The notes under the pieces: model-generated | What the model was told of the DNA's origin: nothing | The model's database searches: none | What the model saw: only the letters and a program-made list of their open reading frames with translations | Virus record (IMG/VR): IMGVR_UViG_3300014050_000050 | Location: 1 to 44,426 of that record | Source of the DNA: a virus | Reading direction: 5' to 3' (one strand) | Length of the DNA: 44,426 nt | Shown: positions 1-44,426 of the stretch, in pieces | Layout of the letters: every line of letters starts with the position of its first letter | Position numbering within the stretch: position 1 is the stretch's first letter | Made by a program: the position numbers and the translations under genes

Positions 1-2030
1 ACGGTAGGTGATCCGTGAACTGAAGCATCCTCCAATACCCAAGACTGCCTCTTGTACAGATCACGATCAGCTGTGGATCCCACGACCACGATGCCACACT
101 CATCCTTGGGGTTCTCGGCCACAGAGGGGTCCACCCCAATGCAACGAAGAGGCATATTTGGAGCTGACGATTGTCGGTATGACTCAATCAGCTCCTCAAC
201 CCACAGTGCCCCTTCAACAGCGTCGAGCATTTCACCCATGAGCTCCTGAGCAGCAAGGCGTGTACCTGCGTACACACCAGTGATTGCATCCATGTATGAT
301 CCAGACAGATTGCCTGCATTGTCCATGGTCGAACCACGACTGATGACTACACGGCCGGGGTTCTTCTCGGCTTCATCCAACAGCGTGTACAGTAGAGGCA
401 CCCGCTTGGGTGTGGTGGTCACAAGGATCTTGGGGTGCTCCCCTAGACGTGTACCAACTCGAAGGTTATCAAACGCAGTCATACCTGCAGCATCCGGTGA
501 CTGCCTCCATGCAGCGACCTCATCACCCCAGGCATGTGTGAACTGAGGACCACGAAGCGAGTCAGGCTCATCGGCAGTGAAGCAGGTGGCAGTGTTGCCA
601 TTGGGCCACGTGAGGCGACGCTTCGAGGGCTCGTAAAGTGGACGCTCCGAGGGCGGGGTGACAGACATGACACCGCTCTCTCCTTCGACGAGAACATCTC
701 GCACATCGGCTGCAGTACGAGCGACCAGAGCGAATCGACGCTTCCCATCACGCGTGTACTTCGCCTCTTCACGAACCCACTCAGCAGCGGTTCGAGTGTT
801 GTGTGTCGGAATGAGAGACTCACCGGCTAGATACATGGCATTGGGAGAATCGACTGTGAGACACCTCATCTCGACAGGGGTGATCTCTTCGACTCGCGTA
901 ATCATCCTGTGCCTGAGACGCAACCCCTGGCTACCCACCCTAGACACACGGGATGCCTTCCTCGTCAGGGCAAATGGTATAAATACTGACGGTCTCCATG
1001 TCACACGATACTTCTCCCCCATGTCTCGGCTATTGAGGGTTGCCCTACCAACTGAGAGCACGGGACGCTCAGACAGCGAGCGAGCCAATGCCAAGACACC
1101 CTCAGCAAGAATTCTGTTGGTGGAGCAGAACTCTACAGACTTTCCTCCTGGAGCACAGTACCCATCAGAGTCCATCAACCCGCGAAGCAAATCTAGTCTC
1201 TGCTCCACTGAACCCCTCATGTACTCATCTGGTATATGTTTATTCTTCAGCAGACCCAGGTTACCTAGCTTAGTATGCAGGTTGCGTGTACCAATTCTGT
1301 TGTGTCGCACATCAGCCCAGTATTTCGGCTCATACCCACACGATGTCAGTGTCGACATGAGGGCTGCCTGATCTTCATCTCCACAGGTGAATACTCCACC
1401 CGATGAGTCCCCATCTCCGAGCCAATACCCCAACACATAGGGCTCGATCAGCTGCTCTTTCTCTGGGAATGCAATGGCTCCTGCAACAGGAATACAGTGA
1501 GTACGATCCCCACGCTTCCCGAACTTCTGAGTGTCGTAGATCTCTCGGGTCGAAATATATGGCTTGTCTGCCCAGTCAATCGGGAACTGAGTTGGGCTGG
1601 CATTCCTGCGCAGGTAGTTCTTTCGTTCAGCGTGCGTCCATGTGATCCAGAGGTGCTCCTCTCCTGCATCCAGGTACGTGCCATCAGAGAAGTAGACTCT
1701 GTATGCTACCTTCGGAACTTCGACATCGTGTGCCTTGACGACTCGAGTTGGTACCCCGAGCTCATCAAATATGATGTCCCCATCCACGATGTCGGCTAGT
1801 AACTTCCAACCATCGATGGTCAGGATCTTGGTGTTTAAGTCCAGCAACTTCCCGAAACCACGCCCTGCGAGTAACAACCAGATCGCCCAGTCCCCAGGTG
1901 GAGCTTGTTGTTCGGGTCTCGACCAGAATGTCCAATCCCACAGCAGCGAATCCTGATCCATATCAGCGAGGACAGCCTGACGTTCTTCATCAGGTAGCTC
2001 AGCCACAATCTGCGCCAATGACTTGGCCAT
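1..2030 (-). CDS. terL: Terminase large subunit, intein-containing, partial at the left edge
   Basis: Packaging ATPase/nuclease that cuts phage DNA and drives it through the portal. I translated this by hand because it runs off the window. ATG at 2030 follows a GGAGG site. Extein residues 1-61 end in AGRGFGK, the first part of a Walker A motif. A 350-residue intein follows, and the extein resumes with TRTAAEW, restoring GRGFGKT. Downstream are a Walker B-like stretch (THAWGDEVAAW), a TTTPKR coupling-type motif, and the start of the RNase H-like nuclease fold (CIGVDPSVAENP). The rest of the nuclease domain lies outside the window. An HTH gene and a terminator lie just upstream. Family assignment is secure. 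Confidence 0.95.
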   Translation of the reverse strand, partial: MAKSLAQIVAELPDEERQAVLADMDQDSLLWDWTFWSRPEQQAPPGDWAIWLLLAGRGFGKLLDLNTKILTIDGWKLLADIVDGDIIFDELGVPTRVVKAHDVEVPKVAYRVYFSDGTYLDAGEEHLWITWTHAERKNYLRRNASPTQFPIDWADKPYISTREIYDTQKFGKRGDRTHCIPVAGAIAFPEKEQLIEPYVLGYWLGDGDSSGGVFTCGDEDQAALMSTLTSCGYEPKYWADVRHNRIGTRNLHTKLGNLGLLKNKHIPDEYMRGSVEQRLDLLRGLMDSDGYCAPGGKSVEFCSTNRILAEGVLALARSLSERPVLSVGRATLNSRDMGEKYRVTWRPSVFIPFALTRKASRVSRVGSQGLRLRHRMITRVEEITPVEMRCLTVDSPNAMYLAGESLIPTHNTRTAAEWVREEAKYTRDGKRRFALVARTAADVRDVLVEGESGVMSVTPPSERPLYEPSKRRLTWPNGNTATCFTADEPDSLRGPQFTHAWGDEVAAWRQSPDAAGMTAFDNLRVGTRLGEHPKILVTTTPKRVPLLYTLLDEAEKNPGRVVISRGSTMDNAGNLSGSYMDAITGVYAGTRLAAQELMGEMLDAVEGALWVEELIESYRQSSAPNMPLRCIGVDPSVAENPKDECGIVVVGSTADRDLYKRQSWVLEDASVHGSPT
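798..1847 (-). other. Intein with LAGLIDADG endonuclease inside TerL (class 3 features)
   Basis: 350-residue insertion in frame between Lys and Thr of the Walker A motif. The N-terminal splicing region (LLDLNTKILTIDGW...) has Leu, not Cys or Ser, at position 1. His65 and Trp67 fall in block B (EEHLW), Cys329 falls in block F (RCLTVDSP), and the end is LIPTHN followed by Thr +1. Trp, block-F Cys and Thr +1 with no first-residue nucleophile are the marks of class 3 inteins, of which the mycobacteriophage Bethlehem DnaB intein is the known prototype. The centre carries two dodecapeptide motifs (LGYWLGDGDSS and LLRGLMDSDGYC), so the homing endonuclease looks intact. Boundaries are exact because both exteins rejoin into a canonical P-loop. 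Confidence 0.93.
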
Positions 2031-2048
2031 TCGTCCTCCGTAATAAGT

Positions 2049-2074
2049 AAAGGCGGACCCGAAGGCCCGCCTTT
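2049..2074 (-). terminator. Hairpin between HTH gene and terL
   Basis: Eight-base stem AAAGGCGG/CCGCCTTT. On the minus strand the loop centre is C(TTCG)G, a very stable tetraloop, and the right arm ends in TTT. It separates the HTH gene from terL. Confidence 0.6.
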
Positions 2075-2087
2075 ATCTTACCAGTTA

Positions 2088-2687
2088 TTACACTGTGTCG
2101 ATGGGTGGTCGGTTGTCGTCGATGATGCGTTTGTATACGCGGGAGTCTGAAGTCGTGCTCTTGTACCCATATCGAACCAATCGGAAGCGAAGAGCCCCGT
2201 GTGTGACCCCAAGCAACTGCGCCAGGCGATACAGCGATACCCCACGCGTGTTGTGTTCGAGGTCAATGAGCTTGGTGTACTCCTCGGCTTCTTCCCGATG
2301 ACGGGGGCTGTTGGCACGAACCATCTGAGCGTATGGCTGAAGCTCAAGCATGCGTTCGATGTTCTCCGGTAATGGCTCGGGACGATGTACTCTCTCCCGC
2401 TCAGGCATCACGGGAAGCTCAGGCACCACTAGCCCAGCTGCACGAGACTTGGCCAACGCCTCCTCCCGAGTACCTGCCTTTAGTACCAACTGCCGGACGC
2501 GCTCTGGGGAGATCCCCACCACGGTTGCCATACTATCTAGCGTCCACCCACCAGCCCGAAGAGCAGCATAGTGGGCGAACAATGTTTCTCTGTCGGTAGT
2601 TGTCTTCAGCAGAGTCGCAGTCTCTGGCGGAAGCTCAAGCATGATCTTTCTGTATCTGGTCACTGTATCCTGTTTCTCTGTGACCAC
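2088..2687 (-). CDS. Two-HTH DNA-binding protein, upstream of terL
   Basis: 199 residues with two helix-turn-helix-like segments: GGWTLDSMATVVGISPERVR near residues 46-66 and VSLYRLAQLLGVTHGALRFR near 153-173. Between them is a Pro-rich linker and a helical 'ERMLEL.PYA' segment. The architecture recurs in the proteins at 5441-5926 and 34638-35120, so this is one of three paralogues. Its position next to terL makes a small-terminase role possible, but a transcriptional regulator is equally plausible, and a better small-terminase candidate lies at 26406-27314. Confidence 0.75.
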   Translation of the reverse strand: MVTEKQDTVTRYRKIMLELPPETATLLKTTTDRETLFAHYAALRAGGWTLDSMATVVGISPERVRQLVLKAGTREEALAKSRAAGLVVPELPVMPERERVHRPEPLPENIERMLELQPYAQMVRANSPRHREEAEEYTKLIDLEHNTRGVSLYRLAQLLGVTHGALRFRLVRYGYKSTTSDSRVYKRIIDDNRPPIDTV

Positions 2688-2738
2688 CTGTCACCACCTA
2701 CCCTAACCCTACCCGTACAACATGTCAAATTTCATAAC

Positions 2739-2769
2739 AAAACCCCCGGTGTACACGGCCGGGGGTTTT
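2739..2769 (-). terminator. Intrinsic terminator after the portal gene
   Basis: Perfect 11-base arms AAAACCCCCGG/CCGGGGGTTTT ten bases past the portal stop. The T-run in the right arm serves the minus strand; the symmetrical arms would also work on the plus strand. Confidence 0.8.
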
Positions 2770-2778
2770 GGTTGCTGA

Positions 2779-4521
2779 CTAAGCTTTCGATCTGGGCCTA
2801 CTCTTCGGTGTAGGCTCCGGCTCAGCCAGTGGCAGTGGTGGCTCTCCTGCTGGTTGAAGTGTCTCTTCCGCAGCGGGGGCAGGCTCTTCCGAGGCGGGGG
2901 CTGGTGTCTCGGGGGTAGGCTCGGCGAGACCTGGTGGCGGTTGCTCTCCTAGGAAAGATTGATCAACACTGGTCGGGGTTGGGCCTCCACCCTCACCCAG
3001 AGCCTGAGCAATCTCGGGGCTCATTGGCATCCCGCCAGACGATCCACCATTAGCCTTCACAGCGTCCATGGCATCAGGAGCAAATGTCTGAAGCATGGCC
3101 TCGGTGAGCTCCGGAGTAATCATACCCTTCTCAATCATCATGCGTATCGCAACTTCTGTTGGCGATGGGGCATCTGCATCTGAGAATCCGTGAGCACGAC
3201 GCCATGTCTCGTATGACACAGCCATCTTGTCGAAGCCAGCATCTGCATCCATGGCTCGGTCATTGCGAGTTGATACTGCAGATGGGTCATACCAAACAAC
3301 GAGACGATCCACGTCAGCAGCCGGGTATCCAATGGCCTTAAGGTATGGGCGCAGGTACACAACGGTGATGGCATCCGAAAGCAGAAGAAGCATTGGCTCA
3401 ATGTGGGCCTTGTACAGCGACTCGTCAATCTGGATGGCGTTCGAGTACTTCACGTTGGCAAGACCCGTAACAGTATCCTTCGGTACATCAAGGCCCTGAA
3501 GGATACGCTCGAGCACACGATCAGCACGCTGAGCTAGGGCGGGGTCAAACGAACGCTCAAACTTGAACTGCTTGATCTTGTCACCGAGCTCAGCAGGACC
3601 ACGAATGATGAGAGGCACAACGGCAGAAGCAGAGGACTCGTCCGAGATCGGAGTAGTCATCGCATCGACGAGCTGCTCTTCGAACTCGTCCTCTTCCTCT
3701 TCCGGTGTGGGGCCGGTGATGTCAACCTCGTCATTGAACTGGAAGTCTGAGTCTGTACCGGCAGCCATAGACAGACCATCAGGCAGGTACAGCGCACCAG
3801 CGTTGAGGCGTGATCTGGCTGTGGCACGGAATGTTCTGTTGAGGAGGAGAAGCTCAGCACACAGGTCGAGCACACCTTTCAGGCTCGAGTCTGGCTCATC
3901 CGAGTAGCGGGGGTGTGCACGCCAGATACGACCAACAAATGCATCATTGGGAATGACGATCGGCATAGCACCATTGAGGTCACGACGAGTGGTGATGATG
4001 TACTGACCACGCTGGTCAATCCTCACCTCATCGACAGATCTGATATCCCAGGACTCAGGGACCCCGGTTCCGATCCGCTCTGGCATCTGCACCAAATAGC
4101 ATTCACCCGTAACTAGCAGGTTGAGGGCAGCGTCCTTGAGCAATCCAGCCTGGCCACCATAAGCAGAGTCGAGACGCTCGAGAGCACGCTCGGCTGCCGC
4201 GGTTAGACCTGAATCAACTGCATCGGTGTTCTTCAGCGCGACCGGAGCTTCAGAAGGATCAATGACTGTAGCGGCATATAGACGAATACGTGATACCACG
4301 GCACCAACAAGATTGAAGGCATATTTGATTTCACCAATGGCATCATAATAATCCCAGGCCTCCTGCTGCCACTGAGCAACAGCAGAGGCTCGGCGTGACT
4401 TAAACTGCTCGACCTCGGAGCGATCATTGATTTTGACTTGAGCAGCCGCAGCAGTTAGTCCTCGAGGTGCCGAGAAGGCGGCAGACGACGCCGGGGTGCT
4501 GTCTTTTCTAAATACGGCCAC
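2779..4521 (-). CDS. Phage portal protein
   Basis: 580 residues. It forms the dodecameric ring at the capsid vertex through which TerL packages DNA. The N-terminal part (QEAWDYYDAIGEIKYAFNLVGAVVSRIRLY), the central 'LLLNRTFRATARSRL' helix and the region leading to 'GLDVPKDTVTGLANVKYSNAIQ' resemble actinobacteriophage portals. The C-terminal 100 residues are Pro/Glu/Ala-rich and probably disordered. Start is GTG at 4521, three bases past the upstream stop, with AGGA upstream. The gene lies upstream of terL in transcription order, whereas many phages have the portal after terL. Confidence 0.88.
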   Translation of the reverse strand: MAVFRKDSTPASSAAFSAPRGLTAAAAQVKINDRSEVEQFKSRRASAVAQWQQEAWDYYDAIGEIKYAFNLVGAVVSRIRLYAATVIDPSEAPVALKNTDAVDSGLTAAAERALERLDSAYGGQAGLLKDAALNLLVTGECYLVQMPERIGTGVPESWDIRSVDEVRIDQRGQYIITTRRDLNGAMPIVIPNDAFVGRIWRAHPRYSDEPDSSLKGVLDLCAELLLLNRTFRATARSRLNAGALYLPDGLSMAAGTDSDFQFNDEVDITGPTPEEEEDEFEEQLVDAMTTPISDESSASAVVPLIIRGPAELGDKIKQFKFERSFDPALAQRADRVLERILQGLDVPKDTVTGLANVKYSNAIQIDESLYKAHIEPMLLLLSDAITVVYLRPYLKAIGYPAADVDRLVVWYDPSAVSTRNDRAMDADAGFDKMAVSYETWRRAHGFSDADAPSPTEVAIRMMIEKGMITPELTEAMLQTFAPDAMDAVKANGGSSGGMPMSPEIAQALGEGGGPTPTSVDQSFLGEQPPPGLAEPTPETPAPASEEPAPAAEETLQPAGEPPLPLAEPEPTPKSRPRSKA

Positions 4522-4524
4522 TGG

Positions 4525-4821
4525 TTAGTTCCTGTCTAGGAGTGTACTGAAAATGCCCACTGCCGCAGAGAGTGCAAGCACCAGGCAGACGATGAACATA
4601 ACGCTAGGTATAAGTATATAACCAACGACGATCGCTGAACTTATCCAGAAGCCTAGGCACCAGTAGCAGGTAAATAAGTAGCCAATAGCGGTGGATGGGT
4701 CGCGCTTGCTCCAGATCCAGTTCCGCACCTTGTCAAACAGATAGTCCTCGATGAAGAACCTGGTCACTCGGTATGAAGCGAGAACAAGAACTAGGAGGGT
4801 GAGGAGGTCAATCTTTATCAT
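4525..4821 (-). CDS. DUF1360-like membrane protein
   Basis: 98 residues from the ATG at 4821 (MIKIDLLTLL...). A hydrophobic N-terminus is followed by 'SYRVTRFFIEDYLFDKVRNWI' and then 'GYLFTCYWCLGFWISSAIVVGYIL', the CYWC-x-GFW signature of DUF1360 proteins, and a final membrane helix. Two or three membrane segments are predicted. It overlaps the upstream gene and ends three bases before portal. Function is unknown; a holin-like role is a guess from size and topology only. Confidence 0.75.
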   Translation of the reverse strand: MIKIDLLTLLVLVLASYRVTRFFIEDYLFDKVRNWIWSKRDPSTAIGYLFTCYWCLGFWISSAIVVGYILIPSVMFIVCLVLALSAAVGIFSTLLDRN

Positions 4822-5080
4822 CCAAGATCTCCCACTTGTCTGCCCCGCATATGTCATCAGCCTGAGCTCTAGTTATATCAATAGACAGCATGTACTCACG
4901 ACGCTTATCTTCCCAGACGACAGCTGGAGTAACCAACTTGTTACAGAACCTGTGACCCAAGACAACGCATAATGTATCGGCAGCTGAGACAACAAAACTT
5001 CTAAACATCGTGGTCTTGTATAACTCTAACTTGAACTTACCTTTTGAGTAGCAAACTTCATACTGATTTATTACTGTCAT
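4808..5080 (-). CDS. Hypothetical protein
   Basis: 90 residues, no recognised domain. A central hydrophobic stretch (MFRSFVVSAADTLCVVLGHRF) is followed by a charged C-terminus ending DDKD. ATG at 5080 overlaps the upstream stop as ATGA, and its own end overlaps the next start, so all three are translationally coupled in the portal operon. Confidence 0.65.
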   Translation of the reverse strand: MTVINQYEVCYSKGKFKLELYKTTMFRSFVVSAADTLCVVLGHRFCNKLVTPAVVWEDKRREYMLSIDITRAQADDICGADKWEILDDKD

Positions 5081-5454
5081 TCGGTGGGATCCTTACTGCT
5101 GTTGACATTGTTATATGGTCGCCAGGTCCTCAGTCTAGACCCGCAGCCACAAGCATTGTCCTTTTTGTATGCAACTTTTTTACCAGACACAGTCTCCACG
5201 TAGGAGTCAGATCCTTGATTCTTAATGAATGTCTCTGGCTTTATCTCTTCTCGGAACACGACCTTGGGCCCGTCGCTACCTCCATCGATAGCAATGATGA
5301 TGAGGTTATCCATGATAACTACTCGTGCTGTATTGACTTGTCTGGCAGCCTTGGGCGAGATCGGTGCTGACGAAATGCTAGTGAGCTCGACTGGATCATC
5401 CGCAGGTACCAAAGCAACTAGTGCTGGGAATACATCATGTTTAACTGAAGCCAT
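5077..5454 (-). CDS. Hypothetical protein with C-terminal CGCGSRLRTW motif
   Basis: 125 residues. The N-terminal two thirds look like a small beta-rich domain (VVIMDNLIIIAIDGGSDGPKVVF). The C-terminus carries 'KKDNACGCGSRLRTWRPY', a compact CxCG motif I recall from many phage proteins of unknown role, possibly metal binding. It overlaps the HTH gene upstream by 14 bases and the next gene by ATGA. Confidence 0.7.
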   Translation of the reverse strand: MASVKHDVFPALVALVPADDPVELTSISSAPISPKAARQVNTARVVIMDNLIIIAIDGGSDGPKVVFREEIKPETFIKNQGSDSYVETVSGKKVAYKKDNACGCGSRLRTWRPYNNVNSSKDPTE

Positions 5455-5926
5455 TGTGCTTCACCCTTCTATACATTGCTCGGTATGATACTCCTGCTGC
5501 ATCTGCAAGCTCTTGAATTGTCACGTGACTTCGGTACAGACTCAGGCAAAGCGCTGTAAGTTCGTAATTAGCTTTGGTGGCCGAGTGGTCATCTGGGAGC
5601 CTCGACCTATACTTCCGTGCTAGCGGAGCGAGTTCTAGCATCCTGGCCCTGTCGGCAGGAGTGATCCCCGGAGAGGGGATCTTCTTCGGCACATATGTCT
5701 TATCGACGGGGCTCGGTACTTCAATCCGGGTGAGGTCTGGGGAGACTGAGTTGACCCAGAGGCGTATAGTCGAGCGTTGCTTATCAAGTGGATCTCCGAT
5801 GGCCGAGAGAGTCCACCCTGCCTGGTACAGCGCATGGCATCGGTACTTCAGTTGCGTACCAGACAGGGAACGCAGAACAGCCACCTCCGCGAGGGGAAGT
5901 GGCTGATTCCGCGCTGATTTCCTCAT
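5441..5926 (-). CDS. Two-HTH DNA-binding protein, paralogue
   Basis: 161 residues. The N-terminal HTH-like region 'CHALYQAGWTLSAIGDPLDKQRSTIRLWV' and C-terminal 'VTIQELADAAGVSYRAMYRRVKHNGF' flank 'ADRARMLELAPLARKYRSR'. It aligns in order and spacing with the proteins at 2088-2687 (ERMLELQPYAQ...LYRLAQLLGVTHGALRFRL) and 34638-35120. It probably binds DNA; target unknown. Confidence 0.75.
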   Translation of the reverse strand: MRKSARNQPLPLAEVAVLRSLSGTQLKYRCHALYQAGWTLSAIGDPLDKQRSTIRLWVNSVSPDLTRIEVPSPVDKTYVPKKIPSPGITPADRARMLELAPLARKYRSRLPDDHSATKANYELTALCLSLYRSHVTIQELADAAGVSYRAMYRRVKHNGFS

Positions 5927-5967
5927 TGTCCCATTCTACACGTTATGTAGCATGTGATTAGAGGCGA

Positions 5968-6402
5968 CTAGTCAATGATCACCATGACGTTAGTGTCGCC
6001 CTCAAAAATGGCCATGAGTGTTTTAGAGTCCATGGAGCCATCGCCATCTAGGCCATGATCTTCTTGGAACTTCTTTACCGCAGCTTGGGTGTGATCTCCG
6101 TAGTACCCATCCTTATCTAGATAGGCCTCCGAGTAGCCCCACTCATGAAGCCGGCGCTGTATGTGGTGCACAGACAAAGACTTTTTTCGAGTGAGGTTCT
6201 TATATAGGCAGCGACTTAGGTAAACATGATCCTGGTCGTTGCCACTAACAACCGCGTACGCACTGGGTGGTGCGTTCCGGGTTGGTGTAGGTACTGCCTC
6301 GGCCTCCTCAATAACCTCGGGCACCGCATACTCTTCAGCAGCAGTCTCGGCACTCGAGTCAGAGATTTCTGGCTCCGGCTGGGGGGTATTTTTTTCTTTC
6401 AT
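5968..6402 (-). CDS. Peptidoglycan-binding domain protein
   Basis: 144 residues from ATG at 6402. In-frame codons further upstream overlap the methyltransferase and are not used. The N-terminal 55 residues are acidic and Pro-rich and probably disordered. The C-terminal half fits PG_binding_1: 'VHHIQRRLHEWGYSEAYLDKDGYYGDHTQAAVKKFQEDHGLDGDGSMD' followed by 'KTLMAIFEG'. This fold usually anchors lytic enzymes to the wall. No catalytic domain is fused, so it is a stand-alone binding module, perhaps virion-associated. The ribosome site is weak. Confidence 0.8.
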   Translation of the reverse strand: MKEKNTPQPEPEISDSSAETAAEEYAVPEVIEEAEAVPTPTRNAPPSAYAVVSGNDQDHVYLSRCLYKNLTRKKSLSVHHIQRRLHEWGYSEAYLDKDGYYGDHTQAAVKKFQEDHGLDGDGSMDSKTLMAIFEGDTNVMVIID

Positions 6403-6421
6403 GTGTATAACTGTACCAAAC

Positions 6422-6922
6422 TCAAAGACGAATGAATTTTCCAGGGATCCCGCATACTTCCAGAGCGCGTACGTTCTCTTCCCCATAAGCGACGAGCACA
6501 GACGGCGCACCAGATCTGTCTGTCTTGGTGGTGGTACCTTCACCTGGAATGAATGAAACTCGAGACTTGATAAACAGCAGAGCGTCGGCGCAGTCAAAGA
6601 CGTAGTCATGAAACATTTTGGTATCAGTCCGCGCAAAGATGAGTGCGATCCCATTGCCGTGCTCAACGAGTCGCTTCATGAACGGCACAGACTGCTTACC
6701 GTATGGTGGGTTGCACCAGACGCGGCCGAACCATGGTTCGACCAGTCCATTCTTACCATTCTCTGGCATATAGGTAACTCGAGCGAGCGAGTGCTCCGGC
6801 GCACCGCATGGATCCAGGTCGAAGTCCCCGAGTGGTCCCACTACCCAGCCGGGCGTGAGCCAGCGTGTCTCTCGATTATCCGCAGTCGGCGAGTCCAGGA
6901 ATGACTTGAATTGCTTCGACAC
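6422..6922 (-). CDS. DNA N6-adenine methyltransferase, phage Dam type
   Basis: 166 residues. Signature blocks of the phage DNA N-6-adenine-methyltransferase family (PF05869 type): 'WLTPGWVVGPLGDFDLDPCGAP', 'GRVWCNPPYGK' (NPPY catalytic motif, residues 71-74), and 'NGIALIFARTDTKMFHDYVF'. It methylates adenine in the phage or host genome, probably to evade restriction or mark DNA. Start is GTG at 6922, sharing a base with the TAG stop of the upstream gene. Length is normal and catalytic motifs are intact. Confidence 0.9.
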   Translation of the reverse strand: MSKQFKSFLDSPTADNRETRWLTPGWVVGPLGDFDLDPCGAPEHSLARVTYMPENGKNGLVEPWFGRVWCNPPYGKQSVPFMKRLVEHGNGIALIFARTDTKMFHDYVFDCADALLFIKSRVSFIPGEGTTTKTDRSGAPSVLVAYGEENVRALEVCGIPGKFIRL

Positions 6923-7089
6923 TAGTTACGCTGCGACAGTACCGCGAGCGAGATTGACGATAGACCGAGCACGACGGCCACAGTGTTGAGTCCGTATACC
7001 GCACACAAGATCCCAGCCACGGCGAGCGCAGCTGATAGGACTGCTACCCAGAGAATCTCTCGAAGCGCGTACCAGAGTCTACGAAACAT
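6922..7089 (-). CDS. Small membrane protein
   Basis: 55 residues from ATG at 7089 (MFRRLWYALREILW...). A basic N-terminus is followed by about 40 hydrophobic residues (VAVLSAALAVAGILCAVYG and TVAVVLGLSSISLAVL), giving one long or two short membrane helices. It overlaps the upstream membrane-protein gene. Holin-like size and topology, but no family recognised. Confidence 0.6.
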   Translation of the reverse strand: MFRRLWYALREILWVAVLSAALAVAGILCAVYGLNTVAVVLGLSSISLAVLSQRN

Positions 7090-7252
7090 CCGAGTCTCCC
7101 TTAGGTAGTACCACGCCAATTAGGGGCGTGAGCTGTCTCTGTCGTTCGCGCCGCATTCGGTATTCGATAACGACATAGGCAATACCCGCGCCAATTATTG
7201 TAAACGACATGAGCGCGAGAGCGACAAAAATAAAAATGTCTAAGGTTTCCAT
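7079..7252 (-). CDS. Small single-span membrane protein, predicted leaderless
   Basis: 57 residues from ATG at 7252. One N-terminal membrane helix (DIFIFVALALMSFTIIGAG) is followed by a basic stop-transfer segment (EYRMRRERQRQ) and a short cytoplasmic tail. A TATGAT hexamer lies exactly six bases before ATG, so transcription should begin at the start codon. It overlaps the next gene by 11 bases. Confidence 0.6.
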   Translation of the reverse strand: METLDIFIFVALALMSFTIIGAGIAYVVIEYRMRRERQRQLTPLIGVVLPKGDSDVS

Positions 7253-7345
7253 GCCGGAATCATAACACGGCCGGCGTGGGCGTATGGATCCGCGCACCGC
7301 ATACTTACCTCCGCCGGCGAACCGACCATACTGCAGTGCAAGACG

Positions 7346-7540
7346 CTAGGGCTCAACGACCTCGACATATGCCGCACCTGCGAGTCGCTTGGTCTTTGTG
7401 GTGCCATCCGCGCCGGCAAGGTGAATGAGTGCCGCACCAGCGTCATACCGCACACTGAGGACACCCCACACTGCGCCGAACACATCTCGGTACAAGTCAC
7501 CGCATACGAGATCTCGGGCGGGCTTCTCGGTAATTTCCAT
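7346..7540 (-). CDS. Small hypothetical protein, predicted leaderless
   Basis: 64 residues (MEITEKPARDLVCGDLYRDV...VEVVEP). It reads as a small beta-barrel-like domain (GDLYRDVFGAVWGVLSVRYD), no family recognised. The in-frame codon at 7579 is rejected because that stretch is the promoter: TTGCGC at 7571-7576, 18 bases, TACTTT at 7547-7552, then exactly six bases to ATG. Confidence 0.6.
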   Translation of the reverse strand: MEITEKPARDLVCGDLYRDVFGAVWGVLSVRYDAGAALIHLAGADGTTKTKRLAGAAYVEVVEP

Positions 7541-7546
7541 GTCTCT

Positions 7547-7576
7547 AAAGTACCGGCGCACCGCATGACGGCGCAA
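7547..7576 (-). promoter_or_regulatory. Promoter, leaderless type
   Basis: TTGCGC, 18 bases, TACTTT, six bases, ATG. The expected start of transcription is the A of the start codon. Confidence 0.65.
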
Positions 7577-7637
7577 CACATTCGCAGGTGTGTCTGGACT
7601 GATTTTTGTGTCCAGCAGGATCCGCGCACTGCATACG

Positions 7638-7665
7638 AAAAAACCCCCTCGTGTGAGGGGGCTTC
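7638..7665 (-). terminator. Terminator after the gene at 7690
   Basis: Stem CCCCCTC/GAGGGGG with GTGT loop. On the minus strand it is followed by a run of six Ts. Confidence 0.85.
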
Positions 7666-7689
7666 TCCGTACTGACGCGGGGGGAGGTG

Positions 7690-7878
7690 TCAGTAGTCGA
7701 ACACTTCGCTGATTACAGCGTGTGTCACATCTTCAAACTTGGTGGCTTCTGGGATGTTGCCGGCGCTCTCCTCAAATCGAGCAGCGAATATGTTTCGTGC
7801 CTCGGTGAGTGTATCCGCAGAGATTTCCACGCGGTACACATCACCTACCGCATATGTGAATCGGTATGTCGTAGTCAT
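7690..7878 (-). CDS. DpnD/PcfM-like small protein
   Basis: 62 residues, 'YRFTYAVGDVYRVEISADT' then 'LTEARNIFAARFEESAG': two beta strands and an Ala-rich helix, the pattern of DpnD/PcfM-type small domains. Similar patterns occur at 8479-8646 and 10201-10380, so this is probably one of three related proteins in the array. Function unknown. It has its own promoter, leader hairpin and terminator. Confidence 0.65.
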   Translation of the reverse strand: MTTTYRFTYAVGDVYRVEISADTLTEARNIFAARFEESAGNIPEATKFEDVTHAVISEVFDY

Positions 7879-7891
7879 TGTTGCCCCTAAC

Positions 7892-7944
7892 CGCGGGATC
7901 TCCGCGCTACTTCGATTATGGCACTAGTCAGACACTCCGCGCAA
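7892..7944 (-). promoter_or_regulatory. Promoter plus leader hairpin for the gene at 7690
   Basis: TTGCGC (7939-7944), 18 bases, CATAAT (7915-7920), expected start near 7908, then hairpin CGCGG-AGATC-CCGCG (7892-7906), then TTAGGGG before ATG. Confidence 0.75.
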
Positions 7945-8011
7945 CACCCTCCACCGCATATGGCGAGTGCCGGCTCTAGGATCCGCACGTCGGCCGCCGG
8001 ACTCGGGACAA

Positions 8012-8042
8012 AGAAAATCCCCCACTCTCTCGGGCGGGGGAC
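8012..8042 (-). terminator. Terminator after the gene at 8054
   Basis: Stem TCCCCC/GGGGGA with TTTT on the minus strand, directly after the stop. Confidence 0.8.
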
Positions 8043-8053
8043 TCTCTCCTCTC

Positions 8054-8314
8054 TCAGTCTCGGTACCGGTCTGGGTCAGGCTCGTCATTGACTTCACCCT
8101 CGTACTCACCTTGAGTGCCACAAGCAGGGCAAGTGAAACTTCCCCACTCGCTCGAACCGTATGACGACAGTGCCACCTCAAGGTCAGTATCGACCTCAAA
8201 CTCGGCGCAGTCTTCGTTCTGGCAAGCGACTGTACGCTCGTCATCCCACTCGCGGTCTGCGCCGGCGATAGCGTACTCGTTGCCGGTCACTCCGTCTGGA
8301 TAGTATCCGCTCAT
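8054..8314 (-). CDS. Zinc-ribbon-like protein
   Basis: 86 residues from ATG at 8314 with GGGGAGGTGAG upstream. Four cysteines in two knuckles (CQNEDC and CPACG) separated by about 28 residues form a likely zinc ribbon. The acidic C-terminus ends EPDPDRYRD. It sits alone in a transcription unit with promoter, 5' hairpin and terminator. No function can be assigned. Confidence 0.75.
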   Translation of the reverse strand: MSGYYPDGVTGNEYAIAGADREWDDERTVACQNEDCAEFEVDTDLEVALSSYGSSEWGSFTCPACGTQGEYEGEVNDEPDPDRYRD

Positions 8315-8332
8315 TTTGCTCACCTCCCCTCC

Positions 8333-8384
8333 GCCGGCAACTTGCCGACACTTCGATACTAGTGCTGTCGGTACATCCGCACAA
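8333..8384 (-). promoter_or_regulatory. Promoter plus leader hairpin for the gene at 8054
   Basis: TTGTGC (8379-8384), 17 bases, TAGTAT (8356-8361), then six bases to a hairpin GTCGGC-AAGTT-GCCGGC (8333-8349) whose first base is the expected first transcribed base. Confidence 0.8.
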
Positions 8385-8438
8385 CACCTGTCACCGCACA
8401 CCGCATCTGCAGCGGATCCAGAGAGACTTCACCGCACG

Positions 8439-8470
8439 AGAAAACCCCCCGGTCTCCCGAGGGGCTTCTC
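8439..8470 (-). terminator. Terminator after the gene at 8479
   Basis: Symmetrical stem-loop on the frame GAGAA...CCCC...GGGG...TTTTCTC, with TTTTCTC on the minus strand. This frame recurs in most terminators of the array. Confidence 0.8.
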
Positions 8471-8478
8471 TAGTGTTC

Positions 8479-8646
8479 CTAATCCTTTGCGAGGGCTATG
8501 CTGGCTCTCGTTGTCTCAAGGTGCTTGGACGTCGGTTTGGTGTGCTCTTGGTTGCGATACGCCTCCCACGCTTCCTCCCGTGTCCTGCCCTGCACTCGAA
8601 CCGTACTCACTGTCGTTTCAGTCCAAGATATTTCGTAGGTGTTCAT
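8479..8646 (-). CDS. DpnD/PcfM-like small protein
   Basis: 55 residues from ATG at 8646 (MNTYEISWTETTVSTVRVQG then RTREEAWEAYRNQEH). The strand-strand-helix pattern with 'V.V.GRTREEAWEAY' matches the proteins at 7690-7878 and 10201-10380. The longer open frame upstream covers the promoter and leader hairpin and is rejected. Confidence 0.6.
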   Translation of the reverse strand: MNTYEISWTETTVSTVRVQGRTREEAWEAYRNQEHTKPTSKHLETTRASIALAKD

Positions 8647-8665
8647 CTGCCACCCGCTCCTCCCT

Positions 8666-8717
8666 GCCGGCCACCTGCCGACCACTTCAGAATACAGATT
8701 CACCGCACACCGCACAA
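8666..8717 (-). promoter_or_regulatory. Promoter plus leader hairpin for the gene at 8479
   Basis: TTGTGC (8712-8717), 17 bases, TATTCT (8689-8694), six bases, hairpin GTCGGC/GCCGGC (8666-8682), then GGGAGGAG. Confidence 0.75.
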
Positions 8718-8775
8718 CACTACGCCGGCGCAGCGTAAAAATTTGTCCAGAGATCTTGACGGCCGGCGCACCGCA

Positions 8776-8808
8776 CGAAAAATCCCCCACCTCTCGGCAG
8801 GGGATTCT
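8776..8808 (-). terminator. Terminator after the gene at 8826
   Basis: G/C-rich stem AATCCCC/GGGGGATT, with TTTTT on the minus strand. Confidence 0.8.
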
Positions 8809-8825
8809 TCACCGCATTCGGATTA

Positions 8826-8984
8826 TTACGCGCGAATCCACGCGTCTAGGTGCTGGTACACCTCGTACTGCGCGAGAATCGAATCGTCACGCAGGTCTCC
8901 GTCGAATCCGTTGGCTGCGACCTCCGCGTCGTACTCGGCCACACGGACGGCGATGTACGCTGCGATTTCTTCTGCTGTCTTCAC
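8826..8984 (-). CDS. Small helical hypothetical protein
   Basis: 52 residues starting at GTG 8984, eight bases after GGGAGGTGAG. The sequence MKTAEEIAAYIAVRVAEYDA then EVAANGFDGDLRDD is mostly helical. It shares a general pattern ('AEEIAAYI...NGFD') with the next unit (9284-9526, 'AVELAERIIRNGFDEA'). No known family. Confidence 0.65.
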   Translation of the reverse strand: MKTAEEIAAYIAVRVAEYDAEVAANGFDGDLRDDSILAQYEVYQHLDAWIRA

Positions 8985-9001
8985 GTTCTCACCTCCCCTC
9001 C

Positions 9002-9054
9002 GTCGGGCGACTCCCGACACCTAAACGATACCGTCGGCGAGCGCGTCGGCGCAA
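9002..9054 (-). promoter_or_regulatory. Promoter plus leader hairpin for the gene at 8826
   Basis: TTGCGC (9049-9054), 18 bases, TATCGT (9025-9030), six bases, hairpin GTCGGG-AGTCG-CCCGAC (9002-9018) beginning at the expected first transcribed base, then GGGGAGGTGAG. Confidence 0.85.
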
Positions 9055-9059
9055 CACCG

Positions 9060-9237
9060 TAAAAGCGGCGCAGAATCGATTCTGACGCGGTTTCATCCGT
9101 AGGGGGTACTTCTATACCCACCAGGGCTCACCGTTGATTCTGCGTCCAGCGACAGCGCGAACCGCTGCAGCAGACTCACCGTTAGCGGTCTGACAGATTC
9201 CTCAGCGGTGGTCTGACAGATTCCCTCGCCGGCGCAT
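9060..9237. other. Gene-free stretch with a palindrome and short repeats
   Basis: No credible gene. It holds a perfect 14-base palindrome CAGAATCGATTCTG (9071-9084), an inverted repeat GGGTA-cttcta-TACCC (9104-9119), and two copies of GGTCTGACAGATTCC near 9189-9227. A related 'CGACAGATTCCTCG' recurs near 9610. May be an operator or protein-binding region, or the remnant of a lost unit. Confidence 0.5.
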
Positions 9238-9274
9238 GGAAAAACCCCCCACCCTGACGGGTGAGGGGCTTCTC
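9238..9274 (-). terminator. Terminator after the gene at 9284
   Basis: Stem CCCCTCACCC/GGGTGGGG with GTCA loop on the minus strand, then TTTTTC. Confidence 0.85.
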
Positions 9275-9283
9275 GGTTAGACG

Positions 9284-9526
9284 CTAGTCGATTCCCTCGA
9301 CGGCGAAGAGATACGTCTTGCCGTCGATGGTCTGACGAAACGCCGCACGTACCGCGCGAGCGCGGTCCTGGACTTCGACGGATACACCCTCGAATCCAAG
9401 CACGACCTCGCCGAGTGCGTCGTATGTCGCGCTCGACGGACTGTTGAACATGGCGGCCTCATCGAAGCCGTTGCGAATAATTCGCTCGGCTAGTTCGACA
9501 GCCAACTTCTGAAAGTCAGTAGCCAT
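9284..9526 (-). CDS. Small hypothetical protein
   Basis: 80 residues from ATG at 9526 after GGGAGGTGATTCAA. The N-terminal helix 'LAVELAERIIRNGFDEAAMF' leads into a short alpha/beta region ending 'RQTIDGKTYLFAVEGID'. The large open frame upstream (to 9889) runs through the promoter, leader and neighbouring gene and is not used. No family recognised. Confidence 0.7.
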   Translation of the reverse strand: MATDFQKLAVELAERIIRNGFDEAAMFNSPSSATYDALGEVVLGFEGVSVEVQDRARAVRAAFRQTIDGKTYLFAVEGID

Positions 9527-9544
9527 TTGAATCACCTCCCTCCC

Positions 9545-9596
9545 GCCGGAACCCCCCGACCACTCGATTCTAGTCGACCTCGTTCTTGCCGCGCAA
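9545..9596 (-). promoter_or_regulatory. Promoter plus leader hairpin for the gene at 9284
   Basis: TTGCGC (9591-9596), 18 bases, TAGAAT (9567-9572), six bases, hairpin GTCGG-GGGGTT-CCGGC (9545-9560, one G-T pair), then GGGAGGGAGGTGA. The leader exposes GGGGGG. Confidence 0.85.
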
Positions 9597-9633
9597 CACC
9601 CTCGACGGCCGACAGATTCCTCGCTGCCGGCAT

Positions 9634-9670
9634 GAGAAAACCCCCCGCCCGTGGGGGCAGGGGGCTTCTC
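9634..9670 (-). terminator. Terminator after the gene at 9679
   Basis: GC-rich stem on the array's common frame (GAGAAGCCCC...GGGGGGTTTTCTC), T-run on the minus strand. Confidence 0.85.
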
Positions 9671-9678
9671 GGTGGCGG

Positions 9679-10029
9679 TTACTCGCCCTCGTTGTACCGG
9701 CCGCACGTCTCGCACTCGTCGCGCTCGTCGTACTTGTGCGAATCCGACTCGACACACGCGGGTGTCAGGTTGATTTCGATGTCCGCGCCGGTCTCGAACG
9801 GTTCCTGCGTGACGTAGTACACGAAACGGTCTACCCAATGCAGTCCGTTCGATATGTAGTCGAACCCGCTGGAGTCGCACCGCGTCCACACACGCGCTGG
9901 GTCTGTACCCTGCACGACCTCGTAGTCCACGCCGTACGTCTCGAACGGCCGCACGTTGCCGTCCTCATCCGTTACCGGCTTGTACTTCTCGACCCACTCG
10001 TCGTAGGTCAATTCGATGAGATTAGCCAT
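9679..10029 (-). CDS. Hypothetical acidic protein with C-terminal CxxC
   Basis: 116 residues from ATG at 10029 (GGGGGTGAGGACA upstream). 'LTYDEWVEKYKPVTDEDGNVRPFETYG' resembles short phage proteins of unknown role. The C-terminus carries 'ACVESDSHKYDERDECETCGRYNEGE', with three Cys and a His that could bind a metal. Own promoter, hairpin and terminator. Confidence 0.7.
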   Translation of the reverse strand: MANLIELTYDEWVEKYKPVTDEDGNVRPFETYGVDYEVVQGTDPARVWTRCDSSGFDYISNGLHWVDRFVYYVTQEPFETGADIEINLTPACVESDSHKYDERDECETCGRYNEGE

Positions 10030-10047
10030 TGTCCTCACCCCCTCCCT

Positions 10048-10099
10048 GCCGGCGGTTGCCGACCCCCCAAGACTATCGGGCACTACTTCGCCGGCGCAA
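10048..10099 (-). promoter_or_regulatory. Promoter plus leader hairpin for the gene at 9679
   Basis: TTGCGC (10094-10099), 18 bases, TAGTCT (10070-10075), a six-base spacer containing the G-run GGGGGG, hairpin GTCGGC-AACC-GCCGGC (10048-10063). Confidence 0.85.
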
Positions 10100-10158
10100 C
10101 ACCCTCGACGGCCGGCACCGCAGCAAAAAATGAGGCCAGCACGATCGTGACGTGGCAC

Positions 10159-10192
10159 GAGAAAACCCCGCCGGCGAACCGACGGGGCTTCC
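10159..10192 (-). terminator. Terminator after the gene at 10201
   Basis: GCCCCGTC...GGCGGGGTTTTC on the minus strand, a G/C stem followed by TTTT. Confidence 0.75.
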
Positions 10193-10200
10193 TGCTGCGC

Positions 10201-10380
10201 TTACGCGTGGCCGACGTGCGTCACGATGTGCGTCACCTCGATTTCCTCCGCACCGTCCAACTCGGCGTCCTCCTCATGATAGCGGCGCTCGAAGATTTCC
10301 TGCGCCTCGGCCGGCGTCTCGGCTTCGATTTCGACCTCGTACTGCGTACCGATTAGGTACTCAACTTTCCACTTTGGCAT
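10201..10380 (-). CDS. DpnD/PcfM-like small protein
   Basis: 59 residues (MPKWKVEYLIGTQYEVEIEA then ETPAEAQEIFERRYHEEDAEL). The clearest member of the strand-strand-helix trio: 'V.YLIGTQYEVEIEAETPAEAQEIFERRY'. His-containing C-terminus (THIVTHVGHA). Start is ATG at 10380 after GGGGGTGAGGGA. Confidence 0.7.
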   Translation of the reverse strand: MPKWKVEYLIGTQYEVEIEAETPAEAQEIFERRYHEEDAELDGAEEIEVTHIVTHVGHA

Positions 10381-10397
10381 TCCCTCACCCCCTCTCC

Positions 10398-10450
10398 GTC
10401 GGGAACCCCCCGACTCCCCCAGCGTACCGCGCACCGTTGCGGCCTCGCAA
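10398..10450 (-). promoter_or_regulatory. Promoter plus leader hairpin for the gene at 10201
   Basis: TTGCGA (10445-10450), 18 bases, TACGCT (10421-10426), six bases, hairpin GTCGGG-GGGTT-CCCGAC (10398-10414) with a G-rich loop. A CCTGC-type run of four repeats of CCCTG lies just upstream (10455-10480). Confidence 0.8.
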
Positions 10451-10542
10451 CACCCTGCCCTGCCCTGCCCTGCCCTGCTGCGAGCGCGAACCGCGCACCG
10501 TTGCGAGTCCAGTGATCGTGCAGCGACTCACGCCCTAGGCGC

Positions 10543-10577
10543 GAAAAGACCCCCCACCGTTAGGTGAGGGGTCTCTC
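10543..10577 (-). terminator. Terminator after the gene at 10586
   Basis: GACCCCTCACC...GGTGGGGGGTC, then TTTTC on the minus strand. Confidence 0.85.
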
Positions 10578-10585
10578 CGGTCACG

Positions 10586-10804
10586 CTACTTTCGTAGCGC
10601 GATACCGTTCGCTTCCGCGACATCCTCCAGCCACGCCAACGCCCGTTGACGCGCCCGAAGTCCTCGCCCGAAGTCCTCGCCGGTCAAACGCTTGAGAGCG
10701 TGTAGCGACGACTCGCGGGTGAGTTGCAGACGGTGTCCGGTTTCCCAAGTCTTGATCTCTAACTTGAGTCCCTGGACGAGAACCATAAGTTGCAGTCCGT
10801 TCAT
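10586..10804 (-). CDS. Small helical hypothetical protein
   Basis: 72 residues from ATG at 10804 (GGAGGTGATTCAG upstream). Two predicted helices, 'LQLMVLVQGLKLEIKTW' and 'SLHALKRLTGEDFGRGLRAR' continuing to 'QRALAWLEDVAEANG', Arg-rich in the middle. No known family. Confidence 0.7.
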   Translation of the reverse strand: MNGLQLMVLVQGLKLEIKTWETGHRLQLTRESSLHALKRLTGEDFGRGLRARQRALAWLEDVAEANGIALRK

Positions 10805-10822
10805 CTGAATCACCTCCTCCCC

Positions 10823-10875
10823 ACCGGGAACCCCCCGATACTCCAATGCTACTCGCCGTGCCGTTGATCGCGCAA
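10823..10875 (-). promoter_or_regulatory. Promoter plus leader hairpin for the gene at 10586
   Basis: TTGCGC (10870-10875), 18 bases, TAGCAT (10846-10851), six bases, hairpin ATCGGG-GGGTT-CCCGGT (10823-10839). Compared with the neighbour at 10398 the closing pair changed from G-C to A-T, keeping pairing. Confidence 0.85.
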
Positions 10876-10888
10876 CACCCTACGCGCA

Positions 10889-10917
10889 GAAAAGCCCCGA
10901 CTCTCGCCGGGGCTTCC
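10889..10917 (-). terminator. Terminator after the gene at 10935
   Basis: GAAGCCCCGGCGAGAGTCGG then GGCTTTTC on the minus strand. Confidence 0.8.
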
Positions 10918-10934
10918 CTGTCTGCTGCGAACCG

Positions 10935-11219
10935 CTAAAGCGTGTCGATCCGCGTGTAGGACGTGACTTTCTGAAGTTCCTTGAACAACTCCGGCATCTC
11001 TTTTTCGAGACGCTCGGTGTCAATGCCGGTACGCTTCATCTCCTTGATAGCAACCACAGGGATGTTGCGAACCGTGCCGGTGTCACCGGCCGACAAGTGC
11101 TGCAAGATCAAGTCCTTTAGCACCGCCTCGCGCTTCTCAAGAGCCTTACGCTCGTCCCGAATGGTCGCCAATTCGTGAACCGCTTTGGCAACTTCTCCCT
11201 TGATCGGAATGCTAGGCAT
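10935..11219 (-). CDS. Hypothetical protein related to the one at 15417
   Basis: 94 residues. An N-terminal coiled-coil-like helix (AKAVHELATIRDERKALEKR continuing EAVLKDLILQHL) is followed by 'SAGDTGTVRNIPVVAIKEMKRTGIDTERLEKEMPELFKEL'. The pattern 'G..G.V.G.PV......R..ID...L....PE.Y' also occurs in the protein at 15417-15728, and resembles a C-terminal segment I recall from phage YqaJ-type recombination nucleases. A DNA-metabolism role is only a suggestion. Confidence 0.7.
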   Translation of the reverse strand: MPSIPIKGEVAKAVHELATIRDERKALEKREAVLKDLILQHLSAGDTGTVRNIPVVAIKEMKRTGIDTERLEKEMPELFKELQKVTSYTRIDTL

Positions 11220-11332
11220 TTCGACCCCTAACTCCGGATTACTCCGGCTTGTCCGGCATTCCCTGCCGGTGGGGTAGCGACCCGAATCGGTGCTACAAGA
11301 ACGACACTACGGCATATCGACAGACCGCGCAA
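11220..11332 (-). promoter_or_regulatory. Promoter and long structured leader for the gene at 10935
   Basis: TTGCGC (11327-11332), 17 bases, TAGTGT (11304-11309), then a leader of about 77 bases. It contains CCGGCA...TGCCGG (11253-11269) and CCGG-AGTAAT-CCGG (11234-11247), with three CCGGA-type repeats. Much longer than the other leaders in the array, so extra control is possible. Confidence 0.65.
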
Positions 11333-11354
11333 CACCCTACGCCCACAAAAGAGT

Positions 11355-11420
11355 GCCGCCCGATGTGGGAGACAAGGGGGGGGGGGAGAGTCTCGACCAC
11401 ACCGGGCGGCGTTGGGGGGC
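11355..11420 (-). ncRNA. Candidate small RNA with C11 loop
   Basis: On the minus strand TAAAAT (11427-11432) is followed six bases later by GCCCCCC and a long hairpin: GCCGCCCG/CGGGCGGC (11403-11410 with 11355-11362), GTGTGG/CCACAT inside it, and GAGAC/GTCTC inside that. The loop carries eleven Cs (11376-11386), and ACTCTTTTG follows. The -35 is poor (TTTGCA at 19 bases). No ORF with a ribosome site. It could instead be an unusual terminator, or be read on the plus strand with a G-rich loop. Confidence 0.45.
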
Positions 11421-11432
11421 TTGATCATTTTA

Positions 11433-11609
11433 GACACACTCACCGCGTGAGTGCAAATCGGATTTCGATCCGGTGGCCAGCGCGTGATCTTCCAGGCGCA
11501 AAGTTCGCACCGTTGGGCGCGTTCTAAGACCCTGGAACGCTCGCAGCGTGGCGACACGCTCACCGTTGGCTCGTGAGCGCGTTAGCGCGTCACCGTCGGG
11601 CGTAGGGGC
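11433..11609. other. Gene-free stretch with several hairpins
   Basis: No credible gene. It contains CACTCAC-CGC-GTGAGTG (11437-11453), CGGAT-TTCG-ATCCG (near 11459-11472), CGCTCAC...GTGAGCG and AGCGTG/CACGCT stems. Repeats of the type CACCGTTGG recur here and elsewhere in the array. May be decayed transcription units or a structured non-coding region. Confidence 0.4.
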
Positions 11610-11645
11610 ACGAGAAAACCCCCGGCTCTCACCGGGGGCTCTCGT
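11610..11645 (-). terminator. Terminator after the gene at 11662
   Basis: Extended symmetrical stem ACGAGAG...CCCCCGG...CCGGGGG, then TTTTCTCGT on the minus strand. Confidence 0.85.
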
Positions 11646-11661
11646 CGTTGTCGGGCGGTGG

Positions 11662-12054
11662 CTAGACCTCGCAGTCGTGACCGTACGCCCACTCACCGGC
11701 GTCGTCGGTGTTCCCGATCGTGTCAAAGACTCGCCCGCACTCACCGCAGACCTTGAACCCGACCGACAGGCGACGCGCAGCCTCGCCGGCCTCCTCGCCC
11801 GTTGCGTACTGCCCAAACTCGCCCACCGTCTGGAACGTCACCGAATCGCCCATGATCTGGAACCGGCGCACCGTGTAGCGACGCGCACCGCCCCAGACCA
11901 CGCCCGAATCGTCCTGCTCGCTCGTGACGAACAACGCGCCCCGGTAGACCGTCTGGTGAACGCGAGACGAGAAGAATCGCATAGTGGACTCGTCGAAGTA
12001 TGGACTCCCCAACTCGCGAGCGATGTCTATGAGTTCCCTAGTCGTGTTGATCAT
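11662..12054 (-). CDS. Hypothetical protein with C-terminal zinc-knuckle-like motif
   Basis: 130 residues. 'FSSRVHQTVYRGALFVTSEQDDSG' and 'RRYTVRRFQIMGDSVTFQTVGEF' form a predicted beta-rich core. The C-terminus 'VCGECGRVFDTIGNTD' plus 'GHDCEV' gives three Cys and a His. Its ATG at 12054 follows GGTAGGGGAA. The adjacent plus-strand reading frame of over 300 codons is its antisense shadow. Confidence 0.75.
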   Translation of the reverse strand: MINTTRELIDIARELGSPYFDESTMRFFSSRVHQTVYRGALFVTSEQDDSGVVWGGARRYTVRRFQIMGDSVTFQTVGEFGQYATGEEAGEAARRLSVGFKVCGECGRVFDTIGNTDDAGEWAYGHDCEV

Positions 12055-12069
12055 TTCCCCTACCTATCC

Positions 12070-12123
12070 GCGCGGCATTTCCGCGCTAGGTCGATTATGC
12101 CACCGACTCACCGGCCGGCGCAA
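12070..12123 (-). promoter_or_regulatory. Promoter plus leader hairpin for the gene at 11662
   Basis: TTGCGC (12118-12123), 18 bases, CATAAT (12094-12099), expected start 12087, hairpin GCGCGG/CCGCGC (12070-12086), then GGATAGGTAGGGGAA before ATG. Confidence 0.8.
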
Positions 12124-12182
12124 CACCCCACACCGCGAGCGCGACACCGCGATCCGGCGACCAACGGCAGCACTTCTGGACG

Positions 12183-12220
12183 AAAAAAATTGCCTGGAAG
12201 ATCAAGCGACCGTTCCAGGC
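12183..12220 (-). terminator. Second terminator downstream of the gene at 12272
   Basis: Perfect stem GCCTGGAA/TTCCAGGC (12192-12220) followed on the minus strand by AATTTTTTT. A strong back-up behind the terminator at 12225-12257. Confidence 0.8.
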
Positions 12221-12224
12221 GCAC

Positions 12225-12257
12225 GAAAAACCCCACGCGGTTAGGCGTGGGGTTCTC
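12225..12257 (-). terminator. First terminator after the gene at 12272
   Basis: GAACCCCACGCC...GCGTGGGGTTTTTC on the minus strand. Confidence 0.85.
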
Positions 12258-12271
12258 GCTGATCGTAGCGG

Positions 12272-12529
12272 TTATGACTTGCAGAATAGACAGTTGCACT
12301 CACCGTCGAGTGAGCACTCGCTCACCGGGCATTCTCCGGCGTAGTGGTGGCAACGTCCCCCACCGTCGGTGGCGGTGTACAGTCCCCGGCAGTCGCTCGC
12401 CATGTGACCGTCGAACGACTGTGCGTACTCGCCGGGTGCTCGACCGTCGCCGGCTAGCGTCCACATACCGCCACACGAGAGACACCGGACGTAGTTACCC
12501 TCGCCGGTACCGATAAATGTGTGTTGCAT
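12272..12529 (-). CDS. Cysteine-rich zinc-binding-like protein
   Basis: 85 residues with ten cysteines: CLSCGG near residue 16, then 'DCRGLY', 'CHHYAGECPVSECSLDGECN' and a final CLFCKS. Two metal sites are likely. ATG at 12529 follows AGGGGGAGATC and lies nine bases past the stop of 12539-12721, so these two share one transcript, an exception to the single-gene units around them. Confidence 0.75.
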   Translation of the reverse strand: MQHTFIGTGEGNYVRCLSCGGMWTLAGDGRAPGEYAQSFDGHMASDCRGLYTATDGGGRCHHYAGECPVSECSLDGECNCLFCKS

Positions 12530-12538
12530 GATCTCCCC

Positions 12539-12721
12539 CTAGTTCTGACCGTAGCCGGATTGCTTCATCGAGAGGATGTAGTCCTCCATTGCCTCACGAG
12601 TGCCGCAGTCCGAGCAAATCTCAGTCTCGTTGTCACGCCGTGAGAGTGCGCCCATGTACGCGCCCGGTGTCTCGTTGTTTGGAATGTATCCCCCGCAGTT
12701 GGGGCAAATTGGTTTTTTCAC
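12539..12721 (-). CDS. Zinc-ribbon protein
   Basis: 60 residues starting GTG 12721 (AGGAAAGGACGCAAA upstream). CPNCGG at residues 6-11 and CSDCGT near 36-41 flank 'IPNNETPGAYMGALSRRDN', then 'REAMEDYILSM'. I recall this pattern from small proteins of many actinobacteriophages; their function is not known. First gene of a two-gene transcript. Confidence 0.8.
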   Translation of the reverse strand: MKKPICPNCGGYIPNNETPGAYMGALSRRDNETEICSDCGTREAMEDYILSMKQSGYGQN

Positions 12722-12740
12722 TTTGCGTCCTTTCCTGTCC

Positions 12741-12794
12741 GGTCGCACTCCGCGACCTAGTACCAACGATACGCCGGTGCCGGCACAAACACAA
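12741..12794 (-). promoter_or_regulatory. Promoter plus leader hairpin for the genes at 12272-12721
   Basis: TTGTGT (12789-12794), 17 bases, TATCGT (12766-12771), then hairpin GGTCGC-GGAGT-GCGACC (12741-12757) starting about two bases past the expected start. Confidence 0.8.
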
Positions 12795-12832
12795 CACCGC
12801 CGAGATCGTGTCTCGACGGTGCTGATTTTTTT
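12795..12832 (+). terminator. Plus-strand terminator opposing array transcription
   Basis: Eleven-pair stem (CACCGCCGAGA with TCTCGACGGTG, one G-T pair) followed on the plus strand by CTGATTTTTTT. The genes here are on the minus strand, and read that way the hairpin follows the gene at 12843 but lacks a good T-run. It may stop antisense transcription, or act in both directions. Confidence 0.65.
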
Positions 12833-12842
12833 GCGGCCAGCG

Positions 12843-13076
12843 TCAGAAGATGCGCGACGCGATCAATTCCTCGCCACCGACTCGCACGAACGGTACGGCG
12901 TTGTTCGCGTAGACCATGGCGTAGACGCGGTACCAACGAGCGCGGCCGTCCTGCCCCACCAGGCGCAGTGATCGGTTCGTCGCTACGCTCGCACCGTATC
13001 CGGTTACGCTGCGGTTCACCGGCGCGGTAGCGTCAATCCGCGTGTCTAGCACGTCCGACTCTTCGAGATACTTCAC
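12843..13076 (-). CDS. Hypothetical protein, actinophage-type RWYRVY family
   Basis: 77 residues, start GTG 13076 after GGATAGGGGAAG. 'YLEESDVLDTRIDATAPVNR', 'GYGASVATNRSLRL' and 'RARWYRVYAMVYANNAVPFV' match a small protein pattern I recall from many actinobacteriophages (function unknown). Its ribosome site lies in the stretch GGATAGGGG that is fully complementary to a loop of the small RNA at 14993-15098. Confidence 0.75.
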   Translation of the reverse strand: MKYLEESDVLDTRIDATAPVNRSVTGYGASVATNRSLRLVGQDGRARWYRVYAMVYANNAVPFVRVGGEELIASRIF

Positions 13077-13093
13077 GGTTACTTCCCCTATCC

Positions 13094-13151
13094 GGTCGCA
13101 CTTTGCGACCTAGTGAATACGATACTAACGCGGTCGCGCTGATCGTGGCAA
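13094..13151 (-). promoter_or_regulatory. Promoter plus leader hairpin for the gene at 12843
   Basis: TTGCCA (13146-13151), 18 bases, TAGTAT (13122-13127), hairpin GGTCGC-AAAGT-GCGACC (13094-13110). The stem is the same as at 12741, the loop differs. Confidence 0.75.
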
Positions 13152-13174
13152 GACCCTCGGCGTGTCTCGGGCAA

Positions 13175-13216
13175 CGAGAAAACCCCTCACCGTTGGTGCT
13201 GGTGAGGGGTCTCTCG
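13175..13216 (-). terminator. Terminator after the gene at 13229
   Basis: GACCCCTCACCAGC...GGTGAGGGGTTTTCTC on the minus strand. Confidence 0.85.
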
Positions 13217-13228
13217 GTCTCGCCGGCT

Positions 13229-13561
13229 TTAGACGTCGCTCGGGTCGATCTTCCATCCGCTGAGGATGCGAACGTCCACCGGGTCGAGTCCTAGCGTCTC
13301 GCCGTTCTCACCGGTCAGTCCAGTAATGACAACGGGACCGAGAAGCGTCACGCCGAACATATCGTGCGCCCACACGTTGAGCGTGAAGTCGCTGCGAAAC
13401 AACCCCTCTTCGTTGGCGTACAGGTCGAACAAGTTCGAAACCCGTACCGGTTCGATCAGTCCGTCCACGGCGGTCTGAAGCACCTGTAGCGACCCTTCGG
13501 GTGCGTCCAAGTCCAACAGCGTGGGCGTACCCTCGGTGTCAATCCGTAATGCGTTGCGCAT
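13229..13561 (-). CDS. DUF3846-like protein
   Basis: 110 residues. 'RNALRIDTEGTPTLLDLDAPEGS', 'LQVLQTAVDGLIEPVRVSN', 'DLYANEEGLFRSDFTLNVWA' and 'LGPVVITGLTGENGETLGL' follow the order of DUF3846 proteins, common in phages and mobile elements. A GTG three bases earlier (13564) is possible; ATG at 13561 is better spaced from GGGGAAG. Confidence 0.82.
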   Translation of the reverse strand: MRNALRIDTEGTPTLLDLDAPEGSLQVLQTAVDGLIEPVRVSNLFDLYANEEGLFRSDFTLNVWAHDMFGVTLLGPVVITGLTGENGETLGLDPVDVRILSGWKIDPSDV

Positions 13562-13581
13562 CACTTCCCCTAACTACTAGT

Positions 13582-13634
13582 GCCGGCGGTGTTGCCGACA
13601 GTACGAGTCTAAGACTCGCCGGCACTCCGCGCAA
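13582..13634 (-). promoter_or_regulatory. Promoter plus leader hairpin for the gene at 13229
   Basis: TTGCGC (13629-13634), 17 bases, TAGACT (13606-13611), six bases, hairpin GTCGGC-AACACC-GCCGGC (13582-13599). Confidence 0.85.
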
Positions 13635-13650
13635 TACCCTAGCCGGCAAA

Positions 13651-13680
13651 GAAAAACCCCGGCGGTCTGCCGGGGTCTCT
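13651..13680 (-). terminator. Terminator after the gene at 13694
   Basis: GACCCCGGCAGACCGCCGGG then GTTTTTC on the minus strand. Confidence 0.85.
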
Positions 13681-13693
13681 CCGTGAGTGCCGC

Positions 13694-13990
13694 TTAGCCG
13701 GGCATACAGTCCGGGCATAGCAGTACGGTCTGCGAGCCGTCATCGAGACAGTAGGGCATGGTCATGTCGTGCTGGTAGTCACAACCGAAGCACATCGACT
13801 CCACGCCTTGAACGGTGAAGTATTCCGCGACCTTGGGGTCGGTGTGCTTTTCGTCGATCTCGTCGAGCGACTCGAAGTAGTAGAACACTCGTTCGTCGAT
13901 ATCGTCGACATCCGAGGGCTCGCCGATACCGACGAGGGCAGTCTCGGGTTCGGCGTCGCCGTTCACGAGAATTATTGCGTTGGTGAACAT
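13694..13990 (-). CDS. Acidic protein with C-terminal zinc-finger-like motif
   Basis: 98 residues from ATG at 13990. The N-terminal two thirds are acidic (EPSDVDDIDERVFYYFESLD). The C-terminus 'CFGCDYQHDMTMPYCLDD' plus 'LLCPDCMPG' supplies five Cys and a His in a metal-finger arrangement. Function unknown. Confidence 0.72.
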   Translation of the reverse strand: MFTNAIILVNGDAEPETALVGIGEPSDVDDIDERVFYYFESLDEIDEKHTDPKVAEYFTVQGVESMCFGCDYQHDMTMPYCLDDGSQTVLLCPDCMPG

Positions 13991-14018
13991 TCGTTCCCCT
14001 TTCGTTGTTGGTAATCCC

Positions 14019-14047
14019 AGAATATGGCAACGAGGGTGCGAGCGCAA
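14019..14047 (-). promoter_or_regulatory. Promoter for the gene at 13694
   Basis: TTGCGC (14042-14047), 17 bases, TATTCT (14019-14024). Unlike its neighbours I see no strong hairpin in the leader; AAAGGGGAACG precedes ATG. Confidence 0.75.
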
Positions 14048-14080
14048 TGCCCACACCCTCGTGTCTCGCTGGACGAAAAA

Positions 14081-14425
14081 TTACGTCCAGATCGCGGCGT
14101 GTGCCTGTCGGGTCAGATGTTCCAGAACACGGCCGGCGTGGGTCAGATACTGAAGTTGCTGCTCTTCATCGACCTGTGCGAGTGCTTCCTGGATCCCCAC
14201 GTACTCCGGGGCGGCCACGTCTGCACCGAATGGCGAGGGCGTGAAGTTCCACTCTTCCGGCACAGCGTCGAAGCGTGTCAGGTGATCGGCAATAGCAAAC
14301 TGCCACGTGGTCGCGAGTCCCCAGACGTCGCACCCTTTGTAGTATTCGTCGCGGACGTAGTCGAGGATCGGGTTGTCGTTCCCCGGTCGGTTCTGACGTC
14401 GCGCGAGTCCGCTAGTGAGTTCCAT
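14081..14425 (-). CDS. Hypothetical protein
   Basis: 114 residues from ATG at 14425 (AGGGAGAGAC upstream). 'NDNPILDYVRDEYYKGCDVW', 'LATTWQFAIADHL' and 'YVGIQEALAQVDEEQQLQYL' are mainly helical. The pattern resembles conserved actinophage hypotheticals. A stem CTGGACG/CGTCCAG encloses the stop codon (about 14071-14092). Confidence 0.72.
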   Translation of the reverse strand: MELTSGLARRQNRPGNDNPILDYVRDEYYKGCDVWGLATTWQFAIADHLTRFDAVPEEWNFTPSPFGADVAAPEYVGIQEALAQVDEEQQLQYLTHAGRVLEHLTRQAHAAIWT

Positions 14426-14438
14426 GTCTCTCCCTAAT

Positions 14439-14493
14439 GCGAGGGACGTTCCCTCGCGAGTCCTAGTGTGCCACCGTTGCGTCTCTTGCGCAA
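14439..14493 (-). promoter_or_regulatory. Promoter plus leader hairpin for the gene at 14081
   Basis: TTGCGC (14488-14493), 17 bases, CACACT (14465-14470, a poor -10), then perfect eight-base stem GCGAGGGA-ACG-TCCCTCGC (14439-14457). Confidence 0.7.
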
Positions 14494-14508
14494 TAGTCTC
14501 TCGCCGGC

Positions 14509-14545
14509 AATGAGAAACCCTCACCGTTTCGGGTGAGGGTTCTCG
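14509..14545 (-). terminator. Terminator after the gene at 14564
   Basis: GAGAACCCTCACCC...GGTGAGGGTTTCTC on the minus strand. Confidence 0.85.
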
Positions 14546-14563
14546 GTGTCTCGCCGGCAGTCG

Positions 14564-14914
14564 TTAGAGCCAATCGGTGCGTTCTTGCTCGGTCGCCTCG
14601 CGGATCGTGAACGACGCGCCGACAGGTTCGTCGTGCGAGTAGCGCATGGCGGTCGCCGTCTTCTCGCCGGGCGTGAACGTGAACACAAGTCGGTAACTTC
14701 CGTCGAGTTGGAGTGCCGCGATCAGGTTGTTCCGGTCGGTGACGATGAAGCCGGTACTGCGAGTCCAATTCATTCCGGTGCCGGTGACGTGGAAGTATTC
14801 GATTCCCATATCGTCAATGTGCGCCTGGATTCCGAGTGCGGCCGAGTCCCACTCCCAATCGTTCTCGCAGTCGGTGTCGAGTTCTATCGTGTATGGATCT
14901 AGTTGTTTCGTCAT
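14564..14914 (-). CDS. Hypothetical protein
   Basis: 116 residues. 'YTIELDTDCENDWEWDSAALGI', 'YFHVTGTGMNWTRSTGFIV' and 'GSYRLVFTFTPGEKTATAMRYSHDEP' look like a compact beta-sheet domain. No name can be given. ATG at 14914 follows AAGGGGAAGAA. Confidence 0.75.
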   Translation of the reverse strand: MTKQLDPYTIELDTDCENDWEWDSAALGIQAHIDDMGIEYFHVTGTGMNWTRSTGFIVTDRNNLIAALQLDGSYRLVFTFTPGEKTATAMRYSHDEPVGASFTIREATEQERTDWL

Positions 14915-14952
14915 TTCTTCCCCTTGGGTCGAATCGGATATTTGCTACTGCG

Positions 14953-14981
14953 AGTCTACGCGTGACAGTTCGGCTGCGCAA
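14953..14981 (-). promoter_or_regulatory. Promoter for the gene at 14564
   Basis: TTGCGC (14976-14981), 17 bases, TAGACT (14953-14958). No strong leader hairpin seen. Confidence 0.8.
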
Positions 14982-14992
14982 CGGCCGGCACA

Positions 14993-15098
14993 CAGAAAGA
15001 TCCCCGAGTGCCGGGGGGAACACTCGGGGATCTGCGCGAGAGAGGATAGGGGGGAGAAACACTCTCGCGGTGTCGCAGTTCGTCAATGAAGCGGCGAC
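14993..15098 (-). ncRNA. Small RNA with two C-rich hairpin loops
   Basis: Between a consensus promoter (15105-15134) and an intrinsic terminator there is no open frame with a ribosome site. The predicted RNA of about 105 bases begins at 15098 and folds into three hairpins. They are GTCGC/GCGAC at the 5' end (15072-15098), CGCGAGAG/CTCTCGCG (15035-15069) with CCCCCC in its loop, and a 12-base stem GATCCCCGAGTG/CACTCGGGGATC (14999-15032) with loop TTCCCCCCGG, then TTTCTGTG. Loop bases CCCCTATCC are fully complementary to GGATAGGGG at the ribosome site of the gene at 12843. Loop bases CCCCCCGG can pair with TCGGGGGG in the leaders at 9545, 10398 and 10823. By analogy with C-rich Gram-positive sRNAs it may repress translation. 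The function is inferred. Confidence 0.72.
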
Positions 15099-15104
15099 AG
15101 GTCG

Positions 15105-15134
15105 ATTCTACTCGCGATCCGTTTGGTCGCGCAA
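15105..15134 (-). promoter_or_regulatory. Promoter of the small RNA
   Basis: TTGCGC (15129-15134), 18 bases, TAGAAT (15105-15110), the best match to the array consensus. It lies inside the end of the upstream gene, whose TAG stop is the first half of TAGAAT. Confidence 0.85.
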
Positions 15135-15281
15135 GTCGCGGCGTACAGACGCGTCTCGGGTACGAGCGCGACGGTCACGCTTATCGGCGTGTGTTCCAGA
15201 CGCACCTGACCGTCGTAGGTCGCGCATGGCGCGAGCGTACTCGGGGTTCGCTGTCCCTCGGTAGCGGTTGTTCTTCTTCAT
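15108..15281 (-). CDS. Small highly basic protein, predicted leaderless
   Basis: 57 residues, very Arg-rich (MKKNNRYRGTANPEYARAMR then RDASVRRDLRDQTDRE). Likely binds nucleic acid, or is a short conserved actinophage peptide. TACGAT lies exactly six bases before ATG at 15281. Its stop forms part of the small-RNA promoter. Confidence 0.65.
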   Translation of the reverse strand: MKKNNRYRGTANPEYARAMRDLRRSGASGTHADKRDRRARTRDASVRRDLRDQTDRE

Positions 15282-15365
15282 GCTTCTATCGTATCCTCTC
15301 CTGCTCGGTCTGACTTGTGGCGCGTCCAGCGATCTGTAAGGGCTCGCCGGCATGGGCAGACAGAA

Positions 15366-15392
15366 ACTCCCTCGCCGGAATGACGAGGGAGT
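15366..15392 (-). terminator. Terminator after the gene at 15417
   Basis: ACTCCCTC/GAGGGAGT stem followed by TTTCTG on the minus strand. The loop shares CGCCGGAATGAC with the hairpin after the SSB gene. Confidence 0.75.
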
Positions 15393-15416
15393 CGCTGTCG
15401 GGGGATTTGGTGGTGA

Positions 15417-15728
15417 CTAGCCGAGTGCTTTCAGGTAGTCGTAGGTGGTGGAACGGAGTGCTTGCTTGTACACTTCCGGCGCGTTCTTCTCGACGATTGC
15501 GCTGTCGAGAGAGTTGCGAGTGGCTTCGACCAGAGAGAGTACCGGAATGCCGTTCACGAGTCCGAACGAGTTTCCGTTCAGGGCTTCGCGGAGTTTCGCC
15601 TCGGCTTTCGCCTTAGCGGTCTCGGCTCGCTTGATCGTGGCTTTCGCCTTGGCGAACCGAACGAGTGCGGCGACTGCCTCGTCGTTCAGTTCGATACTGT
15701 TCTTGGCTGACTTGGGCGCGTTTGCCAT
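15417..15728 (-). CDS. Hypothetical protein related to the one at 10935
   Basis: 103 residues from ATG at 15728. A long Ala/Lys-rich helix (AVAALVRFAKAKATIKRAET continuing AKAKAEAKLREAL) is followed by 'GNSFGLVNGIPVLSLVEATR' and 'EKNAPEVYKQALRSTTYDYL'. It matches the layout of 10935-11219, so the two are probably distant paralogues. Possibly linked to recombination nucleases; weak evidence. Confidence 0.72.
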   Translation of the reverse strand: MANAPKSAKNSIELNDEAVAALVRFAKAKATIKRAETAKAKAEAKLREALNGNSFGLVNGIPVLSLVEATRNSLDSAIVEKNAPEVYKQALRSTTYDYLKALG

Positions 15729-15783
15729 TGTCCTGCCTTTCTGTGTTGAGTCTGGCTCGGGTTGGTGCTGAGCCATTGAGTCA

Positions 15784-15812
15784 AATGTATCAGTCTCGAC
15801 GAGGGTACGCAA
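15784..15812 (-). promoter_or_regulatory. Promoter for the gene at 15417
   Basis: TTGCGT (15807-15812), 17 bases, TACATT (15784-15789). The spacer end and following bases (GACTGATAC.TTTGACTC) are nearly identical to the dprA promoter at 17621. The leader holds GGCTC/GAGCC. Confidence 0.75.
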
Positions 15813-15816
15813 TACC

Positions 15817-16026
15817 CTACGCCACGCAAGTTTCGACCAGCGATCCGTTTGGGGCGACGAGTGCCACGAGCGCGGCCTGGTCTGGTCTCGGGGTCTTTCG
15901 TCCGTCAAATTGTCCGATCACCCACGCGTACTCGTCGAGGGCTTCTCGCTTACTCCATACCGGAGTCTCGATCGTCTCGTCTCGGTTGAGCCACGCGATA
16001 CGGATCATGTATGGCTCGGTTCTCAT
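15817..16026 (-). CDS. Small hypothetical protein
   Basis: 69 residues. 'MIRIAWLNRDETIETPVWSK' then 'REALDEYAWVIGQFDGRK' suggests a small beta-alpha domain. ATG at 16026 overlaps the preceding stop as ATGA, so it is translated with the two membrane micro-proteins upstream. Confidence 0.7.
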   Translation of the reverse strand: MRTEPYMIRIAWLNRDETIETPVWSKREALDEYAWVIGQFDGRKTPRPDQAALVALVAPNGSLVETCVA

Positions 16027-16130
16027 AACATCACCACCTGAGCGACGATACAGACGAGAGTTCCGATGGCTGCAACGAGGCCAGCGACCCAGAGGGTGGC
16101 GGTCATTACTCGGTCAAGATTGTCACTCAC
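16023..16130 (-). CDS. Membrane micro-protein
   Basis: 35 residues starting GTG 16130: a short polar head (SDNLDRVMT) then one membrane helix (ATLWVAGLVAAIGTLVCIVA, QVVML). It overlaps the upstream stop (GTGA) and the downstream start (ATGA). Frame-linked overlaps on both sides support a real gene. Confidence 0.6.
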   Translation of the reverse strand: MSDNLDRVMTATLWVAGLVAAIGTLVCIVAQVVML

Positions 16131-16270
16131 GAGACACCCGCAACTACAAGCACGACGAGTGCAATAGAGACGAGGACGATATCGAGAATCACTAAGAATC
16201 TTGCGATCGACATGAGACGGTAATGGGCGTACGGGCTTAGTACCCTCGCCGGTCTTGCGTGTCTTGGCAT
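16127..16270 (-). CDS. Membrane micro-protein with basic N-terminus
   Basis: 47 residues from ATG at 16270, six bases after AGGAGAAGAAA. The basic N-terminus (MPRHARPARVLSPYAHYRL) precedes a single hydrophobic helix (ARFLVILDIVLVSIALVVL, VVAGVS). First of three overlapping genes after the SSB hairpin. No family recognised. Confidence 0.6.
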   Translation of the reverse strand: MPRHARPARVLSPYAHYRLMSIARFLVILDIVLVSIALVVLVVAGVS

Positions 16271-16291
16271 TTTCTTCTCCTAAGAATGGTG

Positions 16292-16320
16292 CTTCCCCTC
16301 GCCGGAATGACGAGGGGAAG
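16292..16320 (-). terminator. Hairpin after the SSB gene
   Basis: CTTCCCCTC/GAGGGGAAG stem, 14 bases past the SSB stop. T-run is weak (ATTCTT). Confidence 0.6.
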
Positions 16321-16333
16321 CGAGGGGTTGAGG

Positions 16334-16714
16334 TTACTCGCCGAGTTCCGGCGCGGTGACAGGGACGCGAGTGTGAACCGAAGTTCCCCACGACAGGTCG
16401 TGTCCGAGAGCGTCCACCTCGACCTCGACGGTCGTGCCGGAACGGTCGGTGTTCTCCCAATCGCGAATGCGAACGCGTCCGGTGAGAATCACGCGGTCGC
16501 CTTTGCTCACCGAGGTTGCCGTGTTCTTGGCGAGGTCGCGGAATGCCGAGACGGTGTACCAATTCGTGTCTCCGTCAATCCAACGCTGGGCTACCCGGTC
16601 ATAGCGGCGTTGGCTACAAGCGAGACGGAACGAGGTAATTGCGAGACCGTCCGAGGTGGTGATGTGGCGCGGAGTCGTGGCTACGAGTCCGGTCAGAGTA
16701 ATCGTGTCAGTCAT
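16334..16714 (-). CDS. ssb: Single-stranded DNA-binding protein
   Basis: 126 residues, an OB-fold SSB that coats ssDNA in replication and recombination. Matching segments: 'ITLTGLVATTPRHITTSDGL' then 'AITSFRLACSQRRYDRVAQRW', 'DTNWYTVSAFRDLAKNTATS' and 'KGDRVILTGRVRIRDWEN'. It lacks a long acidic C-terminal tail; the protein ends PVTAPELGE. ATG at 16714 is chosen over 16756 because the promoter lies between. Its promoter is bracketed by an 11-base inverted repeat. Confidence 0.92.
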   Translation of the reverse strand: MTDTITLTGLVATTPRHITTSDGLAITSFRLACSQRRYDRVAQRWIDGDTNWYTVSAFRDLAKNTATSVSKGDRVILTGRVRIRDWENTDRSGTTVEVEVDALGHDLSWGTSVHTRVPVTAPELGE

Positions 16715-16744
16715 TTCGTCATTTCTCCCTAGTTTGGTGATGTG

Positions 16745-16791
16745 GTGAATCCCCACAAGTCAAAGATACCGACCTATGGGGATTCACGCAA
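16745..16791 (-). promoter_or_regulatory. SSB promoter with flanking inverted repeat
   Basis: TTGCGT (16786-16791), 17 bases, TATCTT (16763-16768). Arms GTGAATCCCCA (16745-16755) and TGGGGATTCAC (16777-16787) lie on either side of the -10. One arm is upstream of the transcript, so this is a DNA operator rather than an RNA hairpin. Confidence 0.75.
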
Positions 16792-16798
16792 GAGGCAG

Positions 16799-17578
16799 TT
16801 ATCCGGCGAGGCGATACCAGAGATCGTCTGCCGAGGTTGCGAGCGTTGCCTTGCCGTCCCTGATCAGTTGGTGGCAACCTGCCGAAGAAGCCGAGGTAAT
16901 TGGACCAGGCACAGCGAATACGCCCACTCCAGCCTCGAATGCGGCGTCTGCCACACGGAGTGCGCCAGAACGCCACCCAGCCTCGGGGATCACGACTGCC
17001 GAAGCGGCGTATCCCAAATACTCGCTACGCGACATCATGCGCCACTTCGTCGGTGAGAATCCCATAGGCAGGGCAGACACAATCGCACCGTTCTCGATCA
17101 CTCGGTTGAGAAGCGCGTCGTGTCCACTCGGGTACAGGCGGTCAATGCCACCAGCGAGCCAGACAATCGGCTCGCCGTTCTCGGCAAGTTGTGCGCGGAG
17201 TGCCATGCCGTCGATTCCGTACGCGCCACCATTCACAACGGTACGTCCCTTGTGCAGGAGTCCGGTAGCAAACTCCATAGTGATGTGTTCCCCGTAGCCT
17301 GTCGAGGCTCGTGCGCCGGTCAGTACGACTGACTGCGGCAGTCCCCTCACGACCTCGGGGTTGCCTCGGTAGAACAACGCCTCGGGTGCTTTCTTCCCGA
17401 GGTCGTTGAGTCCAGCAGGGTACAGTTCGTCGGTCTTGGTGATGATTCCCGCGCCGACACGAGACAATGCCTCGATCTGGTTGGTGACATCGGTCTTGGT
17501 CACGAGGTATCCGTCTGCCATGTGAGAAGCCAAAGACTTCTCGACTGCCTCGATTTGTTCTTCTGTGTAACTCGTCAT
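16799..17578 (-). CDS. dprA: DprA/Smf-like DNA processing protein
   Basis: 259 residues. The Rossmann-fold core of DprA: 'YPAGLNDLGKKAPEALFYRG', 'QSVVLTGARASTGYGEHITM', 'GRTVVNGGAYGIDGMALRAQ', 'AGGIDRLYPSGHDALLNRVI' and 'VFAVPGPITSASSAGCHQLI'. DprA binds ssDNA and loads RecA. Here it follows its own promoter and lies upstream of ssb in the same direction. A short N-terminal segment replaces the usual SAM-like domain. ATG at 17578 is chosen because the upstream segment covers leader sequence. Confidence 0.88.
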   Translation of the reverse strand: MTSYTEEQIEAVEKSLASHMADGYLVTKTDVTNQIEALSRVGAGIITKTDELYPAGLNDLGKKAPEALFYRGNPEVVRGLPQSVVLTGARASTGYGEHITMEFATGLLHKGRTVVNGGAYGIDGMALRAQLAENGEPIVWLAGGIDRLYPSGHDALLNRVIENGAIVSALPMGFSPTKWRMMSRSEYLGYAASAVVIPEAGWRSGALRVADAAFEAGVGVFAVPGPITSASSAGCHQLIRDGKATLATSADDLWYRLAG

Positions 17579-17610
17579 TTCCCTATCTCCCTTGTTGTGA
17601 TGAAACAACC

Positions 17611-17994
17611 TTACGAGTCAAACGTATCAGTCACGAGGCGACCACGCAACACTATTTCTTCGGGCGGCAGTTCTTCCATTTGTTTGTGAATCGTCGATCC
17701 GTTCGGAGTCATAATCTCGATACAGTTCTCGTGATCTTTTTCTTCTTGGGTCAAGATATTCCCGAGGGCGCGAGTGACTTCTTCCTGTATGACGTCGATA
17801 CCTCGTTCGTTGTGGGAATCGGCCAGTTCGGCAGCGTTCTCCCAGACCTCGGTCACTCGATCCTCGTCGATACACAGATCGTCGTACTCGTCCCTGACGG
17901 CTCCCCTGTCCCACCAGTAGACGAGTAGCGTGGCATCGTCCGTGTAGTAGTTCTGTATGTGGTCTACCAGTTGTTTCGCGGTCATGACTCCCAT
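17611..17994 (-). CDS. Hypothetical acidic protein
   Basis: 127 residues from ATG at 17994, overlapping the upstream stop as TAATG (ATG at 17985 is an alternative). 'AKQLVDHIQNYYTDDATLLV', 'DEYDDLCIDEDRVTEVWENA' and 'ALGNILTQEEKDHENC' are acidic and mostly helical. The dprA promoter lies inside its last codons. Confidence 0.72.
   Translation of the reverse strand: MGVMTAKQLVDHIQNYYTDDATLLVYWWDRGAVRDEYDDLCIDEDRVTEVWENAAELADSHNERGIDVIQEEVTRALGNILTQEEKDHENCIEIMTPNGSTIHKQMEELPPEEIVLRGRLVTDTFDS
17621..17649 (-). promoter_or_regulatory. dprA promoter
   Basis: TTGCGT (17644-17649), 17 bases, TACGTT (17621-17626), embedded in the 3' end of the upstream gene. Confidence 0.75.
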
Positions 17995-18575
17995 TACTCC
18001 GCACCACCTTTCGGGCAGTCCTCGTACCAATCTTCTCGGTTCTCGTCCCAAGCGCAGACGCAGGAGTCAAGCCGGTCTCGCTCTTCGTACTCCTTGTGGC
18101 TATTGGGAATGTCCCACTCTTTGCGCTCGCTGGCCTCGCCGGCTTCGTACTCGACCTCGCCGCCCCAGCCTTGCTCTTCTTCGTACGAATATGAGAAGTG
18201 CAGGTGACGAAACTGTAACGAGAGTCTCACCACTACCGGCTCGACTGGCGACCACGCTGTCTCGAAACTGATACTCAAGTTGGTATCGGCTCGCTCAATG
18301 TAGGTGTCGTTCGCGTCCCACTTCGCGCCCCAGTTGTTGATGTTCCAGTTGTACCAGTTGTCTCTCGGCTCTGTTCCGTCAGCGATAGAGAAGTAATCGT
18401 CCCACTTCTCTCGCTCGGGTGCGATTACATTCCAGAATGAAAACTCGGTTGGCTCGAACACGATCTTTCCCTCGACCTTTTGCGGTATCGGGCGTGTTAG
18501 TTGCGCGACCACCTCGTCAATGTCCGAGGCTGTCTCGCCGGTAATGAAGAGTGAGTTACTTACCCAGTTAGGCAT
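17994..18575 (-). CDS. Api92-like ferredoxin-fold protein (DUF1281 type)
   Basis: 193 residues. 'MPNWVSNSLFITGETASDID' and 'WYNWNINNWGAKWDANDTYI' are the marks of the phage Api92/DUF1281 family, and 'AWSPVEPVVVRLSLQF' continues it. Function in phages is unknown. ATG at 18575, with GAAAGGATAACC upstream. Confidence 0.85.
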   Translation of the reverse strand: MPNWVSNSLFITGETASDIDEVVAQLTRPIPQKVEGKIVFEPTEFSFWNVIAPEREKWDDYFSIADGTEPRDNWYNWNINNWGAKWDANDTYIERADTNLSISFETAWSPVEPVVVRLSLQFRHLHFSYSYEEEQGWGGEVEYEAGEASERKEWDIPNSHKEYEERDRLDSCVCAWDENREDWYEDCPKGGAE

Positions 18576-18611
18576 GGTTATCCTTTCGTCGGTTCGGATA
18601 TTACAAAACCA

Positions 18612-18640
18612 AGACTATGCGCTCGCCGGCTTCGACACAA
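18612..18640 (-). promoter_or_regulatory. Promoter for the gene at 17994
   Basis: TTGTGT (18635-18640), 17 bases, TAGTCT (18612-18617). The TAG is also the stop codon of the upstream gene. Confidence 0.75.
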
Positions 18641-19001
18641 GCCTCGTTTCGGGCAGTTCGTAGTCGCCTAGGTTCTCGACCATTGTGCGGATCACCTCGG
18701 GTGATTCGGCGGCCAGCAGGTCGTGATACGAGATTCCCCACACATCGTGTCCGGCGAGTTCGAGACCCTCGTCGGGAGTGTATTTGATTCCAAGACCGAG
18801 ATTCACCAGATACAAGACGGCTTCTTTGTTTTCTAGGTTGTACTCGATCCGCTTCGTTGTGTAGACCGAGTAGTTGGTTTGATACTCGGCACCAGTAATC
18901 GGGTCGAACAGATCGAGTGGCTTCAGTCGGTACGCAGTCACGCAAATATGGTTTGGTGACTGACTCCAGATGTTGTAGTCGTACTTCTCGTACTTGTTCA
19001 C
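18615..19001 (-). CDS. Hypothetical protein
   Basis: 128 residues, start GTG 19001 overlapping the upstream stop (GTGA). 'YEKYDYNIWSQSPNHICVTA', 'KRIEYNLENKEAVLYLVN' and 'DVWGISYHDLLAAESPEVIR' give a mixed alpha/beta profile. Not recognised. Confidence 0.72.
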   Translation of the reverse strand: MNKYEKYDYNIWSQSPNHICVTAYRLKPLDLFDPITGAEYQTNYSVYTTKRIEYNLENKEAVLYLVNLGLGIKYTPDEGLELAGHDVWGISYHDLLAAESPEVIRTMVENLGDYELPETRLVSKPASA

Positions 19002-19312
19002 GACTCTTCTCCCTCGTCGATTTCGGACTTGGCGACCTCGCCAAGTGTGTCCTGGCCGAGTGTAGGCGCGATAACAATTCGCGGCAAGTCCAGAGTCGTG
19101 AGGTGCTTATCGAGCAAGTCTCCGTACTTCTCGTACTCCGCTTTGAGATCTTCGTTGCCGTCGTCAGTCACCTGTAACCATTCGGCTGTTGTGATGTCCC
19201 AGACCTCGCCGTACTCGTCTCTGAAGTGGCCGGTGGTGGATTCCCAATCCACTCGCCAAGTCCCGGTCTCGTTGTCGAATAGGACTACATAGTGAAGTTG
19301 TGGATTCGTCAT
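18998..19312 (-). CDS. Hypothetical protein
   Basis: 104 residues from ATG at 19312 (GGTGAGAAAA upstream). 'LHYVVLFDNETGTWRVDWES' is beta-rich, then acidic helices (DLKAEYEKYGDLLDKHL) and an acidic end (EIDEGEES). Middle gene of a three-gene coupled set. Confidence 0.72.
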   Translation of the reverse strand: MTNPQLHYVVLFDNETGTWRVDWESTTGHFRDEYGEVWDITTAEWLQVTDDGNEDLKAEYEKYGDLLDKHLTTLDLPRIVIAPTLGQDTLGEVAKSEIDEGEES

Positions 19313-19317
19313 TTTTC

Positions 19318-19770
19318 TCACCAACTCGCCTGATACATGAAGTCCCAGCCCTCGAATGTTGGTGAGAGCCAGTAGTCAATGATCTTAGACAATTCCTCGA
19401 ACTCTTCTTTGACATCCTCCCAACTGCCTTCGAGTGAGAAGTGATCTTCAGAAGTCGGATCGGCAGCAGTCTCTGCTATCGCCACTTTCAGTTCTTCGAG
19501 TGCTTCTTTCGACACATAGTACGGCCGGCAATCATCCTCCCCTTGCTGGACTCGTCCAACAAACCAGTTGTGGAGTTCATAGAACTTGCGCCAGTACCCA
19601 ACCGAGAAGTGAACTTCGGCCGACGGGTATCCGACGAACTTGTCGAGATCGTCTTGCGTGAGCCCCATTGCCGAGGCCAGGACTTGATACTTGATCCCGT
19701 CAGTCTCGGCGCTCGGACCGAGGTCAGGCATAACAAACTTTTTTGCGGTGAGGTACATATCGAGACCCAT
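19318..19770 (-). CDS. Conserved phage protein, MGLDMYL family
   Basis: 150 residues. The opening 'MGLDMYLTAKKFV' and 'VGYWRKFYELHNWFVGRVQQG' are typical of a family found in many phages and mobile elements; its activity is not established to my knowledge. The C-terminal half is helical and acidic. ATG at 19770 follows AAAGGAGATCGTA, a strong site. Confidence 0.82.
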   Translation of the reverse strand: MGLDMYLTAKKFVMPDLGPSAETDGIKYQVLASAMGLTQDDLDKFVGYPSAEVHFSVGYWRKFYELHNWFVGRVQQGEDDCRPYYVSKEALEELKVAIAETAADPTSEDHFSLEGSWEDVKEEFEELSKIIDYWLSPTFEGWDFMYQASW

Positions 19771-19803
19771 TACGATCTCCTTTCTTGATTGTGAACGGTT
19801 GGA

Positions 19804-19860
19804 TTCCCGAGCCGAGACTTAGGCGACAGGTGGTGATAGTAAGGTGTCTCGGCTCGGGAA
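19804..19860 (-). promoter_or_regulatory. 15-base inverted repeat between VWA gene and MGLDMYL gene
   Basis: Perfect arms TTCCCGAGCCGAGAC (19804-19818) and GTCTCGGCTCGGGAA (19846-19860) flank 27 bases that include TACTAT (19836-19841) on the minus strand. There is no T-run, so terminator, operator or processing site are all possible. Confidence 0.55.
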
Positions 19861-19866
19861 GTGTGA

Positions 19867-21681
19867 TTACCCTCGCCGGATACCAGCGGTGGTCAAGGCT
19901 TGTTCGGCGGCTTTCCCGATTGCCATTGAGACTTCGGTTGCGCTCTCACCCATGCGAACGAATGTCGCGTCGGTTCCGTCGCAATATTTTGCTTTAGCAC
20001 CCTCGCCGTACCAACCTGCGCCAATCCACAGGACTCCTACGCCGTCTCGCTGGCAACGCTGAATCCACTCCTGCGCTCGCTTCTGCTCGTCTGTCGTGTA
20101 TTCGCCGTCAGAGACAACTACGAGCAGTCGCGCCCCAGAGCCATTGAGCAGATCAAGCCCGCCGTCGAGTGCTTGGAACGCATTGTCGAACTTCTCTGTG
20201 CCGTCCTCGGCGGTGTAGACCTTTACCTCGTCGAGGTGCTGTCCAGCGGAGAGCGTGGGGAATACTGCGTTTCCGTAGTAGACCATTGCTACTTTCCCCT
20301 GAACGCGCTTTACGGCTTCGGAGAGAATCCACGCCGCGCTCGCCATAGGTTGCATTGCCATAGTCATTGAGCCGGAGATATCCACCATGACACCCACCGT
20401 CAGAGTCGGATCATCTACCTGCTTGCGCTGGACTTTCCGCCAAGGCTCTACCTGCGTCATAACATTGCGCTCGCGGAGTGCCTGTCCCTGAACAATCGCA
20501 CGAGTGCGGAGTCGCCCCGGAGGTGTCACGCTCGCAGACTGTGTGCGCTCGCGGTCACGATACTTTGCCTTTTCCAGAGCCTTAGAGATCGTGACGGCAG
20601 AGATACGCTCTTGCGAGTTTGGCTTTCGGCTCTCGGTGAGTTTCGAGTTTGTCCCTCTGGTCGGCTCGCTGGTGTGTCCCTTGCCAAATACTTTGGTCGC
20701 TTGGTCTTTGTGCTTCTTGCGCTCTTCACCCTTGCTCTGGCGAGCCTTGGCTTCTGCCTCGCTCTCCTCTCTGGTCTGCTGGTCGAACGCTTCGCCCTGC
20801 GCGTTGAGTTCTGTCTCCTCTTGCGCCTCTTTGAGAGCCTCGGCAATAGCCTTGCCGATTTCCGCACTTAGGGACTCACCCTCGCTACCACCCTCACCGG
20901 GTTCTCCACGCTCGGGTTCGCCATTCTTCTCGGCAGTTTCTTCGACAATCTTGTCCCACTCGATTGCGAGTTCGTACATACGAGCCTCGCTGTAGTCCGG
21001 GTGCAAAGTCTGGAACTCTGTCCAGATTGCTCTCATTTTCTCCAGAGTCTCGTCGGGAATGAGGGACTCAACCTGTGGGCGGAGTGCGTCAATATCCTCT
21101 TCTTCGAGAACGCCAGCGTCTACGCGAGCGTAGGTCAATCCCACGAGGGTTGCGACCTGACGAGTGCTAGTCAGGCTCGCAATCTTCTTGTCGCTCATGT
21201 CGGCCAGCACGATCTCCAAAGCACACGAGCGTAGGAATACGCGATTGCCCGGCATGGTGAGTGCGCCGAGTCGTTCGATACGAGACTCCTCTAGCAGGTG
21301 GAGTGCTTCGTTCTGTGCGCTTGTAAGTTCACGCGCCGCTTTTTCCAAGTCCCAAGTCGAGTATCGAGCGTGGCAGGACTCGTGGAAGATTGCGCCACAA
21401 GCCTTGGGGAACTCGAACTGCTGGTCGCGCTCGTTCAGGTTGCCGATGAACTTTGGCTTTGCGTTACCAAAGGCAACTTTCGTGTTCACCTCGATCTCGG
21501 CCATTCTCGGGTTGTAGGCGGCAGGTGCGCCATGTTCCTGTCCGACTCGCTCTCCAATATGAGCCACGAGGTCGGTACGCATTGCCCACTCGTTTACCAA
21601 CTGCCCAATCTGCGATCCGACTTTCAGCCACTCGTCAGGTGTCTTGATTTCGATGTTCGTGTCGTTTCCGAAGTGTGACAT
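19867..21681 (-). CDS. VWA-domain protein with HExxH zincin-like region
   Basis: 604 residues, partner of the MoxR ATPase next door. 'ACGAIFHESCHARYSTW' (His100-His104) is a metalloprotease-like HExxH, and 'LLEESRIERL' near 131 could supply the third ligand, as in CobT/COG3864-type proteins. Residues 250-420 are Glu/Lys/Arg-rich linker. The C-terminal VWA domain carries a MIDAS 'MVDISGSM' (Asp434), 'VVSDGEYT' and 'LWIGAGW'. MoxR-VWA pairs are thought to act as chaperone or metal-insertion machines. ATG at 21681 follows the promoter at 21722. Confidence 0.87.
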   Translation of the reverse strand: MSHFGNDTNIEIKTPDEWLKVGSQIGQLVNEWAMRTDLVAHIGERVGQEHGAPAAYNPRMAEIEVNTKVAFGNAKPKFIGNLNERDQQFEFPKACGAIFHESCHARYSTWDLEKAARELTSAQNEALHLLEESRIERLGALTMPGNRVFLRSCALEIVLADMSDKKIASLTSTRQVATLVGLTYARVDAGVLEEEDIDALRPQVESLIPDETLEKMRAIWTEFQTLHPDYSEARMYELAIEWDKIVEETAEKNGEPERGEPGEGGSEGESLSAEIGKAIAEALKEAQEETELNAQGEAFDQQTREESEAEAKARQSKGEERKKHKDQATKVFGKGHTSEPTRGTNSKLTESRKPNSQERISAVTISKALEKAKYRDRERTQSASVTPPGRLRTRAIVQGQALRERNVMTQVEPWRKVQRKQVDDPTLTVGVMVDISGSMTMAMQPMASAAWILSEAVKRVQGKVAMVYYGNAVFPTLSAGQHLDEVKVYTAEDGTEKFDNAFQALDGGLDLLNGSGARLLVVVSDGEYTTDEQKRAQEWIQRCQRDGVGVLWIGAGWYGEGAKAKYCDGTDATFVRMGESATEVSMAIGKAAEQALTTAGIRRG

Positions 21682-21721
21682 GGTGTGTCTCCTTACTATC
21701 TGTGGTTGTCCTGTCGCTAAG

Positions 21722-21750
21722 ACTTTACCTGTTTTGTCGTTTCGATACAA
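21722..21750 (-). promoter_or_regulatory. Promoter for the VWA gene
   Basis: TTGTAT (21745-21750), 17 bases, TAAAGT (21722-21727), just past the terminator of the MoxR gene. Confidence 0.7.
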
Positions 21751-21755
21751 GAGGT

Positions 21756-21792
21756 GGGGAGAGAGGGAAACGACGAAGAAACCTCTCTCCCC
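21756..21792 (-). terminator. Hairpin after the MoxR gene
   Basis: Eleven-base stem GGGGAGAGAGG/CCTCTCTCCCC. No long T-run, but it sits right after the stop. Confidence 0.65.
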
Positions 21793-21802
21793 TATTCCAG
21801 AC

Positions 21803-22852
21803 CTAGATTCGGGCTGGAAGGATTGCCTCGCCAAAAGTGCGAGACAGCACATCAGAGACAACCGGGCGGTCAATCTCGGGCGCGGAAGCGAGCAGGTTGG
21901 CAATCGCCCACTTCGTGCCAAAGACCTTTTCGAGGTCGCGGAACGCGAGCAGTTCTCGGAACTGCGGAGACCACGAGACCTCGTTGCTCGACTGCTTCTT
22001 GGCGAGGTTCTGCGAGGCGGTCACGATCAGAGCCGGAACTCCCAACTTCTTGGCCAGCGACCAATCGGTAGTCATTTCGACGTGAATGGTGAAGCGCGAG
22101 AGAAGAGCCTCGGAGAGTCGAACTCCGGGTGCGTTCGGGTTGGTCGCGGCTACGACGTAGAAGCCGTCCTTTGCCTTGACTGTCCCGCGCTCGGGGTTCG
22201 CCGTGACTGTGTATTCACGCCGTCCGTCCATGAGTCCGTAGACGATTGACAGAACTTTCGGATCAATGAGACCCACCTCGTCAATGAGAAGAGGCTTGCC
22301 CTGTTCAGCCGCTTTCAGAAGCGCACCGTCCTCCCAGAGGAATCCACCAGAGGGAGTCTGGACATACCCACCAACGAGGTCAGAAACCTCGGTGTCACCA
22401 GAGCCGAGAATGGTGAACAAGTCCTCACCAAAAGCGGCTTCGACGAGCGCAGTCTTGCCACAGCCGGGTGCGCCGTAGAGCAGAACAAACTGCTGGTTCT
22501 CACGCGCGGTGCGGATTACTTCCACATCGTCGTGCTGTCCCCACTTGCGAGTGAAGTAGTCCTGACCATTCGGACGAGCGTACTTCTTTTCGCCGGAGAG
22601 GATTGCAACCTCGGGGTCAGCCTCGGGAGTCTTGTCCTCGTCGGAAGCCGCGCCCTGTGCGCCACGCCCACGAACGAGGCTGGCCTTGTTCGAGAACTCG
22701 CCGGCATATGCCGAGAGATCAGCGTGAGTGAACTGCCCAATGACTGCGGAGAGCAGAGTCGGCAACTTCGGGTGGAGTGCCTCGATAGAGGCGAAGTTAT
22801 CCATAGTCGAACGGAGAGTGTTCTCCATGTCGGTTGAGATAGTTGTTGTCAT
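21803..22852 (-). CDS. MoxR-type AAA+ ATPase
   Basis: 349 residues. Walker A GAPGCGKT (127-134), Walker B 'PLLIDEVGL', sensor 1 'VVAATNPNAPG' and arginine-finger region 'LSEALLSRFTI'. The closest general likeness is MoxR/CobS. It lies directly upstream of the VWA/HExxH gene and 19 bases downstream of an uncharacterised gene, which suggests a three-part module. Start is ATG at 22852 (AAGGAAACGACGAAA upstream), not the in-frame codon at 22927. Confidence 0.9.
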   Translation of the reverse strand: MTTTISTDMENTLRSTMDNFASIEALHPKLPTLLSAVIGQFTHADLSAYAGEFSNKASLVRGRGAQGAASDEDKTPEADPEVAILSGEKKYARPNGQDYFTRKWGQHDDVEVIRTARENQQFVLLYGAPGCGKTALVEAAFGEDLFTILGSGDTEVSDLVGGYVQTPSGGFLWEDGALLKAAEQGKPLLIDEVGLIDPKVLSIVYGLMDGRREYTVTANPERGTVKAKDGFYVVAATNPNAPGVRLSEALLSRFTIHVEMTTDWSLAKKLGVPALIVTASQNLAKKQSSNEVSWSPQFRELLAFRDLEKVFGTKWAIANLLASAPEIDRPVVSDVLSRTFGEAILPARI

Positions 22853-22871
22853 TTTCGTCGTTTCCTTTTCT

Positions 22872-23366
22872 TTAGACAGATGAAGCGGTAAATGCGGAGG
22901 GGGTAGAAGCAGGAAGTGCAGGGACAAGCGTTTCCCAGAGTTCTTCGGAGAACCCTGCTTCGGTACGAGCGCGGAGAACGCGACGGATCAATGCGTTCGG
23001 AGTCTCCTTGCTCGCAATAGCGTTGAGATCGTCCTGTGACATTTCTACCACCAGCGGAGTCTGGTACAGAGCCCAGCCACCAGCGTAGAAACCAGAGAAG
23101 AACGACGAGAGTTCGTTGGCAATCGGAAGCGAACGAGTCGCGCCCTCTTCCATTGTCGGTGCGAGTCCGAGGTCGCTCGGGTTGTCAGAAGTGTAGAACT
23201 TCCAAGGGCGGCGTGGGTGATTCTCGCTAATTTGGCGATTGAGAACATGAGCCGGCTCAAACTTTCCAGATACCGGGTTGTTCGTGGGCGGAGTGAGAAT
23301 CACCTGTGCGGTGTGGGTCTCACGACGGAACTCCAAGTACAGAGACTTGGCTACTGACTTTGACAT
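22872..23366 (-). CDS. Uncharacterised protein in the MoxR-VWA operon
   Basis: 164 residues from ATG at 23366 (AAAGGACTGTT upstream). 'SVAKSLYLEFRRETHTAQVI', 'ENHPRRPWKFYTSDNPSDLG' and 'FFSGFYAGGWALYQTPLVVE' suggest a compact alpha/beta domain. The same promoter drives it and probably the ATPase. It may be a substrate or adaptor for the ATPase; nothing in the sequence proves that. Confidence 0.78.
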   Translation of the reverse strand: MSKSVAKSLYLEFRRETHTAQVILTPPTNNPVSGKFEPAHVLNRQISENHPRRPWKFYTSDNPSDLGLAPTMEEGATRSLPIANELSSFFSGFYAGGWALYQTPLVVEMSQDDLNAIASKETPNALIRRVLRARTEAGFSEELWETLVPALPASTPSAFTASSV

Positions 23367-23412
23367 AACAGTCCTTTGGTCGTTTCGGTTCGTAGCGGTT
23401 GCTACACCAGAG

Positions 23413-23441
23413 ACATTACGGCATGACAGAAGTGAGCGCAA
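23413..23441 (-). promoter_or_regulatory. Promoter of the MoxR operon
   Basis: TTGCGC (23436-23441), 17 bases, TAATGT (23413-23418). The TAA in it is the stop codon of the upstream zinc-ribbon gene. Confidence 0.8.
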
Positions 23442-23646
23442 GTCCTAAACACAAATCGCACGAAACAACTTCTTTATCTCCACACAAGACAATGAACGCG
23501 CACGAGTCCAGGCGCTCGAAGATCGTCCCGCACATCTCACATTCCATATCTAAGAAGTTGCTTGACTCATCGCGGATCAGGCCAGCAATTAGCGCGAGTT
23601 CGGTGTCTCGGGCATTCGCGATCGTGTGGACTTCTATATGTTCCAT
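23416..23646 (-). CDS. Zinc-ribbon-like protein
   Basis: 76 residues. CEMCG near residue 36 and 'VVSCDLCLGLAL' near 62, with another Cys between, look like a zinc ribbon. TAGAGT lies seven bases before ATG at 23646, so the message is probably leaderless or nearly so. Confidence 0.7.
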   Translation of the reverse strand: MEHIEVHTIANARDTELALIAGLIRDESSNFLDMECEMCGTIFERLDSCAFIVLCGDKEVVSCDLCLGLALTSVMP

Positions 23647-23691
23647 GACGCAAACTCTAACGCACCGTGTTTATGGTGATCCGGGAATAAG

Positions 23692-23762
23692 TGAACCCCG
23701 AGCGCAGCAACACTCGGGGTTCTTTTACGCGGGCAAGAAAGTCGGAAAGAACCCTGCGTAAA
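23692..23762. terminator. Two hairpins between the genes at 23416 and 23772
   Basis: GAACCCCGAG/CTCGGGGTTC (23693-23722), and a wider TTTACGC/GCGTAAA pair beside it. The T-run (TTCTTTTA) lies on the plus-strand side; on the minus strand the run is weak. Confidence 0.55.
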
Positions 23763-23771
23763 TCTTTGTGA

Positions 23772-23975
23772 CTAGTTTGGACTGTTCTCTTTGATCTGCT
23801 GTCTCAGGACCGGGTCATCAATGACTCGAATCACGTGGATGCAAGGATCACCACCGTCATCTATTTCCTCGTCCTCACTCGCCGTCAACGGCAGTGTGTC
23901 GTGGAAGTAGCAGTGGACTCCAGTACAGAACCCATTGCGCTCGCCGATCTCGAGCCACTCACCAAATGTCATCAT
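23772..23975 (-). CDS. Conserved actinophage hypothetical protein, predicted leaderless
   Basis: 67 residues. 'GFCTGVHCYFHDTLPLTASE' and 'GDPCIHVIRVIDD' resemble small proteins of Streptomyces-type phages as I recall them; function unknown. Three Cys and three His could bind a metal. TAATCT lies exactly six bases before the first ATG (23975). There is no ribosome site. Confidence 0.75.
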   Translation of the reverse strand: MMTFGEWLEIGERNGFCTGVHCYFHDTLPLTASEDEEIDDGGDPCIHVIRVIDDPVLRQQIKENSPN

Positions 23976-23995
23976 CTAAGAAGATTAGATCTGGT

Positions 23996-24045
23996 GATCT
24001 AGATCCAGATCCGCCACGCCGGATCAAATATGAGAAGTTGCAGCT
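23996..24045. repeat. Composite repeat, copy 1
   Basis: GATCTAGATCCAGATCC (23996-24012) and TGAGAAGTT (24031-24039). The 17-mer recurs exactly at 26181-26197 and in permuted form at 25548-25565. Confidence 0.6.
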
Positions 24046-24048
24046 AGC

Positions 24049-24153
24049 TTAGATCTTCTTCGTTGTCGGCTCGCTCGCCTCTTCTTCGGGTTGCTCGTCA
24101 TTCCCATAGTCAATAGGAATGTCTTCCCAGTCGGGGTTTCGATAAATTGCCAT
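24049..24153 (-). CDS. Short acidic peptide
   Basis: 34 residues (MAIYRNPDWEDIPIDYGN then DEQPEEEASEPTTKKI). ATG at 24153 has GGAGACC four bases upstream and lies ten bases after the gp88 gene. No family; supported only by ribosome site and position. Confidence 0.55.
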   Translation of the reverse strand: MAIYRNPDWEDIPIDYGNDEQPEEEASEPTTKKI

Positions 24154-24163
24154 ACGGTCTCCG

Positions 24164-24892
24164 TTACTTTTTACTAGCGCTGAACAGAATGTCGTTACGG
24201 GCGAAGACGCACTGGCCACAAGTGACGCACGCGCTGCCCTGCTTCGATATCAATGCTAGCTTACGGTTGTTCTCGGGACATGGCACGCCGGACTTGCCAG
24301 TTACTTGGCGCATGCCGGCCTTGCCGTCTTCGAAGTTGTTTGCGAGATACGCGAGTTTCACACCCGTTGTCTGGGCTAGGTTCTTAGCCATCTCGAAGTT
24401 GTCACTATCGGTTGAGAAGTAGAGCCCTAAGTTTTTGATACCGGTCAAAATGTGGACCGCGAAGTCGGACCGTGTGTAGACCCAGAAGCGCACGCCGGTG
24501 TGCTGGACGATGACGTCTCGCCACGCCATGGTGTACTCCTCATTAAAGAAGTCACCGTCCCAGTGGATTCGGAACAACTTCTCAGCGCCACGCTTTTCAC
24601 AGTCGGCTTCGAACTCGGTGATCATCTCATTAATGAGATTTCTCATCACCTCGCGAGACGCGTCTTTAAGGAGATTGAAGTTGTGCAGGAGCACGTCTCG
24701 CACGCCTTTATAAATCTTCTCGAGTTTGCCGGCATAGCAGATCTGCTCGCAGACCGATGTGGCACCGGGGCATGAGAATGCTTTTCCGGATGGGAGCCCG
24801 AAAGTGTTCGCGATTACCGCGGCTTTTCCGGTGGAGTTAACTAGGTTTGCAACCTTGCGGTCCTTGGACCGGAGGAGTTTGTCGTCGTTCAT
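24164..24892 (-). CDS. Gene product 88 family protein
   Basis: 242 residues. 'NSTGKAAVIANTFGLPSGKA' then 'FSCPGATSVCEQICYAGKLE' and the C-terminal 'CVTCGQCVFA' are the signature of the mycobacteriophage gp88 family (PF17338). Cysteine-rich clusters suggest a metal or Fe-S site; activity is not known. A central alpha/beta region includes 'FRIHWDGDFFNEEY' and 'FWVYTRSDFAVHIL'. Full length and intact. Confidence 0.9.
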   Translation of the reverse strand: MNDDKLLRSKDRKVANLVNSTGKAAVIANTFGLPSGKAFSCPGATSVCEQICYAGKLEKIYKGVRDVLLHNFNLLKDASREVMRNLINEMITEFEADCEKRGAEKLFRIHWDGDFFNEEYTMAWRDVIVQHTGVRFWVYTRSDFAVHILTGIKNLGLYFSTDSDNFEMAKNLAQTTGVKLAYLANNFEDGKAGMRQVTGKSGVPCPENNRKLALISKQGSACVTCGQCVFARNDILFSASKK

Positions 24893-24924
24893 GCTGCAAT
24901 TATTACAGCACTTTTATTCTCGAG

Positions 24925-25245
24925 TCAACTCCTGTAGACGAATTCTTCCATCATCTCGGATAGACGGGCTGGGATGAGGTAGCTCTCGAAGACCTGGTCG
25001 ATCTGTTCGGTGATCTCGCTGTGAGTAGTGGTTACCACAGGGAGACCAACTTCATGACCGATGGCATCGCTGGTTCCGTAGTACTCGATCTCGGTGACGA
25101 CGTACTCTCCGCGTCCAGTATGGTAGTCGACGCGAACTCCGTGTAATGGATGCAAACGAAACACTGCCATCCACTGGTTCCTTATGGTCGGCTTGTGGTC
25201 CGGGTGTTCATAGTCCATTACTCGCTCCGGGTATTCATAATCCAT
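24925..25245 (-). CDS. Hypothetical protein with duplicated start segment
   Basis: 106 residues. It opens with 'MDYEYPERV' immediately followed by 'MDYEHPDHK', a small tandem duplication that carries its own ATG. GGAGAATA precedes the first ATG (25245), which overlaps the endolysin-like gene's stop as TAATG. The rest is beta-rich (VRVDYHTGRGEYVVTEIEYY). Not recognised. Confidence 0.7.
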   Translation of the reverse strand: MDYEYPERVMDYEHPDHKPTIRNQWMAVFRLHPLHGVRVDYHTGRGEYVVTEIEYYGTSDAIGHEVGLPVVTTTHSEITEQIDQVFESYLIPARLSEMMEEFVYRS

Positions 25246-26090
25246 TATTCTCCAACCTCGAAAAAGTTACCGGTCTGATCTGCGAGCATGCGCAACGTCA
25301 TAACGTCGGGCGTCCCATCTGGGTTGATCTGTCCGTTAAATCTTTGAAATGCAGAAAGCGCTCGCCGAGTTTTCAAATTAAAGACTCCTCTATCAGCATT
25401 CTGCAAACGTACACCGGGGTGGTTCGCGAGCGCAAGTTGTACAAGCTCAACGGACTTTTGGATTTTGGGTCCGGCTTCTCGAGCTCGAGCCGAGCTAATG
25501 CATTTTGTTAAATGAGAAGTTCGGATGACGGGCACGCCGGCGGGTCCGGATCTAGATCTGGATCCAGGCAAACTTCTCATATTTAATGTGAGAAGTTGGG
25601 ATCCATCGGGCACCCTTCGTGCACCTCCGTGCACCCGTATGGGTCGAGCAAAACATAAGACATCACTTTCGTGGCGGACTCGTTCGTAAACCCCGTTGTG
25701 TTCTTGGGGTCCTTTTGGCAAGCCTGTATTGGTCTGACCTTCAATCGATTTGAAAGTTCGATGAGACTTCCAGGATCCAACATCCGAAATAATCCCAACA
25801 TGCGGGGACTCGAGTTGATGGGTTATTCCAGGCGGATACGCAAAAAATACGATGTCACCTGGTTTTGGAGTTTTAAATATAAGACCACTTTTAATATAAA
25901 AAGATAGAGCTGATGCTGAGTACTGGTGATTTGGTACTCGGTATTTTAAATCTTTAAATATTTCATTAATAAATCCGCCATCCCAGTTTAAACCGGGAGG
26001 ACCAAAATTTGATCGGTTATCGGACAGCGCTGTGTAACCGATGTACTCGGTCGCTTTCTCAACCGCGGGGTGGGTTCGCTTCTTGCGCAT
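25245..26090 (-). CDS. CHAP-like plus peptidoglycan-binding protein, catalytic Cys missing
   Basis: 281 residues. Residues 10-150 follow a CHAP-type hydrolase: 'YIGYTALSDNRSNFGPPGLN' then 'WDGGFINEIFKDL', with 'TPKPGDIVFFAY' and 'SPHVGIISDVG' supplying the usual His. At the catalytic Trp-Cys position the sequence reads Trp-Asp-Gly-Gly-Phe. Residues 165-195 (GSRSRSGPAG...) are encoded by a DNA repeat shared with two intergenic sites. The C-terminus has a PG-binding domain (VELVQLALANHPGVRL, 'DRGVFNLKTRRALSAFQRFN'). A wall-binding or structural role may replace hydrolysis. TAGACT lies seven bases before ATG. Confidence 0.78.
   Translation of the reverse strand: MRKKRTHPAVEKATEYIGYTALSDNRSNFGPPGLNWDGGFINEIFKDLKYRVPNHQYSASALSFYIKSGLIFKTPKPGDIVFFAYPPGITHQLESPHVGIISDVGSWKSHRTFKSIEGQTNTGLPKGPQEHNGVYERVRHESDVLCFARPIRVHGGARRVPDGSQLLTLNMRSLPGSRSRSGPAGVPVIRTSHLTKCISSARAREAGPKIQKSVELVQLALANHPGVRLQNADRGVFNLKTRRALSAFQRFNGQINPDGTPDVMTLRMLADQTGNFFEVGE
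25513..25597. repeat. Composite repeat, copy 2, inside a coding region
   Basis: TGAGAAGTT (25513-25521), GGATCTAGATCTGGATCC (25548-25565), and an inverted pair AACTTCTCA (25571-25579)/TGAGAAGTT (25589-25597). It lies in the linker of the CHAP-like gene. Confidence 0.65.
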
Positions 26091-26167
26091 AACGGTTAGT
26101 CTACCAAGTCTCTCAAGATTAGTAAGTTTATTTAAACTAACTAAATTAATCTTTTGAATCGGTTATA

Positions 26168-26197
26168 TGAGAAGTTGGTAGATCTAGATCCAGATCC
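26168..26197. repeat. Composite repeat, copy 3
   Basis: TGAGAAGTT (26168-26176) then GATCTAGATCCAGATCC (26181-26197). With copy 1 it brackets a cassette of about 2.1 kb. Confidence 0.6.
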
Positions 26198-26245
26198 AGG
26201 TCTTCCACGGGTGAGCTATCTTGCTTCCCGCAAATACAATTTCCA

Positions 26246-26416
26246 TTACACATCCCTCGCCGACCTTTCTTCTAGGAGGTTCGCTAGCCGATCTGCTTCG
26301 ATCGCAAGAGTAGTGAGCCTCAGATGCTCGAGGCGGGTAGATGCATTCTTGATGTCATTTGACATATTTGTTGCATGTTGACGGGCTAGTGCAGCTAGCT
26401 CAAGATCACTCATCAT
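26246..26416 (-). CDS. Small helical protein
   Basis: 56 residues (MMSDLELAALARQHATNMSN then DIKNASTRLEHLRLTTLAIE), all helix, coiled-coil-like. ATG at 26416 overlaps the end of the upstream gene; ATG at 26413 is an alternative. No family. Confidence 0.6.
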   Translation of the reverse strand: MMSDLELAALARQHATNMSNDIKNASTRLEHLRLTTLAIEADRLANLLEERSARDV

Positions 26417-27314
26417 CTTCTTCAATCTCCGCATCTTGAATATTAGAAGTTGATGTCGTCAGGCCCATCCGCTCCGCAGTTGGAATAAGAGTAATATCAG
26501 AAGTTTCTGGCCGCAGGCGGCGAAGTCTTTCTTGAATTAACTCAGCAGCTGGCCGAATGTCAACTTCCAACTTTGCATCAATCTCGATACCGCCACGGAC
26601 GCCGGCTCGATCCAGGATCTCAGTCGCAGCTTTCAACTTCACAGGTTCAGACTCAGCGGACTCCATGAGTTGTTCGAGGACCTCGACTGCTTTGGGGGCA
26701 GCCTGGTGAACTCGTTCACGGGCACGAACTGCGGCACCTGTAATTTGTGGGCGCTTGGTTCCGAGATGGGTTCGACACAGACCGTCATCACTTACTCGAC
26801 CCGAGTACCACAGAAGGCAACGGTTACCGTCGGACTTGATGGCACGGCATCGAGACGGGGGTCCAGAGATAAGTGGAGACTTCCCCGGATCTGAGAGTCG
26901 AGCTTCACGGATACGGTTCCAGGTTTTTGTGGCGTGGATGACCCAGAGGGGGACGAGGTGGTCAGCCATCTCTTCGATCAGAAGATCCTCTTCCGTTATG
27001 TAATCGGAGTTGAGGTCACGAGGATCCGTTAGGATTGCTCGACGGTCTTCGGCTGAGATCTGGTTCTTGAAGGCAAGCATCTCCGGGGAAATAACTTGTA
27101 TATGTCCAGTGGGCACGCCGTTCTCGTTGTAGATTGTGTTCCAGCTCAGGCGGTTGACACGGAGCACCGATCGGTTTTCATATGTGTCATCACACACGCC
27201 GCGGTCAACTTCATCTATTCCATATATGGAAAGGTCAGGCCGCAGGTCATTGGGGGTGTTGATGTCATATTCGAGTGCTTGCTCCGCGGGGGAGAGCTTT
27301 TCAACTTCTGACAT
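26406..27314 (-). CDS. Possible terminase small subunit
   Basis: 302 residues. The C-terminal region 'APKAVEVLEQLMESAESEPV' then 'KLKAATEILDRAGVRGGIEI' has the A.VL..L..A....vklkAA..ILDRAG pattern typical of small-terminase-like phage proteins. The middle carries a Cys/His cluster (SRCRAIKSDGNRCLLW ... GLCRTHLG). The N-terminus (YDINTPNDLRPDLSIYGIDE) is unfamiliar. If the call is right, this gene is about 24 kb from terL. GAAGGAAAAACACA precedes ATG. Confidence 0.6.
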   Translation of the reverse strand: MSEVEKLSPAEQALEYDINTPNDLRPDLSIYGIDEVDRGVCDDTYENRSVLRVNRLSWNTIYNENGVPTGHIQVISPEMLAFKNQISAEDRRAILTDPRDLNSDYITEEDLLIEEMADHLVPLWVIHATKTWNRIREARLSDPGKSPLISGPPSRCRAIKSDGNRCLLWYSGRVSDDGLCRTHLGTKRPQITGAAVRARERVHQAAPKAVEVLEQLMESAESEPVKLKAATEILDRAGVRGGIEIDAKLEVDIRPAAELIQERLRRLRPETSDITLIPTAERMGLTTSTSNIQDAEIEEDDE

Positions 27315-27429
27315 TGTGTTTTTCCTTCAAAAAGTTTTTTGGCGTGAGGTGCGAGGCGCATGCCGTTTTCGCCCTAAAAACCTATCATAACACCAATCTC
27401 TAGAAGGTTGACTTCCGGCCCGAAATCTG

Positions 27430-27702
27430 TTATCGCTTCGGAGGCCTGATTCCTTTCATCTGCCAATGCACTCTGACTGACTTTCGACACTTGTTACATT
27501 TACAGCTAGGCCACGAGTTTGCTTTTTTCTCATTACAGGGTCGGCACGAAAGAACATAGTTAGTTCGGAGATCCATGCCACCTAAAGATGTTGGAACAAT
27601 GTGATCGACAGTTCTATTGCGACGAGTGAGTCGAATCTCGCAGTAGTGGCAAAATTCTTCCTCGCCGTCTGGGAGGTGTCCTCGTCTGTGTCGATCTGTC
27701 AT
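27430..27702 (-). CDS. HNH endonuclease
   Basis: 90 residues. CHYC (18-21), 'TVDHIVPTSLGGMDLRTNYV' and 'CRPCNEKKAN' form a complete zinc-dependent HNH domain. A second CKCNKC follows. In phages such nucleases act in packaging or as free-standing homing enzymes. It abuts the upstream stop (TAA then ATG) in an operon with small unknown genes. Confidence 0.9.
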   Translation of the reverse strand: MTDRHRRGHLPDGEEEFCHYCEIRLTRRNRTVDHIVPTSLGGMDLRTNYVLSCRPCNEKKANSWPSCKCNKCRKSVRVHWQMKGIRPPKR

Positions 27703-27984
27703 TTAGAACGGAGGTTTCTGATGTAGCGGAATGTAGTCTTGTCCGCCGAGATATCCCGAGACAAAGAGCGCAACATCTCGACCGACTTGATCGATGCACA
27801 TTTGAATAAGACCCCCCTTATATAAAGTTCCGTCTCCATACGCGAGACGATAGAAAGCAGCCGAGGTGCGGTACATCTGTTCTTTACCAAATTGATGGTG
27901 AACGGCTCGAATCACATCTTGAGTCAATGTATCGCCGTCGAAGTCTTTGACGTAGTAGTCGGGGTTAGTCAGAGTCGGTTTCAT
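27703..27984 (-). CDS. Hypothetical protein
   Basis: 93 residues. 'DTLTQDVIRAVHHQFGKEQM' and 'QVGRDVALFVSGYLGGQDYI' are helical. 'VG..........SGYLG' resembles 'VGKAALRYISGYIG' in 28531-28881, suggesting distant paralogues. Function unknown. Confidence 0.7.
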   Translation of the reverse strand: MKPTLTNPDYYVKDFDGDTLTQDVIRAVHHQFGKEQMYRTSAAFYRLAYGDGTLYKGGLIQMCIDQVGRDVALFVSGYLGGQDYIPLHQKPPF

Positions 27985-28195
27985 CTTGCTTTAATTCTAA
28001 TCCGATGCTTGGAACATGACCATCGCAACACTTCTCACACGAACACATGTAAAGCTTCTTGTCAGATAGAAGTTCACCTTTGCAACTCCCGCAGTGGCCC
28101 GTCAAGCACCACCCGCAGGGGCAGTCCATTCGAATAACAGTGATCTCTCCTGGTTCAAGATTCGTTGTCGGTTTCCTCTTCCTCGGGGTTGGCAT
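27965..28195 (-). CDS. Cysteine-rich protein
   Basis: 76 residues. 'DCPCGWCLTGHCGSCKGELL' and 'YMCSCEKCCDGH' hold nine Cys in two clusters, likely zinc binding. The basic N-terminus (MPTPRKRKPTT) could contact nucleic acid. It overlaps both neighbours. Confidence 0.72.
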   Translation of the reverse strand: MPTPRKRKPTTNLEPGEITVIRMDCPCGWCLTGHCGSCKGELLSDKKLYMCSCEKCCDGHVPSIGLELKQDETDSD

Positions 28196-28514
28196 CGTCA
28201 GTCACCTCCACCGAAGCTCCAATTTGGAACCAGTTAGCTGTTGATTTGGAAGCCCATTGTCCAACAACTTCTGTCATTTCATTGAACGATAAAATCTCAA
28301 GGCTGGACAGCTTGCCCTGATCTACTAACGCAAGTTTGAACATAGCCAACATATTAATCATTTGCTGCGGGCCTCGAGCCGTGACCACACTCAGGACGTG
28401 CTTGTGGGGGAGTTCATATAACTCGATGGCATCAGCTTCGAAAGAGTTTGTTTTGATATGAATTGTTGGAACATTAATGTCGAAGTAGCTTTTAGTAGAT
28501 TCGCTGTCAGTCAT
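28155..28514 (-). CDS. Hypothetical protein
   Basis: 119 residues from ATG at 28514. 'YELPHKHVLSVVTARGPQQM' and 'LSSLEILSFNEMTEVVGQWA' are mixed; the C-terminus is acidic (DDANPEEEETDNES). General features recall tail-assembly chaperones, but the match is weak and no tail genes are nearby. Confidence 0.68.
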   Translation of the reverse strand: MTDSESTKSYFDINVPTIHIKTNSFEADAIELYELPHKHVLSVVTARGPQQMINMLAMFKLALVDQGKLSSLEILSFNEMTEVVGQWASKSTANWFQIGASVEVTDDANPEEEETDNES

Positions 28515-28530
28515 TAGTTTTTTACTTTCG

Positions 28531-28881
28531 TTATTTGGTGAGAAAAAGTGTTCCGGGTCCTCCTGATCCCCAAGGAGCATGAGAGCCTCTCGGGTCTTCG
28601 ATACGTATCCAGGCCTCCGGATCGATCGACGGAAGCTCACTATCCATCCCGATGTACCCCGAGATGTATCTAAGTGCAGCCTTCCCCACCGGGCCATATA
28701 ACTCAAGTTCTTTAGATAGTTGATCAAACTGAGAGACAGAACCGCTGTAACGACTGAGATTAGCGCAATAGGTAGCCAATATGTGTCCATCGTATTTCTT
28801 TGCCAATTCTTGATAGAGGTCCTCAGCGGAGCCTGGTGGATATGAACTTGCTTTATTTGTGAGTTCGAATATTAGGGCCAT
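28531..28881 (-). CDS. Hypothetical helical protein
   Basis: 116 residues. 'SAEDLYQELAKKYDGHILAT' and 'LELYGPVGKAALRYISGYIG' are helical. Shares features with 27703-27984 and 28872-29159. GAGGACGA precedes ATG at 28881, which overlaps the previous stop. Confidence 0.7.
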   Translation of the reverse strand: MALIFELTNKASSYPPGSAEDLYQELAKKYDGHILATYCANLSRYSGSVSQFDQLSKELELYGPVGKAALRYISGYIGMDSELPSIDPEAWIRIEDPRGSHAPWGSGGPGTLFLTK

Positions 28882-29159
28882 TCGTCCTCATCAAAAGTGA
28901 GAAGTTCGTGGATCGATGATTCACTCAGAACGGGCATTACATCGTGATCTTGTAGAAATTTTGCGCAGGTAGTCACAACTTCAAAACTACACAACTTCTC
29001 CATATAAGCCAAAAATATACGAATATCGTTTAGCTCTTCTTGGAGAAGAAACCAAATTGCAGCGTTTGACGCCTCTTCACCATGTTCAGTCCACAGAATG
29101 CTTATTAGCTGTTCTGCACTGCCGGGCTCACTTCCGAATAATGCTGTTGCGTCGTTCAT
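28872..29159 (-). CDS. Hypothetical helical protein
   Basis: 95 residues from ATG at 29159. 'SAEQLISILWTEHGEEASNA' and 'EKLCSFEVVTTCAKFLQDHD' are helical; the C-terminus is acidic. 'GSAE.L...' at the start recurs in 28531-28881, so these may be paralogues. Confidence 0.68.
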   Translation of the reverse strand: MNDATALFGSEPGSAEQLISILWTEHGEEASNAAIWFLLQEELNDIRIFLAYMEKLCSFEVVTTCAKFLQDHDVMPVLSESSIHELLTFDEDEWP

Positions 29160-29583
29160 CGTCTTCACAATCTTTACAGATAAGTTCAAATTTTCCAGTC
29201 AGCTCTCGAATTGAGAACTGAATTTGTCCAGCAGAGTCGATCATCCATGCATACAGGTCACGATCTCGCTCCCCGCCACATCGATCACAGTAGTCAACAA
29301 CCCACTCAACCTCAGCGTCTTCAGCACGAGCTTTCTCAATTCCAGAGTTGAGTGGATTATGTTCCGGGCTCCCAACTCGAAACTGCCGCTTAAAATATCG
29401 AGCCACCGTTTGCATCATCGATGGATTCTCGACCTGCTCCGTCACCAATACAGCCGGCCTAACTCCGCCAGAGCAATAACACTTTTCACCACCCCAAGTA
29501 CGACAGATGGAATAGTCCGTATCTGGAAACTCGTGCTTAGATGTGGGGTGTCCACAACTACATATCTCAACTGTTGTTGTCAT
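29128..29583 (-). CDS. Double zinc-binding protein
   Basis: 151 residues from ATG at 29583. 'CSCGHPTSKHEF' and 'CYCSGGVRPAVLVTE' form one site. 'DYCDRCGGERDRDLYAW' and 'LICKDCEDDE' form another, a typical four-Cys ribbon. It resembles the next protein (29567-30109) in order of motifs, so the pair arose by duplication. Confidence 0.78.
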   Translation of the reverse strand: MTTTVEICSCGHPTSKHEFPDTDYSICRTWGGEKCYCSGGVRPAVLVTEQVENPSMMQTVARYFKRQFRVGSPEHNPLNSGIEKARAEDAEVEWVVDYCDRCGGERDRDLYAWMIDSAGQIQFSIRELTGKFELICKDCEDDERRNSIIRK

Positions 29584-30109
29584 CACTGCTCCACTCCATA
29601 AAACACTTCCCACAAAGGATGCGATTGTGAGGACTTGTTCCCATCACAAATCCACTGTTCTCTGCCAATGGCGTGGGATAAACTCCGGATTCGGCCGAAA
29701 GAATTCCCAAGCACTTGTCACATAACGCCGGATTCTCGATCCAGGTAAAAGATTCGCCTTCAGCAAGTGAAGCCACCATTCCTTTCCCCAGCGCGTGAAG
29801 AGCCCCTGGACCATCTGTCGAGAACATAAACATTCGAAGATTAGTTGCTATCAAAACTGCTCGTGGGCTCTGACAACTACATCTTGTCATACCCGGGCTG
29901 CAACTCCACACACCACGTCCATCAACATATGTGTGATGTCCAATCGAATGTCCACACACGCAAACCTCTCGTGTCTGCCCACGACGATCTCGACGTAGCG
30001 TCCCATTTTTGATTCCCTCCTTGACCCGCCGATATTCCTCAACGGCACTCTGGTCAAAAGGATTTCGAATCTCTACCACAACCAATTCTCCTAACTTCGG
30101 GTTACTCAA
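29567..30109 (-). CDS. Double zinc-binding protein, paralogue
   Basis: 180 residues. 'VCVCGHSIGHHTYVDGRG', 'CSCQSPRAVLIATNLRMFMF', 'ALCDKCLGIL' and 'ILCGKCFMEW' repeat the layout of 29128-29583. The iteron-bearing gap lies directly upstream of its start, so its promoter is probably under that control. Confidence 0.78.
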   Translation of the reverse strand: MSNPKLGELVVVEIRNPFDQSAVEEYRRVKEGIKNGTLRRDRRGQTREVCVCGHSIGHHTYVDGRGVWSCSPGMTRCSCQSPRAVLIATNLRMFMFSTDGPGALHALGKGMVASLAEGESFTWIENPALCDKCLGILSAESGVYPTPLAENSGFVMGTSPHNRILCGKCFMEWSSDDNNS

Positions 30110-30125
30110 CAGGATAACACAAAAT

Positions 30126-30362
30126 GCGCACTATAAGACACTATAAAGACCGTTTTTTAGATTTACACTATTTTTTCCAAATTATGCGGGCGATCACCCT
30201 CGCGTACGTATAAGGGAATATATTGTAAATCTAAAGAATGGTCTGCATAGTGTCGCATAGTGCCCAAATACCCCACATATTTTCGGCCTGATCAGGGATT
30301 TTATAAAAAGCGCACTATGCGACACTATCTAAAGCGCACTATGCGACACTATTTGACACTAT
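30126..30362. repeat. Iteron-like repeats in an AT-rich gap
   Basis: Four near-identical sites. GCGCACTATGCGACACTAT occurs twice in tandem (30310-30328 and 30334-30352, inside 22-base direct repeats). An inverted copy ATAGTGTCGCATAGTGC lies at 30247-30263, and a diverged copy at 30126-30144. Extra half-sites ACACTAT lie near 30165 and 30356. An inverted pair TTTAGATTTACA (30156-30167)/TGTAAATCTAAA (30224-30235) lies within. Looks like an origin or a multi-site operator. Confidence 0.75.
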
Positions 30363-30461
30363 AGATTTCTGAACAAAACTGCCCCAATTTGGAACCTTAC
30401 CTAAATATACTCTTCTAGGATTTTGGCTTTTGTACATTCCCCACTCGACCCCCTACAAAAG

Positions 30462-30489
30462 CAAAAACCGGATCAGTATTCTGATCCGG
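30462..30489 (-). terminator. Terminator after the gene at 30513
   Basis: CCGGATCAG-AATA-CTGATCCGG followed on the minus strand by TTTTTGCTTTT. Textbook intrinsic terminator. Confidence 0.9.
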
Positions 30490-30512
30490 CCCTCGCTTTT
30501 TCTTTATTTATG

Positions 30513-30662
30513 TCACTTCTTGCTCTTCGTGATCTTCTCCGCAAGAGCAGATACAGACTTTTGACGGTTATATGTTTTCACCGCTACGACCAACAACGCA
30601 ACGAATTCAACAACAATCAAAGCTGATATTCCGAGCAAGAAGCTCATCCAATCCAGATTCAT
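30513..30662 (-). CDS. Small membrane protein
   Basis: 49 residues. An N-terminal membrane helix (SFLLGISALIVVEFVALLVV) is followed by a basic cytoplasmic tail (AEKITKSKK). AGGTGAG precedes ATG at 30662. Supported by ribosome site, composition and a strong terminator. Confidence 0.7.
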   Translation of the reverse strand: MNLDWMSFLLGISALIVVEFVALLVVAVKTYNRQKSVSALAEKITKSKK

Positions 30663-30681
30663 CTCACCTCTTACGTTATTT

Positions 30682-31167
30682 CTAGACTTGTATTTGCAGC
30701 TCTAATGTTATCAAATTTTCCGGAGTAATTCCGATATCTTTCGATATTTCTGGAACATACCCACTCCCCCTTACAAGGTCTGCATAGTCTCTAATTCCCC
30801 GCAACTCCCCCACCCCCGCATCAAACCAGGACCAGCTGTCAATTCGAGATCCAAGTCCCCTACCCAAGTCCGACCAAATCGCCTCGGCTTTCCAGTAGAT
30901 CGACGGTTCCGTATACTCCCCACTCAGCGGAGTTAAGATTCGAGCTTCGGACCCCCACTTCCCCATCCCCATTTCCCGCGCAATTAGAGAGCACAACTCA
31001 CCAAAACGAGATACCCAGACAAGCTCTACGCGGTCCTGTAACGAGATTAAATGGCCGAGCATAGATGGAGACCAGCACAGCCCATCCAACTCCAGCACAA
31101 CCTCCGGCCAGGCTTTATAGCAGCGTTTGGCTGAAAGGACGCCCTCAACTTCTAAGTAGAGAATCAC
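30682..31167 (-). CDS. HAD-like protein with altered catalytic motif
   Basis: 161 residues. 'MILYLEVEGVL', 'WSPSMLGHLISLQDRVELVW' and 'KDIGITPENLITLE' follow the HAD domain seen in phage and 'Swiss Army knife' RNA-repair proteins (motif DVDGVL, later a WIDDE-type motif, PDIGLT near the end). Here DVDGVL is EVEGVL: the nucleophile Asp and general acid are both Glu, and the acidic motif IV pair is reduced to 'SWFDAG'. Probably not a classical phosphatase. ATGA overlap with the upstream gene. Confidence 0.68.
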   Translation of the reverse strand: MILYLEVEGVLSAKRCYKAWPEVVLELDGLCWSPSMLGHLISLQDRVELVWVSRFGELCSLIAREMGMGKWGSEARILTPLSGEYTEPSIYWKAEAIWSDLGRGLGSRIDSWSWFDAGVGELRGIRDYADLVRGSGYVPEISKDIGITPENLITLELQIQV

Positions 31168-31475
31168 TCGAAGTCCACTCTGTATTTGCCGGCCCCTAAA
31201 TCCTCTGCAACAATACCTTCTTCTTCTGCACCCCCGCGACCCGAAGAGAAAGCAAGTCTTCTTCCTGGCTCAGCAAGAGGCCAGTCTTCTTCATTATTAA
31301 GTTTGACAAACCAATACTGACCAGCTTGATCCCAAAGAACGGGCTCTTCTACAGACAGCAAAAAGAGGTCATCTAAGGTTCCGCCATTCTCAATGTGATT
31401 AATGAGAAATTCAATGACGATCTTATCTGACCTCTTTTGCTGCCTACGACGCTGCCACTTTGCAAATAAATTCAT
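31164..31475 (-). CDS. Hypothetical protein
   Basis: 103 residues. The basic N-terminus (FAKWQRRRQQKRSDK) is followed by a helical segment and a beta-rich end (GIVAEDLGAGKYRVDFE). Not recognised. It overlaps the HAD-like gene by four bases. Confidence 0.7.
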   Translation of the reverse strand: MNLFAKWQRRRQQKRSDKIVIEFLINHIENGGTLDDLFLLSVEEPVLWDQAGQYWFVKLNNEEDWPLAEPGRRLAFSSGRGGAEEEGIVAEDLGAGKYRVDFE

Positions 31476-31507
31476 GCAAAAAGTCTACAGCACAGCACAG
31501 TATTAAA

Positions 31508-32788
31508 TTAGTGCGCGTACTTCAACAGCTCCGGGTATGGATCAATCTGCACTCCATCTTCTCGGACCTCAAAGTGCAAATGCGCTCCGGTAGAGACTCC
31601 GGTACTTCCGACTAGTCCGATTACCTGCCCCTGCGACACCTTTGCTCCGACCACAACCTCTGCAGGCGCTGAGCCAGCGATCATGTGCCCATAGACATAC
31701 TGACGGTTTCCTTCATCTTGAATGATGACGTCCCACCCAAGTGCACCGTCCCAGCCGACCGAGACGACCGTTCCGGACGTAGACGAGAACACCTGAGTTC
31801 CATATCCGGGATTCATATCTAATCCACGGTGATCGGTGGAGCAGCCTGCACACGGGGCGACGCGGTATCCAAAGCCAGACGAGATTGTCACGTTTGCACC
31901 GTCAACAGTTGGCCAAATCATATTCGGCCTGTAGATGTCATGCATACGATCCACTAGCGGAGGCATCTCAGATGTGCTGGGAACTATAAACCTCTGGGAC
32001 TTAGATCGACTGTCTGTCCACGAGTTAGTTTCCGAGTTGGCTAGGTAATACGCGTCAGTGCTGTCCATCGTTGCATACGCAGAAACTGACGTACCCAATG
32101 ACATGAAAGACACTGCCGAAATAATTCCTACAGTTGCCCCAACCTTTTTATAGTTGAGGCTCTGTACTTTTTTTACTCCGACCAACATCCTTCTTTTGAA
32201 CTCCCCCAAAGTAGATGGAGGATCGTTAGGAATGTGTCCAGCAGCTTTCAGCATGTCTCGTGTATAGACGTTATATGGAGACGTGGGGTCATAGCTATAT
32301 GTAACAGCAGCACCCATGCTTGCACCGGCGGATACGTGAGACATGGCCGAGACAGGTGCTGGGACAGTCCCGTCCGTGAAGTTCATGTTCTCGATCTTTT
32401 CGCTGACACGGGTCACAATCATCTCTGGAGATACAGAAATAATGCTCTCTCGGAATTCACCGAGCAGATCTGAAATGATACTGGTGCCGATGACTCCAGT
32501 AACAGTATCTGGTTCGACGTTGGCAAACGCATCACGCACAATGCTTGCCACGCGCTGACGCTCCATGATTGCCACTTCTCGATGCGTTCCAACACCAGAC
32601 ACATCTTCGAGAATCTCGGCTTGATAGCTGTCCAATCCCCGCTCTGATCCAAACACCTTCAGATAATCTCTGCGGCTTCTGCGGAGGACATATGCGACCT
32701 TATCTTTGATCGCGGTTTGGCAGTTCATGTTCCACCTCTTACGAAGTTGGTCTAACTGCTCCTTCTTGGTTTTCATATTGTTTTTCAC
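31508..32788 (-). CDS. Membrane-anchored M23 (LytM-type) endopeptidase
   Basis: 426 residues from GTG at 32788 (AAAGGA eight bases upstream; ATG at 32776 is an alternative). About 214 N-terminal residues are charged and probably cytoplasmic. One membrane helix lies near 215-238 (VGATVGIISAVSFMSLGTSV), and the C-terminal 130 residues are an intact M23 zinc peptidase: H-x3-D 'HRGLD' (His320, Asp324), 'YGH' (His368) and 'HLHFEV' (His403, His405). It cuts peptidoglycan crosslinks. The N-terminal cytoplasmic domain is unusual for a phage lysin and could bind DNA or another partner. Confidence 0.85.
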   Translation of the reverse strand: MKNNMKTKKEQLDQLRKRWNMNCQTAIKDKVAYVLRRSRRDYLKVFGSERGLDSYQAEILEDVSGVGTHREVAIMERQRVASIVRDAFANVEPDTVTGVIGTSIISDLLGEFRESIISVSPEMIVTRVSEKIENMNFTDGTVPAPVSAMSHVSAGASMGAAVTYSYDPTSPYNVYTRDMLKAAGHIPNDPPSTLGEFKRRMLVGVKKVQSLNYKKVGATVGIISAVSFMSLGTSVSAYATMDSTDAYYLANSETNSWTDSRSKSQRFIVPSTSEMPPLVDRMHDIYRPNMIWPTVDGANVTISSGFGYRVAPCAGCSTDHRGLDMNPGYGTQVFSSTSGTVVSVGWDGALGWDVIIQDEGNRQYVYGHMIAGSAPAEVVVGAKVSQGQVIGLVGSTGVSTGAHLHFEVREDGVQIDPYPELLKYAH

Positions 32789-32860
32789 TGTGTCATTCCT
32801 TTCTGCGGGGGGATTTCCTCCGCTTGTCATAGCTACACAGTCCGCCATTACAGCGACTTA

Positions 32861-33049
32861 CTACGGCCAACTCGCATTCAGAATTCGTTCGGCGAAATCA
32901 TATGCGGGCCAGCTATCACACGCGTCCTCATGAAGTGACTCCTGTAGGAGGTCATACACATCATTAAGAGCGTCTGGGAAAGGTCCGGAGACTTCTCTAA
33001 TCCAGTCTATCTTTTCTATTGCAAGAACCACAAGGTCACAAGGGCTCAT
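32861..33049 (-). CDS. Small hypothetical protein
   Basis: 62 residues. 'CDLVVLAIEKIDWIREVSGP' and 'YDLLQESLHEDACDSW' are helical and acidic. GGGATACC precedes ATG at 33049. No family. Confidence 0.62.
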   Translation of the reverse strand: MSPCDLVVLAIEKIDWIREVSGPFPDALNDVYDLLQESLHEDACDSWPAYDFAERILNASWP

Positions 33050-33097
33050 GGTATCCCATCATATAGAAAGAAACAAGTTCTTCTATTTTAGCCTAAA

Positions 33098-33217
33098 TCA
33101 TTCCCAATTATTTAATTTTTCTATATATGCTCCACACATACTACATCGATACCCCGAACTGTCTTTATCATCAACCCACTGGTGCCCTACAAATAGACAC
33201 CCCCAACTTCTCGACAT
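33098..33217 (-). CDS. Short zinc-finger-like protein
   Basis: 39 residues (MSRSWGCLFVGHQWVDDKDS then SGYRCSMCGAYIEKLNNWE). One Cys and one His before a CSMCG knuckle, as in small phage zinc fingers. GGAGGTATGTA is a strong site, and ATG overlaps the upstream stop as TAATG. The protein at 38610-38858 has the same 'GLLGHKY...CKRC' layout. Confidence 0.7.
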   Translation of the reverse strand: MSRSWGCLFVGHQWVDDKDSSGYRCSMCGAYIEKLNNWE

Positions 33218-33876
33218 TACATACCTCCAGCATGTCTCAGGATGCGGTTTAGGATCTCTTTACTTCTCTCCTCAGAGACGGGTTCGCTTGGATATCCAAA
33301 GAACTCTTCAGTAATTTCTTTATCTTCTTCTTCTTCTTCAGAAGCAACTTTGATTCTTCCCTTTCCATGCGAATCTAGAATGCCGATCCGTCTTGCATAT
33401 GCGATTCGATCATGTACTGTCCTCACAGATGGCAATACCTGGACTTCCGCAATCAAGGCAGCAGGGTTGTTTACGCCGAACTCCACAGCAAGAGAATAGA
33501 GCGATGCAGTATGTTGCGTTATGTTTCCCGGCGCAATTACATCTGACCACCACTGTAAATGGGCTTTACAGTGCTTTCTTGCACTTATAACGTCTCCAGC
33601 AGACCCGGTGTCGGCCACTCCTCCAGACACCATTTCAAGTAGTTCAAAGATGTTTCCGTAAATAAATCCGATCCTACGGGTTGCAGATTCTTCATTGGTC
33701 CCAAATATCGGGATGCGAAGATAGCCAAGAACTTGTAGTTCGTAAGTTCCAGGTTCATTACGGGAAATCCACCACTCAGAGATGAAGCCATCTCCGGTGT
33801 TTTTTAGTTCTACGGTTGCATAGAGAGGATCTCTCATAAATTCGTGTAGACCAGAGACGGTTTGTCCAGTAGGCAT
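33217..33876 (-). CDS. HTH-containing regulator-like protein
   Basis: 219 residues. The central part 'TASLYSLAVEFGVNNPAALI' then 'AEVQVLPSVRTVHDRIAYAR' with 'RIGILDSHGKGRIK' is an HTH-type region. The N-terminal half looks beta-rich. The C-terminus has a run of Glu (VASEEEEEDKEITEEFF). Likely DNA binding, target unknown. AAAAGG precedes ATG. Confidence 0.75.
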   Translation of the reverse strand: MPTGQTVSGLHEFMRDPLYATVELKNTGDGFISEWWISRNEPGTYELQVLGYLRIPIFGTNEESATRRIGFIYGNIFELLEMVSGGVADTGSAGDVISARKHCKAHLQWWSDVIAPGNITQHTASLYSLAVEFGVNNPAALIAEVQVLPSVRTVHDRIAYARRIGILDSHGKGRIKVASEEEEEDKEITEEFFGYPSEPVSEERSKEILNRILRHAGGM

Positions 33877-33891
33877 ACGTACCTTTTCTAC

Positions 33892-34512
33892 TTACTTACT
33901 GGTTGGCTTGAATACCTTGACTGCAATCTTGTCTGTTGCAAACGCGAGGAGGAGAGGTGCACCACCAGAAATCACCGCACCGATGATTAATTGGTATTGC
34001 GTGTCTGCCGTTGACACCACAAAAGTGTGAAAAACGTTTGCAATCAGAGAAACAAGTGTAAAAGCTCCAATTGCTAACCATGTTGTGGTGACTTTCTCCC
34101 CACGCTCTCGTTCAATAAACAAGGCCAGGGTAAAGGCAATGATCGAAATGTCTAGCATGATCGGGACAGCGAACTGGAGAGGGGGATTGTCGCCGACTGC
34201 CCATGCAGCAGCCGAGTACAGTCCCGAGAATGAGATGTAGAACGAGGCAGCTGCCATGCTTGCAATAAGAAAGAGTAGAAGCGACAATACAAAAGTAGTA
34301 TCAGCGTGGAAGCGTTTTGCTCCTCTATGTGCCGTTTCTTCTACTTTTACTTTTGGCTCTTCGACGGGTGGCTCATCTTCCACGTCGTAGATGGTCAGTT
34401 CAGTTCTCAGTTCTGGTCCGTCATGCGGATCAAATTCACTACTCACGATATTTGCCAATCTACCCTCTGGCTTAGCAGGAGGGTTAGGAAGAAATGAAGG
34501 ATCTCGTACCAT
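33892..34512 (-). CDS. DUF2637 membrane protein, predicted leaderless
   Basis: 206 residues. The first 75 are polar. Four membrane segments follow: 'FVLSLLLFLIASMAAASFYI', 'LQFAVPIMLDISIIAFTLAL', 'WLAIGAFTLVSLIANVFHTF' and 'LIIGAVISGGAPLLLAFA'. The pattern and the internal 'MLDISI' fit DUF2637, frequent in Streptomyces plasmid-transfer proteins. TACAAT lies exactly six bases before ATG. Confidence 0.82.
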   Translation of the reverse strand: MVRDPSFLPNPPAKPEGRLANIVSSEFDPHDGPELRTELTIYDVEDEPPVEEPKVKVEETAHRGAKRFHADTTFVLSLLLFLIASMAAASFYISFSGLYSAAAWAVGDNPPLQFAVPIMLDISIIAFTLALFIERERGEKVTTTWLAIGAFTLVSLIANVFHTFVVSTADTQYQLIIGAVISGGAPLLLAFATDKIAVKVFKPTSK

Positions 34513-34637
34513 CTAACCATTGTATCGTTTATTTGATATTTGGATATAAATTTTATTAAAACTTGCATTACAAAACATACCATGCTTATAATCGATGCAA
34601 TCGGCACTACCAACCAACAACCAACAAGGGAAGTGAC
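34513..34637. promoter_or_regulatory. Divergent promoter region
   Basis: AT-rich. Plus strand: TTGCAT (34563-34568), 18 bases, TATAAT (34587-34592), then palindrome CGATGCAATCG (34593-34603). Minus strand: TACAAT six bases before the DUF2637 ATG. This is where transcription changes direction. Confidence 0.8.
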
Positions 34638-35120
34638 ATGGCAAGTAAACAAGAAAAGCTGCAATTGCTTTCGGACTATTATCCGTTAGTTGCTAAGTAC
34701 AAGTATCTAGCAACCAAAGCATATGGATCTCGGTCCACTGACTCTGAAGCTCACGATGCTTCACGGGAGTACACCAAAATACTCAAGGAGTATGCAGACA
34801 AGGGCGGCTCACTCATAAAGATGGCCGAGGCTCTTGAAGTTGCATACCCCTCCCTACGTCGTCGAGTTATGACCGCCGACATCCCCCCTCTTGAACGCCA
34901 CAAGAAGTCTGTTGCAACCAAAGAGCAGTATCAAGAAGCAGTTGCATACCTCAACGAATCAAAGACTCACGGTACCGCGGTCTACCACAGCGCAATTTTT
35001 AATCTGTATAACAAGGGAATCAGCCTCAACCGTCTTGCAAAAGAGATGGGCCTGAAGTCTGCGTATCCCCTGTACTACGGACTGAACAAAATGCGCATGG
35101 CAAATAAGGAGACTGTCTGA
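34638..35120 (+). CDS. Two-HTH DNA-binding protein, paralogue
   Basis: 160 residues from ATG at 34638 (AAGGGAAGTGAC upstream). 'LQLLSDYYPLVAKYKYLATK', 'EYADKGGSLIKMAEALEVAY' then 'PSLRRRV', and 'YNKGISLNRLAKEMGLKSAY' give an N-terminal helical segment and two HTH units. Third member of the family at 2088 and 5441. As the first gene of the plus-strand operon it may control the divergent promoters. Confidence 0.78.
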   Translation: MASKQEKLQLLSDYYPLVAKYKYLATKAYGSRSTDSEAHDASREYTKILKEYADKGGSLIKMAEALEVAYPSLRRRVMTADIPPLERHKKSVATKEQYQEAVAYLNESKTHGTAVYHSAIFNLYNKGISLNRLAKEMGLKSAYPLYYGLNKMRMANKETV

Positions 35121-35377
35121 TGTATCACCAAGAAATAGGCGAGGCATATCTTCACGAGTTTGTAGAGTGCCTCAACGAGTCTTGTCCGATATTTGAAGAA
35201 GAACAAGAACTTGACATTCTTGTTAGTTACTCAATCTCGAGCGCATCTGGGAAATGGGTATGTGTTGGCTGTCTCAAGGAATACGAGTGGACTGGCGACA
35301 CCCCAGATTTTGATGATCCTCGAGATGAATACGGGTACGACTATGACCCGGAGGAAGCATATGGACGAGATTATTGA
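35120..35377 (+). CDS. Acidic zinc-finger-like protein
   Basis: 85 residues. 'ECLNESCPIFEEEQELD' and 'WVCVGCLKEYEW' supply four Cys. The C-terminus is very acidic with Tyr (DEYGYDYDPEEAYGRDY). TGATG overlap with the HTH gene. Confidence 0.72.
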   Translation: MYHQEIGEAYLHEFVECLNESCPIFEEEQELDILVSYSISSASGKWVCVGCLKEYEWTGDTPDFDDPRDEYGYDYDPEEAYGRDY

Positions 35378-35561
35378 ACAAATTGCTAAAAGTCTGGCGG
35401 AGTCTTACTCCTCTACTCCAGACCCAATACCTACAACTCAAGATCGACAAGCTGCAAGAAATTTAATACCAACCCTAGAAGATTTGGCTCTCAGGGCCAT
35501 CCTTCAGGATCGACTCTCGACAGCAGAGTCTGCAATTAAAGTCAATCTAGAAGATCTATAA
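35361..35561 (+). CDS. Small helical protein
   Basis: 66 residues from ATG at 35361 (GGAGGAAGCAT upstream). 'DEIIEQIAKSLAESYSST' and 'ARNLIPTLEDLALRAILQDR' are helical. No family recognised. Confidence 0.65.
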   Translation: MDEIIEQIAKSLAESYSSTPDPIPTTQDRQAARNLIPTLEDLALRAILQDRLSTAESAIKVNLEDL

Positions 35562-35580
35562 CGACAAGGAAAATGACAAA

Positions 35581-35724
35581 ATGACAATAACCTGCCACGC
35601 ATGTAAGGGCTTAGGGCTCATACGTAGTGCAACTGAATACAGAGAAAATTACAACGTCATATGTGACGTTTGTAGAGGCATTGGAATTCTTTATGTTGAG
35701 GAGATCCAAAATGCCAGTAATTAA
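35581..35724 (+). CDS. Small zinc protein with two CxxCxGxG knuckles
   Basis: 47 residues. 'CHACKGLG' and 'CDVCRGIG' are two DnaJ-type zinc knuckles separated by 21 residues. AAGGA lies upstream. It overlaps the next gene. Possibly a chaperone-like adaptor; function is a guess. Confidence 0.68.
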   Translation: MTITCHACKGLGLIRSATEYRENYNVICDVCRGIGILYVEEIQNASN

Positions 35725-35860
35725 CATGACTGGACTCAACACCCAGGTAGCACCAATGGACGCAATAGAGTCAATTCTTGTGGACCATCAGGGCGGATTC
35801 ATTAATCACGTCGAGGCTCTCAGCATTATCAATGCAATTGTTTGCGAATGGAGGCAATAA
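35711..35860 (+). CDS. Small hypothetical protein
   Basis: 49 residues from ATG at 35711 (GAGGAGATCCAAA upstream). 'MTGLNTQVAPMDAIESILVD' is followed by a helix. No family. Its stop overlaps the glycosyltransferase start as TAATG. Confidence 0.62.
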   Translation: MPVINMTGLNTQVAPMDAIESILVDHQGGFINHVEALSIINAIVCEWRQ

Positions 35861-36549
35861 TGACTAAAGCAGTTGCAGTAATACCAACAAAGTCAAATTT
35901 CACGGGTCTTCACAATATTGTGTCAAAGTTGGAGAAAGACCCAGAAGTAGAAAAAATTGTTGTTGTTGCTCATGGACCAGTGACGTATTCTGTGCTTCTT
36001 TCTTTTTATATGGGTAAATCCACAAAGGTCTCTCTTCAATATGCAGCACAGGACGAGGGGATCCATGGAATGTGGAATATCGGAATGAAAGAAGCAAAGG
36101 CTCTTGGCTGCCACGCTCTATTTATAAATGACGACATAGATAGTGATCACGACACTGCAAGCGTACTTTGCGCCGTGTTAGATAGTGATTCTGATCTCGG
36201 GCTTATTTGCCCAAACTATGACGGCAGAGTTACCTCTTCCGAGATCGAGCATGTCACAACCACATGTGGTGCTCGTTATGACGGGACTGGTGGTCTTGGT
36301 GGCTTTTATATGGCCTTCCACAAAGACCTTGTTCCACAGTTTGAATTTGACACCAGGATGAAGTGGTACTACGGAGATGACGACATTCTCGCATGGACGT
36401 TGTCTCAAGAACGTGGTGTTGCAATTACAACTAAAACTAATTGTTGGGGTAACGAGAGCAAGACCATTAAGTTAGATCCCCCACCCAATTTTGCAGAAGA
36501 TACCGAAAATGACCGCCTGATCTACGAATCGAAATGGAGCACCAAATGA
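35860..36549 (+). CDS. Glycosyltransferase (GT-A fold)
   Basis: 229 residues from ATG at 35860 (GGAGGCAATA upstream). 'KAVAVIPTKSNFTGLHNIVS' and 'HALFINDDIDSDHDTASVLC' hold a family-2-like nucleotide-sugar site, with the DDIDSD motif (91-96) as the likely metal-binding DxD. 'WYYGDDDILAWTLSQERGVA' gives the acceptor-side acidic motif. It may glycosylate phage DNA, proteins or a host surface; the substrate is not visible. Confidence 0.82.
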   Translation: MTKAVAVIPTKSNFTGLHNIVSKLEKDPEVEKIVVVAHGPVTYSVLLSFYMGKSTKVSLQYAAQDEGIHGMWNIGMKEAKALGCHALFINDDIDSDHDTASVLCAVLDSDSDLGLICPNYDGRVTSSEIEHVTTTCGARYDGTGGLGGFYMAFHKDLVPQFEFDTRMKWYYGDDDILAWTLSQERGVAITTKTNCWGNESKTIKLDPPPNFAEDTENDRLIYESKWSTK

Positions 36550-36734
36550 CCGAAAAAAGCGAACACATTATCCGCCGAGAGCACTATGTCGCTGGTCGGC
36601 AAGACGAGCGCGAATGCATCATCGAGTTATTGGAGTCGGAGTGTGAGTGTCAACAGTGGGAGTTCACACCTTCACAGGTGATATGCGCCCCACATCGAAT
36701 GGTCGCGCTTATCAAGGCAAATAACAATGGCTAG
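36546..36734 (+). CDS. 'RERI' family protein 1
   Basis: 62 residues. 'YVAGRQDERECIIELLESEC' then 'ECQQWEFTPSQVICAPHRMV' gives an N-terminal helix with the (E/R)ER.II.LLE motif, a Cys/His centre and a C-terminal 'ALIK' helix. One of eight tandem paralogues. It overlaps the glycosyltransferase by four bases. Confidence 0.7.
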   Translation: MTEKSEHIIRREHYVAGRQDERECIIELLESECECQQWEFTPSQVICAPHRMVALIKANNNG

Positions 36735-36969
36735 TTCATCTAGACGATTTTCTCACGCTTACTGGATAGAAGTAGGCAGGCTTCGAGAGCAGCAACGCAT
36801 CATTGATCTATTCGAGTCCAGGCTCTGCCCAACAAGCGGGGAGCATGACTGGATAGAGAATGAACAATGTCTATGTCAGACGTATATCGTAGAAGATATT
36901 GTTGGACTGATCCGTGATGGGACCACCCCACTTTTTGATCCACAACAAGAAAAAAATTTCGATGTTTAA
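36727..36969 (+). CDS. 'RERI' family protein 2
   Basis: 80 residues. 'WIEVGRLREQQRIIDLFESR' is the family helix, with a Cys-rich centre (CPTSGEHDW...CLCQTY) and 'VEDIVGLIRDG'. Diverged from the others at the RER motif. It overlaps both neighbours. Confidence 0.68.
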   Translation: MASSSRRFSHAYWIEVGRLREQQRIIDLFESRLCPTSGEHDWIENEQCLCQTYIVEDIVGLIRDGTTPLFDPQQEKNFDV

Positions 36970-37183
36970 ATCTAACTCTTACGAGCATAAGACATACGCT
37001 TGGGGCTGTGAGGAAGGTGCACAGGCGGAGCGTGAACGTATCATCGCGCTACTTAAGGACAGCCAAGCTGAAGCAGTCTGGTGTGACGCTGAAGAAGAAT
37101 GTAACCACGCAGTCACCTGTCACGACATTGAGCAGTGGCTTGAATCTGTTGTTGCGGATATCAAGGGAGAAAACAATGCGTGA
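36962..37183 (+). CDS. 'RERI' family protein 3
   Basis: 73 residues from ATG at 36962. 'WGCEEGAQAERERIIALLKD' is the family helix; the centre has 'WCDAEEECNHAVTCHDIEQ' with Cys and His, and the end is 'ADIKGENNA'. The end is nearly identical to protein 4 (EWLESVVADIKGENE). Confidence 0.7.
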   Translation: MFKSNSYEHKTYAWGCEEGAQAERERIIALLKDSQAEAVWCDAEEECNHAVTCHDIEQWLESVVADIKGENNA

Positions 37184-37418
37184 TTCATTTACCCCCGAAG
37201 AGGTAGACCGAATAGAAAACAAAGCCTATGAAGTAGGTGTCCGCATCGGTACAAGCCAAGAGCGTGAACGCATCAAAGTAAATATTGAAAAACGTATCGA
37301 AGAATTGTCTTCATGCAATAAAAACGACGACTGTGCAAAGATTGCAGACTACATAGAGTCTTATCTACCAGAGTGGCTTGAGTCAGTTGTTGCAGATATT
37401 AAGGGAGAGAACGAGTGA
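37176..37418 (+). CDS. 'RERI' family protein 4
   Basis: 80 residues from ATG at 37176. The N-terminus 'MRDSFTPEEVDRIENKAYEV' then 'GVRIGTSQERERIKV' is almost identical to protein 7 (37963). The centre has 'SSCNKNDDCAKI'. Its C-terminus matches protein 3, so this gene looks like a mosaic of its two neighbours. Confidence 0.7.
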   Translation: MRDSFTPEEVDRIENKAYEVGVRIGTSQERERIKVNIEKRIEELSSCNKNDDCAKIADYIESYLPEWLESVVADIKGENE

Positions 37419-37594
37419 GTGAGATATTAGACACACTTGCATACATGCAAGGTGCCCGAGAAGAACGCGAGCGAACCATAAAGCTACTCAAACAACTTCG
37501 TTGCGACAAAACACATGACTGTGGCAAGTGGCACGATCACTACCCATATACTCCCGATGAACTGATTGAATTAATTAATGGCGAAACGCCCTAA
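37415..37594 (+). CDS. 'RERI' family protein 5
   Basis: 59 residues, start GTG 37415 overlapping the stop (GTGA). 'YMQGAREERERTIKLLKQLR' is the family helix, the centre 'CDKTHDCGKWHDHY' is rich in Cys and His, and the end is 'DELIELINGETP'. Confidence 0.65.
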   Translation: MSEILDTLAYMQGAREERERTIKLLKQLRCDKTHDCGKWHDHYPYTPDELIELINGETP

Positions 37595-37691
37595 ACACAT
37601 ACACGAAACTGAAGCATGGGTTTGGTGGGCAATTATCGTTCTTGCAATTTTAGGCTCACCTATAGCAATATTTGTCTTACTAAAACTATAA
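37578..37691 (+). CDS. Membrane micro-protein
   Basis: 37 residues (MAKRPKHIHETEAWVWW then AIIVLAILGSPIAIFVLLKL). A basic start and one membrane helix. ATG overlaps the end of the preceding gene by 17 bases; no ribosome site of its own, so translational coupling is assumed. Confidence 0.52.
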   Translation: MAKRPKHIHETEAWVWWAIIVLAILGSPIAIFVLLKL

Positions 37692-37775
37692 GAAAATAGT
37701 CAATTAAAAAAGCAAATATCGTAAAACTACGATAGTCCGGCCATATCGGAAAATCCCAATATTAAGGAAAAATCA

Positions 37776-37970
37776 GTGATAAAAGATAAGTCCCCGCTTC
37801 GTCAGAAGGACATCCGACAAGGTGAGAAGCAAGAGCGTGAGCGCATCATCGCGTTGATAAAAAATTCTGTTCCAGATTGTATGTGTGCCGATGTCGGAAT
37901 GACTTGGTGTCGTCACAACGAAACAGAGCTACGCATCATTGAACTTATCGAGGGGGAGAACAATGCGTGA
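37776..37970 (+). CDS. 'RERI' family protein 6
   Basis: 64 residues, start GTG 37776 after AAGGAAAAATCA. 'DIRQGEKQERERIIALIKNS' is the family helix, the centre 'PDCMCADVGMTWCRHNE' has four metal-type residues, and the end 'IIELIEGENNA' matches protein 3. Confidence 0.7.
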   Translation: MIKDKSPLRQKDIRQGEKQERERIIALIKNSVPDCMCADVGMTWCRHNETELRIIELIEGENNA

Positions 37971-38166
37971 CTCATTCACCCCCGAAGAAGTGGATCGGAT
38001 TGAGAACAAGGCCTATGAGGTTGGTGTCAACATCGGCACATATCAAGAACGTTTACGCATCTTAAAAATAATTGAAGATCAGCTATGTACATGCAGCGAT
38101 AATTGCGGAATGATTGACATGTACGGACCAACCCTTATTACTCTTATTGAGGAGAAGAATAAATGA
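37963..38166 (+). CDS. 'RERI' family protein 7
   Basis: 67 residues from ATG at 37963. The N-terminal half nearly repeats protein 4 (MRDSFTPEEVDRIENKAYEV); the centre is 'QLCTCSDNCGMIDMYGPT' and the end 'LITLIEEKNK'. Recombination or duplication with protein 4 is evident. Confidence 0.7.
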   Translation: MRDSFTPEEVDRIENKAYEVGVNIGTYQERLRILKIIEDQLCTCSDNCGMIDMYGPTLITLIEEKNK

Positions 38167-38393
38167 GTAACCAACAACCACTCTTCTTCGAGGCATTTGA
38201 TGATCTCTTCCAAGAAGGAGAACGAGAAGAGCGTGAGCGTATTCTTGCTGTATTGCAGGATCATGTTTGCCCATCATGTGACGAGCACTTTGCACGTTTC
38301 GGCCTTGACCCGATACTACACACCCCATTCCCGCACTCCGATTGCGAGGGTTTGCTGAGTGCGATTGATCTTATAAAGGAGACAACTAAATGA
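38163..38393 (+). CDS. 'RERI' family protein 8
   Basis: 76 residues. 'FQEGEREERERILAVLQDHV' is the family helix, then 'CPSCDEHFARFG' and 'HSDCEGLLSAIDLIKETTK'. Last of the tandem set. ATGA overlap with both neighbours. Confidence 0.7.
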   Translation: MSNQQPLFFEAFDDLFQEGEREERERILAVLQDHVCPSCDEHFARFGLDPILHTPFPHSDCEGLLSAIDLIKETTK

Positions 38394-38623
38394 AATCTTT
38401 TATGACAGCTAAAGAGTGGGTAGATGCCTACGCTAAGGGCCTGTTGGAGTCTCTCAATACTTCTTTCCCCAACAATATGAATGGTCACATCGAAGATCTA
38501 GCTGTCTGGACTGCGACATATTCTGACAATATTTACTCTTTTATTAGCAGCCTTCCTCGTGATTATGAAATAAAACAAGAATCAAAAAAACTAGATGGAG
38601 ATGACAATAATGCACATTCCTGA
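38390..38623 (+). CDS. Hypothetical helical protein
   Basis: 77 residues. 'TAKEWVDAYAKGLLESLNTS', 'HIEDLAVWTATYSDNIYSFI' and 'KKLDGDDNNAHS' show helices and a charged end. It overlaps neighbours and is not part of the RERI family. Confidence 0.65.
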   Translation: MKSFMTAKEWVDAYAKGLLESLNTSFPNNMNGHIEDLAVWTATYSDNIYSFISSLPRDYEIKQESKKLDGDDNNAHS

Positions 38624-38858
38624 TCACTACGAAATTCGTCGAATGATTTGTGGCCTACTTGGTCATAAATATGATCAACATCAATACATTGTTGATTACA
38701 CTCTAGAAAAATCTCATTACCTGCATTGCAAACGTTGTTATTGCACAATCAAGGAAACAGAAAATTGTGTGGCCACTACCAAAAACCAGGTCGAGGATTT
38801 GAAATGGTCAAAAGTAAAAAATGTTATTCATAAAAATGACAAGTATGTTCCCATCTAA
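38610..38858 (+). CDS. Zinc-finger-like protein
   Basis: 82 residues from ATG at 38610 (GGAG nine bases upstream; ATG at 38595 and 38601 are alternatives). 'RRMICGLLGHKYDQHQYI' and 'HYLHCKRCYCTIKETENC' repeat the Cys-His...CxxC layout of the 39-residue protein at 33098. Confidence 0.7.
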   Translation: MHIPDHYEIRRMICGLLGHKYDQHQYIVDYTLEKSHYLHCKRCYCTIKETENCVATTKNQVEDLKWSKVKNVIHKNDKYVPI

Positions 38859-39352
38859 TGCCACGACCTAGCTGGCATCAGACATGGATGGAGATGGCAA
38901 TAGCCATATCTAGAAGATCTCGATGCGTAAACCGCCAGGTTGGCTGCATTATTGTTACAGCACAAAATAGACCTATGGCTGTTGGTTATAACGGACCACC
39001 CGCAAATCTTATAACAACATTAATTACACATTTTGGAATAGAAGCTATTCCTGTTTCAGAGGGTTGCACTAGTTGGTGCCCTAGAGGAGGTTCTAATGAC
39101 CGTGGACCGTCTTATTCAAATTGTGTCAGCGTACACGCAGAAGCAAACGCTCTCCTTTTCGCAGATCGACGAGACTATGAGGGCGGAACAATCTACATCA
39201 CTAACTTCCCCTGCTGGGATTGCGCCAAGCTTGTTGCCAACTCCGGAATCAGAAGAGTAGTCACTCTTAAAACTTCAGAAGATGATCACGTAGATATAAC
39301 TCCTATGTACGATCTTCTTAAAGGCTGCGGTCTAGAGATAGTGTTTATTTGA
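38858..39352 (+). CDS. dCMP deaminase (ComE type)
   Basis: 164 residues. Converts dCMP to dUMP to feed thymidylate synthesis. Zinc site: HAEAN (His93, catalytic Glu95) and 'NFPCWDCAKLV' (Cys119, Cys122). The allosteric-type insert 'SEGCTSWCPRGGSNDRGPSY' is present. ATG overlaps the upstream stop (TAATG). With RNR and thioredoxin downstream it forms a nucleotide-supply set. Confidence 0.93.
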   Translation: MPRPSWHQTWMEMAIAISRRSRCVNRQVGCIIVTAQNRPMAVGYNGPPANLITTLITHFGIEAIPVSEGCTSWCPRGGSNDRGPSYSNCVSVHAEANALLFADRRDYEGGTIYITNFPCWDCAKLVANSGIRRVVTLKTSEDDHVDITPMYDLLKGCGLEIVFI

Positions 39353-39385
39353 TATATTGTTCTGTATTAGGAACAAAGGATAATA

Positions 39386-40231
39386 ATGTCTTCAGACACT
39401 CTTCACGTTGTGATGTTTAGTGGCGGTATTGGATCTTGGTATGCAGCCAAGCGAGTCTGCGATCGTTATGGCCCCGAGAACGTCGTTCTTTTATTTTCGG
39501 ATGTTCGTGGTGACAACCAGGAGACTCCCCACATTGGTGAAGACGAGGATACTTATCGATTCGTCCAGGAGTCTGCCGAAAAGCTCGGCGCTGAATTAGT
39601 TACGGTAATCGACGGTCGAAACATATGGGAAGTTTTTCGAGACAAGCGATTCCTAGGTAATTCTCGTATTGCTCCATGCTCACACGAGCTGAAGCAGAAA
39701 CCTGCTAAGAAGTGGATCCACGAGAACTGCGACGTAAATAACACCATCATTTATGTTGGAATTGACTGGAGCGAGTCCCACCGTATGAAGGCTGTTACAG
39801 CCGGCTATGCTCCCTGGAAAGTAGAAGCTCCACTGATGAGTGCACCGTTCCTCAAGAAAGACGAGATGATCCGTCTTGCAGAGCTCGAAGGCATTACTCC
39901 TCCTCGGCTGTATGCCCTCGGGTTTCCACATAACAACTGTGGAGGTGGCTGCGTAAGATCTGGACACAAGCAGTTTAAATTGCTTCTTGAACAGATGCCA
40001 GATCGGTATGCAGAGTGGGAGAGACAAGAAGAGAAGATGCAAGACTTCTTAGGATCTAACGTCACCATTCTACGTAAGCGTTCTAAAGGCAATACGACAC
40101 CACTCAGTCTTAGAGAGTTTAGAGAACTGAATACCACGAAACCCGAAGAGATTGACATGACCGACGAAGGTGTAGATTGCAACTGTACATCTAGTTGGTT
40201 TGCAGACGAGAACGAGGGCACTAATGCTTAA
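39386..40231 (+). CDS. PP-loop ATPase (PAPS-reductase-like)
   Basis: 281 residues after AAAGGATAATA. 'MFSGGIGSWYAAKRV' is a PP-loop (SGGxGS) that adenylates a substrate. 'FSDVRGDNQETPHIGEDED' is also typical of the family. Cysteines cluster at 'PCSHELKQK', 'NNCGGGCVRSGHKQ' and 'DCNCTSSWF', which may carry an Fe-S centre or the sulfur-transfer thiol. Candidate roles are sulfur chemistry, tRNA thiolation or DNA modification; the sequence does not decide. Confidence 0.82.
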   Translation: MSSDTLHVVMFSGGIGSWYAAKRVCDRYGPENVVLLFSDVRGDNQETPHIGEDEDTYRFVQESAEKLGAELVTVIDGRNIWEVFRDKRFLGNSRIAPCSHELKQKPAKKWIHENCDVNNTIIYVGIDWSESHRMKAVTAGYAPWKVEAPLMSAPFLKKDEMIRLAELEGITPPRLYALGFPHNNCGGGCVRSGHKQFKLLLEQMPDRYAEWERQEEKMQDFLGSNVTILRKRSKGNTTPLSLREFRELNTTKPEEIDMTDEGVDCNCTSSWFADENEGTNA

Positions 40232-40427
40232 TCCACAAGAACGAATCAAGATGGCTGCTGATCATCTAAGAGAGTTAGTAATTGAATATCAAGAATATAT
40301 TGATATTTTAGATAACGCATATGATCTTCGAGAAAAGCATGATCCAAAATTTAGACTTGGAATTGAAGCATCTGAGAAGTACGCTCGTGCTAATGAATTA
40401 TCTAGAAAAATTATCAAAGAAGACTAA
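40224..40427 (+). CDS. Small helical protein
   Basis: 67 residues from ATG at 40224. 'RIKMAADHLRELVIEYQEYI' and 'KYARANELSRKIIKED' are charged helices. It overlaps the PP-loop gene and abuts the next start exactly. No family. Confidence 0.65.
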   Translation: MLNPQERIKMAADHLRELVIEYQEYIDILDNAYDLREKHDPKFRLGIEASEKYARANELSRKIIKED

Positions 40428-40727
40428 ATGCGTCTGAAGCAAAATGCATCCACGGGATATTGGACTGATACAGAAGATCCAAATCTTCATCTTTCTGGTG
40501 TCCACAGCATTCTGGTATGTAGGAACTTTTGTGCAATTCATAATAAAACTTCAGACCATCCACTAAAGGATGCCCCCCTGGAGTTTTGTGATACTCGTGG
40601 AATTCTTACTCGTACCTGTGGCCACGGTTTTATACATCCAGATTATGATGCAGCTGTTTACTACTATTCGGTCAACCTCAGCAACGAAACTGTTCACATA
40701 TGCGATGGTTGCTGCGGGATAGATTGA
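40428..40727 (+). CDS. Cys/His-containing hypothetical protein
   Basis: 99 residues. 'VCRNFCAIHNKTSDHP', 'RTCGHGFIHPDYD' and 'HICDGCCGID' place six Cys and several His in finger-like groups. Start ATG 40428 follows the previous stop directly. Confidence 0.7.
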   Translation: MRLKQNASTGYWTDTEDPNLHLSGVHSILVCRNFCAIHNKTSDHPLKDAPLEFCDTRGILTRTCGHGFIHPDYDAAVYYYSVNLSNETVHICDGCCGID

Positions 40728-40753
40728 CTTTTTGTTTCAATTAAAGATATATT
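40724..40753 (+). promoter_or_regulatory. Sigma-70-type promoter
   Basis: TTGACT (40724-40729), 18 bases, TATATT (40748-40753), followed by GGAGG and ATG at 40770. Confidence 0.7.
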
Positions 40754-40769
40754 TGTCTTGGAGGTTTTT

Positions 40770-41066
40770 ATGAATAACGAGCAAATAATTCAAAGTTCTA
40801 TCGAAAAACTACGCAAGATCCAATTTGGGTATGTGACTCAAGACCACAAAACTTTATCTACCGGAGACATTCTCCTTAAGGATTCAATACCCGCTACGTT
40901 GACACTTCTCAGGGTGGCCCTGCGAGCTATTCAAATAGATCCAAAAGCAGCCGAGACAACAACAGGCTATAGAAATGAAATTAGTTTAGCCAAAGCAATT
41001 ATTATGTCCGGGGTGCGCCCGGTACCCGAGCTCGAAGAGTATCCCCAGGACGATCCAGATTTTTAG
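40770..41066 (+). CDS. Hypothetical protein
   Basis: 98 residues. 'IQSSIEKLRKIQFGYVTQDH' and 'PATLTLLRVALRAIQIDPKA' are helical; the end is acidic (EEYPQDDPDF). GGAGGTTTTT precedes ATG. It converges on, and overlaps by four bases, the WhiB gene. Confidence 0.7.
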   Translation: MNNEQIIQSSIEKLRKIQFGYVTQDHKTLSTGDILLKDSIPATLTLLRVALRAIQIDPKAAETTTGYRNEISLAKAIIMSGVRPVPELEEYPQDDPDF

Positions 41067-41341
41067 GCAAACGGTAGAGATTCTTTTTTAAGTCTCCCCA
41101 AGCGAATCTGTTTGCGTTCATACTCAGAAGATCCACCCCAGATACCAATCTCTTGTTCATTCTTAAGTGCCCAGTCTAGGCATTCGGGCTGGTATGGACA
41201 TGTTTGACAAATTTTCTTTGCTAGTCGGCTAAGATGGTAGTCCCCCTGCTCGGGAAAAAATCCATCCGGATCTGCTTCCGAGCAAGGTGTAGCACCCTTC
41301 TCTGCATCAAAAAAGTCAGGCATTTCCATGTAATTCGTCAT
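41063..41341 (-). CDS. WhiB-family transcription regulator, predicted leaderless
   Basis: 92 residues. Four conserved cysteines at 20, 45, 48 and 54 ('KICQTCPYQPECLDWAL') bind a [4Fe-4S] cluster, followed by 'GIWGG' and a basic DNA-contact segment 'YERKQIRLGRLKKE'. Wbl proteins bind sigma factor region 4; phage versions such as TM4 WhiB alter host gene expression. TAGACT lies exactly six bases before ATG. Confidence 0.95.
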   Translation of the reverse strand: MTNYMEMPDFFDAEKGATPCSEADPDGFFPEQGDYHLSRLAKKICQTCPYQPECLDWALKNEQEIGIWGGSSEYERKQIRLGRLKKESLPFA

Positions 41342-41386
41342 ATTTCCAGTCTATAGATTGACTAACAAACAATCAACTTAGACTAC

Positions 41387-41409
41387 GTGAATCTTATTTA
41401 TATATTCAC
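41387..41409. promoter_or_regulatory. Inverted repeat between whiB and the DUF7455 gene
   Basis: GTGAAT/ATTCAC arms (41387-41392 and 41404-41409) in the divergent gap: possible operator acting on both leaderless promoters. Confidence 0.5.
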
Positions 41410-41438
41410 AGTATGAGTTACGTGGATAGAATAGATGT

Positions 41439-41660
41439 ATGACTGAATTGAATGAGACTATTTTAAAAATGACTGATCGATGTGATCAGTGTTCAGCTCA
41501 GGCGTACGTACAAGTTATGTTTGATACAGGAGAGTTACTGTTCTGCGGACACCACTGGACAGAACACGAATTAATTGCTAAAGGCAGGGCATCTAGAATT
41601 ATTGATGAGCGCCACCGTCTCTCCCCCATAAAAGAACCGTACGTTGATCAAGGATATTGA
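41439..41660 (+). CDS. DUF7455-like zinc protein, predicted leaderless
   Basis: 73 residues. 'TDRCDQCSAQAYVQVMFDTG' and 'ELLFCGHHWTEHELIAKG' match the small DUF7455 family, common in actinobacteria. TAGAAT (41427-41432) lies exactly six bases before ATG and there is no ribosome site. Divergent from whiB and convergent with thioredoxin. Confidence 0.83.
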   Translation: MTELNETILKMTDRCDQCSAQAYVQVMFDTGELLFCGHHWTEHELIAKGRASRIIDERHRLSPIKEPYVDQGY

Positions 41661-41981
41661 TCAAATAAATTCTCTTAACTCTTTAGACAACTTCTCATAT
41701 GTTTTTGGTCCAATAATTGTCTGAACTATAGATCCATTTTTAAAAACTAACATCGCCGGAATACTACGCACCCCATAGCTTCTTGCTACTTCTGGTGCAT
41801 CTTCAACACTTAGTTTGGTGATTTTAAGGCTATCTTGATCTTCTGATAGCTCATCCAAGATCGGGAACATGGCCTTGCAGGAGCTACACCATGACCCCCA
41901 AAACTCAACTAAGACTGGACCAGGGGCGTCTAAAACTTCTGATTTAAATGTTTCTTCAGTTAGATCTTGTACTTTACTCAA
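41661..41981 (-). CDS. Thioredoxin with CSSC active site
   Basis: 106 residues. The full thioredoxin fold: 'GPVLVEFWGSWCSSCKAMFP' (Cys32-Ser-Ser-Cys35 instead of CGPC) and cis-Pro 'VRSIPAMLVFKNG'. It probably reduces the phage RNR. Start is TTG at 41981. The altered loop should change redox potential or partner choice. Confidence 0.9.
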   Translation of the reverse strand: MSKVQDLTEETFKSEVLDAPGPVLVEFWGSWCSSCKAMFPILDELSEDQDSLKITKLSVEDAPEVARSYGVRSIPAMLVFKNGSIVQTIIGPKTYEKLSKELREFI

Positions 41982-42063
41982 CTTATTTATTTCTTTCTCT
42001 TAGGTTGTATTTAATTTTACAGCATAAGAATTAGTAAAAATATATCTACTATACAATAGATTT

Positions 42064-43155
42064 ATGACTGGTTTCTTAGTTCCCGAGGAGAACGACCTCG
42101 CTAAAGCTCTCATTCAAATTGCCGATAAGTACGGAAAATTCAACGAAGACTCTACGGGTATTTGGGCTGGATACACCCCTGCTGCTGAAAACGAAGTCAA
42201 AGAAATTGGAGTTAAATGCTCTAATTGTGTTTTATACCGCGGCGGACAAGAGTGTGCAATTATTGCTCTTCCCGTAGAACCAGAAGGTAAATGTAGATTT
42301 GCCGTACTTCCAGAAGGAGCTGTAACCATGACCGAAGAGATACCAGAACCTCAGGTAGCAACTGCAGGATCAAAGCCGGCCCCCAAGAAAGATCAAATAA
42401 AAGGATCTGATAAGAACAAAGCTGGCTCTGCTGACACAGGTGCCAGCGTAAAATTTACAGAATCAATTATCTCGGCCCTAGAGAAAAAAGTAGAAGACCA
42501 CAACGCTAAAGCTAAGAACGGACGTAAAGTCAATTTGCGGATGCTTAAAGCTGTTTATCGTCGTGGAGCAGGTGCATTCTCAACTTCTCACCGTCCAGAT
42601 CAAAATCGTAATTCATGGGCTATGGCTCGAGTAAATGCTTTCCTAAAGCTTGTAAAGTCTGGAAAACCAACTAACCCCAAGTACGTGTCAGACAATGATC
42701 TATTACCGAAGGCACATCCTCGTCACTCCGAGGCAGCGAATCTTTCTCCTCTTTTGGCTTCTATGTTTGCCACCCTCAATGAAGAAGAGTGCCCCCCAGC
42801 CACACAAGACATTCAACTTAATCTTAAAAATCGCCAGAACGCAATTGACAATGTTGGGTACGGACCCCTCAATCCAAAAGAACCCAATGAAGAGTTTTGG
42901 CAAGATAAAGCAGATAAGTGGAAAACAACACTAGAAGAAGCTAAAAGTACTCGGTGCGCCACGTGTGTATTTTTTGTTCGTACTCCACAAATGCTCGATT
43001 GTATTGCTAGTGGCCTAGAGCAGGGAGGATCTCAACAAGTCGATGCAGATGCTGCCATTGATCAGGCTGAATTAGGGTACTGCGAGGCTCTGGACTTTAA
43101 ATGTGCAGCATCCCGTACCTGTAATGCCTGGGCTGTTGGCGGACCCATTGAGTAG
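42064..43155 (+). CDS. Large conserved phage protein with terminal Cys clusters, predicted leaderless
   Basis: 363 residues. Three parts are visible. N-terminal 'VKCSNCVLYRGGQECAII' resembles a Cys motif I recall from head or protease-region phage proteins. A Lys-rich linker leads to 'LRMLKAVYRRGAGAFSTSHR' then 'PDQNRNSWAMARVNAFLKLV', a domain widespread in phages and large DNA viruses. C-terminal 'RCATCVFFVRTPQMLDCIAS' then 'LGYCEALDFKCAASRTCNAW' is a Cys-rich end that also occurs in other phages. Function not established. TACAAT (42052-42057) lies six bases before ATG. Confidence 0.75.
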   Translation: MTGFLVPEENDLAKALIQIADKYGKFNEDSTGIWAGYTPAAENEVKEIGVKCSNCVLYRGGQECAIIALPVEPEGKCRFAVLPEGAVTMTEEIPEPQVATAGSKPAPKKDQIKGSDKNKAGSADTGASVKFTESIISALEKKVEDHNAKAKNGRKVNLRMLKAVYRRGAGAFSTSHRPDQNRNSWAMARVNAFLKLVKSGKPTNPKYVSDNDLLPKAHPRHSEAANLSPLLASMFATLNEEECPPATQDIQLNLKNRQNAIDNVGYGPLNPKEPNEEFWQDKADKWKTTLEEAKSTRCATCVFFVRTPQMLDCIASGLEQGGSQQVDADAAIDQAELGYCEALDFKCAASRTCNAWAVGGPIE

Positions 43156-43230
43156 AAAATATACTTAAAATATTTATGTTATCCTTTTTCTGTAGTACCA
43201 TCCACAAACCATCCCAGTAAAAGGAATGAA

Positions 43231-43380
43231 ATGTCAGAAATTGAAGAAACCGTAGAAGTTGCTGAGTTCGAGGCTGAAGAGGTAGAAGCTGAAGAGGTAG
43301 AAGCCGAAGAGGCTGCTATAGAGGGCGACGACGACGTTGAAGCTGACGATGTTGACGCTGAAGAGGCCGACGCAGAGTAA
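43231..43380 (+). CDS. Extremely acidic small protein
   Basis: 49 residues, about half Glu and Asp, with repeats of 'AEEVE' (VEVAEFEAEEVEAEEVEAEE). AAAAGGAATGAA precedes ATG at 43231. DNA-mimic proteins of phages are acidic and small, but many acidic repeats are simply disordered. Confidence 0.6.
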   Translation: MSEIEETVEVAEFEAEEVEAEEVEAEEAAIEGDDDVEADDVDAEEADAE

Positions 43381-43392
43381 CTACATAAAAAA

Positions 43393-43427
43393 AATAAAGG
43401 AGACAATTACGTCTCCTTTATTTTTTT
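43393..43427 (+). terminator. Bidirectional terminator
   Basis: Stem AATAAAGGAGAC/GTCTCCTTTATT with T-runs on both strands. It ends the acidic-protein gene and the convergent RNR gene. Confidence 0.92.
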
Positions 43428-43439
43428 GTTTATTTTAGA

Positions 43440-44426
43440 TTATCTACTCACGGTCGCCGAGGCGTTCGACTCGTAGCTCGTGTTGGTCGACTCGAAGAAG
43501 TTGACCAACTGCAGAGTGTCGTTGGCAGCAGCCATCCACTTAGCGGGGTTAGTCACATTGTAGTGAGTACCAAACCCAAGCTCCTCAAGACGTCGGTCAG
43601 CTAGATACTTGGTGTACTGCGTTGCGTAGTCTGCGTTGAGTCCGAGGATCCCGTTCGGGAACTGGTCCTTGTTGTAGGCGGTCTCCATATCTACAGCGTC
43701 AAGAATCATCTGCTTGATCTCGGCAGCAAACTCTTCAGTAACGATCTCCGGGTTTTCATCAAGAATTGTTACAACGAGGTTTACACCAAACTTGAGGTGC
43801 AGCGACTCGTCACGGACAATCCAGTCAACAAGTGAACCGAAGTTGCGCAGCAGGTTGCGCTGACGGAACGACAACGCGACCATGAAGCCCGAGTAGAACC
43901 AGATACCTTCCATGATGACCGAGTAGGCCACAAGGTTGCGAACAAAGTCCTGCTTGCCCTCTATAGTCTCGATGTCGAGAGTTTCTTCGGTCATGCGCTT
44001 GATGAACTTGACCTCGAAGTCTTCCTTAGCCTTGATACTAGGGACCGAAACGTGTTGATTGTAGATTTCTGTACGATCTACCGGGAACGTTTCGAGAACG
44101 TACTCGAACGACATGCAGTGGTTGGCTTCTTCCCACATCTGCTTGGCGAGGTACAGGTGCGCCTCAGGAGCATTCAGATATGGGTAGACACCAAATGCCA
44201 GAGCCTTATTCACAATCAGCTCAGAGGGGTTGAAGAACGACATTAAAAATGTAATGGCGTGTTGCTCTTCCTCTGTCATCTTCTTGAAGTCTGCGATGTC
44301 CTCACCGAGCTGAATTTCGTTGGGGAACCAGGTGTTTGCCACAGCCTGGTCGTACAGGTCCATAGCCCACTGATATTTAACTGGCTTGAGGAGGAGGCCC
44401 TCCTGGATTCCTTTTCCGAGGATTCC
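43440..44426 (-). CDS. nrdB: Ribonucleotide reductase beta chain, partial (start beyond right edge)
   Basis: 329 codons visible; the start lies outside the window. The first visible residues read GILGKGIQEGLLLKPVKYQW. Metal ligands are in place: Glu in 'NPSELIVNKAL', Glu-x-x-His in 'EEANHCMSF', Glu in 'VIMEGIWFY', and Glu-x-x-His in 'RDESLH'. Four residues after the first His, where class Ia/Ib has the radical Tyr, there is Phe, as in class Ic (Mn/Fe) enzymes. It makes dNTP precursors with the alpha chain, presumably encoded just beyond the edge. Confidence 0.93.
   Translation of the reverse strand, partial: GILGKGIQEGLLLKPVKYQWAMDLYDQAVANTWFPNEIQLGEDIADFKKMTEEEQHAITFLMSFFNPSELIVNKALAFGVYPYLNAPEAHLYLAKQMWEEANHCMSFEYVLETFPVDRTEIYNQHVSVPSIKAKEDFEVKFIKRMTEETLDIETIEGKQDFVRNLVAYSVIMEGIWFYSGFMVALSFRQRNLLRNFGSLVDWIVRDESLHLKFGVNLVVTILDENPEIVTEEFAAEIKQMILDAVDMETAYNKDQFPNGILGLNADYATQYTKYLADRRLEELGFGTHYNVTNPAKWMAAANDTLQLVNFFESTNTSYESNASATVSR

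Follow-up and report, generated by a model that had tools for sequence, protein, structure and literature searches.

The 6C RNA (RF01066) is among the few small RNAs that are widely conserved in actinobacteria, and its role is still debated. The B11/6C RNA of Mycobacterium marinum is composed of three stem-loops, two of which are C-rich, and the C-rich loop of its terminator pairs with G tracks adjoining ribosome sites, as supported by compensatory mutations (PMC12395582). In M. abscessus each C loop by itself is able to repress a 5′ UTR that contains six G (PMC10470900), and overexpression of 6C leads to growth inhibition in M. smegmatis (PMC8628891). 6C RNA has been described on chromosomes and plasmids (PMC6582537, PMC9569102), and the extra copies on mycobacterial chromosomes and plasmids are thought to be horizontally acquired (PMC9569102). 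A phage-borne 6C copy was not found in the accessible portions of the open-access literature on 6C RNA and phage, and this absence is provisional.

The window, by which we mean the whole 44.4-kb virus record analyzed here, is evidently a piece of a large actinobacteriophage. No DNA similarity to annotated phages was detected. Its portal protein shares 70% identity with the one from Actinomycetia phage DSL-LC01, a lake-water phage of 129 kb, and 65% with the one from Microbacterium phage Pumpernickel (186 kb); the CobT-like protein of the window is 47% identical to its DSL-LC01 counterpart. The phage probably infects freshwater actinobacteria. In the genome collection, the sole match to the CobT-like family is a contig within a MAG of Aquiluna, a freshwater member of the Microbacteriaceae. 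This contig (L116, CAJXOD010000018.1) encodes a CobT relative (42%) together with small genes; it is a hint, not proof, as to the host of the phage group.

Around the locus of interest, the minus strand of the window carries an array of short cassettes, in which a TTGCGC-17/18-TANNNT promoter is followed, often after a 5′ hairpin, by a ribosome site, a small gene and a terminator. The leaders of this array (window 7900–15000, minus strand) split into two classes. The leaders at 8.3–10.8 kb have a GTCGG-type 5′ hairpin and a GGGAGGUGA site, and those of the second class, mostly at 11.2–14.9 kb, have varied hairpins and an NTAGGGGRAG site. Nearby, a gene for a DprA-like protein (16802–17578, minus strand) adjoins the gene for a single-strand-binding protein (16337–16714) on the phage. 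The DprA-like protein and two other neighbors, the products of a 116-aa and a 103-aa gene, retrieved no relatives when used as bait.

Promoter and fold of the predicted small RNA

The predicted small RNA, designated sRNA1, is located on the minus strand at 14990–15098, with its start at about 15098 and its end at about 14990. Its promoter (15105–15134, minus strand) consists of TTGCGC at 15134–15129, an 18-nt spacer, and TAGAAT at 15110–15105, just as the initial annotation had described it. The TAG in the −10 box doubles as the stop codon of a 57-aa gene (15281–15108, minus strand), whose 3′ end contains the promoter and which has a 61% identical relative in a related phage record, G001. A promoter weight matrix was trained on ten other cassette promoters, with the sRNA1 promoter left out. 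When the window was scored at every position of either strand, the sRNA1 promoter came fifth, and the top 11 positions are this promoter plus the ten training promoters. It is indistinguishable from the ten cassette promoters. The 5′ hairpin (GTCGCC...GCGAC, 15071–15099, minus strand) starts with GTCG six bases past the −10 box and lies at the leader-hairpin position of several mRNA cassettes. Transcription would begin with cgacctGTCGCC, again in the pattern of several cassettes.

No plausible ORF lies downstream of this promoter, which bears out the original description of a promoter with no reading frame behind it. The long frame, 14814–15086, was rejected as coding; it starts with TTG, runs through the hairpins, and overlaps a better gene with an ATG at 14914. 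The unit looks like a cassette in which the gene has been replaced by two C-loop hairpins.

The stretch from 15098 to 14990 is predicted to fold into three hairpins with an energy of −49.2 kcal/mol, versus −31.2 ± 3.1 in shuffled sequences (z −5.8). Behind the 5′ hairpin follow hairpin 2 (15035–15069, minus strand), whose loop holds CCCCCC at 15054–15049, and hairpin 3 (14998–15033, minus strand), the terminator hairpin, with CCCCCC at 15018–15013 and then a T-rich tail that is short. This agrees with the RNA of about 105 bases that had been proposed, with a 5′ hairpin, two CCCCCC-loop hairpins and a terminator, the second C6 run being in the terminator itself. All five C6 runs found on the transcribed strand between 7 and 18 kb fall within sRNA1, a second unit named sRNA2, and a 3′-UTR hairpin of the gene at 7690–7878. 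The other array terminators have no C6 loops on the transcribed strand.

Comparison with 6C RNA

The 6C RNA is the sole Rfam match of the sRNA1 stretch. The match scores 36.0 bits and extends over 15069–14992 and model positions 1–75 of 75 (E 0.0023 for a search of 301 bases against all families, reporting up to E 10). The stretch has no Rfam match that would identify it as tRNA-like or as a riboswitch, and none to the RsaE or FsrA families at E up to 10. The kinship to the RsaE/RoxS and FsrA types first suggested is therefore given up in favor of the actinobacterial 6C RNA. LhrC of Listeria, ar7/ar14 of alphaproteobacteria, and FsrA resemble sRNA1 in their C- or CU-rich loops and terminator, yet they come from other phyla, and sRNA1 does not match them at E up to 10.

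The score of 36.0 bits is below the Rfam gathering score of 47. The site was missed by Rfam at the gathering threshold, by an E-value search of 12 kb, and by a family search of the whole record. Since the search of the short stretch recovers sRNA1, these misses are attributed to the stricter filters of the larger searches. Among Microbacteriaceae, 94 of 150 genomes have an RF01066 match, with scores from 29.6 to 53.8 bits among the matches listed. Only 5 of the 94 genomes are above the cut-off of 47 and 89 are below, so that 6C RNAs of the host family usually score like the phage sRNA1. Annotation at the gathering score therefore probably loses most 6C RNAs of Microbacteriaceae.

A model built from 11 host 6C RNAs with the phage RNA excluded (R1) places sRNA1 first in the unfiltered window, with 28.6 bits, an E value of 6.5e-4, and model positions 1–76 of 76; the next-best match, at 17 bits, is a 3′-UTR element at 7696–7633. 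When host and phage sequences are aligned jointly, 16 of 24 pairs show at least one two-sided change. Many of these changes come from host sequences, and they support the structure of the family more than the phage member.

In architecture, sRNA1 has two successive stem-loops with six or more C in each loop, as 6C RNAs do, and like B11 it has three stem-loops, a 5′ hairpin being ahead and the last C loop lying in the terminator. It differs from 6C/B11 in being phage-borne, in its place within a small-gene array, and in its phage-type promoter. The loops differ as well. Host Microbacteriaceae 6C loops are UUCCCCCCAA, nearly always in both hairpins, whereas sRNA1 has UUCCCCCCGG in hairpin 3 and CUCCCCCCUA in hairpin 2. 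The hairpin-2 loop is long and lacks the host UUCCCCCCAA, and the hairpin-3 loop terminates in GG where the host loop terminates in AA. Formal assignment of sRNA1 to the 6C family is left open, since in direct tests it fell short of the curated score and lacked the canonical loop flanks. The extra mycobacterial 6C copies offer a parallel for a 6C-type RNA away from its usual genomic place, but they are bacterial and resemble regular 6C, and phage copies are unmentioned in the accessible part of that source (PMC9569102).

RF01066 reached 18 bits at most in DSL-LC01, Pumpernickel, Zooman, Sixama, GMA2 and others. Canonical UUCCCCCCA..UUCCCCCCA pairs gave 57 pattern matches in IMG/VR, of which four were flagged by script and none of the four has a 6C-like fold; the 13 IMG/VR matches to the exact loop TTCTCCCCCCTATCC include none within a 6C-like context.

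C-loop hairpins in the window and in related phages

The window contains two other C-rich elements. The second ORF-less unit, sRNA2 (11347–11456, minus strand; RNA at about 11420–11347), has a promoter TTGCAC-18-TAAAAT at 11456–11427, with weight-matrix rank 29, and a single long hairpin (fold z −5.7) whose loop contains a run of 11 C, with a T-rich end. A match of sRNA2 to RF01066 was not found. The 3′ UTR of the gene at 7690–7878 contains a C6-loop hairpin (7670–7695, minus strand) with a stem that starts at the stop codon. This hairpin, behind which comes an ordinary terminator, forms the weak, 17-bit match to R1.

Eighty related viral contigs were fetched by alignment of CobT, and in their records the top RF01066 scores are 46.0, 36.9 and 32.3 bits. 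Strong hairpins with five or more C in the loop were counted by strand in 55 dereplicated loci (1.09 Mb). The strand that is CobT-sense, i.e. transcribed, carries 29 of them versus one on the opposite strand, and three shuffles gave none on the sense strand. Raw C5 runs are near even by strand, 385 and 419. Loops of strong stems hold 21 of 385 C runs, versus 10 of 2340 for A, 2 of 419 for G and 2 of 744 for T. The outgroup actinophages Giles, phiC31 and GMA2 have few C-loop hairpins. Adjacent pairs of C-loop hairpins number six in 2.64 Mb (two of them, on contigs L019 and L020, are near-identical), as compared with 0, 1, 0 and 0 in shuffles.

Two of the relatives have units resembling sRNA1 in layout. 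G001 (IMGVR_UViG_3300037189_006220, about 25247–25361) has a TTGACA-17-TAGACT promoter and two abutting C5-loop hairpins, is ORF-less, and scores 32.3 bits; the pair scan skipped this unit because its stems touch. Contig L093 has an ORF-less unit of 29.5 bits with TTGACA-17-TAGCCT six bases ahead of the first hairpin. In G001 the relative of the 57-aa neighbor gene has no sRNA1-like RNA behind it. The loop conservation that the initial annotation had made a condition of its reading thus takes the form of a design recurring in related phages, without synteny of the locus itself. On the Aquiluna MAG contig an intergenic RNA of three hairpins is predicted, two of them with C5 loops; it has a strong terminator and lacks a clear promoter. 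Its weak matches are to ar7 and LhrC rather than to 6C.

Some of the C-rich elements upstream of CobT may be of another kind. An inverted repeat TGGGTGTC...GACACCCA with C runs between its arms lies just before the CobT gene in contigs L031 (9896), L040 and L060 and overlaps a TTGACA box; it may be an operator or promoter element. In L031 and L040 the C-loop hairpins share sequence with a promoter and may act as DNA.

Many C-loop hairpins of the clade are 3′-UTR or terminator hairpins, situated directly behind stop codons or ahead of the next promoter. In contigs L033 (46 bits) and L019 the C-loop pair is at or directly behind a stop codon. The 36.9-bit match (L098 1501–1576, corresponding to G001 22843–22918) consists of the 3′ end of a gene and its C6-loop terminator; its score comes partly from coding sequence, and therefore the score alone proves no stand-alone or trans-acting RNA. 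Such hairpins could be a mere style of terminator or 3′-end stabilizer in this clade, and sRNA1, which sits directly behind the 57-aa gene and whose hairpin 3 is itself a terminator, could be a processed 3′ UTR of that gene or a by-product with loops that are inert in trans. We regard this as rather unlikely, though it survives better than the other alternatives. sRNA1 has its own promoter and 5′ hairpin, promoter-driven ORF-less cases are present in G001 and L093, and the other terminators of the array do without C6 loops on the transcribed strand. In L019, moreover, the stems of the pair are unlike each other and yet the loops are almost identical, which speaks against loops of no consequence.

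Alternatively, sRNA1 may be a mimic or competitor of the host 6C RNA that acts mainly on host 6C targets, or competes for them, and so slows host growth. Many Microbacteriaceae have 6C RNAs, M. smegmatis is inhibited in growth when 6C is overexpressed (PMC8628891), and UUCCCCCC is common to the hairpin-3 loop of sRNA1 and host 6C. Phage hairpin loops are enriched in the host-6C form UU-C5+-A (7/29 versus 5/356, p 4e-6), with the caution that the closing pairs favor both T..A and A..T (10 and 5 within loops versus 34 and 51 elsewhere). The hairpin-2 loop of sRNA1 departs from the host loop, however, and RF01066 was not found in the one Aquiluna MAG searched, Aquiluna being a possible host. An RNA directed chiefly at host 6C targets is hence improbable.

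Predicted pairing with array leaders and proposed action

The loops of sRNA1 had been claimed to be complementary to particular leaders of the array. Such stretches exist. GGATAGGGG occurs once on the transcribed strand, at 13093; GGGGGAGA occurs at 12539 and at two places outside the array; and TCGGGGGG occurs at 10838, 10413 and 9559. The TCGGGGGG sites fall within sequence that the leaders can fold into 5′ hairpins of their own, and may therefore be occupied. The hairpin-2 loop pairs with array leaders at −17.1 kcal/mol versus −9.5 ± 0.9 kcal/mol with random stretches of the array. On the leaders it is no better than composition- or flank-shuffled loops (p 0.10–0.58), and the 9-nt loop match to a leader has p 0.16–0.19 against shuffled loops. 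In a swap test over 33 phages, with genes from a crude purpose-made caller, no consistent preference for the phage's own leaders was observed (p 0.04 when scored by mean energy, 0.77 when scored by the three best leaders). The leaders of the NTAGGGGRAG type favor the real hairpin-2 loop over flank-shuffled loops (p 0.013), in a class split that was made post hoc. Among the loops compared, the one clearly beating shuffles at GGGGAGGUG-type ribosome sites (8.3–10.8 kb) is the 3′-UTR loop at 7695, ACACCUCCCCCC.

C-rich loops prefer G-rich leaders in general. Of the earlier proposal of a C-rich small RNA acting on the array, the stand-alone RNA is well supported by its sequence and the C-loop mechanism fits 6C. 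The list of specific targets is not upheld, as the pairing is no better than that of shuffled loops, an outcome the initial annotation had itself named as refuting.

Rho prefers C-rich single strands. The loops keep their C-richness irrespective of the flanking bases, and the flanks do not make the pairing with the phage's own leaders specific; both features would suit an RNA that binds a protein of host or phage, for instance as a decoy for Rho or for some other C-binding protein. However, these are short C runs confined to tight hairpin loops, and known RNAs with B11 anatomy act through base pairing (PMC12395582), which makes a protein decoy very unlikely. That the feature acts as DNA, not as RNA, through a G-tract structure, a protein-binding palindrome or a replication site, is scarcely credible despite the plus-strand G6 tracts and long inverted repeats, given the strong strand asymmetry relative to transcription in relatives, the promoter upstream, and the terminator-like end.

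The explanation we prefer, with a probability of about 0.6, is that the phage encodes sRNA1 as a 6C-like small RNA whose role is to block ribosome sites rich in G. What the sequences show directly is the anatomy of the unit, its promoter match, the lack of a coding frame, the 6C-type architecture and the return of this design in related phages; its transcription, pairing, targets and effect are inferred. By analogy, sRNA1 most likely works like 6C; since it has the B11/6C anatomy, we infer a mechanism of C loop against G tract as the best account. The sRNA1 unit joins the usual promoter and 5′ hairpin of the array to two C-loop hairpins, of which the last serves as the terminator, and the array promoter would transcribe it along with its neighbors after infection. 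The C runs, above all the run in the terminator loop, would then pair with G tracts beside ribosome binding sites, as in the mycobacterial B11/6C model. By the same analogy, pairing would block translation and perhaps destabilize the mRNA. The G-rich array leaders of the phage itself are plausible targets, and host mRNAs are equally possible.

The presence of the same RNA design in several related phages suggests that a bacterial regulator was taken over, or invented anew, by these viruses. It is conceivable, if doubtful, that one clade of large actinobacteriophages from freshwater carries mimics of host 6C, both as stand-alone array RNAs and at mRNA 3′ ends, that redirect host and phage translation, the C-loop hairpin serving these phages as a common device for RNA regulation. 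That the sense strand of this phage clade has such an excess of C-loop hairpins is a new regularity. A phage version of 6C would account for ORF-less units in the small-gene arrays of actinophages, would be a case of a virus deploying a host-type antisense regulator, and would offer a handle on what 6C RNA does during infection.
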